DNA of 64,000 bases from Roseivivax halodurans JCM 10272 (GTDB lineage: Bacteria > Pseudomonadota > Alphaproteobacteria > Rhodobacterales > Rhodobacteraceae): contig NZ_JALZ01000003.1 of NCBI RefSeq assembly GCF_000521785.1, positions 62,001-126,000 on the forward strand. The letters are read 5' to 3'. Each line of letters starts with the position of its first letter. The stretch's first letter is position 1. Below are positions 1-64,000 of the stretch, piece by piece. The notes below the pieces were generated by a model, which made no database searches, was not told the DNA's origin, and saw only the letters and a program-made list of their open reading frames with translations. A program made the translations under genes and the position numbers.

Positions 1-1058
1 TCGGGATCGGCCTCGAGCAGGAAGCTCCGGTCCACCTCGTCGAGCGCAAGCGAGATCCGCGCAGTTCCTGCCGCGACCCCGTAATCGTCCGTCGCCTGGA
101 ACGGCAGGGACGCCTCGCCGTCCCAAGTTGTCTCGAAGGCTCCCGCCCGGGCCACTCCGGGGGCGGCATCGGCGGTCATCATCACGTCCCAGGCCCGGCC
201 GCCGGGACCGTCGACCGCGATCCGGCCCGACCGCGCGATGTCGAAGGCCTGTGCGGTTTCCTGCGCCTGCGCGTCCGATTGCTCGAAGGGGCGTCCCGAC
301 ACGGTCTCGGCCACGGAAAGCGCGCCCGCCTCGCCGTACATACGGAGCGTCACGCGGCTGCCCTCGGGCACGGAGACGGACTCCGCGTTTATGTCGTTGA
401 GATAGAGCGCTGGCTTGCGGGTATAGGCGGGTGGTTCGATCCAGCCCTCCCAAGTGGGGCCCGTCGCGAGCTCGCTGCCGCCTCCCGGCCCCATGCCCGT
501 CACGGACTGTACCCGCAGGACCGAACCGAAGAGCAGCGCGACGCAGAGCGCGAGAAGCGCGACGTAGCGCAGCGCATAGGGATCGGCGTCGGCCACACGA
601 AGATCGGGGCGGACGCCGCGCGCCTCGCCAAGCCGCGCCCGCATCCGGCTTTGGTGGGCGGCCCAGAGCGCCGAGGACGCCGCGTCCCTGTCCCCGATTG
701 CCTGCCGATCGAGCGATGCGCGAATGGGATGACCGCGCATGGTCGCATCGAGCCGGGCGAGAGCACCCTCGCGGCTCGGCCATGCGAATCGCCGCACGCC
801 GCGGATCAGCGCCCAGAGGGTCGTCACGCCTGCGATTGCCGCGACCGCCCAAACGACCCAGAGCGCCACCATGTCCTGAAGTCCGAGCATCAGGGCGGCG
901 AGCACCGCAAAGAGCACCGACCAGAGCGGCCAGAAGGCGCGCACGATGCGTTCCGCGACCATGCCCGCGCGAGTAAGGGCGAGCGGGCGCGCAACGGATC
1001 TGAGGATGTCGGCGGGGGTGGAGCGGTGGTTAGTGCTTTCGGTGGTGCTGTCGGCCAT
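1..1058 (-). CDS. TIGR02302/DUF4175 family membrane protein, N-terminal part (cut by window edge)
   Basis: The reading frame is open from an ATG at 1058 to the first base of the window, so about 352 N-terminal residues are present and the stop lies outside. A Shine-Dalgarno-like GGGAG precedes the ATG. Two hydrophobic segments near residues 30-80 (a WPLWSVLFAVL stretch, then WVVWAVAAIAGV) and another near 180 suggest a membrane-anchored protein. A proline-rich stretch WEGWIEPPAYT and a later DDYGVAAG motif match my memory of TIGR02302, a long family often found next to lysA in Rhodobacterales. It follows lysA by 53 nt on the same strand, so co-transcription is likely. Its biochemical function is unknown; an envelope role is only inferred from the membrane segments. 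Confidence 0.8.
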   Translation of the reverse strand, partial: MADSTTESTNHRSTPADILRSVARPLALTRAGMVAERIVRAFWPLWSVLFAVLAALMLGLQDMVALWVVWAVAAIAGVTTLWALIRGVRRFAWPSREGALARLDATMRGHPIRASLDRQAIGDRDAASSALWAAHQSRMRARLGEARGVRPDLRVADADPYALRYVALLALCVALLFGSVLRVQSVTGMGPGGGSELATGPTWEGWIEPPAYTRKPALYLNDINAESVSVPEGSRVTLRMYGEAGALSVAETVSGRPFEQSDAQAQETAQAFDIARSGRIAVDGPGGRAWDVMMTADAAPGVARAGAFETTWDGEASLPFQATDDYGVAAGTARISLALDEVDRSFLLEADP

Positions 1059-1111
1059 GCGATCTCCCGGTCCGGGGAAGCCGCGCTTCCCTCAGGGGCA
1101 AGGCCGCGCGG

Positions 1112-2386
1112 TCAGTCCTCGCGCAACCATTGCGGAATGGTATCGCGCGAAATCATCTCGTCAAAGGTCGGCCGCTCGCGAATGACGGCATGGTGATCGC
1201 CCTTCACCAGAACCTCCGGCACCAGCGGCCGCGTGTTGTACTCGCTCGCCATCACCGCGCCATACGCGCCCGCAGAGCGGAAGGCGACAAGATCGCCCGC
1301 GGCAAGCTCCGGCATCTCGCGAGATTTTGCGAAAGTGTCCCCGCTTTCGCAGACCGGTCCTACGATATCGTAAACCGCGCGTTCGGCGCCCGGCTCGGGC
1401 TCGGCCACCGGCACTATGTCGTGCCAGGCATCGTACATCGCCGGGCGGATGAGGTCGTTCATTGCCGCGTCGAGGATCAGGAACCTTCGTCCCTCGCCCT
1501 CCTTTACGTAGATCACGCGGGCAAGCAGGATGCCCGCGTTCCCCGCGATCAGACGTCCGGGCTCGATCTCGATCTCGCAGCCGAGATGGCCCACCGTGCG
1601 CCGGATCAGCGCGCCGTAATCAAATGGCAGCGGCGGCTTCTCGTTGGTGTTCTGGTAGGGGATCCCGAGGCCACCGCCGAGGTCGAGCCGGTCGATCCGG
1701 TGCCCGTCAGCGCGCAGCTGCTCGGTCAGCTCGGCGACCTTGGTAAAGGCGCCCTCGAAGGGCGCAAGCTCGGTCAGTTGCGAGCCGATATGCACGTCGA
1801 TGCCCACGACCTCGATCCCCGGCAGGCGGGCGGCCTCGGCATAGACGTCGCGGGCGCGGGAGATCGGCACGCCGAACTTGTTCTCCGACTTGCCGGTCGA
1901 GATCTTGGCATGGGTCTTCGCGTCGACGTCCGGGTTCACGCGGATCGTCACCGGCGCGGTCAGGCCGAGCCCCCGCGCCACCTCAGAAATGAGTGCAAGC
2001 TCCGGCTCGCTCTCGACGTTGAACTGCCGCACGCCCCCGGCCAGAGCCTGTGCGATCTCCTCGCGGGTCTTGCCGACGCCCGCAAAGACGATGCGTTCAC
2101 CCGGCACGCCGGCCGCCTTGGCCCGGGCGTATTCGCCGCCCGAGACCACGTCCATACCCGCGCCGAGCTGGGCCAGCGTTTTCAGGATCGCCTGATTGGA
2201 GGCCGCCTTCATCGCGTAGCAGACGAGATGCGGCATGCCGTCGAGCGCCTCGTCGAACAGCCGGAAATGCCGCTCGAGCGTCGCGGTGGAATAGACGTAG
2301 GCGGGCGTGCCCACCTCGGCCGCGATCTCGGTCAAGTTCACGTCCTCGGCGTGCAGGACGCCGTTCCGATAGAGAAAATGATCCAT
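1112..2386 (-). CDS. lysA: Diaminopimelate decarboxylase
   Basis: LysA is the PLP enzyme that decarboxylates meso-diaminopimelate to lysine, the last step of lysine synthesis, in the cytoplasm. The 424-residue length is normal. An early YAMKAASNQ motif carries the PLP lysine, the glycine loop DLGGGLGIPY binds the phosphate, and IEPGR and CESGDTFA match the alanine-racemase-fold and C-terminal catalytic parts. I chose the ATG beginning MDHFLYRNG; an upstream in-frame ATG at 2440 would add 18 residues without similarity to the family. It lies 69 nt after cyoD and before the TIGR02302 gene. In relatives I remember lysA close to argH and a small lipoprotein, so the cyo genes appear to interrupt that order here. 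Confidence 0.97.
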   Translation of the reverse strand: MDHFLYRNGVLHAEDVNLTEIAAEVGTPAYVYSTATLERHFRLFDEALDGMPHLVCYAMKAASNQAILKTLAQLGAGMDVVSGGEYARAKAAGVPGERIVFAGVGKTREEIAQALAGGVRQFNVESEPELALISEVARGLGLTAPVTIRVNPDVDAKTHAKISTGKSENKFGVPISRARDVYAEAARLPGIEVVGIDVHIGSQLTELAPFEGAFTKVAELTEQLRADGHRIDRLDLGGGLGIPYQNTNEKPPLPFDYGALIRRTVGHLGCEIEIEPGRLIAGNAGILLARVIYVKEGEGRRFLILDAAMNDLIRPAMYDAWHDIVPVAEPEPGAERAVYDIVGPVCESGDTFAKSREMPELAAGDLVAFRSAGAYGAVMASEYNTRPLVPEVLVKGDHHAVIRERPTFDEMISRDTIPQWLRED

Positions 2387-2455
2387 GACACCCCTCGCGA
2401 CGACGCCGGGGGTGTAGCCGAGTGCGGCGCGGCGCTCCACCCCCGAAAAGGTCGC

Positions 2456-2806
2456 CTAGTGCCCCTGCATCATCCGCATGTTCATGTCGCCGACCACCCA
2501 GATCGTGCCGAAGGCCATGATGCCGAGCAGAAGGATCGTGAAGAGCAGCATCAGGAGATCCTCGCGCTTCTGCCGCGAGAGGTCGATGTGCAGGAAGATG
2601 CGGATATGCACGAGGATCTGCCCGAGCGCGAGAATGACGAGGGCCGGAAAGACCCATGTCACCGGGAGGTAATCCGTCATCACCGACATGAAGGACATGA
2701 CGGTGAGCACCACGGAGAGGACGAGGCCGATGGTATAGAAACGGCGCTCCTCGTATTCCTCGCGGTTGCGCGCGGTCAGTTCGAGCTTGTCGAGAACGCG
2801 TCTCAT
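2456..2806 (-). CDS. cyoD: Cytochrome bo3 quinol oxidase subunit IV
   Basis: This is a 116-residue membrane protein with three hydrophobic helices (about residues 25-45, 48-70 and 85-108), the size and layout of CyoD. CyoD is the small subunit IV that assists assembly of the copper centre in bo-type ubiquinol oxidases. The C-terminus MNMRMMQGH is short and polar, as usual for subunit IV. The ATG overlaps the cyoC stop codon by 4 nt (ATGA), so translation is probably coupled. It is last of four cyo genes in the order A-B-C-D. No farnesyltransferase gene cyoE follows; lysA comes next. Confidence 0.93.
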   Translation of the reverse strand: MRRVLDKLELTARNREEYEERRFYTIGLVLSVVLTVMSFMSVMTDYLPVTWVFPALVILALGQILVHIRIFLHIDLSRQKREDLLMLLFTILLLGIMAFGTIWVVGDMNMRMMQGH

Positions 2807-3432
2807 GCCACCCCCGCGAGATAAACCATGGAGAAGATGCCGACCCAGACGAGATCGAGGAAATGCCAGTAGAGTCCCATGCGGGTGATCCGGCTCTTGA
2901 TCTGGTCGGTGAGGCCGAATTTCAGGATCTGCCCGGTCATCGCCGCCATCCAGAGAAGGCCACCGGCGACGTGCAGACCGTGCAGGCCGACAAGGGCCCA
3001 GAGCGCGGAGAGGAACCCCGACCTCTGCGGCACCGCGCCCTCCTTGATCATGTGGTAGAAGTCGTAGAGCTCGAGCATCAGGAACCCGAGCGCCGAAGTC
3101 GCCGCGATGGCGAGCCAGCCGAGCGTGCGCCAGATGATGTCGTGATACTTCATCGACAGGCTGGCCCATGAAAACGCGAAGGACGAGCCGAGCAGCAGCG
3201 CCGTCTGCATCGCGATCGAGGTCAGATTCGTGACCTCCGCCGGGCCGGGCCCTCCCGCGGTCGCGTCCTTCATGGTGGCGAAGATCGCGAAGACGATGCC
3301 GAAGGTCACGAGGTCGGACATCAGGAACGTCCAGAACCCGAAGACCGTGACCTCCGCATGTTCGGCATCGCCCGAATATCCGAGGTTCATCCCCGGATGG
3401 AGGTTTTCGTTCGTCGTTGCCGTATCGCTCAT
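2803..3432 (-). CDS. cyoC: Cytochrome bo3 quinol oxidase subunit III
   Basis: CyoC is the heme-copper oxidase subunit III in the five-helix form used by quinol oxidases. The 209-residue protein has about five hydrophobic helices, beginning near FGFWTFLMSDLVTFG, and contains LVGLHGLHV and YWHFLDLVWVG, which are typical subunit III motifs. The start chosen is the ATG at 3432, which begins MSDTATTNEN and overlaps the cyoB stop by 4 nt. A longer frame upstream is only antisense or shifted cyoB sequence. The gene sits between cyoB and cyoD with 4-nt overlaps on both sides, implying a single coupled translation unit. Confidence 0.95.
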   Translation of the reverse strand: MSDTATTNENLHPGMNLGYSGDAEHAEVTVFGFWTFLMSDLVTFGIVFAIFATMKDATAGGPGPAEVTNLTSIAMQTALLLGSSFAFSWASLSMKYHDIIWRTLGWLAIAATSALGFLMLELYDFYHMIKEGAVPQRSGFLSALWALVGLHGLHVAGGLLWMAAMTGQILKFGLTDQIKSRITRMGLYWHFLDLVWVGIFSMVYLAGVA

Positions 3433-5510
3433 GACGCGACCACCATGTCCGTATCCGCAAGTCCCCGGTTCCGGCTGTCGGTCTCGTGATCCCGCGTCAC
3501 CGGCGTTGCGAGCGAGATCGCCTCGATCCACGCGTTGTGATGGCGGCGCACCTCCGCGGCGGGAATGGTGACCTCGTCGTGCTCGATGAACGAGGTGACG
3601 AAGAACCAGCCGACGACGACGAGCACCGATAGGATGACCAGCCACCACATCCACCAGGTCACGCCGAAACCGAAGGCGGTGGTGGCGATGAACATGATCA
3701 TGCCGGCCGAGGTATTCCGCGGCAGATGGATGTCCTTGTAGTCGGGCGGCTGCACGAAGGGCTTACCATCGACCTTCTCGCGGGCGAAGGCGTCGCGCTC
3801 GGCGATGTGCGGGATCACGGCGAAGTTCCAGGGCGGCGGAGGCGCCGGCGTCGCCCATTCGAGCGTCCGGCCGTCCCACGGATCACCGAGCGGCACCGCC
3901 AGCTTGTCGCGCTGCCGGATCGAGATCCAGAGCGTCGCGATGAGCCCCAGAAGCGCGCATCCGATTAGCAGAGCCCCGAAGAGCGTGAGATACATGTAGG
4001 GCAGCAGCGCCGGATCCTCGAAGCCCGATGAGCGCCGCGGGTAGCCCATCAGACCGACGAAGTAGAGCGGCAGGAAGGTCAGGCTGAAGCCGACGATCCA
4101 GAGGATCGCGGTGACCTGCCCCGCCGTCTCGTGAAGGCGGAACCCGAAGGCTTTCGGAAACCAGATATGGATGCCGGCGAAGACCCCGAACAGGAGGCCC
4201 GGCAGCAGCACGTTGTGGAAATGCGCCACGATGAACTGGGTGTTGTGCACTTGCCAGTTGATCGCCGGGTTGGCGAGGATCATGCCCGAGAGACCGCCGA
4301 TCACGAAGAGCATGAAGAATCCGGTCATGTAGATCATCGGCGTTGTCATGCGGATGCGCCCGCGCCAAAGTGTCGCCATCCAGACATAGACCTTCACCCC
4401 CGTCGGGATCGCGATGATGCCGGTGGCGATGCCGAAGGCGACGTTGATCGTGGCCGAGTTTCCCATGGTGAAGAAATGGTGCAGCCAGACGCAGAAGCTG
4501 ATCACCGAGATCGACATGGTCGCCAGGACGAGGGAGGTGTAGCCGTAGAGGCGCTTGGCGGCGAAGGTCGAGGTCAGCTCCGAGAAGATGCCGTAGGCGG
4601 GCAGCACGAGGATGTAGACCTCGGGATGGCCGAACATCCAGAAGAGGTTGGCGTAGTTCATCATGTTGCCGCCGAGGTCGTTCGTGAAGAAGTGGAACCC
4701 TAGCGTGCGGTCGAGCGCCTGCATGAACGCGGCGACAGTCAGCGGCGGCAGCGCGAACACCAGCAGGATCGAGGTGCAGAGCGCCGTCCAGACGAAGACC
4801 GGCATGCGCATGTAGGTCATGCCCGGGGCGCGCATCTTGTAGATGGTGACCGAGAAGTTCAGCCCCGAGAACATCGAGCCGAAACCCGAGAGCGCGATCG
4901 CCCAGATCCAGTAATCGGGCCCCGGTCCGGGATCGAAGGTGGAGCCCGTGAAGGGGGGATAGGCCGTCCAGCCCCCGATCTGGAACTTGCCGACCACGAG
5001 GCTGATCATGCAGAGCGCGGCGCCGGTCGCCGTCAGACCGAGGCTGATCTGGTTCAGCACCGGGAACGCCATGTCCCGCGCGCCGATCTGGAGCGGGATG
5101 AGGTAGTTCATGAAGCCGGTGATGAACGGCATCGCCACGAAGAAGATCATGATCGTGCCGTGGGTCGAGAAGAGCTCGGCCCAATGCTCTTCCGAGAGCA
5201 CCCCGCCGTTCAGCGCGGTCGTCTGATGGGCGCGCATCGCCATGCCCTCGGCGACGCCGCGGGCGAACATCACGAAGCCCAGCACCATGTACATGATGCC
5301 GATCTTCTTGTGGTCGACCGAGGTGAGCCATTCGCGCCAGAGCCAGCCCCAGCGTCCCATCACGGTCAGCAGGACGGCCACCGCGAGGGCGCCGATCACC
5401 ACCATCCATGCCGCACCGGAGCCGACGAGATTGTCGATGCTGAACTCGTGCGTGAAGAGGTGCACGGGCTTGAGGTCGCTCCATTCAAGGCGACCGAAGG
5501 GGAAGTTCAT
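3429..5510 (-). CDS. cyoB: Cytochrome bo3 quinol oxidase subunit I
   Basis: CyoB is the catalytic subunit that reduces O2 at a heme-CuB site and pumps protons while oxidising ubiquinol. The protein is 693 residues, close to the 663 of E. coli CyoB, with about 15 helices. The active-site motif GHPEVYILVLP holds a CuB histidine and the cross-linked tyrosine; HHFFTMG is the CuB histidine pair; AHFHNVLLPG carries the two heme-binding histidines. The low-spin heme histidine is in FSTHG (H117). By alignment from memory to the E. coli quinol-site residues R71, D75, H98 and Q101, this protein has R84, E88, H109 and E112, two conservative changes. Start and stop both overlap neighbours by 4 nt. Confidence 0.97.
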   Translation of the reverse strand: MNFPFGRLEWSDLKPVHLFTHEFSIDNLVGSGAAWMVVIGALAVAVLLTVMGRWGWLWREWLTSVDHKKIGIMYMVLGFVMFARGVAEGMAMRAHQTTALNGGVLSEEHWAELFSTHGTIMIFFVAMPFITGFMNYLIPLQIGARDMAFPVLNQISLGLTATGAALCMISLVVGKFQIGGWTAYPPFTGSTFDPGPGPDYWIWAIALSGFGSMFSGLNFSVTIYKMRAPGMTYMRMPVFVWTALCTSILLVFALPPLTVAAFMQALDRTLGFHFFTNDLGGNMMNYANLFWMFGHPEVYILVLPAYGIFSELTSTFAAKRLYGYTSLVLATMSISVISFCVWLHHFFTMGNSATINVAFGIATGIIAIPTGVKVYVWMATLWRGRIRMTTPMIYMTGFFMLFVIGGLSGMILANPAINWQVHNTQFIVAHFHNVLLPGLLFGVFAGIHIWFPKAFGFRLHETAGQVTAILWIVGFSLTFLPLYFVGLMGYPRRSSGFEDPALLPYMYLTLFGALLIGCALLGLIATLWISIRQRDKLAVPLGDPWDGRTLEWATPAPPPPWNFAVIPHIAERDAFAREKVDGKPFVQPPDYKDIHLPRNTSAGMIMFIATTAFGFGVTWWMWWLVILSVLVVVGWFFVTSFIEHDEVTIPAAEVRRHHNAWIEAISLATPVTRDHETDSRNRGLADTDMVVAS

Positions 5511-6514
5511 TGGTCAGCCTCCGGCAGAACGCCGCTGGAAAGGTTGTACGTGGGTGATCCCGGCTGCGCGTCCCGCGCGACGCCCTCCGGGTTCTGGTAG
5601 CGGTCGATCACCCTGTCGAAGATGTCGGTCGCCTCGAGCCGGAAGAGGATCGGGGTCGTGCCATCGAGCCCGAGCGCCTCGCGCGCATCCGCGACCGAGC
5701 CCGACTGAGCGATGATCGCATAGGTCTCGTCGTCGAGAACCGGTCCCTCCTGCGCGCGGGAGATCCAGCTGCGATAGGCGCCCGGCGAGACCGCGCGCAC
5801 CTCGGCCCGCTGGCCCGACATGCCGAGCCCGGTATATTGCGTATTAATCGCCTCGGTCCGCCCCTCGCGGTCGGCGATGAGGTTGAGACGGGTCGCCATG
5901 CGCGGCATCGCGTAGATCTGCCCGCCGATCCGCGGCACGAGGAAGGCCTGCATCACCGTGTCCGTCGTCAGGCGCATCGCCACCGGGTGGCCGACCGGCA
6001 TCACCATCTCGCCCATGCTCGCGACGCCTTGGTCGGGGTAGAGAAAGAGCCACTTCCAGTCGAGACCGACGACATCCATGTCGACCTGCGGCCCCGCGAG
6101 CTCGATGTTCAACTCCTCCGCCATCTTCGCGTCGATGGTCCGGTAGGGGTCGATCCTGAACGTCGCCTGCGCGAGCCAAATCCCGAGGAAGGCGACGATC
6201 ACGATCGGCAGGCCCCACATCCCGACCTCGAGCCAGGTGTCGAAGTGCCATTGCGGACGGTAGGTCGCCTTGGTGTTGGTCCGCCGGTAGCGCCACATGA
6301 TGAACGGAGTGCCGAGGAGGACAGGGAGGATCGCCACCATTACGGCGACCGTGGCCCAGACAAGCTCGGTCCGCTGGATCTCCGCGATGGGTCCGAGAGG
6401 ATGGAGAAATCCGCTTGGATCTGCGGCAAGCGGGCCTGCAACGAGAATGGTCATGAGGCAGAGCCCCGCGGCCGCGCTGCGGCGCGCCAAGCGGCTGCGA
6501 GTGTCTGGCGTCAT
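5507..6514 (-). CDS. cyoA: Cytochrome bo3 quinol oxidase subunit II
   Basis: Subunit II of a heme-copper oxidase, 335 residues: an N-terminal signal-like segment, two transmembrane helices (about 45-70 and 90-115) and a periplasmic cupredoxin domain. Cytochrome c oxidases carry a CuA site with a CxxxC loop and a following H and M. The equivalent loop here reads INTQYTGLGMSGQ and has no cysteine, so CuA is absent, which is the mark of a quinol oxidase. I chose the ATG at 6514 (MTPDTRSRLARR), which places a positively charged stretch before the hydrophobic signal; an upstream in-frame ATG at 6646 adds 44 residues of low-complexity sequence. First gene of cyoABCD; no clear FNR box was seen upstream. 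Confidence 0.95.
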   Translation of the reverse strand: MTPDTRSRLARRSAAAGLCLMTILVAGPLAADPSGFLHPLGPIAEIQRTELVWATVAVMVAILPVLLGTPFIMWRYRRTNTKATYRPQWHFDTWLEVGMWGLPIVIVAFLGIWLAQATFRIDPYRTIDAKMAEELNIELAGPQVDMDVVGLDWKWLFLYPDQGVASMGEMVMPVGHPVAMRLTTDTVMQAFLVPRIGGQIYAMPRMATRLNLIADREGRTEAINTQYTGLGMSGQRAEVRAVSPGAYRSWISRAQEGPVLDDETYAIIAQSGSVADAREALGLDGTTPILFRLEATDIFDRVIDRYQNPEGVARDAQPGSPTYNLSSGVLPEADQ

Positions 6515-6662
6515 CCGGTCTCCGGCTGGCTTGGCGTCGGGGGTGGACCTGTCAGGCCTCGACGCCAAGGATGTGGCGGCTCCGGCGCGTGACAACGCGG
6601 GGGGAGCGACAATTTTTGCGATACCGGGATTGCCGCAATCGTTCACGGCACCGTGATGACCC

Positions 6663-6977
6663 TCAGACGGGGCGTGATCGGAACCAGAGGTAGAGGGGCA
6701 GACCGCAGCTCACACCGATGCAGAACGTCGCCGGGATTGCGAGGAGCGCCACCCAGTTCCGGCGCGTCACCGCCTCGAAGAGGACCCAGACCGTGAGCGT
6801 GATCGCGGCGATGGTGAGGTCCCAGACGAGCCCGGTGGTCGAGGCGTTGACGTACCACGCGTCGATCATCGCCCCGAAGCTCCAGCCGTTCTGCGAAAGG
6901 TACGTCACGAACCAGTACATCGGATGCACGGCGCCCCAGAGCGCGAGCGCGAGCCAGACGGGACGCATGCGGCTCAC
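6663..6977 (-). CDS. DUF2834 family small membrane protein
   Basis: A 104-residue protein with three hydrophobic helices (about 6-25, 48-68 and 75-98) and short charged loops. The overall pattern, with a tryptophan- and tyrosine-rich first helix and a VWDLTIAAITLTVWVLFEA core, matches my memory of DUF2834, a family of unknown function. Two starts are possible: GTG at 6977, which overlaps the stop of the preceding lipoprotein gene as GTGA, and ATG at 6968; the GTG fits the overlap habit of this region. It is followed by cyoA after about 150 nt. No function can be assigned; co-transcription with argH and perhaps cyo is inferred from spacing. Confidence 0.75.
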   Translation of the reverse strand: MSRMRPVWLALALWGAVHPMYWFVTYLSQNGWSFGAMIDAWYVNASTTGLVWDLTIAAITLTVWVLFEAVTRRNWVALLAIPATFCIGVSCGLPLYLWFRSRPV

Positions 6978-7255
6978 CGCTCGATCCCCAGGGTGAAATT
7001 GCCCTTCCGCACGAGATATCCGCCGCCGACGATTGCCCCGTCCGATCCAAAGCCCGCCGAGACATAGCCGGTGGACTGAACGCCGTCGCCGTTGCGGTCC
7101 TCGGGAAAGACGCCGCCGCTTCGCACCATGCGCTGACGCTCCACCGGATCGGCGTCGAAATAGTCGGCGGCGTTCGGCGAGCGCGACTCTCCCGGCGCAT
7201 CCGGTCCCCCGCAGGCCGCGAGTGCCAGAAGCGACAGGAGCGCCACCCGCGTCAT
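6974..7255 (-). CDS. Small predicted lipoprotein
   Basis: A 93-residue protein with a lipoprotein signal: positively charged start, hydrophobic LLSLLALA and the lipobox LAAC-G, with Cys15 as the probable lipidated residue. The mature part is polar and glycine-rich, ending in repeated glycine/valine segments (SAGFGSDGAIVGGGYLVRKG). I do not recognise a family. It sits between another very small lipoprotein and the DUF2834 gene, with 4-nt overlaps at both ends (ATGA and GTGA), so the three genes are translated as one unit behind argH. Because Asp follows two positions after the cysteine-glycine rather than directly at +2, outer-membrane sorting is plausible, but that is only inference. Confidence 0.7.
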   Translation of the reverse strand: MTRVALLSLLALAACGGPDAPGESRSPNAADYFDADPVERQRMVRSGGVFPEDRNGDGVQSTGYVSAGFGSDGAIVGGGYLVRKGNFTLGIER

Positions 7256-7395
7256 CCGCGGATCCCCATGCCGGCGGTGCCGCTCAGGGAGATGCCGAGG
7301 CCAGGGCTGCGCTGCGGCGGATCCGGGCGCTCCGGCTCACCGTCCGCGCCGCAGGCGGCGAGTGCCACAAAGGCCAGAACCGCAAGGCGTTTCAT
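7252..7395 (-). CDS. Very small lipoprotein following argH (possible LptM-like)
   Basis: A 47-residue product with a clear lipoprotein signal peptide [15 protein letters not shown]; Cys15 is the predicted lipid site. The mature peptide is only about 33 residues, proline- and glycine-rich. The ATG overlaps the argH stop by 4 nt, and its own stop overlaps the next lipoprotein start by 4 nt. Tiny lipoproteins in the argH/lysA neighbourhood of alphaproteobacteria are often annotated as LptM/YifL-like, the factor that aids LptD maturation in E. coli, where it neighbours dapF. The signal and position fit, but the mature sequence lacks a strong family motif, so the name is tentative. Confidence 0.65.
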
Positions 7396-8783
7396 CCCAG
7401 GACCTCCTTCCATCGCGCGACCTGCTCGCGCACCCGAACCGGCGCGGTGCCGCCGTAGCTGGTGCGGCTTGCCACCGAATTGTGCACGCCGAGCACGTCG
7501 AAGACGGACGTGTCGATGCCCTCGTGCACCTCCTTCATGTCCTCGAGCGTCAGATCGGGCAAGTCACAGCCGCGTGCCTCGGCCTTCGCGACGAGCGATC
7601 CGGTGACGTGGTGCGCCTCACGGAACGGCAGGTTCCGCTCGCGCACGAGCCAGTCGGCGAGGTCCGTCGCGGTCGAGAAGCCGTGCCCTGCCGCGCCTTC
7701 GAGGGCATCGCGGTTGGCGGTCATGTCGCCCACCATCCCGGTCATCGCGGCGAGCGCCAGAAGCCAGTTGTCGGCGGCGTCGAAGACCTGCTCCTTGTCC
7801 TCCTGCATATCCTTGGAATAGGCCAGCGGGAGCCCCTTCATCACCGTCATCAGCGCAACTTGGGCGCCGAAGATGCGGCCGATCTTGGCGCGGATGAGCT
7901 CGGCCGCGTCGGGGTTCTTCTTCTGCGGCATGATCGACGAGCCGGTCGAGAACCGGTCGCTGAGGGCCACGAACCGGAACTGCGCTGACGACCAGATCAC
8001 CAGCTCCTCGGCGAAGCGCGACAGGTGCATGGCGGAGATCGAGGCGACCGACAGGAATTCGAGCGCGAAGTCGCGGTCGCTGACGGCGTCGAGCGAGTTG
8101 GCAGTCGGACGGTCGAAGCCGAGCGCCGCGGCGGTCATGTCGCGGTCAATCGGGAAGCCGGTGCCGGCGAGCGCGGCACTGCCCAGAGGGCATTCGTTCA
8201 TGCGCTTTCGTGCATCGCGGACGCGAGAGAGATCGCGGCCGAACATCTCGACATAGGCCATCATGTGGTGGCCCCAGGTCACCGGCTGCGCCGTCTGCAG
8301 ATGCGTGAAGCCCGGCATGACCCAGTCGGCGCCCGCCTCGGCCTGGTCGAGCAGCGCAGCGATCAGGGCCGTAAGCCCTTGATCCGCCGCATCGAGCTGG
8401 TCCCGGACCCAGAGCTTGAAATCGGTCGCCACCTGATCGTTGCGCGAGCGCGCGGTGTGCAGGCGCCCGGCGGCGGGGCCGACGATCTCCTTGAGGCGCG
8501 CTTCCACGTTCATGTGGATGTCCTCGAGCGCGGCGCTGAATTCGAAGCTGCCGCCCTCGATCTCTGACAAGACGGTGAGCAAGCCTTCCCTCATGGCCTC
8601 GGCGTCGCTAGCCTCCACGATGCCTGTGGCGGCGAGCATCGCCGCATGGGCCCTCGAGCCGGCGATGTCCTGCGCCGCCAGCCGCTTGTCGAAGTCGATC
8701 GAGGCGTTTATCGCCTCCATGATCGCATCCGGACCGGCGGCGAAGCGGCCGCCCCACATCTGGTTCGAGGTCGTCTCGGCCAT
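7392..8783 (-). CDS. argH: Argininosuccinate lyase
   Basis: ArgH cleaves argininosuccinate to arginine and fumarate, the last step of arginine synthesis. The 463-residue protein has the fumarase/aspartase superfamily signature [12 protein letters not shown] around residue 280, with the catalytic serine in the flexible loop, plus [13 protein letters not shown] and [11 protein letters not shown], the other two conserved regions. The start is the ATG giving [14 protein letters not shown], the usual N-terminus; an in-frame ATG 5 codons upstream is less typical. Its promoter must lie in the 25-nt gap to the divergent thioredoxin-like gene or within that gene. It leads the minus-strand chain argH-lipoprotein-lipoprotein-DUF2834. 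Confidence 0.97.
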
Positions 8784-8808
8784 GTCCTGTCGCCTCAATG
8801 GAGTTGAA

Positions 8809-9378
8809 ATGAAACGGGGTCTCGTCGCGCTCTATACCGCGCTCACGCTGCTTGCAAATCCCGCCCTGGCCGACACCGAGGCGGCCGAGGCCGCTCGGGC
8901 GGGCGACATGAAGAAGCTCAACTTCCATGCTGAGCCGAAGGCCGCGGGGTCCGAGGCGTTCGAGACCTTCGAGGGCGAGCCCGCGAGCCTTGCGGAATAC
9001 GAGGGCAAGTGGGCGCTGGTGAATTTCTGGGCGACCTGGTGCGCGCCCTGCCGCGAGGAGATGCCGACGCTCTCGGCGCTGCAAAAAGAATTGGGCGGCA
9101 ACGACTTCGAGGTCGTGACCATCGCCACGGGCCGCTCGCCCAAGCCGGCGATGCGCGACTTCTTCGAGGAGATCGGCGTCGACAACCTGCCGACGCTGCG
9201 CGACCCGAGCAGCGCGCTGGCGCGCGAGATGTCGGTGCTCGGGCTGCCGATCACGGTGATCCTCAACCCCGACGGCGAAGAGATCGCGCGCCTTCAGGGC
9301 GACGCGGACTGGAGCTCCGAAGAGGCGCTGACGGTGCTGCGGACGCTCATGGGCGACGAGGCCGAAGTCGAGGGGTGA
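8809..9378 (+). CDS. TlpA-type periplasmic thiol-disulfide oxidoreductase
   Basis: A 189-residue secreted thioredoxin-fold protein. The signal peptide ([21 protein letters not shown]) ends at about residue 21; the redox motif WATWCAPC lies near residue 80 and a cis-proline loop [12 protein letters not shown] near 150. TlpA/ResA-like proteins reduce disulfides in the periplasm, for example in apocytochrome c or CuA oxidase maturation. I chose the ATG at 8809 because it begins directly with a signal sequence; the frame extends upstream only as antisense argH. It is divergent from argH with 25 nt between the starts. Several c-type cytochromes in this window could be clients, but that is inference. 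Confidence 0.9.
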
Positions 9379-9390
9379 CACGCCCCGGAC

Positions 9391-9427
9391 GCGGCCGGTT
9401 TCGTACGAAACGTAAGAAATCGGCCGC
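9391..9427. terminator. Bidirectional terminator-like hairpin between convergent genes
   Basis: A 12-bp stem (9391-9402 with 9416-9427, one G-U pair) closes a 13-nt loop. It lies between the stops of the thioredoxin-like gene and the extensin gene, which converge here. The loop side contains the palindrome TTTCGTACGAAA (9399-9410), and TTTCGTACG recurs just after the stem at 9430-9438, followed by a short T run. Confidence 0.65.
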
Positions 9428-9485
9428 GTTTCGTACGGTTTTCTGCCGCAAACCACGTCCTTCGGCGTCCGCTCCTACGCCGCGA

Positions 9486-10367
9486 TCAGGGGCAATAGGC
9501 GCCGCTGCGGCGGCGCGCGGTGTCGAAGTGGAAATGGTCCTGGTGGAACCGGTCGGAATCGGGGCCGAGGGTCGTGGCGAAGATCCCGCAGGCCGCGCGG
9601 TAGGCGCGTTGCAGGATCGGGCCGTGCGCCTCGGAGCGGTAGCCGCCGAGCACCGTCATGCGGGTGCCGTCGCGTAGGCGGATGGCGGAGATGTCGATGG
9701 CCCGGCCCTTGCCATGTTCGGACACCTCGGCACCGGGCTGGTTGTTGCGGGTCCGGCACGAGTAATGCGCGGCGACGCGAAGCCGATCCACCCCTCCGCC
9801 GGCGCTCCCGACAGCGGGTTTGAGGCCGCGATCGACCCAGGACTTGAGGGCACGTGCGGTGGTGCAATCCATCAGCGCGTGATGGCTGAGCGCCACGCCC
9901 GACACCGAGCGGACCTCGACGGCGTCGCGGATCTCGCAGGCGTCGAGGCGGCCGGGGACGTAGCCCACCGCCTCACCCTGGATTCCGACATCGCCGCAGA
10001 GCGCGCCGCGGCGGCGCTCGGCCTGACGGGCCATCGCCTTCTGCGCGAGCGACTCGGTCCGGCGCAGCGGGCGCAGCGCGTGGCTGACGGCCTGCGGGCT
10101 TGCCTGGGCGAAGGCGCGGATGTCGGTGTCCTCGTAGCCCGGGAAGTAGCGCAGGGGCGTCGCGCGCGGGACGGGCTCGAGCCGCTCCCATCGGGCGATC
10201 AGTTTTCGCGCCAGCTTCGCTTCGGTGATCGGACGGGCGGCGGGCCGCAGGTCCGGGTCGGCCTCGGCGGCCAGTGCGCGGGAGACGGGCCGCAGCGAGG
10301 TCTCGGGCGCATCCGCAAGCGCCGGCGCGGCGAGCGCGAGCAGCGCCACGAGGCCGAGCGCCCTCAT
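9486..10367 (-). CDS. Extensin-like C-terminal domain protein, secreted
   Basis: A 293-residue protein with an N-terminal signal peptide ([18 protein letters not shown]) followed by about 100 residues of linker-like sequence and an extensin-like C-terminal domain. That domain shows paired cysteines (CGDVG, DACEI, MDCTTA, YSCRT, AACGIF) and the metal-site-like motifs SEHGKGRAIDIS and HQDHFHFD typical of the family, related to VanY/peptidoglycan-directed folds. A cell-wall role is therefore likely, but the substrate is not known. The ATG overlaps the tyrC stop by 4 nt, so it is the third gene of hisC-tyrC-extensin. Confidence 0.88.
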   Translation of the reverse strand: MRALGLVALLALAAPALADAPETSLRPVSRALAAEADPDLRPAARPITEAKLARKLIARWERLEPVPRATPLRYFPGYEDTDIRAFAQASPQAVSHALRPLRRTESLAQKAMARQAERRRGALCGDVGIQGEAVGYVPGRLDACEIRDAVEVRSVSGVALSHHALMDCTTARALKSWVDRGLKPAVGSAGGGVDRLRVAAHYSCRTRNNQPGAEVSEHGKGRAIDISAIRLRDGTRMTVLGGYRSEAHGPILQRAYRAACGIFATTLGPDSDRFHQDHFHFDTARRRSGAYCP

Positions 10368-11290
10368 TTCTCGATCCTGGCGCGGCCGAAATCGGGCTTG
10401 TCGGTGTCCTGACCCGCCTCGATGATGCCGCGGCGGATCGCACGGGTGCGGGTGAAATAGGCGTGGAGCTCGTCGCCGTCGCCGGTGCGGATCGCGCGCT
10501 GGAGCGCGAAGAGTTCCTCGGTGAAGCGGCCGAGAATCTCGAGCGTCGCGTCCTTGTTGGTGAGGAACACGTCCCGCCACATGGTCGGGTCCGACGCCGC
10601 GATGCGGGTGAAGTCGCGGAAGCCCGCGGCGGAATACTTGATGACCTCGCTGTCGGTGACCCGGCGCAGATCGTCCGCGACGCCCACCATCGTGTAGGCG
10701 ATGAGGTGCGGCGTGTGCGAGGTCACCGCGAGGACGAGGTCGTGGTGGTCGGGCTCCATCTCCTCGACCTGCGCGCCCATCCCCTCCCAGTAGCGGCGGA
10801 GGCGGGCGGTCGCCTCGGGATCGGTGCCCTCCACCGGCACGAGCAGGCACCAGCGGTTCTCGAAGAGCGTCGAGAAACCAGATTCGGGGCCGGAATGCTC
10901 GGTCCCGGCGAGCGGGTGGCCGGGCACGAAATGCACGCCCTCGGGCAGGTGCGGGGCGACGTCGTCGATCACCCGGCGCTTGACCGAGCCCACATCCGTG
11001 ACCGTGGCGCCGGGTTTCAGATGCGGGCCGATCTCTTCGGCGACCGCGCCCATGGCGCCGACCGGCACGGCGAGGACCACGAGGTCGGCGTCCTTCACCG
11101 CCTCGGCGGCGCTCTCCGTCACCTCGTGGCAGAGACCGATGCGGCGGGCGGTCTCGCGCGTCTCCGCCGAGCGGGCATAGCCCGTGACGTGGCCCGCGAG
11201 CCCCGCACGGCGCGTCGCCCAGAACATCGAGGAGGCGATGAGGCCGAGGCCGATCAGCGCGACCTTGTCGTAGATCGGTGCGTCCGTCAT
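10364..11290 (-). CDS. tyrC: Prephenate/arogenate dehydrogenase
   Basis: A 308-residue NAD(P)-dependent dehydrogenase of tyrosine synthesis. It has a Rossmann nucleotide site near the start ([12 protein letters not shown]), a DVGSVKRRV segment, and the substrate motif [13 protein letters not shown] around residue 125, which carries the catalytic histidine of this family. Whether it uses prephenate, arogenate or both (cyclohexadienyl) cannot be read from sequence alone. The ATG overlaps the hisC stop by 4 nt and its stop overlaps the extensin start by 4 nt. A hisC-tyrC pair is common in Rhodobacterales, where the aminotransferase can also serve aromatic amino acids. Confidence 0.93.
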
Positions 11291-12372
11291 CGCTCCCCCG
11301 CCTTGAACCGTCCGATGACATGCGCGACGCGGCGGCAGGACGCCTCGTCGCCGACCGTGATCCGGAGCGCGGCGGGCAGGTTGTAGCCCGCGACACGCCG
11401 CACGATCAGGCCCTGCTTCTGCAGGAAGAGATCGCAGGCCTCCGCCTCCTCGCGGCTCGAGAAGCGTGCGAGGATGAAGTTGGCGCAGGAGGTGTCGGAC
11501 GGCACGCCGTGCTCCATCAGCGCCTCGGCCAGCCAGGTGCGCATGCGGGTGTTCTCGGCGCGGCACTTCTCGACGAAGGCGGTGTCGCGGATCGCCGCCT
11601 CGGCGGCGGCGAGCGCCGGGACCGAGAGGTTGAAGGGGCCGCGCACCCGGGTCAGAACGTCGATGATCCCGGCCGGGGCGTAGCCCCAGCCGACCCGCAT
11701 GCCGCCGAGACCGTAGAGCTTCGAGAAGGTGCGCGTCATCACCACGTTTTCCCTCGCGTCGACAATCGACGCGCCGCCGTCGAAGCCTTCGACATATTCG
11801 GCATAGGCGCCGTCGAGCACCAGGATCGCCTGCGGCGGCAGGCCGTCCGCCAGACGCTCGACCTCGGCCTGACCGATCATGGTGCCGGTCGGGTTGTTCG
11901 GATTGGCGATGAAGACGAGCTTCGTGCGCTCGGTGCAGGCGGCGAGCAGCGCGTCGACATCGGTGACGCGCTCGGCTTCGGGCACCTCCACCGGGGTCGC
12001 GCCGGCGACGCGCGCGCTGATCTTGTACATGCCGAAGCCATGCTCGGTGAACACGACCTCGTCGCCCGGCCCGGCATAGGCCTGGGCGAGGAAGTGGATG
12101 ATCTCGTCCGACCCGACGCCGCAGATGATGCGGCCTGCATCGAGCCCGTGCACCTCGCCGATCGCCTGCCGCAGGGATCCGTGATCGGTCGAGGGATACC
12201 GGTGCATCTCGTGCAGGACGCGGCGCACCGCCTCCTGTGCGGCCGGAGACGGGCCGAACGGGTTCTCGTTCGAGCTCAGCTTCACCACGTTCGAGACGCC
12301 CTCGACGGTGGATTTGCCCCCCGTATAGAGCGCGATATCCATGATGCCGGGTTGCGGCGTGATCTGGGTCAT
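11287..12372 (-). CDS. hisC: Histidinol-phosphate aminotransferase
   Basis: A 361-residue class I/II PLP aminotransferase. The PLP lysine lies in [14 protein letters not shown] near residue 220; [11 protein letters not shown] at the N-terminus, ANPNNPTGT and LDGAYAEYV are standard HisC motifs. It converts imidazole-acetol phosphate to histidinol phosphate in histidine synthesis; the neighbouring tyrC suggests it may also transaminate prephenate or hydroxyphenylpyruvate. Start ATG at 12372; upstream is a 321-nt non-coding gap carrying two inverted copies of a dispersed repeat. Confidence 0.95.
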
Positions 12373-12693
12373 GCGGGCACTGCCTCCTGCCGCCCCTCAT
12401 AACCGCCGGCCGGTGCGGAGAAAAGCGACAAAGGATCGCGCGCGGGTGGCGGGCGGTGGAGCCTCCGGCGGGAGTATTTTTGCCAAGAAGAAGGCGCAGG
12501 CGAGCGCCCCGGGGTGCTTACACGCCGCGGTCAGTCCCGCGCGGCTCGCGCAACCTCGTCCTTCTTCTTGGCAAAAATACTCAAATGGCGAAGCGCGCTC
12601 CACATGCGCGCGGCCCGCAGCGGCGCATCGCCTCTCCACCGGCAAACCGAGCGCGCGGCAGCGCTCCGCCGGATCGCCGCCAGTTCGGGGGGC
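12373..12693. other. Non-coding gap between pncB and hisC
   Basis: These 321 bases hold no gene I can support. The middle contains two inverted copies of the dispersed AAGAAGAAG element (listed separately). The rest is GC-rich and contains the presumed hisC leader; no strong promoter was recognised. Confidence 0.6.
12473..12581. repeat. Inverted pair of dispersed AAGAAGAAG elements
   Basis: Positions 12473-12494 and 12560-12581 are a perfect 22-nt inverted repeat separated by 65 nt. Each arm is a copy of the same intergenic element found singly at 23194, 24865, 37815 and 59022. The left arm is preceded by the GC-rich GGAGCCTCCGGCGG. The pair could fold into one long hairpin, much like REPIN arrangements of REP sequences. 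Confidence 0.85.
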
Positions 12694-13986
12694 TCAGACC
12701 TCGACGGCGAGGCGCTCCTGCTGGCCGACGCCGAAGACACGCTTGTAGCGGGCGATCTCGTCCGGCGGGCCCATCGCCTTCTCGGGGTTGTCCGAGAGCT
12801 TGACCGTCGGGCGACCCTCCGCGCTCACCGCCTTGCAGACGAGGGAGAAGGGCGCGAGCGTGTCGCCCTCGGTCAGGCCCTTGAAATCGTTGGTCAGGAG
12901 CGTGCCCCAGCCGAAGGAGGTGCGTACGCGGCCGGCGAACTGCTTCCGCAGCGCCTCGATCCTGGCGACGTCGAGCCCGTCCGAGAAGATCACCAGCTTC
13001 TCACGCGGATCCTCGCCGCGCTGCTGCCACCAGGCGATCGCGGCCTCGGCGCCGCGGGCGGGATCGCCGCTGTCGATGCGGATGCCGGTCCAGCCCTCGA
13101 GCCATTCGGGCGCGCGGTCGAGAAAGCCCTGCGTGCCGAACGTGTCGGGCAGGATGATCCGGAGGTTGCCGTCGTGCTCCTCGTGCCAGTCGGCGAGCAC
13201 GTCGTAGGGCGCGCGGGCGAGCGCCTCGTCGCTGTCGGCGAGCGCGGCGTAGACCATCGGCAGCTCGTGGGCGTTGGTGCCGATCGCCTCGAGGTCGCGG
13301 TTCTTGGCGATGAGGCAGTTGGACGTGCCGGTGAAGGAGGGGCCGAGCCCCTCGATCATCGCCTGCACGCACCAGTCCTGCCAGAGAAAGGAGTGCCGCC
13401 GCCGCGTGCCGAAATCGGCGATGCGGAGGCCCTCCACGCGGCGCAGGCGCTGGATCTTCTCCCAGAGCTTGGTCATGGCCTGCGCGTAGAGCACCTGCAG
13501 CTCGAAGCGGCCCATGTCGTGCAGCACCGCGCGGCCGCGCAGTTCCATCAGAACGGCGAGGGCCGGGATCTCCCAGAGCATGACCTCGGGCCAGGTGCCC
13601 TCGAAGGTCAGCTCGTACTGATCGCCGACGCGTTCGAGGTGGTAGGGCGGCAGGCGCAGAGTCTCGAACCATTCCATGAAGTCGGGGCGGAACATCTGGC
13701 GCTTGCCGTAGAAGGTGTTGCCGCGCAGCCAGGTGGATTCCCCGCGGGAGAGCGACAGCGAGCGGATGTGGTCGAGCTGTTCGCGCAGCTCGCCCTCGTC
13801 GATGAGTTTCGCCAGCGGCACCGAGCTGGTGCGGTTGATCAGGCTGAAGGTGACCTGCGTGTCGGGCTTGTTGCGGAAGACCGACTGGCACATCAGGAGC
13901 TTGTAGAAGTCGGTGTCGATCAGCGAGCGGACGATCGGATCGATCTTCCACTTGTGGTTCCAGACGCGCGTGGCGATGTCGACCAT
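12694..13986 (-). CDS. pncB: Nicotinate phosphoribosyltransferase
   Basis: A 430-residue enzyme that couples nicotinate to PRPP, giving nicotinate mononucleotide in the Preiss-Handler NAD salvage route. Family motifs seen are an early TDFYKLLMCQSV, FGTRRRHSF, IGTNAHELPM with the conserved histidine that is phosphorylated in the bacterial enzyme, and RIDSGDP/FSDGLDV in the phosphate-binding C-terminal barrel. The start is the ATG at 13986 (MVDIATRVWNHKW); an upstream in-frame ATG at 14043 would add 19 atypical residues. It follows pncA with 78 nt between, so both NAD-salvage enzymes appear to be made together. Confidence 0.96.
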   Translation of the reverse strand: MVDIATRVWNHKWKIDPIVRSLIDTDFYKLLMCQSVFRNKPDTQVTFSLINRTSSVPLAKLIDEGELREQLDHIRSLSLSRGESTWLRGNTFYGKRQMFRPDFMEWFETLRLPPYHLERVGDQYELTFEGTWPEVMLWEIPALAVLMELRGRAVLHDMGRFELQVLYAQAMTKLWEKIQRLRRVEGLRIADFGTRRRHSFLWQDWCVQAMIEGLGPSFTGTSNCLIAKNRDLEAIGTNAHELPMVYAALADSDEALARAPYDVLADWHEEHDGNLRIILPDTFGTQGFLDRAPEWLEGWTGIRIDSGDPARGAEAAIAWWQQRGEDPREKLVIFSDGLDVARIEALRKQFAGRVRTSFGWGTLLTNDFKGLTEGDTLAPFSLVCKAVSAEGRPTVKLSDNPEKAMGPPDEIARYKRVFGVGQQERLAVEV

Positions 13987-14064
13987 GTTGTGATGTCCTG
14001 TCGTCGGGGCGCGGATTTTCGGGCCGGACCAGCTAAACCGCAAAGACCGGGCCGCGACAACCTG

Positions 14065-14661
14065 TCAGCCGGCGAGTGTGACGCCTGCGTCCTGCATGCG
14101 GGCGCGCGCGGCGGCCTTCGAGCCGTCCGCGTCGATGGCGCGGCAGAGATCCTCGCGCACGGTCGCGCGGAAGCCGAGCTTCGCGGCGTCGAGGGCGGAC
14201 CAGGCGACGCAGAAGTCGTAGGCGAGGCCGACGAAGGTCAGATCCTCGATGCCGCGCTCGCGGAGGTACCCGGCGAGGCCGGTGGGGGTTTCGTGGTCGT
14301 TCTCGAAGAAGGCCGAATAGCTGTCGATGCCGGGGCGGAAGCCCTTGCGGACGATCATCTCGGCGCGGGCTGTGTCGAGGTCTTCGTGGAACTCGGCGCC
14401 TTGCGTGCCCTGCATGCAATGGTCGGGCCAGAGGACCTGGGTTCCATAGGGCATCTCGACCGTTTCGAGGGGGGATTTGCCCTCATGCTGCGAGGCGAAG
14501 GAGGAATGGCCCGCGGGGTGCCAGTCCTGCGTCAGCACCACCGCGCCGGCCTCGGACATGAGGGCGTTGATCGGCGCGACCACCTCCGAGCCGCCCGGCA
14601 CGGCGAGCGCGCCGCCCTCGCAGAAATCCCTCTGCACGTCGATCACGATGAGCGCCTGCAT
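14065..14661 (-). CDS. pncA: Nicotinamidase
   Basis: PncA hydrolyses nicotinamide to nicotinate, the substrate of the adjacent PncB. The 198-residue isochorismatase-fold protein shows the expected catalytic triad: Asp in VIDVQRDF, Lys in VRKGF and the nucleophilic Cys in YDFCVAW. The metal-binding Asp and His residues are in TQDWHPAGHSSF. I chose the ATG at 14661 (MQALIVIDVQ) over one 10 codons upstream because the family begins at this strand. It is divergent from trhO and precedes pncB on the minus strand. Confidence 0.96.
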   Translation of the reverse strand: MQALIVIDVQRDFCEGGALAVPGGSEVVAPINALMSEAGAVVLTQDWHPAGHSSFASQHEGKSPLETVEMPYGTQVLWPDHCMQGTQGAEFHEDLDTARAEMIVRKGFRPGIDSYSAFFENDHETPTGLAGYLRERGIEDLTFVGLAYDFCVAWSALDAAKLGFRATVREDLCRAIDADGSKAAARARMQDAGVTLAG

Positions 14662-14764
14662 GTCCGTTCTCCCCGGGTCGTTCGACGGCAAAGCCTAGCC
14701 GCACGCGCGCGCGCCGCAAGTCCGGGCCTTGATCGCGGGGGGAGCGCTGCCTTATCTGCACGCC

Positions 14765-15676
14765 ATGTATACCGTCGCCGCGCTCTATCACTTCACGCCC
14801 TTCCCCGACCCCGCCGCGCTGAAACCGGCGCTGGAGGCGGTCGCGCGCGAGGGGGAGGTGACCGGCACGCTGCTGCTGGCGACCGAGGGGATCAACGGCA
14901 CGATCGGCGGGCCGGAGGCGGGCGTTGCGCGGGTGATCGAGCATGTGCGCGCCCTGCCCGGCTGCGACGATCTCGAGGTGAAATACTCCGCCGCCTCGGA
15001 GCGGCCCTTCGCGCGGCTCAAGGTGCGGCTGAAGAAGGAGATCGTGACGCTCGGGCAGGAGGGCGTCGATCCGCGGGCGCGGACGGGGCATTACGTCGAG
15101 CCCGCCGAGTGGACCGAGTTCATCCGCCAGCCGGATGTCGCGGTGATCGACACCCGCAACGATTACGAGGTCGCCATCGGAACCTTCGAGGGGGCGGTCG
15201 ATCCGAAGACCGAGAGCTTTCGGGACTTTCCCGCGTGGTGGGAGGAGAACAAGGAGCGCTTCGAGGGCAAGCGCGTCGCGATGTTCTGCACCGGCGGCAT
15301 CCGCTGCGAGAAATCGACGAACTGGCTGCTCGCGCAGGGGGCAAGCGAGGTCTACCACCTCAAGGGCGGCATCCTGAAATATCTCGAGGAGGTGCCGGAG
15401 GAGCGGAGCGCGTGGCAGGGCGAGTGCTTCGTCTTCGACGGGCGGGTGTCGGTCGGGCACGGGCTGCGCGAAGGCCCGCACGAGCTCTGCCATGCCTGCC
15501 GGAGGCCGATCCTGCCCGGGGACCGCGCGCGACCCGAGTTCGAGGAGGGCGTCGCCTGCCATCATTGCGCGGCCGAGACGAGCGCGGAGGACAAGGCGCG
15601 CTTCCGCGAGCGGCAGCGGCAGATCGTGCTCGCCCAGGCGCGCGGCGAGACGCATCTCGCGCGGGACGCCGACTAG
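14765..15676 (+). CDS. trhO: tRNA uridine(34) hydroxylase (rhodanese family)
   Basis: A 303-residue TrhO (YceA) homologue, which hydroxylates U34 of certain tRNAs in an oxygen-dependent way. It has an N-terminal acylphosphatase-like half (TEGINGTIGG) and a rhodanese domain with the active-site loop CTGGIRCEKS around residue 180. The C-terminus carries a CHACRRP...CHHC cysteine set, as usual for this family. Start ATG at 14765 (MYTVAALYHF); an in-frame start 12 codons upstream is possible but atypical. It converges with dxs, whose stop lies 20 nt beyond, and is divergent from pncA. Confidence 0.94.
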   Translation: MYTVAALYHFTPFPDPAALKPALEAVAREGEVTGTLLLATEGINGTIGGPEAGVARVIEHVRALPGCDDLEVKYSAASERPFARLKVRLKKEIVTLGQEGVDPRARTGHYVEPAEWTEFIRQPDVAVIDTRNDYEVAIGTFEGAVDPKTESFRDFPAWWEENKERFEGKRVAMFCTGGIRCEKSTNWLLAQGASEVYHLKGGILKYLEEVPEERSAWQGECFVFDGRVSVGHGLREGPHELCHACRRPILPGDRARPEFEEGVACHHCAAETSAEDKARFRERQRQIVLAQARGETHLARDAD

Positions 15677-15696
15677 TCAGCGCAGCCCGGCCCCGG

Positions 15697-17631
15697 TCAG
15701 GCCCGGAACGGCACAACCGTCTCGCGGCGCTCGACGCTCATACGCACCCGGGCCGCGATATCCAGAGCGTTGAGGCCCGCATCCTCGTACATCTCGGCCG
15801 GGCTCGCCTGATGGATCAGGCGGTCGGGCAGCGTCATCGTCCGCACAGCGAGGCCTGTGTCGAGAAGGCCCTCGCCCGCCATCGCCTCGAGCACGCGCGC
15901 GCCGAAGCCGCCGCCGGAGCCCTGCTCGACCGTGACGGGCGCGCGGTGGTGCCGGGCGAGCTGGCGGATCAGGTCCATGTCGAGCGGCTTGGCGAAGCGC
16001 GCGTCGGCGAGCGTGCAGCTGATGCCCTCGGCCTCGAGCATTTCGGCAGCTTCGAGCGCGGGCTGGAGATGCGCGCCGAAGGAGAGGATCGCGACGTCGC
16101 TGCCCTCGATCAGGACGCGGCCCTTGCCGATCGTCAGCACCTCGCCGCGTTCGGGCAGGGTCACGCCGGTGCCCGCGCCGCGGGGATAACGGAAGGCGAT
16201 GGGGCCTTCGTCATGTGCGGCGGCGGTCTCGACCATGTGCACGAGCTCGGCCTCGTCGGCGGCGGCCATGACCGTCATGCCGGGGAGGCACGAGAGATAC
16301 GCGATGTCGTAGGCGCCCGCATGGGTCGGCCCGTCGGCGCCGACGAGGCCCGCGCGGTCGATGGCGAAGCGGACGGGCAGGTTCTGCAGGCAGACGTCGT
16401 GCACGACCTGGTCGTAGCCACGCTGCAGGAAGGTCGAGTAGATCGCGGCGAAGGGTTTCAGTCCCGAGGCCGCTAGGCCCGCGGCGAAAGTCACGCCGTG
16501 CTGCTCGGCGATGCCGACGTCGAAGACGCGGGACGGAAAGCGCCTTGCCATGATGTCGACGCCGGTGCCCGCGGGCATGGCGGCGGTGATCGCGACGACG
16601 TTCGGATCGCGGGCGGCGAGATCGGTCAGCGCTTCGCCGAAGACCTTGGTGTAGGCGGGCGGGCCGCCCTTGCCCTTCTTCTGGGTGCCGCTCTCGACGT
16701 CGAACTTCGCGACGCCGTGATACTTGTCGGCGCTGGTCTCGGCCGGGGCGTAGCCCTTGCCCTTGACCGTGCAGCAATGGATGAGGACCGGCCCCGTCGC
16801 CCTGGCGCGGGCGTTGCGCAGGACGGTCAGGAGCTGTCCCATGTCGTGCCCGTCGATGGGGCCGACATAGTCGAAGCCGAGCTCCTCGAAGAGCGTGCCG
16901 TGGCCCGATCCGGTAACGAGCGCGCGGGCCCGGCGGGCGCCCTCGCGCATCGGCGAGGGGAGCGTCGCCTCGAGACCCTCGGCGAGCTTGCTCATCTGCG
17001 CGAAGGGCTCGGCGCCCCAGAGACGCGAGAGATAGGCCGACATGGCGCCGACGGGCGGCGCGATGCTCATCTCGTTGTCGTTGAGGATGACGAAGAGACG
17101 GCGGCCCTCGGCGCCGGCGTTGTTGAGCGCCTCGTAGGCCATGCCGGCGCTGATCGCGCCGTCGCCGACGACCGCGATGGCGTCGCCCACGGGGCGGCCC
17201 ATGTCGCGCCCCACCGCGAAGCCGAGCGCGGCGGAGATCGAGGTCGAGGAATGGGCGGCGCCGAAGGGGTCGTGCTCGCTCTCGGCGCGCTTGGTGAAGC
17301 CCGAAAGGCCGTCCTTCTGGCGCAGGGTGCGGATGCGGTCGCGGCGCCCGGTGAGGATCTTGTGCGGGTAGCACTGGTGCCCGACGTCGAAGATCAGCTT
17401 GTCGGCAGGGGTGTTGAAGACCGCGTGGATGGCCACCGTCAGCTCGACCACGCCGAGCGAGGAGCCGAGATGGCCGCCGGTCTCGGAGACCGCGGATATC
17501 GTCTCGGCGCGGAGTTCTGCGGCGAGGCGCGCGAGGTCCCGGTCGGAGAGCCGGCGGAGGTCCGCAGGCCCGGCGACGCGGTCGAGCGTCGGCGTCGGGG
17601 GACGGTCCTGAATGATCGGCATATCGGTCAT
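15697..17631 (-). CDS. dxs: 1-deoxy-D-xylulose-5-phosphate synthase
   Basis: Dxs condenses pyruvate and glyceraldehyde-3-phosphate, the entry step of the MEP isoprenoid pathway that feeds carotenoids, phytol tails and quinones. The 644-residue protein has the thiamine-diphosphate motif [18 protein letters not shown] near residue 150, the histidine-containing GHLGSSLG at the N-terminus, and transketolase pyrimidine-domain motifs [11 protein letters not shown] and GPTHAGAYD. It lies downstream of pufC on the same strand, separated by a 261-nt hairpin-rich region, so it is probably expressed both with the puf genes and independently. Confidence 0.97.
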
Positions 17632-17808
17632 GTCGCTCTCCTCCTCAGCGAGACGCGAGAGGCGCCGCGTGCCCGAGACGGGGATGCCTCGGAGACGCGG
17701 CGCCCGGATCCTGTAGCCAACAGGACGATCCGGGAGGCTGGCCCCCGGGCATCCGCGGCCCCCCGGGAAGACAGGTGCCCGCGAATTCGGCTTGGGGGCG
17801 GCGTTGGC

Positions 17809-17882
17809 GCCGCTCCCGGTGGTCGAGGAGCGGCGGTGGCGCCGCTCCCGGGTCTTCGGGGGGCGGCACGTGCGGCCGCCCC
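17809..17882 (-). terminator. puf operon 3' hairpins
   Basis: Two stable stem-loops follow pufC: 17860-17867 with 17875-17882 (8 bp, 7-nt loop), 10 nt beyond the stop, and 17809-17816 with 17827-17834 (8 bp). The segment GGCGCCGCTCCCGG occurs twice here. They are probably the puf 3' end and RNase barriers; the 3' UTR of puf in Rhodobacter is known to yield the small RNA PcrX, and an analogous RNA is conceivable. Confidence 0.6.
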
Positions 17883-17892
17883 GCGGGGGTCG

Positions 17893-19008
17893 TCACTCGT
17901 AGACCGGGTCCCCGGTCGTGGCGAGTTCGGGCCAGTCTGCGATCGCGTTCAGGCCCTGCATCGGCTGCTGGTAGCCCTTGTGGCAGGTGCGGCAGGCGGC
18001 CTTGGGCGCGTCGCCGTGCACCGGGCCGAGCCGGCTTTCGGGATAGACGTCCTTGAGCGGTACGAGGTAGTCGAGGTTGATCTCCTTCACCATCGCGATG
18101 CCGAGACTGTCGGTGGCCCATTGCGGCGTCACCTGCCCGCCGTCGTTGAAGGCGCGGGTGTTGTGACAGAAGGTGCAGTTCACCCCGAGCGAGTTGCTGA
18201 CGTAGTTCATCAGCGAGTAGGTCCGCTCGGCATCCTGCCACGTTGCCGTGTTGGGATCGGTGGGATCGCTGTCGACGTGGCTTTGGAAGTCGTGGACGCC
18301 GATCGGCTGGTCTTCGAGCAGGTAGGTCTCGAGCGCGTCCGAGGGCAGCGAGGTGTATTGCGACTGCATCGTCACGCGGTTCTGCACCGCCCCCCAGCCC
18401 TCCATCGTGTCGCCGAGCGGGGTGATCCTGAACCAGATGTCCGACGGCACGTTCTGGCCGCGGTGGCAGGTGTAGCAGTTCACACCGACCTCGGCGTTGG
18501 ACTGCACGTGCCCGATCCAGGCCTCGTTGATGTTCTGGGTCATCTCGATCATCCGGCGCGAGACGACCTTGGTGTAGAGATTGTCCTCCGCATAGGTCTC
18601 GAGCCCGCCATTGCCGTGGCAATAGGCGCAGCCCTGCTCGGGGGCGACCCACTGGGTGATCCCGAGCATGACCCGGTTGAAGTTGTCCTCCGTCAGCCCG
18701 CCGAGAACCTGGACGTTCTCGTAGATGTCGCGGGCCAGCGGCTCGTCCCCGGTCACCTCGTAGGGCGCCTCGGTGTAGTAATTCGCCAGCGTCGGATCGA
18801 CGTCGGTGACCTCGCCCACGAATTCCACCTGGCTCATGCCGGTGCCGGCGGGGCCGGTCTGCATGGCCTTGGTCGGGGCGGGCTGGCCGAGGCTGACAAG
18901 GGCGGCGGCGACGATGATCGCCGCGCCCGCGACGCCCACCAGGATGGCCGGCCCGTAGATGTCGGCGGGCCTGTCCCGGTTCCAGTCATTGAACCACTTG
19001 GGCAGCAT
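17893..19008 (-). CDS. pufC: Photosynthetic reaction centre tetraheme cytochrome c subunit
   Basis: PufC is the membrane-bound tetraheme cytochrome that re-reduces the special pair of the reaction centre. The 371-residue protein has four CxxCH heme sites (CAYCH near 127, CYTCH, CTFCH, CRTCH). The N-terminal helix (YGPAILVGVAGAAIIVAAALV) has no lipobox cysteine, so the subunit is probably held by an uncleaved signal anchor rather than by lipid as in Blastochloris viridis. It follows pufM by 3 nt and closes pufQBALMC. No pufX-like gene was found. Confidence 0.98.
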   Translation of the reverse strand: MLPKWFNDWNRDRPADIYGPAILVGVAGAAIIVAAALVSLGQPAPTKAMQTGPAGTGMSQVEFVGEVTDVDPTLANYYTEAPYEVTGDEPLARDIYENVQVLGGLTEDNFNRVMLGITQWVAPEQGCAYCHGNGGLETYAEDNLYTKVVSRRMIEMTQNINEAWIGHVQSNAEVGVNCYTCHRGQNVPSDIWFRITPLGDTMEGWGAVQNRVTMQSQYTSLPSDALETYLLEDQPIGVHDFQSHVDSDPTDPNTATWQDAERTYSLMNYVSNSLGVNCTFCHNTRAFNDGGQVTPQWATDSLGIAMVKEINLDYLVPLKDVYPESRLGPVHGDAPKAACRTCHKGYQQPMQGLNAIADWPELATTGDPVYE

Positions 19009-19011
19009 GAC

Positions 19012-20025
19012 TCACTCTCCTCCCTCAGTGACGCCCCGGCCGATGAAGCCCTGGTAGTCGATGCCGTAGGCCTCGTAGCCGTAGGAGCCGTCATAGGCGG
19101 GGGCGAAGTGGTGCTCCTGGGCCCAGACGAACCAGTTGTCGACGACGGTGCCGGTGAGCAGGATGCCGATCCCGCCGGTGATCGGCGTCAGCACCGCGAA
19201 CCACCACGCCCAGCGGTGGATACCTTCCATCGTGGCGTTGAAGCCCATGGTCCAGCGCCAGAAGAGCGCCGCCCGTTCGGACGCGGTCCCGCGGTCGACG
19301 ATCTGTTCGAGCTCGCGGTCGCCGCCGTAGCGGGTGACGGCCAGGATCGTCGCGCCGTGCATCGCGAAGAGCAGCACGGAGCCGTAGAGGAAGACGATCG
19401 AGAGGCAGTGGAACGGGTTGTAGTAGAGGTTGCCGTAGCGGATCGAGAACGCCGTGGTCCAGTCGAGATGCGGGAAGATGCCGTAGGGCACCGCCTCGGA
19501 CCAGGAGCCCATCAGGATCGGGCGGAAGAGGCCGAGCACCAGGAACAGCCAGATCGCCGAGCCGAAGGCCCAGAAGACGTGCTTGCCCATCTTGTGCTGG
19601 GCGGCGAGCTCCCACGAGCGGTACCACCAGGTCATCACCGAAACGAGCAGGAAGAAGCTCGCGATGATGTACCAGCCGCCGTCATAGAGCGGCGGGATCT
19701 TGAGCCCGTATTCGGGGCTCGGCGGTTCGAGCGCGAGCCAGAAGCCCTGCCGGATGAATTCGGGGATCGACCAGTTCACCTGCGCCAGCATGTTGAAGCC
19801 GACGATGTTGAGCGCGATGATGAAGGTCGCCGCCGAGACGAGCCCGGTCCAGCCGAGATAGATCGGCCCGATCTGGGCGTTGCCGAACCAGCCGGCGAGG
19901 TTGGAGAAGAACGGCTCGACGGCGCGTTCCTCCATCATCCTTCCGCTGTCGTCGAGCCCCCATTCCGGGGTGCCAGCGACCTGCGTCTGGGTGAAGATGT
20001 TCTGATATTCGGGTTTCCAAGACAT
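19012..20025 (-). CDS. pufM: Photosynthetic reaction centre M subunit
   Basis: PufM forms, with PufL, the membrane core that binds four bacteriochlorophylls, two bacteriopheophytins, QA and the non-heme iron. The 337-residue protein has five helices; histidines in [12 protein letters not shown] and [11 protein letters not shown] are ligands of a bacteriochlorophyll and the iron, and [18 protein letters not shown] is the conserved QA-side segment. It starts 3 nt after pufL stops and ends 3 nt before pufC starts, indicating tight translational coupling. Confidence 0.98.
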
Positions 20026-20028
20026 GGT

Positions 20029-20886
20029 CTACATCCCTCCCGTCACGAGGGCGCCGGCATTCGGCCCCCAGATCGGCATCTCGAGCCACCAGTTCCACCA
20101 TTCGGGCCAGCCGCGGGTCCAGACGGGCCCCGAGATGATGATGCAGACCGCCGACCAGAACCCGGCATTGAGCGCGAGCAGAAGACCGATGCGGTGGATG
20201 CCGAGCGTGCCCACGGAATAGCCGATGAAGTCGCGGAAGAACGTGTCCTCGTGGTCGGGCGTCTTCATCGCCTCGCCCTTCTCGGGGTTGGCCGCCGAGA
20301 GGATGAGCGCGCCATGCAGCGCGAGCGCGAACGTGGTGGTGAAGAAGAAGGTCACCGCCAGCATGTGCGCCGGGTTGTAGTGGAAGTGCAGGTAGGAATA
20401 GCCGACGTTCGACACCCAGTCGAGATGGCTGAAGATCCCGTAGGGGAAGGCGTGCCCCCAGGCGCCCAGCAGGAGCGGGCGGAAGATCTCGAGCGTGACA
20501 TAGGCGAGGATCGCGAAGCCGAAGGCGAAAGGCACGTGGTAGCCCATGCCGAGCTTGCGGCAGATCTCGACCTCGCGCAGCGCCCAGGAGATGAAGGCGC
20601 CCGTCGCGCAGATCGTGATGACCTGCCAGAGCCCGCCCTCCATCAGAGGCGCGGCGCCGAGCCCGTAACTGAGATCGGGCGGCGGGATGTTGATGAGCCA
20701 GGGGTTGAACGTGCCCTGATGGGCCGCCCCCCAGAATATGAGTATAGTGCCGAGGAGGGCGAAGAAGGCGGTCGTGACCCCGAAGAAGCCCACGTAGAAA
20801 GGGCCCACCCAGAAGTCGAACAGATCGCCGCCGACGAGCGTCCCTCCGCGGACGCGATATTTCTTTTCGAAGCTGAGCAGTGCCAT
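20029..20886 (-). CDS. pufL: Photosynthetic reaction centre L subunit
   Basis: PufL (285 residues) is the partner of PufM and carries the QB site. Typical motifs are the N-terminal [29 protein letters not shown] with special-pair and accessory ligands, [13 protein letters not shown], and [18 protein letters not shown]. The start is the ATG at 20886 that gives this canonical N-terminus, although the frame is open further upstream through the pufA-pufL hairpin. It is separated from pufA by 159 nt containing the strong intercistronic stem-loop, as in Rhodobacter capsulatus. Confidence 0.98.
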
Positions 20887-20960
20887 CTTCCGTCTCCGCG
20901 TTCTGGCGGCGCGTTCGGTGTTAATCCCCTGGGGTGCCGCCCAATCCTCACGTCCCGTTT

Positions 20961-20998
20961 GCCGCGGGCGGGCGCGGGATACGCCTCCCGCCCGCGGC
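20961..20998 (-). promoter_or_regulatory. pufA-pufL intercistronic mRNA-stabilising hairpin
   Basis: A perfect 12-bp GC stem (20961-20972 with 20987-20998) with a 14-nt loop lies between pufA and pufL. In Rhodobacter capsulatus the hairpin in this position slows 3'-5' decay of the pufBA segment and gives the excess of LH1 over reaction centre. A second smaller GGGCCC stem is at 21019-21034. Confidence 0.85.
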
Positions 20999-21045
20999 CT
21001 GTGCAATCGACGAAGCGTGGGCCCCGCGGGCCCCGCCGGTCCCGA

Positions 21046-21207
21046 TCAGCCTGCGCCACCTGCGGCGGCGGCCGTCTCGAACCAGTTCACGCCGTTCGAC
21101 AGAACGACGAGGTGGATCATGACGGCGAGCAGGAAGAGGAACACGCCCTGCGCCACGAACACGCGGCGCGGGTCGAAAATGAGCCAGATCTTGTAGAACT
21201 TTGCCAT
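21046..21207 (-). CDS. pufA: Light-harvesting 1 alpha polypeptide
   Basis: A 53-residue single-helix protein, [20 protein letters not shown] at its start, with the bacteriochlorophyll-binding histidine in [10 protein letters not shown] near residue 32. N-terminal cytoplasmic amphipathic segment, one membrane helix and a short alanine/glycine-rich tail are standard for LH1 alpha. It begins 10 nt after pufB stops, with a GGAGCGGGAA ribosome site, and is followed by the intercistronic hairpin before pufL. Confidence 0.97.
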
Positions 21208-21217
21208 TTCCCGCTCC

Positions 21218-21367
21218 TCAGAACCACGGGCGCCAGATGAAGGTGGCCAAGTGAGCCACCACTGCGACCGCCGAGAACAGCCAGAGGCCGCTCATGTAGA
21301 CGGAATGCAGTTCCTGCGCCTGCTCGTCGGTGAGACCTGTGAAGGACAGGTCGGTCGGATCAGCCAT
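21218..21367 (-). CDS. pufB: Light-harvesting 1 beta polypeptide
   Basis: A 49-residue LH1 beta subunit. The acidic N-terminal part ([19 protein letters not shown]) is followed by one helix and the bacteriochlorophyll-ligand histidine in [16 protein letters not shown], which closes with the WRPWF signature. A strong GGAGGAAA ribosome site precedes the ATG. It forms the ring antenna with PufA around the reaction centre. Confidence 0.97.
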
Positions 21368-21394
21368 GAACTTTCCTCCGGAACGTTATGCTGA

Positions 21395-21459
21395 CGCCGC
21401 GAAGCCCTCGCGGCCGGGTCCCTCGGGGCGGTATGCCCTCCGGGCTGTCCGCCCCCGAG
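21395..21459 (-). promoter_or_regulatory. Hairpins in the pufQ-pufB gap
   Basis: The 122-nt space between pufQ and pufB can form a 10-bp stem with one bulge (21422-21431 with 21449-21459) and a 6-bp stem (about 21395-21411). In Rhodobacter, processing between pufQ and pufB creates the stable pufBA message; these structures may mark the 5' end of that message. Confidence 0.5.
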
Positions 21460-21489
21460 CCAGGGACGGGCATTTCGGTCACTCGGCGC

Positions 21490-21714
21490 TCAGGCCGAGA
21501 AAAGGATCGGCGTGATCCGGTCGGCCTCGGCCCAGGCGCGGGCCAGCGGCCCGTGCAGGTTGAGCGTCTGCTTCTGGAACACGTCGAGCAGCCAGCCGCC
21601 GGTGACGAAGGGGATCGCCAGCACGAAGATCAGGCTGAAATAGAACACGAATTCGGCGCCCCGCTTGGTCGCGTGCGCGCGGCGGCGCGGCATGTCGCTG
21701 GTGAAGTCGGTCAT
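21490..21714 (-). CDS. pufQ: PufQ protein
   Basis: A 74-residue protein with one hydrophobic helix in the middle ([19 protein letters not shown]) and basic N-terminal residues [11 protein letters not shown], matching the PufQ family in length and layout. PufQ is reported to influence bacteriochlorophyll/coproporphyrin flow in Rhodobacter, possibly as a pigment carrier or regulator; the mechanism is unsettled. The ATG overlaps the bchZ stop by 4 nt, which ties puf expression to the bch operon, in addition to any puf promoter inside bchZ. Confidence 0.92.
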
Positions 21715-23177
21715 CGGGAAACTCCTCCCTGGCTTGGGTCGAGGGCTTGCACGGTTTCGAGCACGACGCGCTCGGCCCCTTCTTTCAGCGCGGCCGCCTC
21801 GGCGGCGTCGCGCAATTCCTTGGCGGCGGAAATCCGGGTCAGGACCGGGTGGCGCGCGACGATGGCGTCGAGCGCCGCCTGCGCGTCCGCGTCCCACGGG
21901 AAGTCCCGGCGCATCGGCGTCGGCGTGGCCGCGCCGGCGTCCATCGCCGAGCCGAGCGGCAGGATGTGGAAGAGCGCGTCGAAGAGCCCGTTGCACACCT
22001 CCTGCAGAAGATACGTCGCCCCCGCGTAGCCCATGAAGGGCGTGCCGGTATGCCGGCGGATCGCGGCGCCGGGAAAGCTCGCCGGGATGAAGGCGGGCTG
22101 GGGTCCGTGGCCGCGCTTGGCCTCGGCGAGGTACATCTTCTCGTTGATCGAGCCGAGCACCACGATGGGGCGTTCCTGCGCGATCATGCTGCGCACCGCG
22201 TCGTTGTCGGTCTTCTTGCCGGCGACGCGCGCCACGGCGAAGGCGCAGGGCAGCCCGAGATCGCTCTCGAGGTAGTTGCGGATGCCGCGGGCATAGGTCT
22301 CGTTCGCGACGATCCCGAAGGAGGCGGTCGCGAAGAAATCCTGCGTGACCGAACGCCAGAGATCCCAGACGGGCTTCAGCGTCGAATGCTTCTCGCGCTC
22401 GATGAAGGGCTCGGGATCGAGGCCGGTGAGTTCGCCCAGCTTGCGCAGGAAGCGCGTGGTGCTCTCCATCCCGATCGGCGCCTGCAGATAGGGCTTGCCG
22501 AGGCATTCCGCGAGGCCGCGGCCGAATTCGCGGTACATGCAGACATTGACGTCGGCATTCACGAGGTTGCGCATCTCGGCGAGATGGCTGCCGAGCGGCA
22601 TGACCATGTTCACCTCGGCGCCGATCCCCTCGATCAGGCGGCGGATCTCGGCGAGGTCCGAGGGCATGTTGTAGGTGCCGTACATCGGCCCGAGAATGTT
22701 GACGCGCGGGGCCGCGCCCTTCTCGCGCTTCTTCTCGGGCGGCATCCTTCCCTTGGTCATGCCGAACTCGGTGAAGATCCAGGTCATCGCCCGGTCGGCG
22801 GCCTCCCACTGGTCCTCGTCGATGGTCCGCGGCAGGAAGCGTTGCAGATTGGTGCCCTCGGGCGTGACGCCCCCGCCGATCATCTCGGCGATGGATCCCG
22901 TGACGACGACCGCCGGCAGCGCCGGATCGAGCGTGCCCCAGGCCCGCTTCATCGCGCCCTCGGTGCCGTCGCGGCCAAGCTCCTCCTCGCCGAGCCCGGT
23001 CACCACGATGGGCAGCTCGTGCGGCGGCAGCGCATCGGTGTAGTGCAGCACGCTCGTCACCGGCAGGTTCTCGCAGCCGACGGGCCCGTCGATGACGACC
23101 TGCAGGCCCTTCACCGCGCAGAAGGCGTAGACCGCCCCCCAGTAGCCCCCGGCCCGGTCATGATCCTGGATCAGCAT
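21711..23177 (-). CDS. bchZ: Chlorophyllide a reductase subunit Z
   Basis: BchZ (488 residues) is one of the two MoFe-protein-like subunits of chlorophyllide a oxidoreductase, which reduces ring B of the pigment precursor using electrons from BchX. The N-terminal motif [13 protein letters not shown] holds a cysteine expected to bind the shared Fe-S cluster, with [11 protein letters not shown] downstream. The ATG at 23177 is preceded by GGGAGGG just after a copy of the dispersed AAGAAGAAG element. The stop overlaps the pufQ start by 4 nt. Confidence 0.96.
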
Positions 23178-23193
23178 GGGGTGCCCTCCCGTG

Positions 23194-23242
23194 CTTCTTC
23201 TTGACGAAAATACTCCGGGGGAGTCGTCGCCCCGGCGACGAC
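23194..23242 (-). repeat. Dispersed hairpin/AAGAAGAAG element between bchY and bchZ
   Basis: Read on the minus strand, a 9-bp stem (23223-23231 with 23234-23242) is followed by GGAGTATTTTCGTCAAGAAGAAG and then, after 3 nt, the bchZ ribosome site. Same orientation as both flanking genes. Confidence 0.85.
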
Positions 23243-23286
23243 GGGGGCAGCGCCCCCGGCCTTCCCGCATGTCACCCGCGCGCCCA

Positions 23287-24852
23287 TCAGATCATCTCCT
23301 GCGCTTTGCGGGCCTTCTCGGCCTTTTCGAGCTTCTTGAGGTTCTGGCGGCGGTAATCCTCGCGCACGTTCGGGGTCTTCTCCCAGACGCCCGCGGTGTC
23401 GCCCGCGCCGACCCCCTCGAAGAAGCCGCGCATCCGGTCCATGCGGTCCCTGCCCGCCATCGCGGCATTCACCACCTCGGCGAGCGAGCCCGCTCCGGCG
23501 GCGCCCATCAGCGGCCGCGCCGAGATGAGGTTGGTGAAATAGAGCGCCGGCAGGCCCCGTTCCTTGGCCGCCTGCACCACCGGCGTCGTGCCGATGGCGA
23601 GGTCCGGCCCGAATTCCTCCATCGCGGCGAGGTCGTCCTCGAGCGAGGCGCGGAACTTGACCCGGGCGCCCTTCGCCTCGAGCCAGGCCGCATCCTCCTC
23701 GGCAAAGCGCGTCTTCGGGCATGCGGTGCCGACATACGGGATCTCGGCGCCGCTCTCGATCAGCAGACGCGCGACCAGAAGCTCCGAGCCTTCGTAGCCC
23801 GAAAGCGTGATCCGGCCCGACACCGGGGCCCCGGCGAGCGCCGCCTCGATCCCCGGCAGCGCGGCGTTCTGCGCCGCGGCCACCTTGTCCGCCGAAAGCC
23901 CGAAGGCCACGCCGATCGACGCCAGCCACGCCGCGGTCCCCTCGACGCCGACGGGCGCCGAGCCGATGGCGGGCCGCCCCGCGCTTTCGAAGACCCGCAA
24001 GGCGGCTGTGTAGAACGGATGGATCGCCGCCACCGCGCCACAATCGAGCGCGGAATAGAGCTCGCGCCATTCGCGGCAGGGCACCACCGGCCCCACGGCA
24101 AGGCCGAGCGGCGCCAGAAGACCGCCGATCGTCATCGGATCGGCCGGAAACATCTCGCCCAGAAGGGTCACGGTCGGCCGGTCGGTCACGCGCGCATCCG
24201 GAGCGGCCACGGGGCCCGCCTCGATTTCGGCGCGGGCATAATCGAGCATCGCTCCCGCCAGCACGTCCTTGGCCTCGGCATGGGTCGGGATCCCGAAGCC
24301 CGGTACGTCGATCCCGACGATCCGCACCCCGTCGATCTCCTTCGGCAGAAGCCGCAGCGGCACGCCCGAGGCGGTCGGAACGCAGAGATTGGTGACGACG
24401 ACCGCGTCGTAGCGATCCGGATCGGCGATCTCGTGGACCGCGTCGCGGATGTCCTCGAAGAGCTTGCCCGTCACCAGCGTCTCGGACGAGAACGGCACGT
24501 ATCCGACCGAGCGCCGCGCGCCGTAGAAGTGCGAGACGAAGGTGAGCCCGTAGACACAGCAGGCCGAGCCCGAGAGCACCGTCGCGACCCGCTTCATGCG
24601 CAGCCCGACACGGAGCGAGCCGAAGGCCGGGCACATCGATTGCGGCTTGTCGTGGGGGCCTTGCGGGTAATCCTCGGCATAGCGGTCGAGCAGCTCCGAC
24701 TGGCCGGCCTCGCGCGCCGCCTTGTCGAACTCCGCGCCCGAATGACAGCCGAGCCCGTCCGCGCCGCCCGCAGGCACATCGGCGCCAGGCTCCGCCTCGG
24801 AGCGGATCACCTCCGCCGCGCCGGCCTCGTCATATGTCGCTTCCTTGGTCAA
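23287..24852 (-). CDS. bchY: Chlorophyllide a reductase subunit Y
   Basis: BchY pairs with BchZ to form the catalytic component of chlorophyllide a reductase. Cysteines in [23 protein letters not shown] and GTACPKTRF fit Fe-S cluster ligands of this nitrogenase-like family; EMFPADP and [13 protein letters not shown] are further subunit motifs. No ATG lies near the expected N-terminus. I chose the TTG at 24852 ([11 protein letters not shown]) behind AGGGGG, giving 521 residues. An in-frame ATG at 24921 would translate through the repeat element and add a 23-residue tail, which is unlikely to be native. The bchX-bchY-bchZ order is standard. Confidence 0.93.
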
Positions 24853-24864
24853 GACGCCCCCTGG

Positions 24865-24911
24865 CTTCTTCTTGGCGAAAATACTCCGGGGGTCCGGGGG
24901 CTGGCCCCCGG
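24865..24911 (-). repeat. Dispersed hairpin/AAGAAGAAG element between bchX and bchY
   Basis: On the minus strand a 7-bp stem (24894-24900 with 24905-24911) precedes GGAGTATTTTCGCCAAGAAGAAG; the bchY ribosome site follows directly. The reading frame of bchY stays open through the element. Confidence 0.85.
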
Positions 24912-24926
24912 TCCCGGACATGGAAA

Positions 24927-25928
24927 TCAGACCTCGTCGTAGATCACCTCGAGCGAGGCCTTGGGCGCGGCGTATTTGCCGCGCATGTCGGCATCGGTGG
25001 CAGGCTCGAGCGTGACGCCCGCGCCGGTGTCCGATCCGTCGAAGAGATCGAGCAGCCCGTCCTGGTCGAGCGGGGCGGGCCGTACCGGCGGCGCGCCCGC
25101 GACCGCCTCGGCCAGGCCGGCGAAGAGCGCGCCCCATTGCGACTGGGCGGTGCCGACGATCTGGTAATTCGCGGATTTCTTGCGCAGGTCGTCGTCCTGC
25201 GGGATCGCCGCCAGAACCGGGATGTCGACCGCCTCGGCAAAGGCCTGCGCCTCGCCCGAGCCGTCGTCCTTGTTGATGACCAGCCCCGCGACGCCCACGT
25301 TGCCGCCGAGCTTGCGGAAATATTCCACCGCCGAGCAGACGTTGTTGGCCACGTAGAGAGACTGCAGGTCGTTCGAGCCGACCAGGATCACCTTCTGCGC
25401 CATGTCGCGGGCGATCGGCAGGCCGAAGCCGCCGCAGACCACGTCGCCGAGGAAGTCCAAGAGGACGTAGTCGAAATCCCAGTCGTGGAAGCCGAGCTTC
25501 TCGAGCAGCTCGAAGCCGTGGATGATCCCGCGCCCGCCGCAGCCGCGGCCGACTTCGGGGCCCCCGAGCTCCATCGCGAAGACGCCGCCGCGCTTGAAGC
25601 AGACGTCGCCGATCTTCACTTCCTCGCCGGCGAGCTTCTTCTTGGTGGAGGTCTCGATGATGGTCGGGCAGGCCTTGCCGCCGAAGAGCAGCGAGGTCGT
25701 GTCCGATTTCGGATCGCAGCCGATCAGCAGCACGCGCTTGCCCTGCTCGGCCATCATGTGGCTGAGATTGGCGAGCGTGAAGGACTTGCCGATGCCGCCC
25801 TTGCCGTAGATGGCGATGATCTGGGTCTTCTTCGTGGCCTCCTGCGGGATCACGTCCGCAAGGTCCTCGTGCGCCTCGTCGCGCAGGCGGCGGTCGAAGT
25901 CCTTCAGGTTCGGGACGTCGTCCTTCAT
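24927..25928 (-). CDS. bchX: Chlorophyllide a reductase iron protein
   Basis: BchX (333 residues) is the NifH-like ATPase that passes electrons to BchYZ. The P-loop is [15 protein letters not shown] near residue 40; the two cluster-ligand cysteines are expected in GRGCGGRGI and [12 protein letters not shown], and [15 protein letters not shown] is the conserved switch-like segment. The start ATG at 25928 overlaps the bchC stop by 4 nt. The frame extends upstream only as shifted bchC sequence. It belongs to crtEF-bchCXYZ-puf. Confidence 0.97.
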
Positions 25929-26866
25929 GCCGTATCCTTCCAGTCGAGTATCATCTTGAGGCAGGCGGGGTCGCCGAAGGCCGTCTCGTAGGCCTCGGGC
26001 GCCGCCGCGGCGGGCCGCGTGTGGGTGACGAGACCGGCGAGCGAGAGCGCTCCGGTCTCGATGAGTGCGCGTGTCGCGACGAGGTCGCCCGGCGTCCATT
26101 CGGCGGCGATGCGGATGCGCGCCTCCTTCATGAAGGCGGGCGCGAAGGCGAAATCGATGCGGTCCTTGTAGAAGCCGGCGAGCACCAGCTCTCCGCCCTT
26201 GGCGAGGCGGCCGACGAGGGCGTCGAGCAGGCCCGAATCGCCCGAGGCGTCGAAGATCGTGCCGTAGTCGCGGCGGGGATCGTCATCGGGGTGCAGGACC
26301 GGGTAGCCGGCCGCGCCGGTCTGTCTGCCGGGGTCGATCTCCCACACGGTGGGAGCCTCGCCGCCGGCGGCGATCGTAAGGCGCGCCAGCAGCCGTCCGA
26401 GAACGCCGTGGCCGACGATCAGCTCGGGCAGGTCCGCCCGGAGCCCGGCGATAGCGTGGCGCGCGGTGGCGGCGAGCGCGAGGAGCGCGCCGTCACGGCC
26501 CATGGCGGCGTCGATCGGGGTGACGCGGGAGGCTTTCGTGACGATCCGGGAGGCCGCGCCGCCGAAGAGACCGTGCGCGCCGTCGTAGCAGTTCGCGCCG
26601 GGGACGAAGACGTGGGTGCCGGGGGTGAGGCGCGCCTCGGGTCCGGCCTCGACCACCTCGCCGGCGGCCTCGTAACCGGGCACGAGCGGGTAGCCCATGC
26701 CGGGGAACGGGGGCATCTCGCCGGTCCAGAAGAGCTTCTCGGTGCCGGTGGAGATGCCGGAATGGTGGATGTCGACGACGATGTCCTCGGGACCCGGATC
26801 CGTGAGGGAGAGGTCCGCGAGGCAAAGCTCGCGCGGGTTCTGCAGAAGCACGGCGTGTGTGTGCAT
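25925..26866 (-). CDS. bchC: 3-hydroxyethyl bacteriochlorophyllide a dehydrogenase
   Basis: BchC (313 residues) oxidises the 3-hydroxyethyl side chain to the acetyl group of bacteriochlorophyllide a. It is a medium-chain dehydrogenase relative with [19 protein letters not shown] near residue 35 and a [12 protein letters not shown] segment. The ATG at 26866 lies 40 nt from the nearest of three TGT-N12-ACA operators and a sigma70-like promoter, so bchC has its own regulated promoter inside the crtEF-bch superoperon. The stop overlaps the bchX start by 4 nt. Confidence 0.96.
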
Positions 26867-26906
26867 GCGACCCTCCCGATCTCCTGGCCGACTGCTTCGC
26901 GGAAGC

Positions 26907-26974
26907 TGTCTAGCTAGGTTTACATCACACTGTCAGATTACTCTTACATATCGCTCTGTCAACGATTCTGGACA
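26907..26974 (-). promoter_or_regulatory. bchC promoter with three PpsR/CrtJ boxes
   Basis: Three exact TGT-N12-ACA palindromes lie at 26907-26924, 26931-26948 and 26957-26974, with 6 and 8 nt between them. On the minus strand TTGACA (26957-26962) and TAATCT (26935-26940) form a sigma70-like promoter with a 16-nt spacer; the second and third boxes overlap its -10 and -35. PpsR/CrtJ is the known aerobic repressor binding this motif at bchC in Rhodobacter. Confidence 0.88.
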
Positions 26975-27001
26975 GAGGGTGCTTTGAGGGCTTCGGACGC
27001 G

Positions 27002-28126
27002 TCACTCGCGATGGGCGAGCAGGACGCGGGTCACGAAGGGTCTGTGCGGGCGCGGCGTGCTGATCCGGGTGAAGCCGGCCTTGCGGCAGAGGGCGGCGAT
27101 CTGCTCCGCGGAGCGGACGGTGCCGGTGCGCATCGCCATCGTGTAGAGCGCGTAATAGACGTCCCCCGCCCGGTCGGGACGCGCGCCGCCCGACATCGGT
27201 TCGGAGACGAGAAGCTTTCCGCCCGGGGGAAGCGCGTCGTGGACGCGGGCCAGGAGCGCGCGCACGGTCTCGTCCCGATGGTCGTAGAGCACCCGGATCA
27301 GGGAGATCGCGTCGGCGCCGTTTGGAAGGTCGTCGTCCCGGAAGGAGCCGGGTGTGCAGGCGATCCGGGACGCGACGGGACTGCGGGACAGGCGATCCTG
27401 CGCGGCATCCACCACCTGCGGCAGGTCGAGGAGCGTGACCCTGAGCTCCGGATGCCGGTCCGCGGCGGCCTCGGCGAAGACGCCGGTGCCGCCCCCGACA
27501 TCGAGGAGGTGGCGGACGCCCTTGAGAGGCGCCGCGGCGAGCGTGTCCTCGGCCACGAGGCGCTGGCTTTCGGCCATGAGATGCGAGTACCGGCGAGCGA
27601 GCGCAGGATCCTCGGCCCGTCCCGCGCCGAAGACGTAGGGCCAGACATGGGCGAGCTCGGTCTCGGTCTCGCCGCGCAGGAAGGCGACCGGGTCGGCGAG
27701 ATCGCGGTAGAGCACGTCGTGATGGGCGATCATGTCCTCAAGCCCCGGCACCGAGATCAGCGCGGCGCCGCGGGGCGTGAGGTCGAAGCGCCCGTCGCGG
27801 CGGCGGCGCAGGAGGTTCAGCGCGGCGCCGGCCTGAAGAAGGCGCTGCATCCGGTCGGCCGGAATGCCGGTGGCCGCGCCGAGGGTGGCGGCGTCCTCGG
27901 GCGCGTTGGCCAGACGGTGGCAGATGCGCAGCTCGACGAGGGCGGCGAGGACCTGACTGGCGACGAAGCCCTGGACGAGGTCGAAGAGCGCCTCGCCCTC
28001 GCGGCGCACGAAGGGCCGTGTCAGGGGGAAACGCGCGGCAAAGGACTGGAATCGCGCGGATGAGACGAGATCGAGAAACCGGCCGCGCAGACCCTGCCGG
28101 GGCGCGAGATCGGCCGGGGCGGCCAT
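27002..28126 (-). CDS. crtF: Demethylspheroidene (hydroxyneurosporene) O-methyltransferase
   Basis: CrtF (374 residues) methylates the 1-hydroxyl of acyclic carotenoids using SAM, giving the methoxy group of spheroidene. It has an N-terminal dimerisation helix region and a Rossmann SAM site with [14 protein letters not shown] near residue 200 followed by [11 protein letters not shown], and the late SEPMSGG motif. The ATG overlaps the crtE stop by 1 nt (TGATG). It is followed by the regulated bchC promoter, and transcripts from crtE are likely to read through into bch and puf. Confidence 0.95.
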
Positions 28127-28995
28127 CAGGCCTGCGCGCCGACCGGGATGAGGCGGTCGGCCTGGGCGCGGACCATCTGCGCCAGGGCTGCCTCGCCCGG
28201 ACAGGACGGGATCGAGGCGATCGCGCCCGAGAGGATGTCGTTGAGCCGGGCGACAGCCCCCGCGAGGCCAAGCTCGGCGACGGCATTGGGGCGGCCGTGG
28301 GCGGCGTCCTGACCGGCGGGCTTGCCCATCTGAGCCTCGGTCTCGCAGGCGTCGCGCAGATCGTCGGCGACCTGGAATGCCTCTCCGATGAGGGCGCCGA
28401 GATCGAACCAGGGTTCGGGCTCCTGCCCTGCCGAAAGCGCGCCCATCTGCGTCGCGGCGACGAAGAGCGCCCCGGTCTTGGAGTGGTGATAGGCGGAGAG
28501 ATCGATAGTTGCCTCGCTCTCCCAGCCCTGCCCGGCGCAGATCCCGCCCGGCATTCCGGTCTGGCGAGCAAGGACCTCGATCAGCTCTACGGCGCGCACG
28601 GGATCCTGAACGGCGGCGCGGGCCAGCGTCTCGAAGGCGAGAATGATCAGCGAATCGCCGGTCAGGACGGCGAGCGGTTCGGAGAAGGCGCGGTGAACCG
28701 AGGGTTTGCCCCGGCGCAGCGCCGCATCGTCGAAGCAGGGGAGGTCGTCGTGGACAAGGCTGGCGCAGTGGATGAGCTCGAGCGCGGCGGCGGCGGCGTC
28801 GGAGATCGCCGGCCGGTCGTCGCCGCAGGCCATTGCCACCGACAGCAGGATCGTCGGCCTGATCCGCGCGCCGCCGGGCGTGCAGGCATAATGGAGCGCG
28901 TGCGAGAGCTGCTCGGGGGCGCCGCTCCGCCCTCGCGGCGCAGCCCGCGTGAGGGCGGTCGTGACGGCGGCATCGATGCGATCGGTCAGGCCCAT
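28126..28995 (-). CDS. crtE: Geranylgeranyl diphosphate synthase
   Basis: CrtE (289 residues) extends farnesyl to geranylgeranyl diphosphate, the precursor of both carotenoids and the bacteriochlorophyll tail. The first aspartate-rich motif is [10 protein letters not shown] near residue 85 and the second is ADDLRDA near 190; GGARIRP and CASLVHDD also fit polyprenyl synthases. It is first in crtEF-bchCXYZ and divergent from crtD, sharing a 102-nt regulatory region with two PpsR-type boxes. Confidence 0.95.
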
Positions 28996-29026
28996 GGCGG
29001 TCTCCCGGCTCCGGGCAGCGGCGCCA

Positions 29027-29087
29027 TGTCAGTCGCAGCTTACACCCATGTGTAAAGAATACTGGACAGCCTTGTGGGACCTGTCAA
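29027..29087. promoter_or_regulatory. crtE/crtD divergent control region with two PpsR/CrtJ boxes
   Basis: Two exact TGT-N12-ACA sites lie at 29027-29044 and 29051-29068, 6 nt apart, matching the spacing of the first two boxes before bchC. On the minus strand TTGACA (29082-29087) with a weaker CAGTAT 17 nt further on could serve crtE. Both divergent genes are probably repressed together under oxygen. Confidence 0.85.
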
Positions 29088-29097
29088 CAATTGTCCC

Positions 29098-30669
29098 ATG
29101 TCTGCTGGCTCTCGCCCTCTCGTAGTCTCGGACCCCGTGATCGTCGTCGGCGCGGGGATCGGAGGGCTCTGCGCGGCGCTGTCATTGGCGAGCGACGGGG
29201 TTCCGGTGAGGGTGATCGACAGCGGGACCGCGCCCGGCGGGAAGATCCGCGAGGTCAACGGCGCGCCGGGCGGCCCGACGGTGCTGACGATGAAATGGGT
29301 GTTCGACGCGCTCTACGCGGCCGCGGGCGAGTCGCTGGGCGACCGTCTGCGGCTCGTGCGGCAGGACGTGCTCGCGCGGCATTTCTGGCGCGACGGGGCG
29401 GTGCTCGACCTCCATGCCGATCCCGAGGCGAGCGCGGCGGCGATCCGGGAATTCGCCGGGGCGCGGGGGGAATCGGAGTTCCGCGCCTTCTCGGCCCGGG
29501 CGAAGCGGCTCTTCGAGGGATTCCTTGCCCCGGTCATGACGGCGCCGCGGCCCGATCCCGCGGGGATCGCGCGCGCGCTGGCGCGGCAGCCGCGGCTCGT
29601 ACGCGACATGGCGCCGGGGCGGTCGCTGGCGGGGCTCCTCGAGCGGAGCTTCACCGATCCGCGGCTGCGGCAGCTCTTCGGACGTTATGCGACCTATGTG
29701 GGCGGCTCGCCCCATGCCTCCCCGGCGCTCCTGTCGCTGATCTGGGAGGCGGAGGCGGCGGGGGTCTGGACCGTCGCGGGCGGGCTGACCGCGCTCGCCG
29801 CGGACATCGCGGGCCTGATCGAGGCGCGCGGCGGGGAGGTGATGCTCGGCACGACGGTCGACCGGATCGAGATGGACGGCTCGGGCGTGACCGGCGTGCG
29901 TCTTTCGGATGGGCGCGTCTGCCGCGCGAGCGCGGTGGTCTTCAACGGCGACCCGCGGGCGCTCGCGACCGGGCTCCTTGGCGATCACCTGACGGGGATC
30001 GCCAAGGCAGCGCGGAGGCGGCCGCGCGCGCTCTCGGCCCGGGTGTGGTCCTGCCGGGGCATATGGACGGGGCCAGAGATCCGTCATCACAATGTCTTCT
30101 TCCGCGACGATCCTCGACCGGAGTTCGAGGCGATTGCGGAAGGCCGCATCGCGTCCCGGCCGACACACTATCTCTGCGCGGCGGATAGGGGGTTCGGCTC
30201 CCCGCCGCCGTCCGACGAAGCCTTCGAGATCATCATCAATGCGGCGCCCCTCACGCAGCACCCCCAGGAGCATGAGGAATTTGCGGAATGTCTGACACGC
30301 ACGCATCGGACACTGGAGACGTTCGGGGCCCGGATCGATCCGGCGCCGGAGCCGCCCGCGTTGACGACGCAAGAGGATTTCGAAGCCCTGTGTCCGGGGA
30401 GCGCCGGTTCCCTCTACGGGCAGAGCCCGCACGGGGCGATGGCGGCCTTCGCCCGCCCGACGGCCCGGACGAAGGTTCCGGGCCTCTACCTCGCGGGGGG
30501 CGGGGTGCATCCGGGTCCGGGGGTGCCGATGGCGGCACTTTCCGGACGGCACGCGGCCGAGGCGATAAGGACGGACCGTGCTTCGCGCTCGCCGTCCCGC
30601 CGGACGGCTACGCGTGGTGGTATGTCGACGGGATCAGCGACGACGGCACCCGGGCGATCTCGGTCATAG
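29098..30669 (+). CDS. crtD: 1-hydroxycarotenoid 3,4-desaturase
   Basis: CrtD introduces the C3,4 double bond during spheroidene synthesis. The product is a CrtI-like FAD amine-oxidase-fold enzyme: the dinucleotide motif VIVVGAGIGGLCAA is at the N-terminus, and GLYLAGGGVHPGPGVPMAALSG near the C-terminus is the signature end of the family. The ATG at 29098 lacks a good ribosome site; a GTG at 29137 immediately before the Rossmann strand is an alternative. The last 30 or so residues after EAIRTDRAS are arginine/serine-rich and overlap the crtC coding region in another frame. Stop TAG at 30667-30669. Confidence 0.93.
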   Translation: MSAGSRPLVVSDPVIVVGAGIGGLCAALSLASDGVPVRVIDSGTAPGGKIREVNGAPGGPTVLTMKWVFDALYAAAGESLGDRLRLVRQDVLARHFWRDGAVLDLHADPEASAAAIREFAGARGESEFRAFSARAKRLFEGFLAPVMTAPRPDPAGIARALARQPRLVRDMAPGRSLAGLLERSFTDPRLRQLFGRYATYVGGSPHASPALLSLIWEAEAAGVWTVAGGLTALAADIAGLIEARGGEVMLGTTVDRIEMDGSGVTGVRLSDGRVCRASAVVFNGDPRALATGLLGDHLTGIAKAARRRPRALSARVWSCRGIWTGPEIRHHNVFFRDDPRPEFEAIAEGRIASRPTHYLCAADRGFGSPPPSDEAFEIIINAAPLTQHPQEHEEFAECLTRTHRTLETFGARIDPAPEPPALTTQEDFEALCPGSAGSLYGQSPHGAMAAFARPTARTKVPGLYLAGGGVHPGPGVPMAALSGRHAAEAIRTDRASRSPSRRTATRGGMSTGSATTAPGRSRS

Positions 30670-31508
30670 CCTTCATCGGATCGGTGTTCTCGCCGTGGTA
30701 CGCGTGGTCGGGGCGGCGCGATCCGGAGAACCACGTCTGCATCAACGTCGCGACCTACGGGCGGGGCGGGCGCTTCACCATGACGGACCGCGGGCGGGCG
30801 GCGCTGCGGCAGAGCGCGCAGCGGTTCCAGGTCGGCCCCTCAGCAGTGAACTGGAACGGCTCGGAGCTGGTGATCGAGGTGAACGAGGTGGCGGCGCCGC
30901 CGCTGCCCGGGCGGGTGCAGGGCACCATACGTCTGACGCCCGAGGCGGTGACGGCGGTGGAGATGCCGCTCACCCCGGACGGCGCGCATGTCTGGCGGCC
31001 CTTCGCGCCGGTGTCGCGAATCGAGGTGAACATGGAGGCCGCGGGCTGGCAGTGGAGGGGCCACGGCTATTTCGACGCGAATTTCGGGACGCGGGCGCTC
31101 GAGGCGGATTTCTCGCGCTGGACCTGGGGGCGGTATCCGACGGCGGACGGCGCGCTCGCCACCTACGACGCGGTCCGGCGCGACGGCTCCGAACTGGCGA
31201 CCGCGGCGCGGTTCGATGCGTCGGGCGGGGCCGGGATCGTCGCGCCGCCGCCGCGGCAGGAGCTGTCGCGGACGCTCTGGGGCATTCCGCGGCAAGCGCG
31301 GGGGGACGAGGGCGCGCGGCCCCGGCAGGTAAAGACGATGCTCGACGCGCCGTTCTATTCGCGGTCGATGGTCGAGACGGTGCTGGACGGCGAGACGACG
31401 GTGGGCGTGCACGAGGCGCTCGACCTCAACCGGTTCCGCTCGCCGTGGCTGAAGCCGATGATCGCGCTCCGGGTGCCGCGCCGGCGCAACTGGGAGTTCG
31501 GCGACTGA
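30570..31508 (+). CDS. crtC: Acyclic carotenoid 1,2-hydratase (5' end uncertain)
   Basis: CrtC adds water across the C1,2 double bond of neurosporene-type carotenoids. Recognisable family sequence runs from about 30570 (AVPPDGYAWWYVDGISDDG) through AFIGSVFSPWYAW, RDPENHVCINVA, WRGHGYFDANFGTRALE and FYSRSMVE to the end. No ATG, GTG or TTG exists in frame between a GTG at 30390, deep inside crtD, and a GTG at 30684, inside the conserved core. An ATA at 30666 overlaps the crtD stop as ATAG, where an ATGA overlap would be expected. The start given is where similarity begins, not a start codon. Confidence 0.85.
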   Translation, partial: DGPCFALAVPPDGYAWWYVDGISDDGTRAISVIAFIGSVFSPWYAWSGRRDPENHVCINVATYGRGGRFTMTDRGRAALRQSAQRFQVGPSAVNWNGSELVIEVNEVAAPPLPGRVQGTIRLTPEAVTAVEMPLTPDGAHVWRPFAPVSRIEVNMEAAGWQWRGHGYFDANFGTRALEADFSRWTWGRYPTADGALATYDAVRRDGSELATAARFDASGGAGIVAPPPRQELSRTLWGIPRQARGDEGARPRQVKTMLDAPFYSRSMVETVLDGETTVGVHEALDLNRFRSPWLKPMIALRVPRRRNWEFGD

Positions 31509-31563
31509 ACCTTGCCGGCGCCGCCGGGTCCGCTAGCCTCGGGGCAGACCGAAAGGGTGCCCC

Positions 31564-31926
31564 ATGATCCGCAACATCTCCGTTCTTCTCGTCTTTCAGC
31601 TCGCGGGCGAGAGCATCGCGCGGGGGCTCGGGCTCTCGATCCCGGGTCCGGTGCTCGGGCTTGCCGGGCTCTTCGTCCTGTTCCTCGCGCGGCCCGCCAT
31701 CGCGGACGGGATGCGCACGACCTGCCAGGGGCTGCTGGGGCATCTGTCGCTGCTCTTCGTGCCGGCGGGGGTCGGCGTCACGGCGCATATCGCGACCTTC
31801 GGCGAGAACGGGCTCGCGCTGATCGGGGCGCTGATCGGATCGACGGCGCTTGCCATCGTCGCCGGGGTCTTTGCCTTTCTCGGGGTCGCGCGGCTGACCG
31901 GAGCGGGGGACGAGAGCGATGGATGA
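31564..31926 (+). CDS. lrgA: CidA/LrgA family membrane protein
   Basis: A 120-residue protein with four hydrophobic helices and the family pattern LLVFQLAGESIARGLGLSIPGPVLG at its start. CidA/LrgA proteins are holin-like and in Gram-positive bacteria affect murein hydrolase activity and export of small metabolites; in proteobacteria the role is less clear. It overlaps the lrgB start by 8 nt, forming the usual two-gene pair. Located directly downstream of crtC on the same strand with a 55-nt gap, so read-through from crt is possible. Confidence 0.88.
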   Translation: MIRNISVLLVFQLAGESIARGLGLSIPGPVLGLAGLFVLFLARPAIADGMRTTCQGLLGHLSLLFVPAGVGVTAHIATFGENGLALIGALIGSTALAIVAGVFAFLGVARLTGAGDESDG

Positions 31927-32632
31927 GGCTGTCGAGCTCTGGACCTACCTCGCGCGGGATCCGCTGCTGTGGCTGACGGTCACGCTTCTGGCCTATGTCA
32001 CGGCGGAGCGGCTGTCGGACCTCGCGGGGCGGCATCCGCTGGCGAACCCGGTGCTGATCGCGGTGATCCTGCTGTCGGCGCTGCTGCTGGTCACCCGGAC
32101 GCCCTATCCCACCTATTTCGAGGGCGCGCAGTTCGTGCATTTCATGCTCGGGCCCGCGACGGTGGCGCTGGCGCTGCCGCTCTTCGACAATCTCACGCGG
32201 GTGCGGCGGACGCTGCTGCCGATGGCGGCGGCGCTTCTCGCGGGGTCGCTGACGGCGATCCTGTCGGCGGTGGGGCTGGCCTGGATCTTCGGCGTGCGGG
32301 GCGAGACGCTGCTGTCGATCGCGCCGAAATCGGCGACCGCCCCGGTCGCGCTGGGCGTCTCGGAGGCGATCGGCGGGCAGCCGTCGCTGACCGCGGTGCT
32401 GGTGATCCTGACGGGGATCACCGGAGCGGTGATGGCGACGCCGATGCTGAACGCGCTTGGCATCCGCGATTGGCGGGCGCGGGGCTTTGCGGTGGGCGTC
32501 GCCGCGCACGGGATCGGCACCGCGCACGCGTTCCGGGTCAACTCGACCGCGGGGGCCTTCGCGGGAATCGGGATGGGGCTCAACGCGGTGCTGACGGCGG
32601 TGCTCGCGCCGCTGATCGTGGCGCTGCTCTGA
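31919..32632 (+). CDS. lrgB: LrgB family membrane protein
   Basis: A 237-residue protein with about seven hydrophobic helices. LSIAPKSATAPVALGVSEAIGG and AAHGIGTAHAFRV are the conserved LrgB segments. LrgB is the partner of LrgA/CidA; plant chloroplast homologues fuse the two and transport glycolate. That is of interest because glcDEF for glycolate oxidation lies elsewhere in this window, but a functional link is only speculation. It converges with the MFS transporter gene, with 4 nt between the stops. Confidence 0.9.
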   Translation: MDEAVELWTYLARDPLLWLTVTLLAYVTAERLSDLAGRHPLANPVLIAVILLSALLLVTRTPYPTYFEGAQFVHFMLGPATVALALPLFDNLTRVRRTLLPMAAALLAGSLTAILSAVGLAWIFGVRGETLLSIAPKSATAPVALGVSEAIGGQPSLTAVLVILTGITGAVMATPMLNALGIRDWRARGFAVGVAAHGIGTAHAFRVNSTAGAFAGIGMGLNAVLTAVLAPLIVALL

Positions 32633-32636
32633 GCCG

Positions 32637-33815
32637 TCAGGCGGGGGCGAGCGCGCCGCGGCGGCTGTCGAGCCAGAGGATGCCGAGGACCACGATGCCG
32701 CCCGCAGAGAGGCCCGCGCCGACGATGCCGGTCGAGGCCCAGCCATGCCCCGCGGCGAGGGCGAGGCCGGCGAGGAACGGGCCGAGGGCGTTGGCGAAGT
32801 TGAAGGCGGCGTGGTTGAGCGCGGCGGCGAGCGTCTGCGCGTCTCCGGCCACGTCCATCAGCCGTGTCTGCAGCGGGATCACGAGGCTCGCGGTCACGCC
32901 GAGCGCGAGGATGCTCATCGCCATCAGCGGCCAGGAGCCGATGACGCTCGCATAGAGCAGCGAGGTCGCGATCATGCCGAGGAGGAGGACGAGCGCCGCG
33001 CCCATCTGCGACCATTCGGTGAGCCGCCCGGCGAGCACGTTGCCCGCGGTCGCCCCGACGCCGAAGAGCGAGAGCGCCAGCGGGATCGCCCAGCCGGGTG
33101 CGTTGGCGGCGTCGATCATCGCCGCAGAGAGGTAGGAATAGACCGCGAAGACGCCGCCGAAGCCGACCGCGCCCACGGCGAGCGTGAGCCAGACGGACCG
33201 GTTCTTCAGCGCGCCGAGCTCGCGCAGGGGGCTCGCGCCCTGCACCGGATCGGGGTCGGGCGCGACGCGGGCGATCCAGAGCGCCGAGGCCACGGCGAGG
33301 AGCGCGACGATGACGAAGAGGCTGCGCCAGCCCACCGACTGGCCGATGGCGCTGGCGAGAGGGACGCCGACGACATTGGCGATCGTCAGGCCGAAGAGGA
33401 TCTGCGCGACGCCCCGGGCCCGCTTCTCGCGCGGGAGGAGGTCGGCTGCGAAGAGCATCGCGATGCCGAGATAGGCGCCGTGCGGCAGGCCGGCGAGGAC
33501 GCGGCTGCCGGTGAGCACGGACATGGAGGGCGCGACGGCGCCGATCAGGTTGGCGGCGGCGAAGGCGAGGATAAGGCCGATCAGGACCGCGCGGCGGCGC
33601 AGGCGCGCGCAGAGCACGGCGAGGACGGGCGCGCCGATGACGACGCCGAGCGCATAGGCGCTGACCGCGTGGCCGGCGACGGGTTCGGAGACGCCGAGCC
33701 CGCTGGCATAAAACGGCAGAAGGCCCATCGCGGCGAATTCCGAGACGCCGATGGCGAAGGCGCCGAGCGCCAGCGAAAGGAGGATGGACGCGTGCCGCGC
33801 CTTGTCGGTCGTCAT
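32637..33815 (-). CDS. MFS transporter, drug/sugar efflux (DHA1) type
   Basis: A 392-residue integral membrane protein with about 12 helices in two halves. FAIGVSEFAAMGLLPFYASGLGVS at the start, an R-rich loop after helix 2 (LCARLRRRAVLIGL) and the helix-4/5 segment LAGLPHGAYLGIA are typical of the DHA1 group that includes AraJ/YdhP-like efflux proteins. The substrate cannot be predicted. No regulator gene is adjacent. It is monocistronic, convergent with lrgB. Confidence 0.85.
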   Translation of the reverse strand: MTTDKARHASILLSLALGAFAIGVSEFAAMGLLPFYASGLGVSEPVAGHAVSAYALGVVIGAPVLAVLCARLRRRAVLIGLILAFAAANLIGAVAPSMSVLTGSRVLAGLPHGAYLGIAMLFAADLLPREKRARGVAQILFGLTIANVVGVPLASAIGQSVGWRSLFVIVALLAVASALWIARVAPDPDPVQGASPLRELGALKNRSVWLTLAVGAVGFGGVFAVYSYLSAAMIDAANAPGWAIPLALSLFGVGATAGNVLAGRLTEWSQMGAALVLLLGMIATSLLYASVIGSWPLMAMSILALGVTASLVIPLQTRLMDVAGDAQTLAAALNHAAFNFANALGPFLAGLALAAGHGWASTGIVGAGLSAGGIVVLGILWLDSRRGALAPA

Positions 33816-33978
33816 GGTCGTGCTCCGGACATGCGCAAGTGGACGTGCTGCACTGCAGCGTTAGCGCTGAGAGTGAGGTCGCGGCGCGTCCGCGACAACC
33901 TCGGGAGAGCGCATAGGCGCCCTGTCCTGGCTGCAAGGGTGATCCGGCGGTGACGGCAGGCGCGGCCCTCAACGAGAC

Positions 33979-34052
33979 GGCCCGCGGCGCGGGGATGCGT
34001 CGCGGGCCGGGATCAGGCTGCTCTCCGGAGCGGCGCGCTGCCGCTCCCGGAG
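33979..34052 (-). terminator. Tandem terminator hairpins after cytochrome c2
   Basis: Two strong stem-loops follow the cytochrome gene: 34023-34034 with 34040-34052 (12 bp, one bulge, 5-nt loop) and 33979-33990 with 33997-34008 (12 bp with one G-U pair, 6-nt loop). They separate it from the MFS gene downstream. Confidence 0.75.
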
Positions 34053-34056
34053 CGGA

Positions 34057-34461
34057 TCAGGAGCCGCCGCCCTCGGAGAATTGCTGAAGATACGCGATCA
34101 CGTCGGCGCGCTCTTCCTCCTTGCGCAGACCCGCGAAGGACATCTTGGTGCCGGACACGTATTCGCGCGGATTCTCGAGATACGGCATGAGCGTCTCGGC
34201 GGACCAGACGAGACCCTCCTCGCCCTTCGCGACCATCGCGTCGGAATAGTTGAAGTCCTCGAGCGTGCCGGCGGTGCGGCCGATCACGCCGTTCAGGGAG
34301 GGCCCGACGCGGTTCTGGGCGTCCTCGCCGACCATGTGACAGGCCTGGCACTTGCGGAAGACATTTTCCCCGGCCTCGGGGTCGCCTGCGGCGTCCTGCG
34401 CCAGGACCGCACCGGCTGGCAATGCCACGAACGCCGTGGCGGCGAGCAAATTCTTTAACAT
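34057..34461 (-). CDS. cycA: Cytochrome c2 (c550-type), periplasmic
   Basis: A 134-residue class I cytochrome c with a cleavable signal peptide (MLKNLLAATAFVALPAGAVLAQ). The heme site is FRKCQACHMVG near residue 38 and the sixth ligand methionine is in SGTKMSFAGL near residue 107. The insertions around NRVGPSLNGVIGRTAG and the length fit c2/c550 proteins, which shuttle electrons between the bc1 complex and the reaction centre or oxidases. With PufC in this window it is a good candidate donor to the reaction centre. Monocistronic, with strong hairpins after it. Confidence 0.9.
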   Translation of the reverse strand: MLKNLLAATAFVALPAGAVLAQDAAGDPEAGENVFRKCQACHMVGEDAQNRVGPSLNGVIGRTAGTLEDFNYSDAMVAKGEEGLVWSAETLMPYLENPREYVSGTKMSFAGLRKEEERADVIAYLQQFSEGGGS

Positions 34462-34570
34462 GGTTTTCCTCTCTTGGGACTTCCTCGTGTCACCGATACG
34501 CCGTGCCGCGCAGAGCGTACGATCAAAGTGTTACCGAAACGTCAGGCGGGGTCATATCCTTTCTTAGGTC

Positions 34571-34677
34571 GCACCCCGGAGGGGGTGCGCCGTCGCGCGG
34601 GGACATGGTGACCGGCCTCCTCATGCCGCTCCTCCTCGAACCGGCTCGAGAGGATCTAGCGCCCTCCGGAGGCGCGG
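34571..34677 (-). terminator. Hairpins after the DUF2793 gene
   Basis: The 239-nt gap between the DUF2793 stop and the cytochrome c2 start holds a 5-bp stem with loop (34661-34677) and a 7-bp GCACCCC/GGGGTGC stem (34571-34588). The remainder is the presumed cytochrome promoter; no FNR or PpsR box was seen in it. Confidence 0.5.
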
Positions 34678-34700
34678 CCAGATCGAGGAATGCGCGTCGG

Positions 34701-35753
34701 TCAGAACCAGCGGCCGATGGCCACAAGGTCGCAGGAGGGGGAGACAGCGTCCGATCCCGAGGCATCGAAGCTCGAGACGTCGACCGCGGTGGCGCTGCGG
34801 TTGGAGATCGTGACGAGGCGTGCGGCGCCGGCCGAAATCGGCGTGGCGGTGACCGCGGGAGGCTCCGAGAAGGCCATCGGGAAGGTCCATGTCGCCGCCG
34901 CGCCCGAGGCGGTGGCGAAGCCTGCGTGGCGGCAGATTTGCGTTCCGTCCGCGAGCCGCGTGTAGCTGCCGGTGGCGGCGTTCCCGGTTTCGATCGCGGC
35001 GCCGGTGGGCGTGCCGCCCGATTCCGAGACTGTGCCGAGAAGCGTTCCGGGTCCGTAGCCCCAATCGGCGCGCATGAGCTTGCCCGGGCCGGCATCGTCC
35101 GGCGCAGATTGCACCGCGGCGCCCGCGGCGCGCCCCGTGGCGGCGTCGAAGGTCAGCGCGGTGATCCAGTTCGATCCGTCCGCCGACACCTTGATCGACC
35201 AGTCGTCGCTTTCGGCGAGCCCCATCTCGGCGCGGCCGGACCAGGCGCATTGGAAGAGCAGCGAGGCGGTCTCGGTCGTGCCGGCCTTGTTCACCTTGAG
35301 CTGATGCCCCGCCCCGTCATGGGTGAGGAGCGTCGCCGGCCCCCGGACGGTGAGCGGATTGCCGGCATCGGCCGTCGCGCCGATGCCGAGCCTGTCGATC
35401 TCTGCCGCACCGAGCGGCGGGGCGCGCCAGAAGCCGGGTCCGCGGACGTAAAGCGCGCCGGTCGCCTCTTCGACGGCGAGCCAGCCGGGTTTCGGCGCAA
35501 GGAAGAGCCACGCACCCCCGGTGAAGGCGGCGAGCATGTCGGGCTGTCCGGCCCATGCCCCGGTCGGCGCGGGCCCGAGCGCGTGGACCTCGCCGTCCTG
35601 CGGGGAAGCGGGCGGCGTCTCGGCGCCGAGGGAGCGGACGGTGAGGCAGGCGAGGATGTCGAGCCGGGTCAGCGCCTCGTTGACGGTGACGTGCTTCTGC
35701 GCCTGGGCGGGAGCGAGATAGGGCAGCGACAGGATCGGCGACGTGTCGGGCAT
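34701..35753 (-). CDS. DUF2793 domain protein (GTA/phage tail-fibre-like)
   Basis: A 350-residue protein. The N-terminal third, with LSLPYLAPAQAQKHVTVNEALTR, matches DUF2793, a domain I know from proteins encoded with Rhodobacter gene-transfer-agent and prophage tail genes. The remainder is serine-, glycine- and alanine-rich with beta-type patterns, as in receptor-binding fibres, and includes a C-terminal segment YTRLADGTQICRHAGF common in tail proteins. No other phage or GTA gene is near, so it stands alone between cytochrome c2 and the fusion gene. Confidence 0.8.
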   Translation of the reverse strand: MPDTSPILSLPYLAPAQAQKHVTVNEALTRLDILACLTVRSLGAETPPASPQDGEVHALGPAPTGAWAGQPDMLAAFTGGAWLFLAPKPGWLAVEEATGALYVRGPGFWRAPPLGAAEIDRLGIGATADAGNPLTVRGPATLLTHDGAGHQLKVNKAGTTETASLLFQCAWSGRAEMGLAESDDWSIKVSADGSNWITALTFDAATGRAAGAAVQSAPDDAGPGKLMRADWGYGPGTLLGTVSESGGTPTGAAIETGNAATGSYTRLADGTQICRHAGFATASGAAATWTFPMAFSEPPAVTATPISAGAARLVTISNRSATAVDVSSFDASGSDAVSPSCDLVAIGRWF

Positions 35754-35852
35754 CGGGCAACCTCGGCGTGGGAAGGGTTGCGGCGACGCTGCCCCGGGCC
35801 GCGTGAAGACCGCGTGCGGGGGCCGCGCGTTGCGTGCCTCGAGAGCCTCCGC

Positions 35853-37664
35853 TCAGAGATCGCGCAGGCGCATGGCGGCGTCGCGGGTCTCGGCGATGCT
35901 GGCTTTCAGCGACGCGACGTCCGGTCCCGCCGCGAGCACCGCACGGGAGGAGGTGGGGATGACCCGCCGACCGGCGCCCGCGAAGATCCGGGAGAGGTCG
36001 TCGAGGCTCGCGCCCTGCGCGCCGATGCCGGGGACGAGGAAGAGCGCGTTCGGCATGAGCGAGACCGTCCTCGCCGCCTCGGCGCCGAGCGTCGCGCCGA
36101 TGACCGCGCCCACGGGGCCGACCGGGGCATTCGGGGCGAGGCGGTCGTTCTCGGCCGCGATGGCGCGGGCGAGCGTGTCGGCGACGGCCTCTCCGCCCGC
36201 CTCGGCCGATTGCAGCGCGGCGCCCTCGGGGTTCGACGAGCGCACGACGACGAAGGTGCCGGTGCCGGTCGCGGCGGCGTGCTCGTGGACCGGGGAGAGC
36301 GTGCCCGCGCCCATATAGGCGCTGAGCGTCATGGCATCGGCGCCGAAGCCTTCGGGGCCGAGCCACGCGCGCCCGTAGGCGGCGACGGAATTGCCGATAT
36401 CGGTGCGCTTGGCGTCAGCGAGGGCCAGGACGCCGCGGGCCTGCGCGCCGGTGATGAGACGCTGCAACTCAAGCAGGCCGGCCGGACCGAAGGCCTCGTA
36501 AAATGCGACCTGGGGCTTAAGGAGCGCGACGCCCTCCTCGATGGCCTCGAGCGTGATCGACACGAACTCCCGCAGGCCCGCGACCGATACCGGCAGGCCC
36601 CACGCCTCGAGAATGGCGGGAGAGGGATCGGCGCCGAAGCAGAAGGGCGAACGCTCCGCCGCAAGCGCCTCGAAGCGGGAGGCGAAGTCGGCGGCGGGGT
36701 GCGGGGCCGGCGCGGCGGGTGCGGGCCGGGCGGCCTGCTGCTGCGCGACGTCGCCTGCGACGAGGTCGCGGTAGAGTGCGCGGATGCGCTCCGTCACCGG
36801 GCGGGTGCCGTCGCCGATCGGGTTGCCGTCGATCGAGGCGACGGCGGTCTGCGCGCCGAACGTGCCGGTGAGGAAGGCCTCGTCCGCGCCGTAGGCCTCG
36901 GCGAGCGAGAAGTTCTTCTCGCGCACCGGGATGCCGTTGGCGCGGCAGAGGTCGATCACCTTGGCGCGCGTCACGCCGTTCATGCAGTAATCGCCGGTCG
37001 AGGTCCAAACCTCGCCGCGGCGGACGATGAAGAAGTTGCAGGCGTTGGTGGTGTTCACGAAGCCCTGCGGATCGAGCATCAACGCCTCCTCGGCGCCCGC
37101 CGCCTCGGCCTGCACGCAGGCGATGATGCAGTTGAGCTTGGAATGGCTGTTGAGCTTGGGGTCCTGGCTGTGCGGCAGGCCGCGGACCTGCGGCACGGTG
37201 GCGAGGCGGATGCCGCGCGCCGCCAGAGTCTCGGCCGGTTTGGAATGCTCTACGATGATCACGAGGGTGTTGCCGGAGGTGCTGAGGCCCGGATGCTGGA
37301 ACGGCTTGTCCTTGAGACCGCGGGTCATCATCAGGCGCGCATGGGCGTCCGATCTCATGCCGTTGGCCGCGGCGGTGGCGTCGAGGGCGTCCTTGAGGCC
37401 GGCGCGGTCGATGCCGGGATCCATGCCGATGGCGCGGCATCCCTCGAAGAACCGGTCGAGATGGTCGCCCAGGAACGCCCATTCGCCGTCATGGAGCCGC
37501 AGCCCCTCCCAGATCCCGTCGCCGAGGAGGAAGCCCGCATCGTAGACCGAGACCTTGGCGGCGCTGCGGTGCAGGAGCCTGCCGTTCACCCAGATCAGGA
37601 TGTCGCGGTTGCGGGCGTCCTCGGTGGCGCTGTGGGTGCTGTGGCTCTTCTGGGCCTGGGTCAT
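35853..37664 (-). CDS. Fusion: class IV aminotransferase + orotidine-5'-phosphate decarboxylase
   Basis: One uninterrupted 603-residue frame joins two enzymes. Residues about 20-305 are a class IV PLP aminotransferase (branched-chain/D-amino-acid type): VYDAGFLLGDGIWEG, a probable PLP lysine K176 in SHSKLNCI, ACNFFIVRRG and FGAQTAVASIDGNPIGDG. An alanine/proline linker follows (about 310-326). Residues 327-603 are type 2 OMP decarboxylase (PyrF): FCFGADPSP, ADAKRTDIGNS with the catalytic D417, K419 and D422, VVVRSSNPEG and FLVPGIGAQG. PyrF makes UMP. No Met lies in or near the linker, so separate translation is unlikely. Start ATG at 37664; an upstream in-frame ATG at 37778 is less likely. 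Confidence 0.9.
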   Translation of the reverse strand: MTQAQKSHSTHSATEDARNRDILIWVNGRLLHRSAAKVSVYDAGFLLGDGIWEGLRLHDGEWAFLGDHLDRFFEGCRAIGMDPGIDRAGLKDALDATAAANGMRSDAHARLMMTRGLKDKPFQHPGLSTSGNTLVIIVEHSKPAETLAARGIRLATVPQVRGLPHSQDPKLNSHSKLNCIIACVQAEAAGAEEALMLDPQGFVNTTNACNFFIVRRGEVWTSTGDYCMNGVTRAKVIDLCRANGIPVREKNFSLAEAYGADEAFLTGTFGAQTAVASIDGNPIGDGTRPVTERIRALYRDLVAGDVAQQQAARPAPAAPAPHPAADFASRFEALAAERSPFCFGADPSPAILEAWGLPVSVAGLREFVSITLEAIEEGVALLKPQVAFYEAFGPAGLLELQRLITGAQARGVLALADAKRTDIGNSVAAYGRAWLGPEGFGADAMTLSAYMGAGTLSPVHEHAAATGTGTFVVVRSSNPEGAALQSAEAGGEAVADTLARAIAAENDRLAPNAPVGPVGAVIGATLGAEAARTVSLMPNALFLVPGIGAQGASLDDLSRIFAGAGRRVIPTSSRAVLAAGPDVASLKASIAETRDAAMRLRDL

Positions 37665-37814
37665 GTGAAATCCTGCCTTTTGCCGCGCGATGATGCCGCC
37701 CCGCACGCGCGGCGCAAGCGATGCCGAAACGCGGCCCCGGGAGCAATCGCGGTGTGCGCCCTTTTGTGCGGTCGGCATCTGCCTCGCGAAGAAGCCGGCA
37801 CCCCGCGCCCGCCC

Positions 37815-37860
37815 CTTCTTCTTGACGAAAATATCCCGGGAGCGCGAGGGCAGAGCCCTC
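37815..37860 (-). repeat. Dispersed hairpin/AAGAAGAAG element after trpS
   Basis: On the minus strand a 6-bp stem (37846-37851 with 37855-37860) precedes GGGATATTTTCGTCAAGAAGAAG. It lies 18 nt after the trpS stop and about 150 nt before the fusion gene, co-directional with both. This copy differs slightly (GATATTTT instead of GAGTATTTT). Confidence 0.8.
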
Positions 37861-37877
37861 GCCGCGCGGAGCGCGGA

Positions 37878-38888
37878 TCAGGTGCCGATCAGGGTGCGCA
37901 TCGCCTCGACCTTGGCCGCGGCGCGCTCCTTGGCGTGGCGCGAGGCCTTCTCCATCATCGCCTCGAGCTCGCCCGGGTCGGTCATGTACTCGGCGAACCG
38001 CGCCGCCGGCACCTCGAAGAGCTCGTCGAGCTTGTCGGCGAGGATGCGCTTGGCGTCGCCGTAGCCCATGCCGCCCTCTTCGAAGCGCGCCCGCAGATGC
38101 GTCACCTCGGCGGGTTCGGCGAGCGCGGCGTAGAGCTCGTAGACGGTGTTGCCGTCGGGATCCTTGGGCTCTTCCGGCAGCTTGCTGTCGGTGACGATCT
38201 TGTTGATCATCTTGCGGCGCGTCTTGGGGTCCGCGAAGAGCGGGATCGTGTTGCCGTAGCTCTTGGACATCTTGCGGCCGTCGAGACCGACGATGGCCTC
38301 GAGGTTCTCCTGCACCGAATGGTCCGGCAGGGTGAAGAACTCGGTGTCGTAGCGGCGGTTGAAGTAGCCCGCGATGTCGCGGGCGAACTCGACGTGCTGG
38401 ATCTGGTCCTTGCCGACGGGCACCACGTCCGCGTCGAAGAGAAGGATGTCCGCCGACATCAGGATCGGATAGGTGAAGAGCCCCATGTTGACGCCGTCGT
38501 CGGGCTGGGCCGAGGGCTTGTCGGCGTTGGCGTCGACCGCCGCCTTGTAGGCATGGGCGCGGTTCATCAGGCCCTTGGGCGTCACGGACGAGAGCACCTG
38601 CGTCAGCTCGAACACCTCCGGCACGTCGGATTGCCGGTAGAAGTTGGTGTGCGAGAGGTCGAGCCCGAGCGCGAGGAAACAGGCGGCGACCTCGTGGGTG
38701 AACTGGCGGATCTGGCCCGCGTCGCCGATCGAGTTCAGCGCGTGGTAATTGGCGATGAAGAGGTAATTGTCGCCATCCGGGTTGGAGGCCATCAGGTCGA
38801 GCGTCGGGCGGATCATACCCGCGTAATTGCCGATATGGACCTGCCCCGTCGGCTTGATGCCGGTCAGGATCGACTTCGTCTTGCTCAT
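37878..38888 (-). CDS. trpS: Tryptophanyl-tRNA synthetase
   Basis: A 336-residue class I aminoacyl-tRNA synthetase. The HIGH-type motif appears as GQVHIGNY near residue 17 and the KMSKS loop as GRKMSKSYGNT near residue 196; the tryptophan pocket region includes HTNFYRQSDVPE. The form with VHIGNYAGMIRP belongs to the TrpRS group common in Rhodobacterales. Start ATG at 38888 (MSKTKSILTG); the upstream in-frame ATG at 38978 adds 30 residues without family similarity. It stands alone between the dpp terminator and the fusion gene. Confidence 0.96.
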   Translation of the reverse strand: MSKTKSILTGIKPTGQVHIGNYAGMIRPTLDLMASNPDGDNYLFIANYHALNSIGDAGQIRQFTHEVAACFLALGLDLSHTNFYRQSDVPEVFELTQVLSSVTPKGLMNRAHAYKAAVDANADKPSAQPDDGVNMGLFTYPILMSADILLFDADVVPVGKDQIQHVEFARDIAGYFNRRYDTEFFTLPDHSVQENLEAIVGLDGRKMSKSYGNTIPLFADPKTRRKMINKIVTDSKLPEEPKDPDGNTVYELYAALAEPAEVTHLRARFEEGGMGYGDAKRILADKLDELFEVPAARFAEYMTDPGELEAMMEKASRHAKERAAAKVEAMRTLIGT

Positions 38889-38960
38889 GGCGTCCCCCGT
38901 CTTCGGATCGGTGGGAAGATGTGGTCCGATCCGGCCCGACATGCAAGGCGGAAACGAGAC

Positions 38961-38992
38961 GGGGCCGGACCCCCGCAAGGTGGTCCGGCCCC
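38961..38992 (-). terminator. dpp operon terminator hairpin
   Basis: A perfect 11-bp stem (38961-38971 with 38982-38992) with a 10-nt loop lies 37 nt beyond the dppF stop, between it and trpS. Confidence 0.75.
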
Positions 38993-39029
38993 GGTGTTCG
39001 GTTCCATCTCCGGCGAGGGCCGGAGCCGA

Positions 39030-39998
39030 TCAGTCCTCGATCGGGTGGTAGCAAGCGTAGCGGTGGCGCTCGCCCTCGTAGGGGGGAAACTCCTGCCGGC
39101 ACTCCTCCGTCGCGCGCCAGCAGCGCGGGTTGAACGGGCAGCCCTTCGGCACGGCCATCGGCGAGGGCAATTCGCCCTCGAGCTTGATGCGGTTCTTCGT
39201 GTGCCGGGGGTCGGCGACCGGCGTCGCCGAGAGAAGCGCCTGGGTGTAGGGGTGGCGCGGATGGGAGAAGACCTCGTCCTTGGGTCCCGTCTCCACCGGC
39301 CGGCCGAGATACATCACCATGACCTCGTCGGCGAGGTGACGCACCACCGAGAGGTCGTGGGAGATGAAGAGATAGGCGAGCTGGAACTTCTCCTGCAGGT
39401 CGATCAGCAGGTTCAGCACCTGGGACTGGATCGAGAGGTCGAGCGCCGAGACCGGCTCGTCGAGGACGAGGATCTTGGGTTCGAGCATCAGCGCGCGGCC
39501 GACCGCGACGCGCTGACGCTGGCCGCCCGAGAACATGTGCGGGTAGCGGTCGAAATGCTCGTCGCGCAGGCCCACCATGCGCAGCATCTCGCGGGCGCGG
39601 GTCTCGCGCTCCTTGGCGGAGACCTCGGGGCGGTTGAGCTTCAGCGGCTCCATCAGCGTCTGGCCGATGGTCTGGCGCGGGTTGAGCGAGCCGTAGGGGT
39701 CCTGGAAGACGATCTGGACCATGGCGCGCAGGTCGCGGTCCCTGGAGGCGCCTTCGGGGCCGACCTCCTTGCCGCGGATCGAGAGCGTGCCGCCGGAGGG
39801 CGGCTCGATCATCGTCACGACGCGGGCGAGCGTGGACTTGCCGCAGCCCGATTCGCCCACCACAGCGAGCGTCTTGCCGGGCTCGAGCGTGAAGGACGCG
39901 CCGTCGAGCGCGCGCACGGTGCTCGGCTTCGAGAAGGCGCCGCCGCCGACCTCGTAGTGGCGCTGCAGGGTTTCTGCGGTGAGGATCGCCTCGCTCAT
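39030..39998 (-). CDS. dppF: Dipeptide/oligopeptide ABC transporter ATPase (second)
   Basis: A 322-residue ABC ATPase of the oligopeptide type. Walker A is VGESGCGKSTLAR near residue 50, the signature is FSGGQRQRVAVGRAL, Walker B is ILVLDEPVSALD, and the C-terminal CPFNPRC...CYHP cysteines form the OppF/DppF extension. With DppD it powers uptake through DppBC. The ATG at 39998 overlaps the dppD stop by 4 nt. Last gene of the operon, followed by an 11-bp terminator hairpin. Confidence 0.94.
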   Translation of the reverse strand: MSEAILTAETLQRHYEVGGGAFSKPSTVRALDGASFTLEPGKTLAVVGESGCGKSTLARVVTMIEPPSGGTLSIRGKEVGPEGASRDRDLRAMVQIVFQDPYGSLNPRQTIGQTLMEPLKLNRPEVSAKERETRAREMLRMVGLRDEHFDRYPHMFSGGQRQRVAVGRALMLEPKILVLDEPVSALDLSIQSQVLNLLIDLQEKFQLAYLFISHDLSVVRHLADEVMVMYLGRPVETGPKDEVFSHPRHPYTQALLSATPVADPRHTKNRIKLEGELPSPMAVPKGCPFNPRCWRATEECRQEFPPYEGERHRYACYHPIED

Positions 39999-40984
39999 GA
40001 CGCCTTCTCCCGGTTCGTTGGCTCGCCGTGCGACAGCGGATAATGGCAGAGGGCGAGACCCATCTCGGGGCTGGCCTGCACCGGCTCGACCGCCTTGCAA
40101 TGCGCGTTGGCGAAGCGGCAGCGCGGCGAGAAGAGGCAGCCCTGAGGCCGGTCGAATTGCCCCGGCACGACGCCCGGAATGGTCGGCAGCCGCCGCTCGG
40201 TCGCGCGTTCGGGGAGCGCCGCGAGAAGTGCGGCGGTGTAAGGGTGGTGCGGGTCGTCGAAGAGTGCGCCGACTTCCTGCTCCTCGACCTTCTGACCGGC
40301 GTACTGGACCTGCACGCGGCGCACCGTCTCGGCCACGACGCCCATGTCGTGGGTGATGAGGATGAGCGCCATGCCGGTCTCTTCCTGAAGGCTCGTCAGG
40401 AGCTCGAGGATCTGCGCCTGGATCGTCACGTCGAGCGCGGTGGTCGGTTCGTCCGCGATCAGGAGCTTCGGCTCGCAGGCGAGCGCCATGGCGATCATCG
40501 CGCGCTGGCTCATGCCGCCCGAGAGCTGGTGCGGGAAGGCGTTGAGGCGCTTTTCCGGGGCCGGGATGCCGACGAGCTGCATCAGCTCGATCGCGCGATT
40601 CTGACGGCCCTTGCGGTCGAGGTCGGTGTGCTTCTTCAGGCTTTCCTTGATCTGGAAGCCGACCGTGAAGCACGGATTGAGAGAGCTCATCGGCTCCTGG
40701 AAGATCATCGACATGTCGCGGCCGATGATGCGGCGGCGCTGCTTGGCCGTCATGTCGCGCAGGTCGTGGCCGTTGAAGGCCATGACGTCGGCGGTGATCG
40801 TCGCGGTCCAGGGCAGAAGGCCCATCACCGCGAGCATCGAGACCGACTTGCCCGAGCCCGACTCGCCGACGATGGCCATGAGGTCGTTCGGCTCGACGGT
40901 GACGTCGATCCCGTCGACGGCGCGGAACTTGCCGGACGTGGTCGAGAACTCGACCGAGAGGTTGCGGATTTCGAGAAGAGGCAT
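39995..40984 (-). CDS. dppD: Dipeptide/oligopeptide ABC transporter ATPase (first)
   Basis: A 329-residue ABC ATPase with Walker [14 protein letters not shown], signature [13 protein letters not shown], Walker [13 protein letters not shown] and the C-terminal CLFSPRC...CHYP motif that in DppD-type ATPases can bind an Fe-S cluster. It starts 4 nt after the dppC stop and overlaps dppF by 4 nt. Cytoplasmic, membrane-associated. Confidence 0.94.
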
Positions 40985-40988
40985 CGTC

Positions 40989-41897
40989 TCAGCTCCGCTT
41001 CAGTTTCGGATCGAGGGCGTCGCGGAGGCCGTCGCCCATGAGGTTGATGGCGAGCACGGTCACGAGGATGCAGAGACCGGGGAAGGTCACCACCCACCAT
41101 GCGCGCAGGATGAACTCGCGCGCCTCGGCCAGCATCGTGCCCCATTCCGGCGTGGGCGGCTGCGCGCCCATGCCGAGGAAGCCGAGTGCCGCGGCGTCGA
41201 GGATTGCGGTCGAGAAGGACAAAGCCGCCTGCACGATGATCGGCGCGAGGCAGTTGGGCAGGACCGTGCGGAACATGATCCTGAGGCGCCCCGCCCCGGC
41301 GACGCGCGCGGCCATGACGTAGTCGCGGGTGCGCTCCGAGATGACGGCGGCGCGGGTGAGGCGCACGAAATGCGGCTGCAGGACGATCGCGATCGCGACC
41401 ATGGCGTTGAGGAGCGACGGCCCGAGGATCGCCACCAGCACCAGCGCCATGAGGAGCGACGGGAAGGACAGCACGATGTCCATGATCCGCATGATCAGCG
41501 TGTCGAGCCAGGTCGGGGCGAAGCCGGCAATGACGCCGATGACGACGCCGAAGAAGGTCGCGACGGTGACGACGACGATGCCGATGAAGAACGAGAAGCG
41601 CGCGCCGTGTATCAGCCGCGAGAGCATGTCGCGGCCGAGCGGGTCGGTGCCGAGCGGGAACTGCCAGGTGCCGCCGTCTTCCCAGACCGGGGGCTGCAGG
41701 AGCGAGCCGCGGAACTGCACGTCGGGCGGATAGGGCGAGATGATTGGCGCGAAGATCGCGATGAAGAGGAAGATCGCGAACACGACGAGGCCTGCGACGG
41801 CGCCGCGGTTTTCCTTGAACGCGTTCCAGAAGTCCCTGATCGGGCTGGGCGGGGCCTGCGCGATGGTGCGGGCGGTGGCTGAGCTTGCGTCGGACAT
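40989..41897 (-). CDS. dppC: Dipeptide ABC transporter permease
   Basis: A 302-residue permease with the OppC-type N-terminal domain (DFWNAFKENRGAVAG) and about six helices. FPLGTDPLGRDMLSRLIHGAR and the EAA-loop-like AARVAGAGRLRIMFRTVLPN are typical. It begins 1 nt from the dppB stop, so translation is coupled. Forms the channel with DppB. Confidence 0.94.
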   Translation of the reverse strand: MSDASSATARTIAQAPPSPIRDFWNAFKENRGAVAGLVVFAIFLFIAIFAPIISPYPPDVQFRGSLLQPPVWEDGGTWQFPLGTDPLGRDMLSRLIHGARFSFFIGIVVVTVATFFGVVIGVIAGFAPTWLDTLIMRIMDIVLSFPSLLMALVLVAILGPSLLNAMVAIAIVLQPHFVRLTRAAVISERTRDYVMAARVAGAGRLRIMFRTVLPNCLAPIIVQAALSFSTAILDAAALGFLGMGAQPPTPEWGTMLAEAREFILRAWWVVTFPGLCILVTVLAINLMGDGLRDALDPKLKRS

Positions 41898-41898
41898 G

Positions 41899-42906
41899 TC
41901 AGCGGTTCCGGATCTTCGGGTTGATGAGACCGTAGAGGATGTCGACGGTCAGGTTCACGATCATCACGATCACCGCGATGATCAGAAGGCCGCCCTGCAC
42001 CGCCTGGTAGTCGCGGCGGAAGATGGAATCGACCATCCACTTGCCGATGCCGGGCCAGGAGAAGATCGTCTCGGTCAGGATCGCGCCCGCGAGGAGCGTG
42101 CCGACCGAGAGGCCGATCACGGTGACGACCGGGATGAGCGCGTTGCGTAGGGCGTGCATGCCGTTGACCCGGAGCGGCGCGAGGCCCTTGGCGCGGGCGG
42201 TGCGGACGTAATCCTCGCCCAGCACCTCGAGCATGGCCGAGCGGGTCTGCCGGGCGATGATGGCGAGCGGGATCGTGGCGAGGACGATCGTCGGCAGGAT
42301 GAGGTGCGAGACGGCGGACTTGAAGGCCCCCTCCTCGCCCGAAAGCAGCGCGTCGATGGTCATGAAGCCGGTCGGCCCGTCGATGAAGTACATCAGCGAC
42401 ATGCGCCCCGAGACCGGCGTCCAGCCCAATCCGCTCGAGAACACGATGATCAGCAGGAGCGCCCACCAGAAGATCGGCATCGAGTAGCCGACGAGCGCGG
42501 TGGTCATCAGCGCCTGGTCGAAGAACTTGCCGCGGTTCACCGCAGCAATGACGCCCGCCGGGATGCCGATCAGGATCGCGAGGGTGATCGCGCAGATCGA
42601 GAGCTCGAGCGTCGCGGGGAAGAGCGCCATGAACTCGTCGAGCACCGGGCGCTTGGTCACGAAGGAGGTGCCGAGATCGCCCTGGAAGATGCCGATGAGG
42701 TAATCGATGTACTGCTTCCAGATCGGCGCGTCGAAGCCGAACTGCTCGGCGAGCTCGTTGTAGCGGGCTTCGCTGACGCCCCGCTCGCCGGCGAGCAGCT
42801 GGATCGGGTCGCCGGGAAGCAGACGGATGAAGGCGAAGGACACGAGCGTGACGCCGAAGAAGGTCGGCACGAAGGTCAGAAGCCGGGAGAGGACGAAGCG
42901 CAGCAT
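41899..42906 (-). CDS. dppB: Dipeptide ABC transporter permease
   Basis: A 335-residue permease with six helices. LSRLLTFVPTFFGVTLVSFAFIRLLPGDP at the start and ARAKGLAPLRVNGMHALRNA (EAA loop) identify the DppB/OppB family. The ATG at 42906 overlaps the preceding peptidase stop by 1 nt (TGATG). A longer open frame upstream is only shifted peptidase sequence. Confidence 0.94.
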   Translation of the reverse strand: MLRFVLSRLLTFVPTFFGVTLVSFAFIRLLPGDPIQLLAGERGVSEARYNELAEQFGFDAPIWKQYIDYLIGIFQGDLGTSFVTKRPVLDEFMALFPATLELSICAITLAILIGIPAGVIAAVNRGKFFDQALMTTALVGYSMPIFWWALLLIIVFSSGLGWTPVSGRMSLMYFIDGPTGFMTIDALLSGEEGAFKSAVSHLILPTIVLATIPLAIIARQTRSAMLEVLGEDYVRTARAKGLAPLRVNGMHALRNALIPVVTVIGLSVGTLLAGAILTETIFSWPGIGKWMVDSIFRRDYQAVQGGLLIIAVIVMIVNLTVDILYGLINPKIRNR

Positions 42907-43997
42907 CAGCCGAGGATCCTCATTTCGCGTGGAAAGGTGGTGAGCGAGCGGCAGCCGTCTTCCGTCACGAGGATGTCGTCCTCGATCCGGACGCCGAAGC
43001 TCTCGAGGTCGTAGAGGCCGGGTTCGTTGGTGAAGACGGCGCCGGCGGGCACGGTCTGGTCGTTGCCGCGCATGATGTAGGGCGCCTCGTGCACCTCGCG
43101 GCCGAGCCCGTGGCCGGTCTTGGTGCGGATGCGGTCCGCATAGGGCGAGGCTTCGAGGATGGATTGCACGGCGTCGTCGATCTCGTGCGCGGTGATGCCC
43201 GCCCGCGCGACCTCGTGGCCGCGCTGGTTGGCGCTGCGCACGGTCTCGTAGACGGCGCGGGCCTCGTCGGAGGCGTGCCCGACGAAGAAGGTGCGGGTGA
43301 TGTCGGCGCAGAAGCCCTGCGCGCGGGCACCGAAATCGATCAGCAGCGCGTCGCCGGATTGCAGCGCGTAGTCGCGAGCGCTGGCATGGGGCTTGGCCGA
43401 ATTCTCGGCGGCGGCGACGATGGGCCCGAAGGCCAGTCCCTCTGCCCCGTGGGAGAAGAGCGCGGAAACGAGGCGGCTCTCGATCTCGCGCTCGGTCATG
43501 CCGAGGCGGACGGCATCGGTCACCTCGCCGAGTGCGGCCTCGGAGATGCGGATCGCCTCTTCGAGCGCGGCCACCTCGGCGCCGGTCTTGACCATGCGAA
43601 GCCCGCTGATCGCGGTCTCCCCATCGCGGATCTCGATCCCGGGACATGCGGCGGCGAGCGCGTGGTGCACGAAGACGCGCATCACCTGCCCCTCGACCGC
43701 GATGGAGGAGAGCGGCATGTGCCGGCCGAGCGCCGCGAAGGCCTCGGCGTAGCCGTCCTGGTCGCGCCAGTCGAAGACCTCGCCCTCGAAGCCGAGAGCG
43801 GCCCAGGAGCCGAGCTCGAGATTGGGCACGATCGCGGCGGGCGGTCCCGTCTCGGGGATCACCACCAGCGTCGGGCGTTCCGAGGTCGAGAAGTGGGCGT
43901 GGTAGAGGCGCTCGAAGTTCGGGCCGGGTACCAGCCCTACCGCACCTACCCCGAGCGAACGGGCAAGCGCGCGGAACTCTGCGTAGCGGTCGGTCAT
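42906..43997 (-). CDS. M24 family Xaa-Pro peptidase
   Basis: A 363-residue aminopeptidase P/prolidase-like protein: a creatinase N-terminal domain (about 1-125) and the pita-bread metal domain. The five ligands are seen as Asp in LLIDFGARAQGF, Asp in FCADITRTFF, His in GHGLGREVHEAP, Glu in FTNEPGLY and Glu in VRIEDDIL. It probably cleaves proline-containing di- or tripeptides. Its place between dppA and dppB, coupled by a 1-nt overlap to dppB, suggests it processes peptides imported by this transporter. Confidence 0.93.
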   Translation of the reverse strand: MTDRYAEFRALARSLGVGAVGLVPGPNFERLYHAHFSTSERPTLVVIPETGPPAAIVPNLELGSWAALGFEGEVFDWRDQDGYAEAFAALGRHMPLSSIAVEGQVMRVFVHHALAAACPGIEIRDGETAISGLRMVKTGAEVAALEEAIRISEAALGEVTDAVRLGMTEREIESRLVSALFSHGAEGLAFGPIVAAAENSAKPHASARDYALQSGDALLIDFGARAQGFCADITRTFFVGHASDEARAVYETVRSANQRGHEVARAGITAHEIDDAVQSILEASPYADRIRTKTGHGLGREVHEAPYIMRGNDQTVPAGAVFTNEPGLYDLESFGVRIEDDILVTEDGCRSLTTFPREMRILG

Positions 43998-44087
43998 AGG
44001 GGCTGTCCGTTAGGCGAGGCGCCGCCGGATGGCAATGCCGTTTTGACGGTCACCTGCGCAAATTCGCGCCGGTCCGGAATCGCGAAA

Positions 44088-44111
44088 GGCCGGGGAACGT
44101 CGTCCCCGGCC
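44088..44111 (-). terminator. Attenuator-like hairpin after dppA
   Basis: A 9-bp perfect stem (44088-44096 with 44103-44111) with a 6-nt loop lies 20 nt after the dppA stop, within the operon. Such hairpins commonly protect the binding-protein message and lower expression of the membrane genes behind it. Confidence 0.7.
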
Positions 44112-44131
44112 CTCCGATCAGCTTACTGGCG

Positions 44132-45724
44132 TCACTGCTCGAGGCCGACGCCGTAGAAGATGTGACCGCCGAACGGGTCGATCTTGTAGTCGGTCACTTC
44201 GGGGCGGATCGGCTCGAAGACGATCGAGTGCGCGATGGTCGCCCACGGCGCCTGCTCCTTGAAGACGACCTGCGCCTCCTCGTAGAGGCGTGCGCGCTCT
44301 TCCTGCTCGCTCACCGTCTTGGCTTCCTGGATCAGCCCGTCGAACTCCTCGTTGCACCACTGGGCGCGGTTCGCGTTGCCGACGGCGTCGCAGCCGAGAA
44401 GCACGGCGAGGAAGTTGTCCGGATCGCCGTTGTCGCCGGTCCAGCCGAGCAGCACCGCACCCTCGCGCTCGATGTCCTTGGAGCGCTCGAGATACTCGCC
44501 CCACTCGTAGGACACGATCTCGACGTCCACGCCGACCTGGGCGAAGTCTTCCTGCAGAAGCTCGGCCATGCGGCGGGCGTTGGGGTTGTAGGGACGCTGC
44601 ACCGGCATCGCCCAGATCTCCATCGAGAGATCGGTCACGCCGGCCTCTTCGAGCATCTGCTGAGCCTGCTCGGGATCGTAGGGATAGTCCTCGACCTCGT
44701 CGTTGTAGGACCAGATCGTCGGCGGGATCGGGTTCTTGGCCGCGGTGCCCGCGCCCTGGAAGACCACGTCGATGATCGCCTGCTTGTCGATCGCCATGTT
44801 CAGCGCCTGGCGCACCTCGACCTGGTCGAAGGGCTCGACCTGCGTGTTGAACGCGAGATAGCCGACGTTCAGGCCTTCCTGCTGCATCAGGTTGACGTTC
44901 TCGTCGCTTTCCATCGCCTCGAGATCCGCGGGGTTCGGATACGGCATGACGTGGCACTCGCCCGCCTGCAGCTTCTGGTAGCGCACGGACGCATCAGGCG
45001 TGATCGCGAAGACGAGGTTCTCGATCGGCGCGGCGCCCTTCCAGTAATCCGGGTTGGCGCTGTAGCGGATCACCGCGTCCTTCTGGTAGCCGACGAAGGA
45101 GAACGGGCCGGTGCCGATGGGCTGCTGGTTCAGAAGCTCGGGAGTGCCGGCTTCCTGCAGCTGGTCGGCGTATTCCTTGGACAGGATCGACGCGAAATCC
45201 ATTGCCATGTTGGCGATGAACGGCGCTTCGGGGCGCGTCAGGTTGAAGCGGACGGTGTAGTCGTCGACCTTCTCGATGCTCTCGACGAGGTCGGGCATCG
45301 ACATGGCGTTGTAGTATTCCCAGGTGCCGCCCGAATAGGAATTGTAAGGGTTCTCTTCGTTGCCCTGGCGGTCGAACGAGAAGATCACGTCGTCGGCGTT
45401 GAAGTCGCGCGACGGGGTGAACTGGTCGCTCGAGTGAAACTTCACGCCCTCGCGGAGCTTGAAGGTGTAGGTGGTGCCGTCGTCGGACACTTCCCAGCTC
45501 TCGGCGAGACCCGGCACGATGTCGGTGGTGCCGCGCTCGAACTCGACGAGCTTGTTGTAGACCTGACGCGAGGATGCGTCGAACGTCGTGCCGGCGGTGT
45601 AGAGCGCCGGGTCGAAGCCCTCGGGCGAGCCTTCGGAACAGTAGATGAGCGTCTGTGCAGACGCCGCGGCGCTGAGCGCGAGCACGGCTGCGCCCGCTGC
45701 CAGCGTGGTGCGGATAAGAGTCAT
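44132..45724 (-). CDS. dppA: Periplasmic dipeptide-binding protein
   Basis: A 530-residue family 5 solute-binding protein with a signal peptide ending ASA-Q near residue 23. LIYCSEGSPEGFDPALYTAGTTFDASS and the DDVIFSFDRQ, IGTGPFSFVGYQ and RQALNMAIDKQAI motifs are characteristic of DppA, which in E. coli binds dipeptides and also heme. A strong GGGGAGG site precedes the ATG at 45724. It leads dppA-peptidase-dppBCDF; the 199-nt upstream gap to ccoS probably holds the promoter, but I saw no clear operator. Confidence 0.94.
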   Translation of the reverse strand: MTLIRTTLAAGAAVLALSAAASAQTLIYCSEGSPEGFDPALYTAGTTFDASSRQVYNKLVEFERGTTDIVPGLAESWEVSDDGTTYTFKLREGVKFHSSDQFTPSRDFNADDVIFSFDRQGNEENPYNSYSGGTWEYYNAMSMPDLVESIEKVDDYTVRFNLTRPEAPFIANMAMDFASILSKEYADQLQEAGTPELLNQQPIGTGPFSFVGYQKDAVIRYSANPDYWKGAAPIENLVFAITPDASVRYQKLQAGECHVMPYPNPADLEAMESDENVNLMQQEGLNVGYLAFNTQVEPFDQVEVRQALNMAIDKQAIIDVVFQGAGTAAKNPIPPTIWSYNDEVEDYPYDPEQAQQMLEEAGVTDLSMEIWAMPVQRPYNPNARRMAELLQEDFAQVGVDVEIVSYEWGEYLERSKDIEREGAVLLGWTGDNGDPDNFLAVLLGCDAVGNANRAQWCNEEFDGLIQEAKTVSEQEERARLYEEAQVVFKEQAPWATIAHSIVFEPIRPEVTDYKIDPFGGHIFYGVGLEQ

Positions 45725-45923
45725 CGAGTGACCTCCCCAGATACGTTTTGACCGGCGCTCTTTTCGCGAACCCGCGTGGCGCCGCCATGGGGCGAATGGT
45801 TGACCGGCACTGCGCCCGGATGCAAGCGGGTAAACCCGTGCGATTCCGCAAAAATGCACTTGCGCGGATGAAAAATTGGCGCCCGTGGCCGAATCGTAGG
45901 CCGGCCGGGCGAATTTCCGCCCG

Positions 45924-46082
45924 TCAGCGCATCGGCGCGTCGTCGTGATCGTCCGAGAGGATCCTGTGGCGCGCGCCTTCGAGATCCTCGTATTGCGCCG
46001 CCCTCAGCGACCAGACGAAGGCGAGGAGGCCGAGGCCGCCGAGGATCAGCGAGACCGGGATGAGGAAGGCGAGAATGTTCAT
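45924..46082 (-). CDS. ccoS: cbb3 oxidase assembly protein CcoS
   Basis: A 52-residue protein with one N-terminal helix (LAFLIPVSLILGGLGLLAFVW) followed by RAAQYEDLEGARHRIL, the conserved CcoS segment. CcoS is needed for cofactor insertion into the cbb3 oxidase. The ATG overlaps the ccoI stop by 4 nt. Last gene of ccoGHIS. Confidence 0.93.
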   Translation of the reverse strand: MNILAFLIPVSLILGGLGLLAFVWSLRAAQYEDLEGARHRILSDDHDDAPMR

Positions 46083-48226
46083 CGCGAGAGCCTGAGCGCG
46101 TTGAGCGAGACCGTGATGGAGGAGGTGGACATGGCGAGCGCCGCCAGAAGCGGCGTCGCAAGGCCGACGAGCGCCACCGGGATCGCGATCGCGTTGTAGC
46201 CCGCGGCGAGCCAGAGGTTCTGCGCCATGCGCGCGCGGGCGGCCTTGGCGACGCGCAGCGCCTCGGGCACCGCGAGGAGAGAGCCGGTCAGCAGCACCAC
46301 GTCCGCGGCGCTGCGCGCGGCGTCGAGCCCGGTGCCGGGCGCGATGGAGGCATGCGCGGCGGCGAGGGCCGCGGTGTCGTTGAGCCCGTCGCCGACCATC
46401 AGGACGCGCCGTCCCTCGGCGGCGAGGCCCTCCAGCCGGGCGACCTTGTCCTCGGGAGAGAGCCCGCCTTCGGCCTCGTCGATGCCGAGCCGCTGCGCGG
46501 TGTCCGCCACGGCGAGCGCCCCGTCGCCCGACAGCATGAGCACGCGGTAGCCGTTCGCCTTGAGGGCGGCGACGGCGTCCTCGGCACCGGAGCGGAGCAT
46601 TTCCTTGAGCAGGATGCGCTCGGGCTCGGAGCCACCGATATGGAGCCACATGCCCGAACGGCCGTCCTCTTCGGCGCCGGTGAAGGAGGCCCGTCCGAGG
46701 CGGACCGTCGAGATCCCCCAGATCCCGGCGACGCCGTGGCCGGGGACCTCGCGGCGCGCCTCGACCGTTGCGGGTTCCGCGCCCCGGTCCCGGGCGTGGC
46801 GCGCGAGCGCCCGCGCGGCGGGGTGGTCGGAGCCCTCGGCCAGAGCGCGCGCGACCGACAGGGCGGTGCCTCCGGGCGCCGCGGCGATGGCGGGTGTGCC
46901 GGTCGTCAGCGTGCCGGTCTTGTCGAAGACGATCGTGTCGACCTCCGAGAGGCGTTCGAGCGCGGTCGCGGATTTCACGAGAAGGCCCGCGCGGAAGAGC
47001 CGGCCCGAGGCCGCGACCGAGACAGCGGGCACTGCAAGGCCGAGCGCGCAGGGGCAGGTGATGATCAGGACGGCGATGGCGATGCCGAGCGCCTGCCAGG
47101 CGTCGCCGCCCCAGGCCCACCAGAAGGCGAAGGACGCGGCGGCGAGGAGATGCACGAGCGGCGCGTAGGCCGCCCCGGCGCGGTCGGCGAGCGAGGCATG
47201 GCGGTTGCGCGCGGTCTCGGCGACGGCGACCAGCGAGGCGAGCCGGGCGAGCTGCGTGTCCTGCCCGGCGCGGGCGACGCGGACGACGAGCGCGCCGGTG
47301 AGGTTGGTCTCGCCCGCGCGGACCTCGTCGCCGGGGGCGGCGGCGGCGGGCTCGGTCTCGCCGGTCATGGCCGAGCGGTCGAGGTCGGTCTCGCCCTCCT
47401 CGATCACGCCGTCGGCGGGCAGGCGCTGGCCGGGCAGGACGCGGATGCGGTCGCCGGGCACGAGCGCACCGCTCGGGACGGTTTCGGGACCGTCCGCGCC
47501 AAGGCGGGTCGCCGTGGGCACGTCCAGCGCCGAGAGCTCGGCGGCGGCGGAGCGGGCGGCCCGGCGGCAGGATTGGTCGAGATAGCGTCCGACGAGAAGG
47601 AAGAAGGTGAGCGAGAGCGCCGCCTCGAACCAGACATGGCCCTCTCGCGTGACGATTTCGGCGAGGGACATGGCGGTCGCGAGCAGGATCGCGAGCGAGA
47701 TCGGCACGTCCATGCCGAGGCGGCCAGCCTTCAGCGAGCGCCACGCGGCGTCGAAGAAGGGCCGGGCGGAATAGGCGATGGCGGGGACGGTGATCGCGGC
47801 CGAGATCAGGTGAAAGAGCTGGCGGGTGGATTCCGCCGCGCCCGACCAGACCGCGACCGACAGGAGCATCACGTTCATCATTGCAAAGCCCGCGATGCCC
47901 ATGCGCATGAGGAGATCGCGGCCCGCATGATCGGCGCCCTGCCCCAGCGTCGCGGCATCGAGCGGCTGCGCGGAAAGTCCCGCGGCTTCGAGACGGGTGC
48001 AGAGATCGAGGGCGGATGCGGTGCCGTCGGTCGTGACGAGGGCGCGTTTCAGGCCCATGTTGACGCGGGCGGAGAGCACGCCGGGCGCGGCGGAGAGCGT
48101 CCGCTCGGCGGTCACGATGCAGGCCGCGCAATGGATCGTGGGCAGGTGGATCAGGATGTCGGGACGGGCCTCGGCCGCTGACGCGGGCACGGCCGCGATG
48201 CCTCCGCAGGCGCAGGCGGCGGTCAT
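46079..48226 (-). CDS. ccoI: Copper-transporting P-type ATPase CcoI (FixI)
   Basis: A 715-residue P1B ATPase that exports copper to the periplasm for assembly of cbb3 oxidase. A heavy-metal-associated domain has IHCAAC (C33, C36), with an extra ACACGG near the N-terminus; the membrane CPC motif is ITCPCALGLA; the phosphorylation site is FDKTGTLTTG; GDGLNDTAALA is the hinge motif. The order ccoG-ccoH-ccoI-ccoS is standard. The start overlaps ccoH and the stop overlaps ccoS, both by 4 nt. Confidence 0.95.
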   Translation of the reverse strand: MTAACACGGIAAVPASAAEARPDILIHLPTIHCAACIVTAERTLSAAPGVLSARVNMGLKRALVTTDGTASALDLCTRLEAAGLSAQPLDAATLGQGADHAGRDLLMRMGIAGFAMMNVMLLSVAVWSGAAESTRQLFHLISAAITVPAIAYSARPFFDAAWRSLKAGRLGMDVPISLAILLATAMSLAEIVTREGHVWFEAALSLTFFLLVGRYLDQSCRRAARSAAAELSALDVPTATRLGADGPETVPSGALVPGDRIRVLPGQRLPADGVIEEGETDLDRSAMTGETEPAAAAPGDEVRAGETNLTGALVVRVARAGQDTQLARLASLVAVAETARNRHASLADRAGAAYAPLVHLLAAASFAFWWAWGGDAWQALGIAIAVLIITCPCALGLAVPAVSVAASGRLFRAGLLVKSATALERLSEVDTIVFDKTGTLTTGTPAIAAAPGGTALSVARALAEGSDHPAARALARHARDRGAEPATVEARREVPGHGVAGIWGISTVRLGRASFTGAEEDGRSGMWLHIGGSEPERILLKEMLRSGAEDAVAALKANGYRVLMLSGDGALAVADTAQRLGIDEAEGGLSPEDKVARLEGLAAEGRRVLMVGDGLNDTAALAAAHASIAPGTGLDAARSAADVVLLTGSLLAVPEALRVAKAARARMAQNLWLAAGYNAIAIPVALVGLATPLLAALAMSTSSITVSLNALRLSR

Positions 48227-48684
48227 TTCCCGCTCCCGGACCAGATCGTGATGCGCTGGCGGAAGGGCGTTCCGTCCGCCGAGGTCGCGGCGATCCGCAC
48301 CTGCCAGGCACCTACACCGGAGGGCATCCCCGCAACATAGGCCGTACCGTCGCGGACGAGCTTCAACTCGCGGTCGTCGGCGTCGGTGGTGGGGCGGCCG
48401 ATGGTGACGCTTAGGGTTCTCGGCTTCACGGCACCGCCGTCCTCGCCGGTCAGCGAGATCACCAGCCGGCCCTCGTCCACGTGGGTCTCGGCCTGCCAGC
48501 CCAGCGCCTCCTGTGCGGCGCGCTCCTCGTCGAAATGCTGGCTCGCGACATAGGAATTCTTGACCTCGAGACCGGGGAAGGTGCGCACGGCGCTGACGGC
48601 GAGCGCCACGTTCACGGCGATGATCGTCCCGAAACCGAGCGCGAAGAGGGCAAAGACCTTACGGCCCGTCATTGGCACGAACAT
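48223..48684 (-). CDS. ccoH: cbb3 oxidase assembly protein CcoH (FixH)
   Basis: A 153-residue FixH-family protein with one N-terminal helix (VFALFALGFGTIIAVNVALA) and a periplasmic domain containing FPGLEVKNSYVASQHF, the family hallmark. It is needed for stable cbb3 assembly. I chose the ATG at 48684 because GGAGGG lies 6 nt before it; this makes it overlap the ccoG stop by 26 nt. A second ATG 4 codons in is possible. Confidence 0.93.
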   Translation of the reverse strand: MFVPMTGRKVFALFALGFGTIIAVNVALAVSAVRTFPGLEVKNSYVASQHFDEERAAQEALGWQAETHVDEGRLVISLTGEDGGAVKPRTLSVTIGRPTTDADDRELKLVRDGTAYVAGMPSGVGAWQVRIAATSADGTPFRQRITIWSGSGK

Positions 48685-50230
48685 CGTATCCCTCCTGTCC
48701 GTTGAAGATGCTGTCGACATGCGCGCGCTCGCCCGAGACGACGTCCTCGACCCAGAAGCGCAGGTCGGTCTCCTCGCTGCGCGCGGCCTCGGTGCCGGGC
48801 GCGGCGGAGACGTAGACGCGTTTCAGATCCTGCGTGTCCGCGGGCACTTCGGTCACGAGGCCGTCCGTGCCCTCGATCGAGACGGCGAGGTCCGCACCCG
48901 AGGTGATCGAGATGGCGAAGTCGCGCGGCTCACCGTGCTTGTTGCGCAGGCGGATGTCGTAGGCGTTGCGGATCGTACCGTCCGAGAGCGTCACGAAGGT
49001 CGGGTTGCGGATCGGCGCGACGGTCATGTCGATGTCGGGCCGCACGAAGAGCGCCACGGTCAGCGCCACGCCGATCGCGGCCCAGAGCCCGAAATAGAGG
49101 AGGTTGCGCGGCCGGAAGACGTGCCGCCAGGCGGAGCGCGGCGGCTCGCCCGACCGCTCGCGGGGGGCGTCCGAGAGCGCGATGTAGTCGATGAGCCCGC
49201 GCGGCTTGCCGATCTTGCCCATGACCTCGTCGCAGGCGTCGATGCAAAGCGCGCAGGTGATGCAGGCGAGCTGCTGGCCGTCGCGGATGTCGATGCCCAT
49301 GGGGCAGACGTTCACGCAGGCGTTGCAGTCGATGCAGTCGCCGGGCCCGTCGGTGCGGACCGGACCCATGTTGATGGCGGGCACGCCGGGCATCGGAATG
49401 CTGGGGGCGCGGCCGCCGATCTGGGGACCCGCGGCGTAGCTCACGGAGTGTGCGTCCTCGACCTGCCCGGCCTCCTGCGCGTGGCGGCGGCGGAGGCCCT
49501 TGCCGCGCGGCTCGCCGCGCCAGTCGCGGTAGGCGACGGTGAGGGTGTCCTCCTCCATCATCGCGCCCTGGATGCGGGGCCAGGGGCAGGCATAGATGCA
49601 GATCTGCTCGCGCATGAAGCCGCCGAAGACGAAGGTCGTCGCGGTGAGGATGGCGATGGTGGTGTAGGCGGCGGGATGCGCGCTGAAGGTGACGAGATCC
49701 CGGGCGAGCGTCGGCGCGTCGGTGAAGTAGAAGACCCACGCGCCGCCCGTCAGCAGGCCGATGATCATCCAGAGCGTCCACTTGGTGAGGCGGAGGCGCA
49801 GCTTCTGGGCGCTCCAGGGGGCCTTGTGCAGGCGCAGGCGGGCGTTGCGGTCGCCCTCGATGCGGCGCTCGACGAAGAGGAAGAGGTCGGTCCAGACGGT
49901 CTGCGGGCAGGCATAGCCGCACCAGACGCGGCCCAAGGCCGAGGTGAAGAGGAAGAGGCCGAGCCCCGCCATGATCAGCAGGCCCGCGACGAAGTAGAAT
50001 TCGTGCGGCCAGATCTCGATCCAGAAGAAGTAGAAGCGCCGGTTCGCGAGATCGACGAGCACCGCCTGATCGGCGAGCGCGGGGCCCCGGTCCCAGCGGA
50101 TCCACGGGGTCACGTAGTAGATCCCGAGCGTGACGATCATGATCGCCCATTTCAGGGTCCGGAACTTTCCGGAGACGCGGCGCGGGAAGATCGGCTCGCG
50201 CGCGGCGTAGAGGGAGGTGTCGCTCATCAT
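48659..50230 (-). CDS. ccoG: cbb3 oxidase accessory protein CcoG (RdxA/FixG), ferredoxin-like
   Basis: A 523-residue membrane ferredoxin, reported to act as a cupric reductase in cbb3 assembly. It has five or so helices, conserved WCGYACPQTVW and ICIYACPWPR cysteine pairs, and two 4Fe-4S motifs CIDCNACVNVCP and CITCALCIDAC. An IgG-like C-terminal domain follows. Two adjacent ATGs (50230 and 50227) are available; the first is better spaced from GAGG. An FNR box lies 72 nt upstream. Confidence 0.95.
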   Translation of the reverse strand: MMSDTSLYAAREPIFPRRVSGKFRTLKWAIMIVTLGIYYVTPWIRWDRGPALADQAVLVDLANRRFYFFWIEIWPHEFYFVAGLLIMAGLGLFLFTSALGRVWCGYACPQTVWTDLFLFVERRIEGDRNARLRLHKAPWSAQKLRLRLTKWTLWMIIGLLTGGAWVFYFTDAPTLARDLVTFSAHPAAYTTIAILTATTFVFGGFMREQICIYACPWPRIQGAMMEEDTLTVAYRDWRGEPRGKGLRRRHAQEAGQVEDAHSVSYAAGPQIGGRAPSIPMPGVPAINMGPVRTDGPGDCIDCNACVNVCPMGIDIRDGQQLACITCALCIDACDEVMGKIGKPRGLIDYIALSDAPRERSGEPPRSAWRHVFRPRNLLYFGLWAAIGVALTVALFVRPDIDMTVAPIRNPTFVTLSDGTIRNAYDIRLRNKHGEPRDFAISITSGADLAVSIEGTDGLVTEVPADTQDLKRVYVSAAPGTEAARSEETDLRFWVEDVVSGERAHVDSIFNGQEGYDVRANDGP

Positions 50231-50301
50231 GGGATGACCTCGGGCGGATAGGGACTCGGCTTGTTCGCACCCCTCTCTACGCATCCCCGGAGCGCGCGAC
50301 C

Positions 50302-50315
50302 TTGACGTGGATCAA
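50302..50315 (-). promoter_or_regulatory. FNR-type box upstream of ccoG
   Basis: TTGAC-GTGG-ATCAA matches the FNR/FnrL consensus TTGAT-N4-ATCAA at 9 of 10 positions. It lies 72 nt before the ccoG start. Confidence 0.85.
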
Positions 50316-50489
50316 GCGGCACCTGCCGTGCGGTGCATGTTGCGCAAGGGAAAGTCGGGAGATGCACGGATGCGGTGCGGCGCGTATTCCGGTTTGGCGG
50401 CGACAGGCAAGAGACCGGTTCGCCGCTCTTGCAGAAGTTCGGGGACATGCGCATTGCGTATTCGCCCGGGGAGAGGTTCGGACGCAGTC

Positions 50490-50515
50490 GGGGCGCGCCG
50501 TCTCCGGCGCGCCCC
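50490..50515 (-). terminator. ccoNOQP terminator hairpin
   Basis: A perfect 10-bp stem (50490-50499 with 50506-50515) with a 6-nt loop lies 51 nt after the ccoP stop. Confidence 0.75.
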
Positions 50516-50565
50516 TCGGCCCCCGTCTGAGGTCTGGTGCGAACAAGCCCCCCGGGGACCCCTCC

Positions 50566-51438
50566 TCACTCGGCGGCGGTCTCCTCTCCGCCGCCGAGCT
50601 GGTGCACGTAGGTCGCGACCGCGGCGATCTCGGCATCGCTGAGCCGTGCGCCCCAGTTCGGCATGACGCCGAACCGCGCGTAGGTGATCGTCTGCGTCAG
50701 CGTCGCGTCGTCCGAGCCGTAGAGCCAGATGGCGTCGGTGAGGTTCGGCGCGCCCATCTCGCGCATGCCGCGCGCGTCCTCGCCGTGGCAGGAGGCGCAG
50801 TTGTACTCGAAGAGCTCTCCTCCCGGCCCCGCCAGCGGATCCGCACCGGACTGGAGCGACTGGACATGGGTGACGAGCGTCGCGATCTCGTCCCGCGACA
50901 GCATCTCGCCGAAGGCGGGCATCTGGCTGTAGCGGGCGTCGGGATCGTCCTCGTTCCGGATGCCGTGGCGCACGGTGTATGCGATGTCCTCGACCGTGCC
51001 GCCCCAGAGCCACGCGTCGTCGAGCAGGTTCGGGTAGCCCTTGGCCCCCGCCGCGCCCGAGCCGTGACATTGCGAGCAATTGGTGCGGAAGACCGCGGCG
51101 CCGGCGTTCACGGCGTAGGAATAGAGCTGGTCGTCGGCCGGAACCTCGGTGAGGCTCGTCTCGACCAGCCGCGCCTCGATCGGGGCGTTGGCCTCCTCGA
51201 CGGCGGCGATGCGCTCGGCCACCTCGCTGCGGGTCGACCAGTTCAGCACGCCGGCGGTCGCGGAATTCACCAGCGGCCAGGCGGGGAAGAGGATCGTGTA
51301 GATCACGCCCCAGGCGATCGTGCCGTAGAAGGTCCAGAGCCACCAGCGGGGGAGCGGGTTGTTCAGCTCCTCGATGCCGTCCCAGCTGTGGCCGGTGGTT
51401 TCGACGCCGGTCACCTTGTCAGTCTTCTTCTCGCTCAT
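50566..51438 (-). CDS. ccoP: cbb3 cytochrome oxidase diheme subunit CcoP
   Basis: A 290-residue membrane-anchored diheme cytochrome c. The N-terminal helix ([21 protein letters not shown]) is followed by two cytochrome domains with CSQCH near residue 120 and CASCH near residue 213, and methionine ligands in YSQMPAFG and FGVMPNWG. It accepts electrons and passes them to CcoO/CcoN. The ATG overlaps the ccoQ stop by 4 nt. Confidence 0.96.
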
Positions 51439-51641
51439 GGCTCTTGCCTTTCGGGGTGATCGGCGGCCGGGGACGCAGCGTCCACCGGCTCTTCGTTGCG
51501 GAACACGACGCTTGCCGCCTCCGCGTGCGCCTCTCGCATGCGCGGCAGGTAGGCCCGGATGCAGACGCCCGCGAAGAAGAGGAACATCGCGATCAGCATC
51601 CAGCTGTCGGCGAAATGGCGGAGTTGATCGTAGGTGCTCAT
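51435..51641 (-). CDS. ccoQ: cbb3 oxidase subunit CcoQ
   Basis: A 68-residue protein with one helix ([21 protein letters not shown]), matching the small CcoQ/FixQ subunit that stabilises the cbb3 complex. A GGAGG ribosome site precedes the ATG, 10 nt after the ccoO stop. Confidence 0.93.
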
Positions 51642-51651
51642 GCCGTCCTCC

Positions 51652-52473
51652 TCAGCGCGCGTCGGCGGCTTCGAAGGTCGAGAAATCGACCAGCGTGCCG
51701 AGCATCTGCAGATAGGCGATCAGCGCATCCATCTCGGTCAGCGCCCCCTGCCCGTCGAAGTTGCGGGTCTGAGCGCCGGGATAGCGCTCGAGCAGCCCGT
51801 CCCAGTCGCCCATCGGGTCCGCCTGCGCCACGAAGTCGGCGCGGGCGCTCGCGATCATCTCGTCGGTATAGGGCACGCCGACGAGGCGCTGGGTCTCGAG
51901 CAGCTCCTCGATGTAATCGGGGCCGATATCCGCGCGGGCGAGGAAGTCGTATTTCGGCATGACCGATTCCGGCACCACGGTCTGCGGATCGTAGAGGTGA
52001 TCGACGTGCCATTCGTCCGAGTAGCGCCCGCCCACGCGGGCAAGGTCGGGGCCGGTGCGCTTCGATCCCCACTGGAACGGGTGGTCGTATTTCGACTCGG
52101 CCGCGAGGCTGTAATGGCCGTAGCGCTCCACCTCGTCGCGCATCGGGCGGATCATCTGGCTGTGGCAGACGTAGCAGCCCTCGCGGATGTAGATCTCGCG
52201 GCCCGCAAGCTCGAGCGGGGAATAGGGGCGCACGCCCTCCACGTTCTCGATCGTGTTCTCGAGCCAGAAGAGCGGCGCGATCTCGACGATGCCGCCGACG
52301 GTGACCATGAGGAACGTGCCGACCAGAAGCGCCGAGGCGTTGCGCTCGAGGAAGGCGTGCTTGTCGAGCAGCTTCCTGTGGTGCGGAAGCTCGTTGGGCA
52401 CGCCGCCGTCGCCCGGCTGGACGACCTTGGGGTCGTCCTTGGCACTCGGGATCTTTTCGTTGTCTTTTGTCAT
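51652..52473 (-). CDS. ccoO: cbb3 oxidase monoheme subunit CcoO
   Basis: A 273-residue membrane-bound monoheme cytochrome c. One helix near residue 45, heme site [13 protein letters not shown] near residue 100 and the distal methionine in SVMPKYDFL are standard for CcoO/FixO. It begins 6 nt after ccoN ends. Part of ccoNOQP. Confidence 0.96.
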
Positions 52474-52479
52474 GTCAGA

Positions 52480-54087
52480 TCACTCCGCGGGAACGGCTTG
52501 CGCCGAGGTCTGCGGCACGCGGATGGTCATCCACATGTTCCAGGCCATGATCAGCGCACCGGTGAGGTAGAGGACACCGCCGAGACCGCGCACCACGTAC
52601 ATCGGGAACTTGGCGGAAACTGTGTCGGCGAAGGAGTTCACGAGGAAGCCGTTGGCGTCGACCTCGCGCCACATCAGGCCCTCCATGATGCCGGTGACCC
52701 ACATCGAGGAGGCGTAGAGGACGATCCCGACGGTCGCGAGCCAGAAGTGCAGGTTGATCGCGCGGACCGAGTACATCTGCGGACGCCCCCAGAGCTTCGG
52801 CGTCAGGAAGTAGAGACAGCCGAAGGTGATGAGCCCGTTCCAGCCGAGCGCGCCCGAATGCACGTGGCCGATGGTCCAGTCGGTGTAGTGCGACAGGGAG
52901 TTGACCGCGCGGATCGACATCATCGGGCCCTCGAAGGTCGACATGCCGTAGAAGGCGAGGCTGGCCACGAACATCCGGATGATCGGGTCGGTGCGGATCT
53001 TGTCCCACGCCCCCTCGAGGGTCATCAGGCCGTTGATCATGCCGCCCCAGCTCGGCATCCAGAGGACGATCGAGAACACCATGCCGAGGGTCGAGGCCCA
53101 GTCCGGCAGCGCGGTGTAGTGCAGATGGTGCGGACCGGCCCAGATGTAGAGGAAGATCAGCGCCCAGAAGTGGATGATCGAGAGCTTGTAGCTGTAGACG
53201 GGGCGCCCGGCCTGCTTCGGCACGAAGTAGTACATCATCCCGAGGAAGCCTGCGGTCAGGAAGAAGCCGACGGCGTTGTGGCCGTACCACCATTGCACCA
53301 TCGCGTCCTGCACGCCCGAGAAGACCTGGATCGAGCGCGAGCCGAAGATCGACACCGGGATCGAGAGGTTGTTCATCACGTGCAGCAGCGCGACGGTCAC
53401 GATGAAGGCGAGGAAGAACCAGTTCGCCACGTAGATGTGGCGCTCCTTCCGGGTCATCAGCGTGCCCATGTAGACGACGAGGTAGGCGACCCAGACGATG
53501 GTGAGCCAGATGTCGGCGTACCATTCGGGTTCGGCGTATTCCTTGGATTGCGTCGCCCCGAGGAGGTAGCCCGTGGCCGCGATCACGATGAAGAGGTTGT
53601 AGCCCCAGAAGACGAACCAGGCGAGGTCGCCGCCCCAGAGCCGGGTGCCGGAGGTGCGCTGCACGACGTAGAACGAGGTCGCGATGAGCGCGTTGCCCCC
53701 GAAGGCGAAGATCACCGCCGAGGTGTGCAGCGGGCGCAGGCGTCCGAAATTGAGGTAGCCCTCGGACCAGTCGAAGTTCAGGACCGGAAACGCGAGCTGG
53801 AAGGCGATGAAGGTGCCGACGAGGAAGCCGGCGATGCCCCAGAACGCCGTCGCGATCACGCCGTAGCGGATCGGGCCGTCCATGTAGCCGGCAGAGGCCG
53901 GGACGAAGGCCGTGGTGCGCGCCACCTCGGGTTCGTCGATCTGGCGGACCTGCCACAGGAACAGGCCGCCGGCGATGAGCATGATGAGGATCGCGTGGAC
54001 CTGGTAGGCCAGGTCATGGGCCCAGTTGGCCGCGACCGCGGCGAGCAGGGTGACGATCCCCAGAACGATGAGTTTGACGTAATCCAT
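52480..54087 (-). CDS. ccoN: cbb3 cytochrome oxidase catalytic subunit CcoN
   Basis: CcoN (535 residues, about 12-13 helices) is the catalytic subunit of the high-affinity cbb3 oxidase. Histidine ligands are seen in [27 protein letters not shown] (CuB), [12 protein letters not shown] (CuB pair) and [13 protein letters not shown] (heme b and b3). An FNR box lies about 83 nt upstream, matching low-oxygen induction of this oxidase. First gene of ccoNOQP. Confidence 0.97.
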
Positions 54088-54169
54088 CCCTGGTCTCCGA
54101 TTCGGGCGCGGCGGCCCGAATTGAGGCCGCCTCTCGGGCCCGGATCACACGGGATGGGGGTTAACTTCC

Positions 54170-54183
54170 TTGATGTGGGTCAA
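54170..54183 (-). promoter_or_regulatory. FNR-type box upstream of ccoN
   Basis: TTGAT-GTGG-GTCAA matches the FNR consensus at 9 of 10 positions, 83 nt before the ccoN ATG. Confidence 0.88.
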
Positions 54184-54226
54184 TTCGAGTCGCGGCAGGG
54201 CCCTGCGGCGCGACTCGGGACCGGAT

Positions 54227-54982
54227 TCAGAGGATGTCGGAGCCGTCGGCGTCGTCCTGCGCCTCGTCCTGCAGCGCGGTGAGGTCGGGGACGATGACGG
54301 TCGAGCGGCCTTCGGTCTCGATCAGCCCGTCGCGGCGCAGGGCCGACATCTGGCGGCTCGCGGTTTCGAGCGTAAGGCCCAGCGCATCTGCGATCGCCTC
54401 TCGGGTGAGCGGCATGGAGAACGTGATTCTCTGTGCATTTCCGGGGGTTGGCTTGCCGAGACGGCGCGAGAGGAAGAGCAGGAAGGCGGCGATGCGCTCC
54501 CGTGCGGCCATGCGGCCGAGCACCACGGCCCAGTCGCGGGCGGCATCGAGATCGTCGAGCGTCATCGAGAGGAGGCGCTCCGATACATGCGGCGTCTCCT
54601 TGAGAATCGCCTCGAAGGCCTTGCGCTCGAATCGGCAGAGCGTCACCGGGCCGGCGGCGGTCACGTCGAAGGGTATCGTCTCGCGCCAGGGCCGTCCGAT
54701 GAAGTCCGAGGGCAGCATGACGCCGTTGATTTGACGCCGTCCGTCCTCGAGCGTGCGCGACAGGACCGCAGCGCCGGTCACGACGCTCGCCACATGGGTC
54801 ATCGGCTCGCCGGCGAAGAAGATCGGCTGGCCCGACGCGATCTCGGAATAGGACTTGATCCGCTCGAGCACCTCGAGTTCGTCCGGTTCGCAATAGGCGC
54901 AGACCGCCCGGTACCGGATCGGGCAATCGGCGCAGTTCTCGCGAAGCTTGGGACTCGGCATCGCACTCACCTCTGTACGCAT
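54227..54982 (-). CDS. fnrL: FnrL-type oxygen-responsive regulator
   Basis: A 251-residue Crp/Fnr regulator. N-terminal cysteines C17, C20, C28 and C31 with C116 (VTLCRF) provide the ligands for an oxygen-sensitive 4Fe-4S cluster. The recognition helix LTLETASRQMSAL carries the E..SR pattern that reads TTGAT-N4-ATCAA. It is placed next to ccoN and divergent from hemN, both known FnrL targets in Rhodobacter. Start ATG at 54982; a second in-frame ATG is 7 codons in. An FNR box between fnrL and hemN suggests autoregulation. Confidence 0.95.
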   Translation of the reverse strand: MRTEVSAMPSPKLRENCADCPIRYRAVCAYCEPDELEVLERIKSYSEIASGQPIFFAGEPMTHVASVVTGAAVLSRTLEDGRRQINGVMLPSDFIGRPWRETIPFDVTAAGPVTLCRFERKAFEAILKETPHVSERLLSMTLDDLDAARDWAVVLGRMAARERIAAFLLFLSRRLGKPTPGNAQRITFSMPLTREAIADALGLTLETASRQMSALRRDGLIETEGRSTVIVPDLTALQDEAQDDADGSDIL

Positions 54983-54996
54983 TAGGCGGCAGTCAT

Positions 54997-55010
54997 TTGA
55001 TTCAGGTCAA
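54997..55010. promoter_or_regulatory. FNR-type box between fnrL and hemN
   Basis: TTGAT-TCAG-GTCAA (9 of 10 consensus positions) lies in the 63-nt space between the divergent starts, 35 nt before hemN and 14 nt before fnrL. Confidence 0.87.
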
Positions 55011-55045
55011 GGCGCGTTGACACTTCCGAGCCTAATCCCTCGGTC

Positions 55046-56404
55046 ATGACCGATAAAGCCCCCATCGCCAATGCGCTTCTGCGCCGCGCCTCGGTGCCTC
55101 GCTACACGAGCTACCCTCCGGCGAACCACTTCACCGCCGCGGTGGGGCCTGACAGCCACGCCGCATGGCTCCACGCGGTGCCCGAGGATCAGCCGGTATC
55201 GGTCTACCTTCACGTGCCCTTCTGTCGCCGGCTCTGCCATTTCTGCGCCTGCCGCACGCAGGGCACGCTCACCGACCGTCCGATCGACGATTACGTGACG
55301 CGGCTCGGGATGGAGATCTGGCGCGTGGCGGGGATGCTGGGGCGGCGCCAGAGAGTGTCCGCGATCCATTTCGGGGGCGGCACGCCTACGATCCTGAGGC
55401 CGGACCTCCTGAAGACGGTGAACCGCGACCTGCGCGCCGCCTTCGACGTCGCCGAAGACGCCGAGATCTCGGTCGAGGTCGACCCGACCGAGATCGACGA
55501 CGCCCGCCTCGACGCGCTGGCTGCGATGGGACTGACCCGCGCCTCGATCGGAGTGCAGGATTTCGCGCCCGAAGTGCAGAACGCCATCGGCCGCGCACAG
55601 ACCGTCGAGGTCACCGCCTGGGCCGCGGCCGAGCTGCGCAAGCGCGGGGCGGCGTCGCTCAATGTCGATCTCATCTACGGATTGCCGTTCCAGACCTCGG
55701 CGAGCCTGCGCGCGACACTCGAGACGGTGAAAGAGATGCGCCCCGACCGGGCGGCGATCTACGGCTACGCGCATGTCCCGCAGATGGCGCGGCGGCAGCG
55801 GCTCATTCCGCCCGACAGCCTGCCGGGGCCGGCCGAGCGGCTCGCGCTCTTCGAGATCAGCCAGCGCATGCTGGCCTGGGCCGGATACAAGCCGGTCGGG
55901 ATCGACCATTTCGCCCTGCCGGAAGACGCGCTCGCCGTGGCGGCGCGCGAGGGGCGGCTCGCCCGCAACTTCCAGGGCTACACCACCGACGTCTCGCCGG
56001 TCCTGATCGGGCTCGGCGCCTCGGCGCTCTCGAAGTTCCCGCAGGGCCACGTGCAGAACGCCGCGGCGAGCGGCGTCTGGGCGCAGGCCATCGACGGCGG
56101 GCGACTCGCCAGCGCCCGGGGCTTCGCGCTCGGCCCCGAAGACCGGTGCCGGGCCGAGATCATCGACCGGATCATGTGCGATTTCGCGGTGGACCTTCCC
56201 GAGGTCGCGTCCCGCCATGGCTTCGATCTGGGGCATTTCGCGCCCGAGATCGCCCGGGTGACCGCGCGGTTCGGCGACGAGGTGGCGCTCGACCACGGCA
56301 GGCTGCGGCTCACCGCAAGCGACGGACGTTTCGCCCGCCTGCTCTGCGCGGAGTTCGACGGTTTCCTGGCCCGAAGCGACACGCAGTACAGCCGCGCCGT
56401 CTGA
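55046..56404 (+). CDS. hemN: Oxygen-independent coproporphyrinogen III oxidase
   Basis: HemN (452 residues) is the radical-SAM enzyme that makes protoporphyrinogen IX without oxygen. The 4Fe-4S motif CRRLCHFCAC begins near residue 60, preceded by YLHVPF; GGGTPT and IGVQDF follow, and the PRYTSYPPANHF N-terminus is the HemN 'trip-wire' region. It supplies heme and bacteriochlorophyll at low oxygen. The FNR box upstream fits that role. The next gene is convergent, 10 nt away. Confidence 0.96.
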   Translation: MTDKAPIANALLRRASVPRYTSYPPANHFTAAVGPDSHAAWLHAVPEDQPVSVYLHVPFCRRLCHFCACRTQGTLTDRPIDDYVTRLGMEIWRVAGMLGRRQRVSAIHFGGGTPTILRPDLLKTVNRDLRAAFDVAEDAEISVEVDPTEIDDARLDALAAMGLTRASIGVQDFAPEVQNAIGRAQTVEVTAWAAAELRKRGAASLNVDLIYGLPFQTSASLRATLETVKEMRPDRAAIYGYAHVPQMARRQRLIPPDSLPGPAERLALFEISQRMLAWAGYKPVGIDHFALPEDALAVAAREGRLARNFQGYTTDVSPVLIGLGASALSKFPQGHVQNAAASGVWAQAIDGGRLASARGFALGPEDRCRAEIIDRIMCDFAVDLPEVASRHGFDLGHFAPEIARVTARFGDEVALDHGRLRLTASDGRFARLLCAEFDGFLARSDTQYSRAV

Positions 56405-56414
56405 TCCGGCGCGC

Positions 56415-56780
56415 CTACCTGCCCCGGGTCACCTCGAAGCGGACGGGTTCCTCGTTCCAGCCGTGAAGAGTGCAATGCGCCCGCACGAAGATCTCGCGAG
56501 CGCCGTCGGGGATCATCACCGAACTCAGCGATCGGGTGAAGGGCTGCTCCTCCACGTGCGGATGAAGGAGCTCGCGGGTGCCGAGCACCCTGCCCTCCGC
56601 ATCCTCGATGCGCCAGGCATCGGCATAATGGTCCCATCCCTCGTCCGGATGCGCGATCGTCACCGAGATGCGCCACGACATGCCGGTCTTGTCGGCCGTC
56701 ATGTCCTTCACTTCGGGCTCGCCGGCATGGAGCGACGTCGCCATCAGGACCGGCACCACCGCCAGCAGGAATCTCTTCAT
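56415..56780 (-). CDS. Small secreted protein of unknown function
   Basis: A 121-residue protein with a signal peptide (MKRFLLAVVPVLMATSLHAG). The mature part (about 100 residues) is beta-rich in pattern, with SWRISVTIAHPDEGWDHYADAWR and one cysteine in RAHCTLHGW. I do not recognise a named family. Start ATG at 56780; the frame extends upstream only as shifted sequence. It lies after the HemJ-like gene on the same strand with a 134-nt gap and converges with hemN. Confidence 0.75.
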   Translation of the reverse strand: MKRFLLAVVPVLMATSLHAGEPEVKDMTADKTGMSWRISVTIAHPDEGWDHYADAWRIEDAEGRVLGTRELLHPHVEEQPFTRSLSSVMIPDGAREIFVRAHCTLHGWNEEPVRFEVTRGR

Positions 56781-56914
56781 CGCCTTGCCCCCAGCTTTCC
56801 CGGCCGCATCGTTGCCGGTGACATACCATCGCGGACCGGCCGGACCCGTCACCTTTGTGTGTCGCGTCCGTGTGCCCGGCCGATGCCGAAGCGGCGGGAG
56901 GGGGCACCGATGTC

Positions 56915-57325
56915 TCAGAACGGTTTCGCCACGACGACCCAGAGCACCGCGATCACCCCGAGCACGCTCACCTCGTTGAAGATCCGCAGGAACCTGTCGC
57001 TTTCCCGGAACTCGCCGCGGCGCGCGCGCAGGACCATGAGGCCGGTCATGACGTAATGGCCGACGAGAGCGAGCACGAGCGCGAGCTTCAGCCATACCCA
57101 GGCCGGCATGCCCCAGAGCCCGCCGAGCCAGAGGCCGGTGATCAGCGCGATCACCCCGAGCCCCGCCGAGAAGCGGTAGAGGCGGATCGTCAGATCGCCC
57201 AAGGGGCCGAACTCCTGCAGTCGGGCGTGTTCCCGCTTCCAGTAGATCAGCGCCCGCGGCACCGCGAAGATGGAGGTCATCCAGCCCATGACGCACAGGA
57301 GGTGGACAATCTTGATCCAGGTCAT
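56915..57325 (-). CDS. HemJ/CopD-like membrane protein
   Basis: A 136-residue protein with four helices. The start MTWIKIVHLLCVMGWMTSIFAVPRALIYW and the end RFLRIFNEVSVLGVIAVLWVVVAKPF match the pattern I know from HemJ, the oxygen-dependent-type protoporphyrinogen IX oxidase of many proteobacteria, including the H in the first helix and FNE...VVVKPF at the end. It may alternatively be a CopD-domain protein. Proximity to hemN supports a heme-pathway role. Start ATG at 57325; the longer upstream frame is antisense to the gap. Confidence 0.65.
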   Translation of the reverse strand: MTWIKIVHLLCVMGWMTSIFAVPRALIYWKREHARLQEFGPLGDLTIRLYRFSAGLGVIALITGLWLGGLWGMPAWVWLKLALVLALVGHYVMTGLMVLRARRGEFRESDRFLRIFNEVSVLGVIAVLWVVVAKPF

Positions 57326-57554
57326 GGATGCAAGAGGTGCGGTAAAGCATGACCGGGTGCAAGGGGCTTGGGTGCGCCTCTTCGGACGGGAGGCGGGCCG
57401 CTCGAGTGGGTTCGGGCCCGCGTCCCGTCCGTCATCTCGCGGCAGCAGAGCGTGGCGACGCGCCAAGATCACGCCCTCGCGCGGCCGCGTCCTTCGGTGT
57501 TTCCAAGAGGCCGGCTCCGCATTACCCTCATCCCGAGTTGGAGGAGGCCGCCCC

Positions 57555-59003
57555 ATGCAGATGCCCGAGCCGGATGCGCGCATTCTCTCGCGCAAGGACG
57601 ATCTCGTCGCGCAGCTGAAACGCGTCCTGCCCGGAGGCGCAGTGATCTCGGATCCCGCGGAAACGCGCGCCTATGAATGCGACGCGCTCACCGCCTATGC
57701 CTGCCCGCCCCTCGCCGCCGTGCTGCCCGCCTCGACCGAGGAGGTCGCGGCGGTGCTGAAGATCTGCCACGCGGCAGGCGTGCCGGTGGTGCCGCGGGGC
57801 GCGGGCACCTCGCTTGCGGGCGGCGTGCTGCCGACCGCCGATTGCGTCATCCTCGGGGTGGCGCGGATGACCGAGGTGCTCGAGACCGATTACGACAACC
57901 GCTTCATCCGGGTGCAGACCGGGCGCACGAATCTGAGCGTCACAGGCGCGGTGGAGGAGGACGGCTTCTTCTACGCGCCCGATCCCTCCTCGCAGCTCGC
58001 CTGCGCGATCGCGGGCAACATCGCGATGAATTCGGGCGGGGCGCATTGCCTCAAATACGGGGTGACGACGAACAACCTCCTCGGCCTCACCATGGTGCTG
58101 ATGGACGGCACGGTGGTGGAGCTCGGCGGCGCGCATCTCGATGCCGGGGGCTACGATCTGCTCGGCCTCGTCTGTGGTTCCGAGGGTCAGCTCGGCGTCG
58201 TGACGGAGGCGACGCTCCGCATCCTGCCGAAACCCGAGGGCGCGCGGCCGGTGCTGATCGGGTTCTCCTCGAACGAGGTGGCGGGGGCGTGCGTCTCGGA
58301 CATCATCAAGGCGGGCGTCCTGCCGGTCGCGATCGAGTTCATGGACCGCCCCTGCATCCGCGCCTGCGAGGCCTTCGCCCATGCGGGCTATCCCGATTGC
58401 GAGGCGCTGCTGATCGTCGAGGTCGAGGGGTCGGAGGCCGAGATCGACCACCAGCTCGGGCTGATCAAGCAGATCGCCCGCGGCCACGATCCCGTCGAGC
58501 TGCGCGAGGCGCAGGATGCCGAGGAGGCGGGCCGGATCTGGCTCGGCCGCAAGTCGGCCTTCGGCGCGATGGGGCAGATCAACGACTACATCTGCCTCGA
58601 CGGGACGATCCCGGTCTCCGAGCTGCCGAAGGTGCTGACGCGCATCGGCGAGCTCGCGAAGGGGTATGGGCTGGAGGTTGCGAACGTCTTTCACGCGGGC
58701 GACGGCAACATGCATCCGCTGATCCTTTTCAACGCCAACACTGACGGCGAGCTTGCCAAGGCCGAGGCGCTGGGGGCGGACATCCTGCGGCTCTGCGTGG
58801 AGGTCGGCGGCTGCCTCACCGGCGAGCACGGCGTCGGGATCGAGAAGCGCGACCTGATGTCGGACCAGTACGCACCCGCCGATCTCGAGGCGCAGATGGC
58901 GGTGAAGGACGTCTTCGATCCGGGCTGGCTGCTGAACCCCGCCAAGGTCTTTCCGCTCGATGTCTCCGAAGCCCGGCGCGGGGCGCGGCTGGCGGCGGAA
59001 TGA
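57555..59003 (+). CDS. glcD: Glycolate oxidase FAD subunit GlcD
   Basis: A 482-residue FAD-linked oxidase. The FAD-binding part shows PRGAGTSLAGGVLP near residue 80 and SGGAHCLKYGVTTNN; the C-terminal cap has HAGDGNMHPLI and CLTGEHGVGIEKR. GlcD with GlcE and GlcF oxidises glycolate to glyoxylate, passing electrons to the quinone pool. The ATG at 57555 is preceded by GGAGGAGG. First gene of glcDEF, divergent from the HemJ-like gene. Confidence 0.95.
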   Translation: MQMPEPDARILSRKDDLVAQLKRVLPGGAVISDPAETRAYECDALTAYACPPLAAVLPASTEEVAAVLKICHAAGVPVVPRGAGTSLAGGVLPTADCVILGVARMTEVLETDYDNRFIRVQTGRTNLSVTGAVEEDGFFYAPDPSSQLACAIAGNIAMNSGGAHCLKYGVTTNNLLGLTMVLMDGTVVELGGAHLDAGGYDLLGLVCGSEGQLGVVTEATLRILPKPEGARPVLIGFSSNEVAGACVSDIIKAGVLPVAIEFMDRPCIRACEAFAHAGYPDCEALLIVEVEGSEAEIDHQLGLIKQIARGHDPVELREAQDAEEAGRIWLGRKSAFGAMGQINDYICLDGTIPVSELPKVLTRIGELAKGYGLEVANVFHAGDGNMHPLILFNANTDGELAKAEALGADILRLCVEVGGCLTGEHGVGIEKRDLMSDQYAPADLEAQMAVKDVFDPGWLLNPAKVFPLDVSEARRGARLAAE

Positions 59004-59048
59004 CCGGGGCTCCGCCCCGGACCCCGGAGTATTTTCGCCAAGAAGAAG
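59004..59048 (+). repeat. Dispersed hairpin/AAGAAGAAG element between glcD and glcE
   Basis: A 7-bp stem (59004-59010 with 59014-59020) is followed by GGAGTATTTTCGCCAAGAAGAAG and then the glcE ribosome site. Co-directional with both genes. The stem starts directly after the glcD stop codon. Confidence 0.85.
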
Positions 59049-59059
59049 CAGGGAGCGGA

Positions 59060-60172
59060 ATGCGGCCGACGAGCGAAGACGAGTTGAGCGAGCTGGTGGC
59101 GGGCGCCACGGGGCCGCTGCATGTCCGCGGGGGCGGAACCCGGAGCATGGCGCGTGCGGGGCCGGGCGAGGTGCTGGAGACCGGTGGGCTGACGGGGATC
59201 GCGCTTCACGAGCCGGGGGCGCTGACGCTGGTCGCCAAGGCGGGAACGCCGATCGCGGAGATCGAGGCGGCGCTCGAGGCCGAGGGGCAGCGGCTCGCCT
59301 TCGAGCCGATGGATCATCGCGGGCTTCTAGGGACGGCGGGCGAGCCGACGATCGGCGGCGCGGTGGCGGCGAATGTCTCGGGTCCGCGGCGGATCCAGAC
59401 GGGGGCGTGCCGGGATTTCCTGCTCGGCGTGCGCTTCGTCGACGGCACCGGCGCCGTGGTCAAGAACGGCGGGCGGGTGATGAAGAACGTCACCGGCTAC
59501 GACCTCGTGAAGCTGATGGCCGGAAGCCGCGGCACGCTCGGCGTGCTGACCGAAGTGGCGCTCAAGGTGCTGCCCTCGCCCGAGACGCAGGGAACGCTCG
59601 TCCTGCACGGGCTGAGCGACGCGGAGGCGGTGGCGGCGATGGCGCGGGGCCTCGGCTCGCCTTTCGAGGTGACGGGGGCGGCGCACCTGCCGGGACGGGG
59701 CGAGACCTGCCTCCGGATCGAGGGCTTTGCGGATTCGGTGTGCTACCGGCTGGGGCGCCTCGCGGATCTCTTCGCGGGACACGAGATCACGCGCGAAACC
59801 GATCCCGATGCGGTCGCCGCGCGCTGGCGGGGGATCCGGGACGTGGCGGAGTTCCACGGCAAGCCCGGGGACGTCTGGTGCCTGTCGGTGAAACCGGGCG
59901 ACGCGCCGGAGATCGCCGCCCGCGCGGGCGCGGACGAGGTGCTCTTCGACTGGGGCGGCGGACGGATCTGGGCGCGGATGCCCGAGGGATCGGACCTGCG
60001 CGCACATCTCGGGGCTTTTGCCGGGCATGCGACGCTGGTGCGCGGATCGGAGGCGGCGCTCTCCGCCCTGCCCGTCTTCCAGCCCGAGCCGGCGCCCGTG
60101 GCGGCGCTTTCGGCGGGGCTGCGCCGCCGCTTCGATCCGAGGGGCGTCCTCAATCCCGGCCTGATGGGCTGA
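59060..60172 (+). CDS. glcE: Glycolate oxidase FAD subunit GlcE
   Basis: A 370-residue FAD-binding subunit of glycolate oxidase. VRGGGTRSMARAG near residue 25 and TIGGAVAANVSGPRRI plus VMKNVTGYDLVKLMAGSRGTLG are the FAD-binding motifs of GlcE. I chose the ATG at 59060 behind GGGAGCG; an in-frame ATG at 59000 overlaps the glcD stop but would translate through the repeat element. It is followed by glcF after 12 nt. Confidence 0.94.
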   Translation: MRPTSEDELSELVAGATGPLHVRGGGTRSMARAGPGEVLETGGLTGIALHEPGALTLVAKAGTPIAEIEAALEAEGQRLAFEPMDHRGLLGTAGEPTIGGAVAANVSGPRRIQTGACRDFLLGVRFVDGTGAVVKNGGRVMKNVTGYDLVKLMAGSRGTLGVLTEVALKVLPSPETQGTLVLHGLSDAEAVAAMARGLGSPFEVTGAAHLPGRGETCLRIEGFADSVCYRLGRLADLFAGHEITRETDPDAVAARWRGIRDVAEFHGKPGDVWCLSVKPGDAPEIAARAGADEVLFDWGGGRIWARMPEGSDLRAHLGAFAGHATLVRGSEAALSALPVFQPEPAPVAALSAGLRRRFDPRGVLNPGLMG

Positions 60173-60184
60173 CAGCGAGACCAC

Positions 60185-61555
60185 ATGCAGACCAATTTCT
60201 CCGATGACCAGCTGAAAGATCCCGGTGTCGCGCGCTCGAACGAGATCCTGCGTGCCTGCGTGCATTGCGGGTTCTGCACGGCGACCTGTCCGACCTACCA
60301 GGTGCTCGGCGACGAGCTCGATTCCCCGCGGGGGCGCATCTACCTGATCAAGGACATGCTCGAGAACGAGCGCGTTCCGGACGACAAGACCGTGCGCCAC
60401 ATCGACCGGTGCCTGTCGTGCCTCGCCTGCATGACGACCTGTCCCTCGGGCGTGCATTACATGCACCTCGTCGATCACGCGCGCGAGTATATCGAGGAGC
60501 ATTACGAGCGGCCCTGGCACGACCGGGCGCTGCGCTGGGTGCTGGCGCGGATCCTGCCCCATCCCGGGCGTTTCCGGCTTGCGCTGCTCGGCGCGAAGAT
60601 CGGCCGGCCGTTCAGGGGGGTGATGCCGGACAAGCGCCTGCGGGCGATGCTCGACATGGCGCCGAAGAGGATCCCGCCGGTCAGCCGCAACGACGATCCG
60701 CAGGTGTTTCCCGCCGAAGGCAGGCGGACGAAGCGGGTCGCGCTGATGACCGGCTGCGCGCAGCGGGCGCTCAACACCGACATCAACGACGCCACCATCC
60801 GTTTGCTCACGCGGCTCGGCTGCGAGGTGGTCGTCGCCGAGGGCGCGGGCTGCTGCGGGGCGCTCACCCACCACATGGGCAAGACGGAGGAGAGCCACGG
60901 CAGCGCGGCGAGGAACATCCGCGCCTGGACGCGGGAGATGGACGGAGACGGGCTCGACGCGATCGTCATCAACACCTCGGGTTGCGGCACGACGGTGAAG
61001 GATTACGGCCACATGTTCCGCACCGAGGCGCTGGCGGGAGACGCCGCGCGGGTGGCGGAAATTGCGGTCGACGTCTCGGAGCTTCTCGCGGATCTCGTGA
61101 GCGAGGCGGATGCCGAGACCGGCAATCCCGCGTTCGAGGGCATCGCAGGGACCGACGCGCCCGAGGGGCACGGGATCTTCGGGCCACCCGCCGCCGAGGG
61201 GCGCGGCCTGCGCGTCGCCTATCACGCGGCCTGCTCGCTCCAGCACGGGCAGAAGATCAAGTCGCACCCGAAGGAGCTTCTGAAACGCGCCGGGTTCGAG
61301 GTGGTGGAGCCCGCCGACAGCCATCTCTGCTGTGGCTCGGCCGGGACCTACAACCTGATGCAGCCGGAAATCTCCGCGCAGTTGAAGGCGCGTAAGATCC
61401 GGACGCTCGAGGCGAAGGCACCGGAGGTGATCGCGGCGGGCAATATCGGCTGCATGATGCAGATCGGCGGAGGCACGGACGTGCCGGTGGTGCACACGGT
61501 CGAGCTTCTCGACTGGGCCTGGGGCGGGCCGAAGCCGCCGGCCCTGACGCCATGA
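60185..61555 (+). CDS. glcF: Glycolate oxidase iron-sulfur subunit GlcF
   Basis: A 456-residue subunit with two 4Fe-4S motifs, CVHCGFCTATCPTY near residue 25 and CLSCLACMTTCPSG near residue 76, and two CCG domains (GCCGALTHH, CCGSAGTYN). It takes electrons from GlcDE to the membrane quinone pool. The stop overlaps the next gene's start by 4 nt. Confidence 0.95.
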   Translation: MQTNFSDDQLKDPGVARSNEILRACVHCGFCTATCPTYQVLGDELDSPRGRIYLIKDMLENERVPDDKTVRHIDRCLSCLACMTTCPSGVHYMHLVDHAREYIEEHYERPWHDRALRWVLARILPHPGRFRLALLGAKIGRPFRGVMPDKRLRAMLDMAPKRIPPVSRNDDPQVFPAEGRRTKRVALMTGCAQRALNTDINDATIRLLTRLGCEVVVAEGAGCCGALTHHMGKTEESHGSAARNIRAWTREMDGDGLDAIVINTSGCGTTVKDYGHMFRTEALAGDAARVAEIAVDVSELLADLVSEADAETGNPAFEGIAGTDAPEGHGIFGPPAAEGRGLRVAYHAACSLQHGQKIKSHPKELLKRAGFEVVEPADSHLCCGSAGTYNLMQPEISAQLKARKIRTLEAKAPEVIAAGNIGCMMQIGGGTDVPVVHTVELLDWAWGGPKPPALTP

Positions 61556-62418
61556 GCGCGGGCGACCTTCGCGCGCCGTCTGTTCCATCGCGGCGGTGGC
61601 GACATCTTGGAGGAGGCGTGCGCGCGGTGGTCGCGGGAGTTCTGCTTCTGGTGGGGGCGGCGTCCGGCGCGATGGCGGACACGCTTCTGTCGCTCGGATC
61701 ACGTCAGGACGGGCGCAACTGGGATGCGGTCGGCCGGATCGAGATCGCCGACCGGTCCTTCTGTACCGGTGCCCTGATCGCGCCGAATCTCGTGCTGACC
61801 GCCGCCCACTGCCTCTACGATCTTGGGACCGGTGCGCGCGTGGCGCCGGGGGACATGCAGTTCCGGGCCGGCTGGCGCAACGGCCGGGCGGTCGCCTACC
61901 GCCAGGTGCGCCGCGCCGTGCACCTGCCCGACTTCGTCTATGGCGAACCCTCGGGATCCGGCCGCGTGCGCCACGACGTGGCCCTGCTCGAACTGGACTC
62001 TCCGATCGACACGGGCGCGGCCATGCCCTTTCGGACCGACCGCAGGCCGCGCACCGGCGACGAGATCGGGGTCGTCTCTTACGCGTACGACCGGGCCGAG
62101 GCGCCGAGCGTGCAGGAGCGCTGCCGTGTCATCTCGCGCCAAGAGGGGGTGCTCGTCATGTCCTGCGCGGTCGATTTCGGATCTTCGGGCTCGCCGGTCT
62201 TCTCGTTCGCGAGCGGCGAGGCGCGGATCGTGTCGGTGGTGGCGGCCAAGGCGCAATCCGAGGGCCGACCGGTCTCGCTGGGCATCGGGCTCGACGGGCC
62301 GGTCGCGGCCCTCCGCGCGATGCTCGACGCCGGTCGCGAGCGTCCGGGTGCGCCCGATCTCACCTCCGTGGCCGCCGGAACCGGTAGGGATAGCGGGGCG
62401 ACGGTCGTCCCGCGGTGA
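61552..62418 (+). CDS. Trypsin-like serine protease, secreted
   Basis: A 288-residue S1-family protease. A signal peptide or anchor lies around residues 23-42 (AVVAGVLLLVGAASGAMA). The catalytic triad is seen as His in LTAAHCLYD, Asp in RHDVALLEL and Ser in GSSGSPVFSF; one cysteine pair around the histidine is partly present (FCTG, AHC). The start overlaps the glcF stop by 4 nt (ATGA), an odd partner for glycolate oxidase. An internal start further down would shorten the long N-terminus. Confidence 0.9.
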   Translation: MSAGDLRAPSVPSRRWRHLGGGVRAVVAGVLLLVGAASGAMADTLLSLGSRQDGRNWDAVGRIEIADRSFCTGALIAPNLVLTAAHCLYDLGTGARVAPGDMQFRAGWRNGRAVAYRQVRRAVHLPDFVYGEPSGSGRVRHDVALLELDSPIDTGAAMPFRTDRRPRTGDEIGVVSYAYDRAEAPSVQERCRVISRQEGVLVMSCAVDFGSSGSPVFSFASGEARIVSVVAAKAQSEGRPVSLGIGLDGPVAALRAMLDAGRERPGAPDLTSVAAGTGRDSGATVVPR

Positions 62419-62511
62419 TCCGCCGGCCCCCGGTCGTGCATTCCGAATATTCGCTCCCAGAGGCGTCACCGACCGCCCCGCCGGCACCTCGATCCTCACG
62501 CTCGAAAGGGT

Positions 62512-62540
62512 CTTGAACAGGGGCGGCGGCTTTCCAATAT
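62512..62540 (+). promoter_or_regulatory. Putative RpoH (sigma-32) promoter
   Basis: CTTGAAC at 62512-62518 and CCAATAT at 62534-62540 resemble the -35 (CTTGAAA) and -10 (CCCATnT) boxes of heat-shock promoters with a 16-nt spacer. It would start a transcript of about 100 nt before the Hsp20 gene. Confidence 0.6.
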
Positions 62541-62545
62541 ATCCG

Positions 62546-62643
62546 GTGCCGATGCGCCTAAGCACGGGTGTCGGCACGAAAAAGGCGTCTGTCCCGGGAT
62601 GGGAAGGCGCTCACGACTGGTATCGCTCAACGGAGGATATTCC
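62546..62643 (+). ncRNA. ROSE-like RNA thermometer in the Hsp20 leader
   Basis: The leader folds into a first stem (62546-62552 with 62571-62577) and a last hairpin in which TATCGCTC (62621-62628) faces the ribosome site GGAGGATA (62632-62639). The final part resembles the ROSE signature U(U/C)GCU next to the Shine-Dalgarno, including a G opposite G. ROSE elements melt on heat shock and free the ribosome site of small heat-shock genes. Confidence 0.75.
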
Positions 62644-63117
62644 ATGCGTAGCTTCGACTTTGCACCGCTCTACCGAGCCACTGTCGGCTTTGACCAGATC
62701 GCCGACATGATGGACCGCGTGCTGGCCAACGATGTCAGCCAGCCGACCTACCCGCCCTACAATATCGAGAAGACCGCGGACGATGCCTACCGCATCTCGA
62801 TCGCGGTTGCCGGCTTCTCCGACGCCGACCTGTCGGTCGAGGTGAAGGACGGCGCGCTCGTCGTCTCCGCCCGCAAGGCCGAGGACGATCAGGGCCGCCA
62901 CTACCTGCACCGTGGCATCGCCACCCGGGCGTTCGAGCGTCGCTTCCAGCTGGCCGACCACGTGCGCGTCACCGGCGCGAGCCATGCCGACGGCATGCTG
63001 CACATCGACCTCGCGCGGGAGATCCCGGAGGCCCTTAAGCCCCGCCGGATCGAGATCGCCAAGGCCGAGACGGTGGAAACCGGCAAGGACGTGGTGGACG
63101 CCCAGTCCGTCAACTGA
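62644..63117 (+). CDS. Small heat-shock protein, Hsp20/IbpA family
   Basis: A 157-residue alpha-crystallin-domain chaperone. The N-terminus SFDFAPLYRATVGFDQIADMM matches IbpA-type proteins, PPYNIEKTADDAYRISIAVAGF starts the alpha-crystallin domain, and GIATRAFERRFQLADHVRVTGA and ADGMLHIDLAREIPE are its late strands. A C-terminal I/V-x-I-like RIEIAK follows. It prevents aggregation of unfolded proteins. The ATG at 62644 follows GGAGG within a ROSE-like hairpin. Confidence 0.95.
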   Translation: MRSFDFAPLYRATVGFDQIADMMDRVLANDVSQPTYPPYNIEKTADDAYRISIAVAGFSDADLSVEVKDGALVVSARKAEDDQGRHYLHRGIATRAFERRFQLADHVRVTGASHADGMLHIDLAREIPEALKPRRIEIAKAETVETGKDVVDAQSVN

Positions 63118-63137
63118 CCCTGTCCCGACCCCATCTG

Positions 63138-63163
63138 CGCGCCCCGGCCCCGGCCGGGGCGCG
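63138..63163. terminator. Bidirectional terminator hairpin
   Basis: A 12-bp palindrome (63138-63149 with 63152-63163) followed by TTT lies between the convergent Hsp20 and DUF3616 stops; the central pairs must open to form a loop. Confidence 0.8.
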
Positions 63164-63165
63164 TT

Positions 63166-64000
63166 TCAGTCCAGAACCCAGATATCGCCGAGGATTGTCT
63201 CGGGTTCCGGCAGTCTTTCGCTGGCGGGCGAGTCGTAGACGACCAGAAAACCGTTCCCGACCTCCGGCCAGCGCACCAATCCCTCGGGATGGTCGACCGC
63301 GCCGCGATAGGGCATCTCGGCCACGTGGGTCAGCGCCTCGGGCGGCACCATGCCCGAGCGGTGCACGCCCTTGAAGCCCGCCCATCGCCAGACGTCCGAG
63401 CGCCCGTCGCCCGCGGTGACCGGGCCGGTGAGCACGAGAAGATCGTCGCCGTCCACCTCGAGATCGCGCACCCCCTCGCCGCCCGAGGGCAGGAGGTGCT
63501 TGCGGTACCGAAGGCCGTCCTCGAGCTTGCGGGGCTTCAGCCGGCCCTTCTTCGTGACCGTCATCTCGAATTCGAGGATCACGGCGTGATCGCGCAATAC
63601 CGGTCCGCGCAGACCGAGCCACACCCGGTTGCCGCGGCCGACCATGCCCTCGATGTCAAAGCCGTTCTCCTTGGAGGGAATGTCCAGGAAGGGCGCCAGG
63701 TGCGGGTCGTCGCTCAGCCAGCCGATGAGCGGGGAGGATTTCTCCTTCATCTCGATCCAGGCGCCGCGACGGTCGCCGTCCTCGGCCGCGATGGCGAAGC
63801 CGTCTTCGCGCTCCTGCAGCGGCATCCGGGCGAGGAAGTAGCGGTTGGGATCGCGCTTGATCCGCGCCATCGCCGCGAGCCCCTCCTGCAGGTCGTGCTT
63901 GCCGGGCTTGAACTTGCCGCGCTTGAGCGAGTGCGAGCCCGTGATCCAGAGCCAGTCGCCGTCGCAATCGAGCCCCTCGATGTCCATCTCGCCATCCGGT
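63166..64000 (-). CDS. DUF3616 domain protein (5' end outside the window)
   Basis: About 278 C-terminal residues of a protein whose start lies beyond the window; the frame stays open to base 64000 and the ATG at 63987 is internal. DIEGLDCDGDWLWITGSHSLKR, FDIEGMVGRGNRVWLGLRGPVL, VRDLEVDGDDLLVLTGPV and the C-terminal VDHPEGLVRW are repeat-like blades matching DUF3616, a family of beta-propeller-type proteins of unknown function. Confidence 0.85.
   Translation of the reverse strand, partial: PDGEMDIEGLDCDGDWLWITGSHSLKRGKFKPGKHDLQEGLAAMARIKRDPNRYFLARMPLQEREDGFAIAAEDGDRRGAWIEMKEKSSPLIGWLSDDPHLAPFLDIPSKENGFDIEGMVGRGNRVWLGLRGPVLRDHAVILEFEMTVTKKGRLKPRKLEDGLRYRKHLLPSGGEGVRDLEVDGDDLLVLTGPVTAGDGRSDVWRWAGFKGVHRSGMVPPEALTHVAEMPYRGAVDHPEGLVRWPEVGNGFLVVYDSPASERLPEPETILGDIWVLD

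Follow-up and report, generated by a model that had tools for sequence, protein, structure and literature searches.

A type 2 orotidine-5'-phosphate decarboxylase fused in frame to a lysine-less transaminase homologue in Roseivivax halodurans

Introduction

OMP decarboxylase fused to OPRT is known. In Roseivivax halodurans JCM 10272, an enzyme of the same name forms the tail of a protein whose first half looks like an aminotransferase. The gene lies in a stretch of 64,000 nucleotides (positions 62,001 to 126,000 of contig NZ_JALZ01000003.1), which was analysed as a whole and is called the window here. How did a UMP-forming enzyme come to sit behind a transaminase-like protein, and what does each half do now? 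The explanation that we consider likely is that an imported type 2 pyrF (pyrF2) was captured by a transaminase-like neighbour and now supplies the UMP step, that the native type 1 enzyme (PyrF1) no longer suffices, and that the two halves are not functionally coupled.

The fused gene

An aminotransferase homologue and a type 2 PyrF (PyrF2) are fused in one frame. The sequence-only reading had claimed such a fusion at 35853-37664; its coordinates were right, Pfam models match both parts in the same frame, and the strand, which it had not given, is minus. The features, in window coordinates, are as follows.

35853..37664, minus strand: fused CDS of 603 codons, with ATG at 37664 and TGA at 35853-35855.
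36750..37664, minus strand: N-terminal half, residues 1-305, a homologue of class IV aminotransferases that lacks the PLP lysine (PF01063, 141.7 bits; 7z79, E 1.5e-85).
37149..37151, minus strand: the codon for Asn172, which aligns with the Schiff-base lysine of 5cm0, 5e25 and 5mqz.
36687..36749, minus strand: Ala/Pro-rich linker, residues 306-326, stop-free in all frames and with no in-frame start.
35901..36686, minus strand: C-terminal half, residues 327-588, type 2 OMP decarboxylase (TIGR02127, 242.2 bits; 10 of 10 checked signature residues).

Translation of the 603 residues meets no internal stop. Pfam assigns residues 50-277 to Aminotran_4 (PF01063; 141.7 bits, cut-off 28.5), which places the first half in the fold family, and residues 341-588 to OMPdecase (100.5 bits). 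The NCBIfam model TIGR02127 (pyrF_sub2) covers residues 327-588 at 242.2 bits, well over its cut-off of 110.6, and spans model positions 1-259 of 261. The best solved relatives are 7z79 (residues 6-315) and 3v75 (residues 327-589). GC at the three codon positions is of the coding type in both halves (0.65/0.48/0.93 and 0.74/0.57/0.90). These two strong family matches in one frame, together with the codon-position GC, are not a product of chance. Frame length was rejected as evidence, as this GC-rich window has frames of up to 1873 aa.

An alternative ATG at 37778 would give a longer frame of 641 aa. In eight genus orthologues of the first half, the position of 37664 is the frame start in six and an in-frame Met in the other two, and the purine-rich stretch AGGCAGGA lies upstream of the ATG at 37664. 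A scan for promoters and terminators returned no promoter and one terminator-like site, against 0.9 expected. Elsewhere in the window, at 28126-30669, the translations resemble those of a polyprenyl synthetase and of a desaturase like CrtI, which suggests carotenoid or photosynthesis genes.

The decarboxylase half and the native type 1 PyrF

Both the window protein and its counterparts in the other three carriers of the genus keep 10 of 10 signature positions of PyrF2, and the five charged ones are invariant in all 87 alignment rows. We take these motifs to be the Asp, the Lys, the Asp-x-Lys-x-x-Asp stretch and the phosphate-loop residues. Judged by these residues, the C-terminal half would be a working OMP decarboxylase, converting OMP to UMP and CO2. 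The pyrE gene is separate, with one PyrE match over cut-off (108.3 bits, cut-off 106.8).

A check for a second, stand-alone pyrF, which the sequence-only reading had proposed, did find one: a native type 1 gene with 4 of 11 signature residues changed. Its product, the second PF00215 protein of the genome (on contig C7), has 229 aa; it passes TIGR01740 (106.6 bits, cut-off 92.3) and misses PRK00230 (162.9 of 193). The gene lies between genes read as clpB and dinB, a pair found in all five neighbourhoods examined, and both of these neighbouring proteins were recovered for each of the nine pyrF1 loci.

Across the genus, the state of PyrF1 follows the presence of PyrF2. The eleven signature positions are kept in all five non-carriers, and some of them are altered in each of the four carriers. 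PF00215 scores are 155.8-175.7 bits in the former and 116.6 (the window's genome), 86.1, 63.8 and a split 31.4/28.9 in the latter, and the end branches of the PyrF1 tree measure 0.62-0.88 in carriers against 0.026-0.28 in the others. The changes differ from genome to genome. In the window's genome, an Asp of the tetrad is replaced by Glu, a Gly by Asn, a Gln by Asp and the phosphate-site Arg by Gln. The G296 copy has one Lys changed to Arg and lacks the PGVRP loop and the Gln. In G297, two Lys are changed to Arg, Asp to Gly and His to Asp, while G300 has Lys to Arg, Lys to Thr, Asp to Gly and His to Ala; in both, PGVRP is changed and the Gln is missing. G297 is R. jejudonensis, and its PyrF1 frame (L146:6946-7700) has no ATG, GTG or TTG between the upstream stop and the first strand.

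None of the four altered frames is interrupted, which may mean that a non-catalytic use persists or that little time has passed since release. The ratio dN/dS was tried as a measure of decay and rejected: PyrF1 pairs that include a carrier give 0.26-0.55 and non-carrier pairs 0.05-0.30, but pairs of the transaminase-like gene and pairs of PyrF2 give 0.21-0.66. As it fails to separate altered PyrF1 from working genes, the case for PyrF1 rests on residues, scores and branch lengths. In the window's genome, we infer from these that PyrF1 is inactive. Some activity is possible, since this copy keeps 7 of the 11 signature residues, including the lysines and the first two aspartates, in an open frame. 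With active-site residues lost from the native enzyme, the PyrF2 half is probably the sole OMP decarboxylase.

In the family, 4 of 289 matching genomes (G022, G126, G220 and G256) score below the window's PyrF1 in PF00215, and the matches in G256, G022 and G220 are partial. In G126, a 99% complete assembly, the sole OMPdecase-family match (L159:1498-2642) reads as a hexulose-phosphate synthase and adjoins a SIS-domain gene, so no PyrF is seen in that assembly.

Outside the genus, three family genomes (G078, G245 and G259) combine a PyrF2 match with a PyrF1 that reads as intact. The arrival of PyrF2 is thus not always paired with the loss of PyrF1. These assemblies are fragmented or have a PyrF2 interrupted by a stop, and two of the three PyrF2 share just 28-31% identity with that of the window. 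The G259 copy (a Rhodovulum MAG; L136:5735-8385) has one in-frame TAG; in its vicinity are another member of the OMPdecase family (127.4 bits) and what reads as a radical SAM/B12 protein gene, with the intact PyrF1 on another contig.

These observations bear on a different explanation, in which UMP still comes from the native PyrF1, and the fused PyrF2 is merely carried along, being neutral or playing an accessory part. Its merits are an open PyrF1 in the window's genome that reaches 116.6 bits, retains most of its signature and passes TIGR01740, as well as the three carriers outside the genus that keep both PyrF types. However, the four substitutions fall at Asp, Gly, Gln and Arg of the signature and the score lies below the PRK00230 cut-off, whereas PyrF2 keeps all ten of its positions and the three sister carriers have even worse PyrF1 copies. 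We regard this explanation as unlikely.

Origin of PyrF2

In a tree of 30 PyrF2 rows, the G296 copy stands apart from those of the other three genus carriers, and a tree of 85 rows agrees on G296. Constraining the four genus copies to one clade was rejected on the 30-row tree, where long branches are in play (p-AU 0.0045). The copies of the other three carriers group with that of a Rhodovulum MAG (98/95). Type 2 pyrF thus probably entered the genus twice, as far as these trees tell, and with two sources of PyrF2 in the genus, the change in PyrF1 would go with PyrF2 twice. As for the genus itself, ClpB alone left the tree unresolved, and a tree of four concatenated proteins unites the carriers, though weakly (64/84).

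PyrF2 relatives occur in 32 plasmid records, 10 of them typed as conjugative and 3 as mobilizable, and an Agrobacterium copy is found near dihydroorotate dehydrogenase genes. A mobile source of PyrF2 is plausible; its outside origin and the order of events are inferred. On a mobilizable plasmid of Paracoccus (L201), a PyrF2-type gene adjoins an IS6 transposase gene.

The transaminase-like half

The sequence-only reading had taken the first half for a complete class IV aminotransferase with its PLP lysine in SHSKLNCI. This assignment did not hold. In a gapless alignment to 5cm0, 5e25 and 5mqz, their lysine (IKSLNYLNN) falls over Asn172 (LNSHSKLNC), the SHSK lysine aligns with a tyrosine, and Thr205 replaces the glutamate of their VSEGS/ISEGS stretch. 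We take the lysine position to be that of the Schiff-base lysine and the glutamate position to be the one facing the pyridine nitrogen. Asn and Thr occupy these positions in 37/37 orthologues, namely the best-scoring ones, 8 from the genus and 29 from the family. The SHSK lysine is also K in all 37, and a shifted PLP lysine four residues on is possible; 7z79 has Arg at that place. None of the NCBIfam transaminase models listed scores over cut-off for the first half, the best reaching 202.2 of 363. Given Asn172 and Thr205, the first half is a member of the fold family that lacks the tested features of a working transaminase.

The family to which it belongs is widespread, with matches at E up to 1e-60 in 67 of 100 family genomes. 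In the window's genome, two other matches reach 33% and 27% identity and a third, partial one 37%, so the fusion is the sole orthologue of the first half found there. The first half would keep the role of its conserved family, probably one other than ordinary transamination.

Distribution of the fusion

TIGR02127 has matches in 4 of the 295 genomes of the family and 4 of the 9 of the genus; in the class, 21 of 385 genomes have one over the cut-off. The open frame around PyrF2 has 674 aa in the window and 217-366 aa in the other 20 class carriers. The fusion was seen in the window's genome only: in one of the four genus carriers, one of the 21 in the class sample and none of 80 further loci. 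These 80 were kept from a collection in which 273 had a relative and which may omit records near the window's genome; the first half was not found near PyrF2 in the DNA examined around them. In the three other genus carriers (G296, G297 and G300), the neighbours of pyrF2 differ and the first half lies elsewhere, in G296 on the same contig about 50 kb away.

The sequence-only reading knew of no described case, and this agrees with the absence of the architecture from the other carriers and the 80 loci. In the part of the open-access literature that our search reached, no description of an aminotransferase joined to a type 2 PyrF was found. Each domain is of a known family; what is new to us is the architecture, along with its setting.

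Other long frames occur around PyrF2. In G300 (L133:8539-9888, minus strand), PyrF2 stands behind an N-terminal stretch of 102 residues with coding-like GC and no ATG at the domain start. This stretch has no Pfam match, one match in the genus (E 0.0016) and none in 295 family genomes in a search run without a positive control. The G300 protein is possibly a second, different fusion, or else its start is a GTG in frame, roughly 20 codons upstream. In L010, L067 and L076, the frames around PyrF2 measure 621, 1149 and 579 aa and contain no aminotransferase match.

Two readings would give the fusion a function of its own. In the first, a ligand (PLP, an amino acid or a nucleotide) binds to the transaminase-like half, which regulates the decarboxylase or determines how it oligomerizes. 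A first half that is conserved in two thirds of the family genomes sampled, with lysine and glutamate replaced throughout, is what would be expected of a binding rather than a catalytic domain. Yet the fusion occurs in a single genome, PyrF2 lies apart from the first half in three other genus carriers, and the Ala/Pro-rich linker is of no conserved kind. Coupling of this sort is quite improbable. The second, more speculative reading sees in the lysine-less fold a regulatory or scaffolding domain of an essential decarboxylase that ties UMP synthesis to a ligand, in a genus that repeatedly captures PyrF2 as the C-terminal domain of local proteins, G300 being the second case; we likewise give it little chance. 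The sequence-only reading had left the choice between coordination of two pathways and a lost stop that was then kept. The latter fits better, because the fusion is confined to one genome and, wherever another genus member has both partners, they are separate.

The junction

Codons 290 to 360 are free of stops in all three forward frames. In frame, no ATG, GTG or TTG lies between GTG codon 290 and GTG codon 368, and the first CTG is codon 357; the other frames offer a TTG near codon 333 and a GTG near codon 354, both past the domain start at 327. As TIGR02127 begins at residue 327, a separate PyrF2 could not start normally. The stand-alone orthologues of the first half in eight other genus genomes end approximately where the linker begins.

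An assembly or sequencing error that merged two separate genes through a missed stop or a frameshift is very improbable: the evidence is a single draft assembly of one strain in 149 contigs, but a missed stop alone would not yield two ordinary genes, since the junction is stop-free in all frames and the PyrF2 start would still be absent, and GC at the third codon position of the linker is high (0.91). A single product would be expected from the fused gene in vivo.

Proposed path and significance

Capture of an imported pyrF2, the reading that we favour, would have proceeded as follows. A type 2 pyrF of outside origin landed behind the transaminase-like gene and then came to lie in frame with it. 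Loss of the upstream stop and of the pyrF start would have left one polypeptide, whose translation begins where that of the transaminase-like gene did. The C-terminal half of this polypeptide would act as OMP decarboxylase, probably the only one in the cell, and selection for UMP would maintain the fusion because PyrF1 is insufficient. What the fusion contributes would be expression signals and not channelling, with the halves probably uncoupled; coupling between them is presumed absent.

If so, the replacement of an essential enzyme has been caught in progress. The genus seems to have received a non-orthologous OMP decarboxylase from outside on two occasions. Different mutations are altering the native copy where it stands, and in one species the incoming enzyme now forms the tail of a protein to which it is unrelated. 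This makes it possible to test how freely essential enzymes relocate and fuse. The locus also draws attention to a conserved and widespread family whose annotation as transaminase follows its fold and which is devoid of the lysine.

Comparison with known systems

The closest solved relative of the first half, 7z79 (residues 6-303, E 1.5e-85), likewise has Asn at the lysine position, while 9j32 is the same chain with Lys there. The protein of these two entries stands alone, with 317 aa, unlike the fused first half; no paper on 7z79 or 9j32 came up in the part of the literature that the search reached. Branched-chain aminotransferases (5cm0, 5e25, 5mqz) share the fold family and align without gaps around the lysine, but they have Lys and Glu where the fused protein has Asn172 and Thr205.

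For the second half, type 2 PyrF (TIGR02127; solved relative 3v75) is matched over the whole domain with all ten signature residues in common. The frames of the other carriers measure 217-366 aa in the class sample and 309-451 in the genus, whereas the PyrF2 of the window is fused to a transaminase homologue and has no start of its own. The bifunctional OPRT-OMPDC (UMP synthase; NF004034) likewise joins an OMP decarboxylase domain to another domain. The window protein differs in its partner: Pfam and NCBIfam find no OPRT domain in it, and it scores 38.8 bits of the 656 needed for NF004034.
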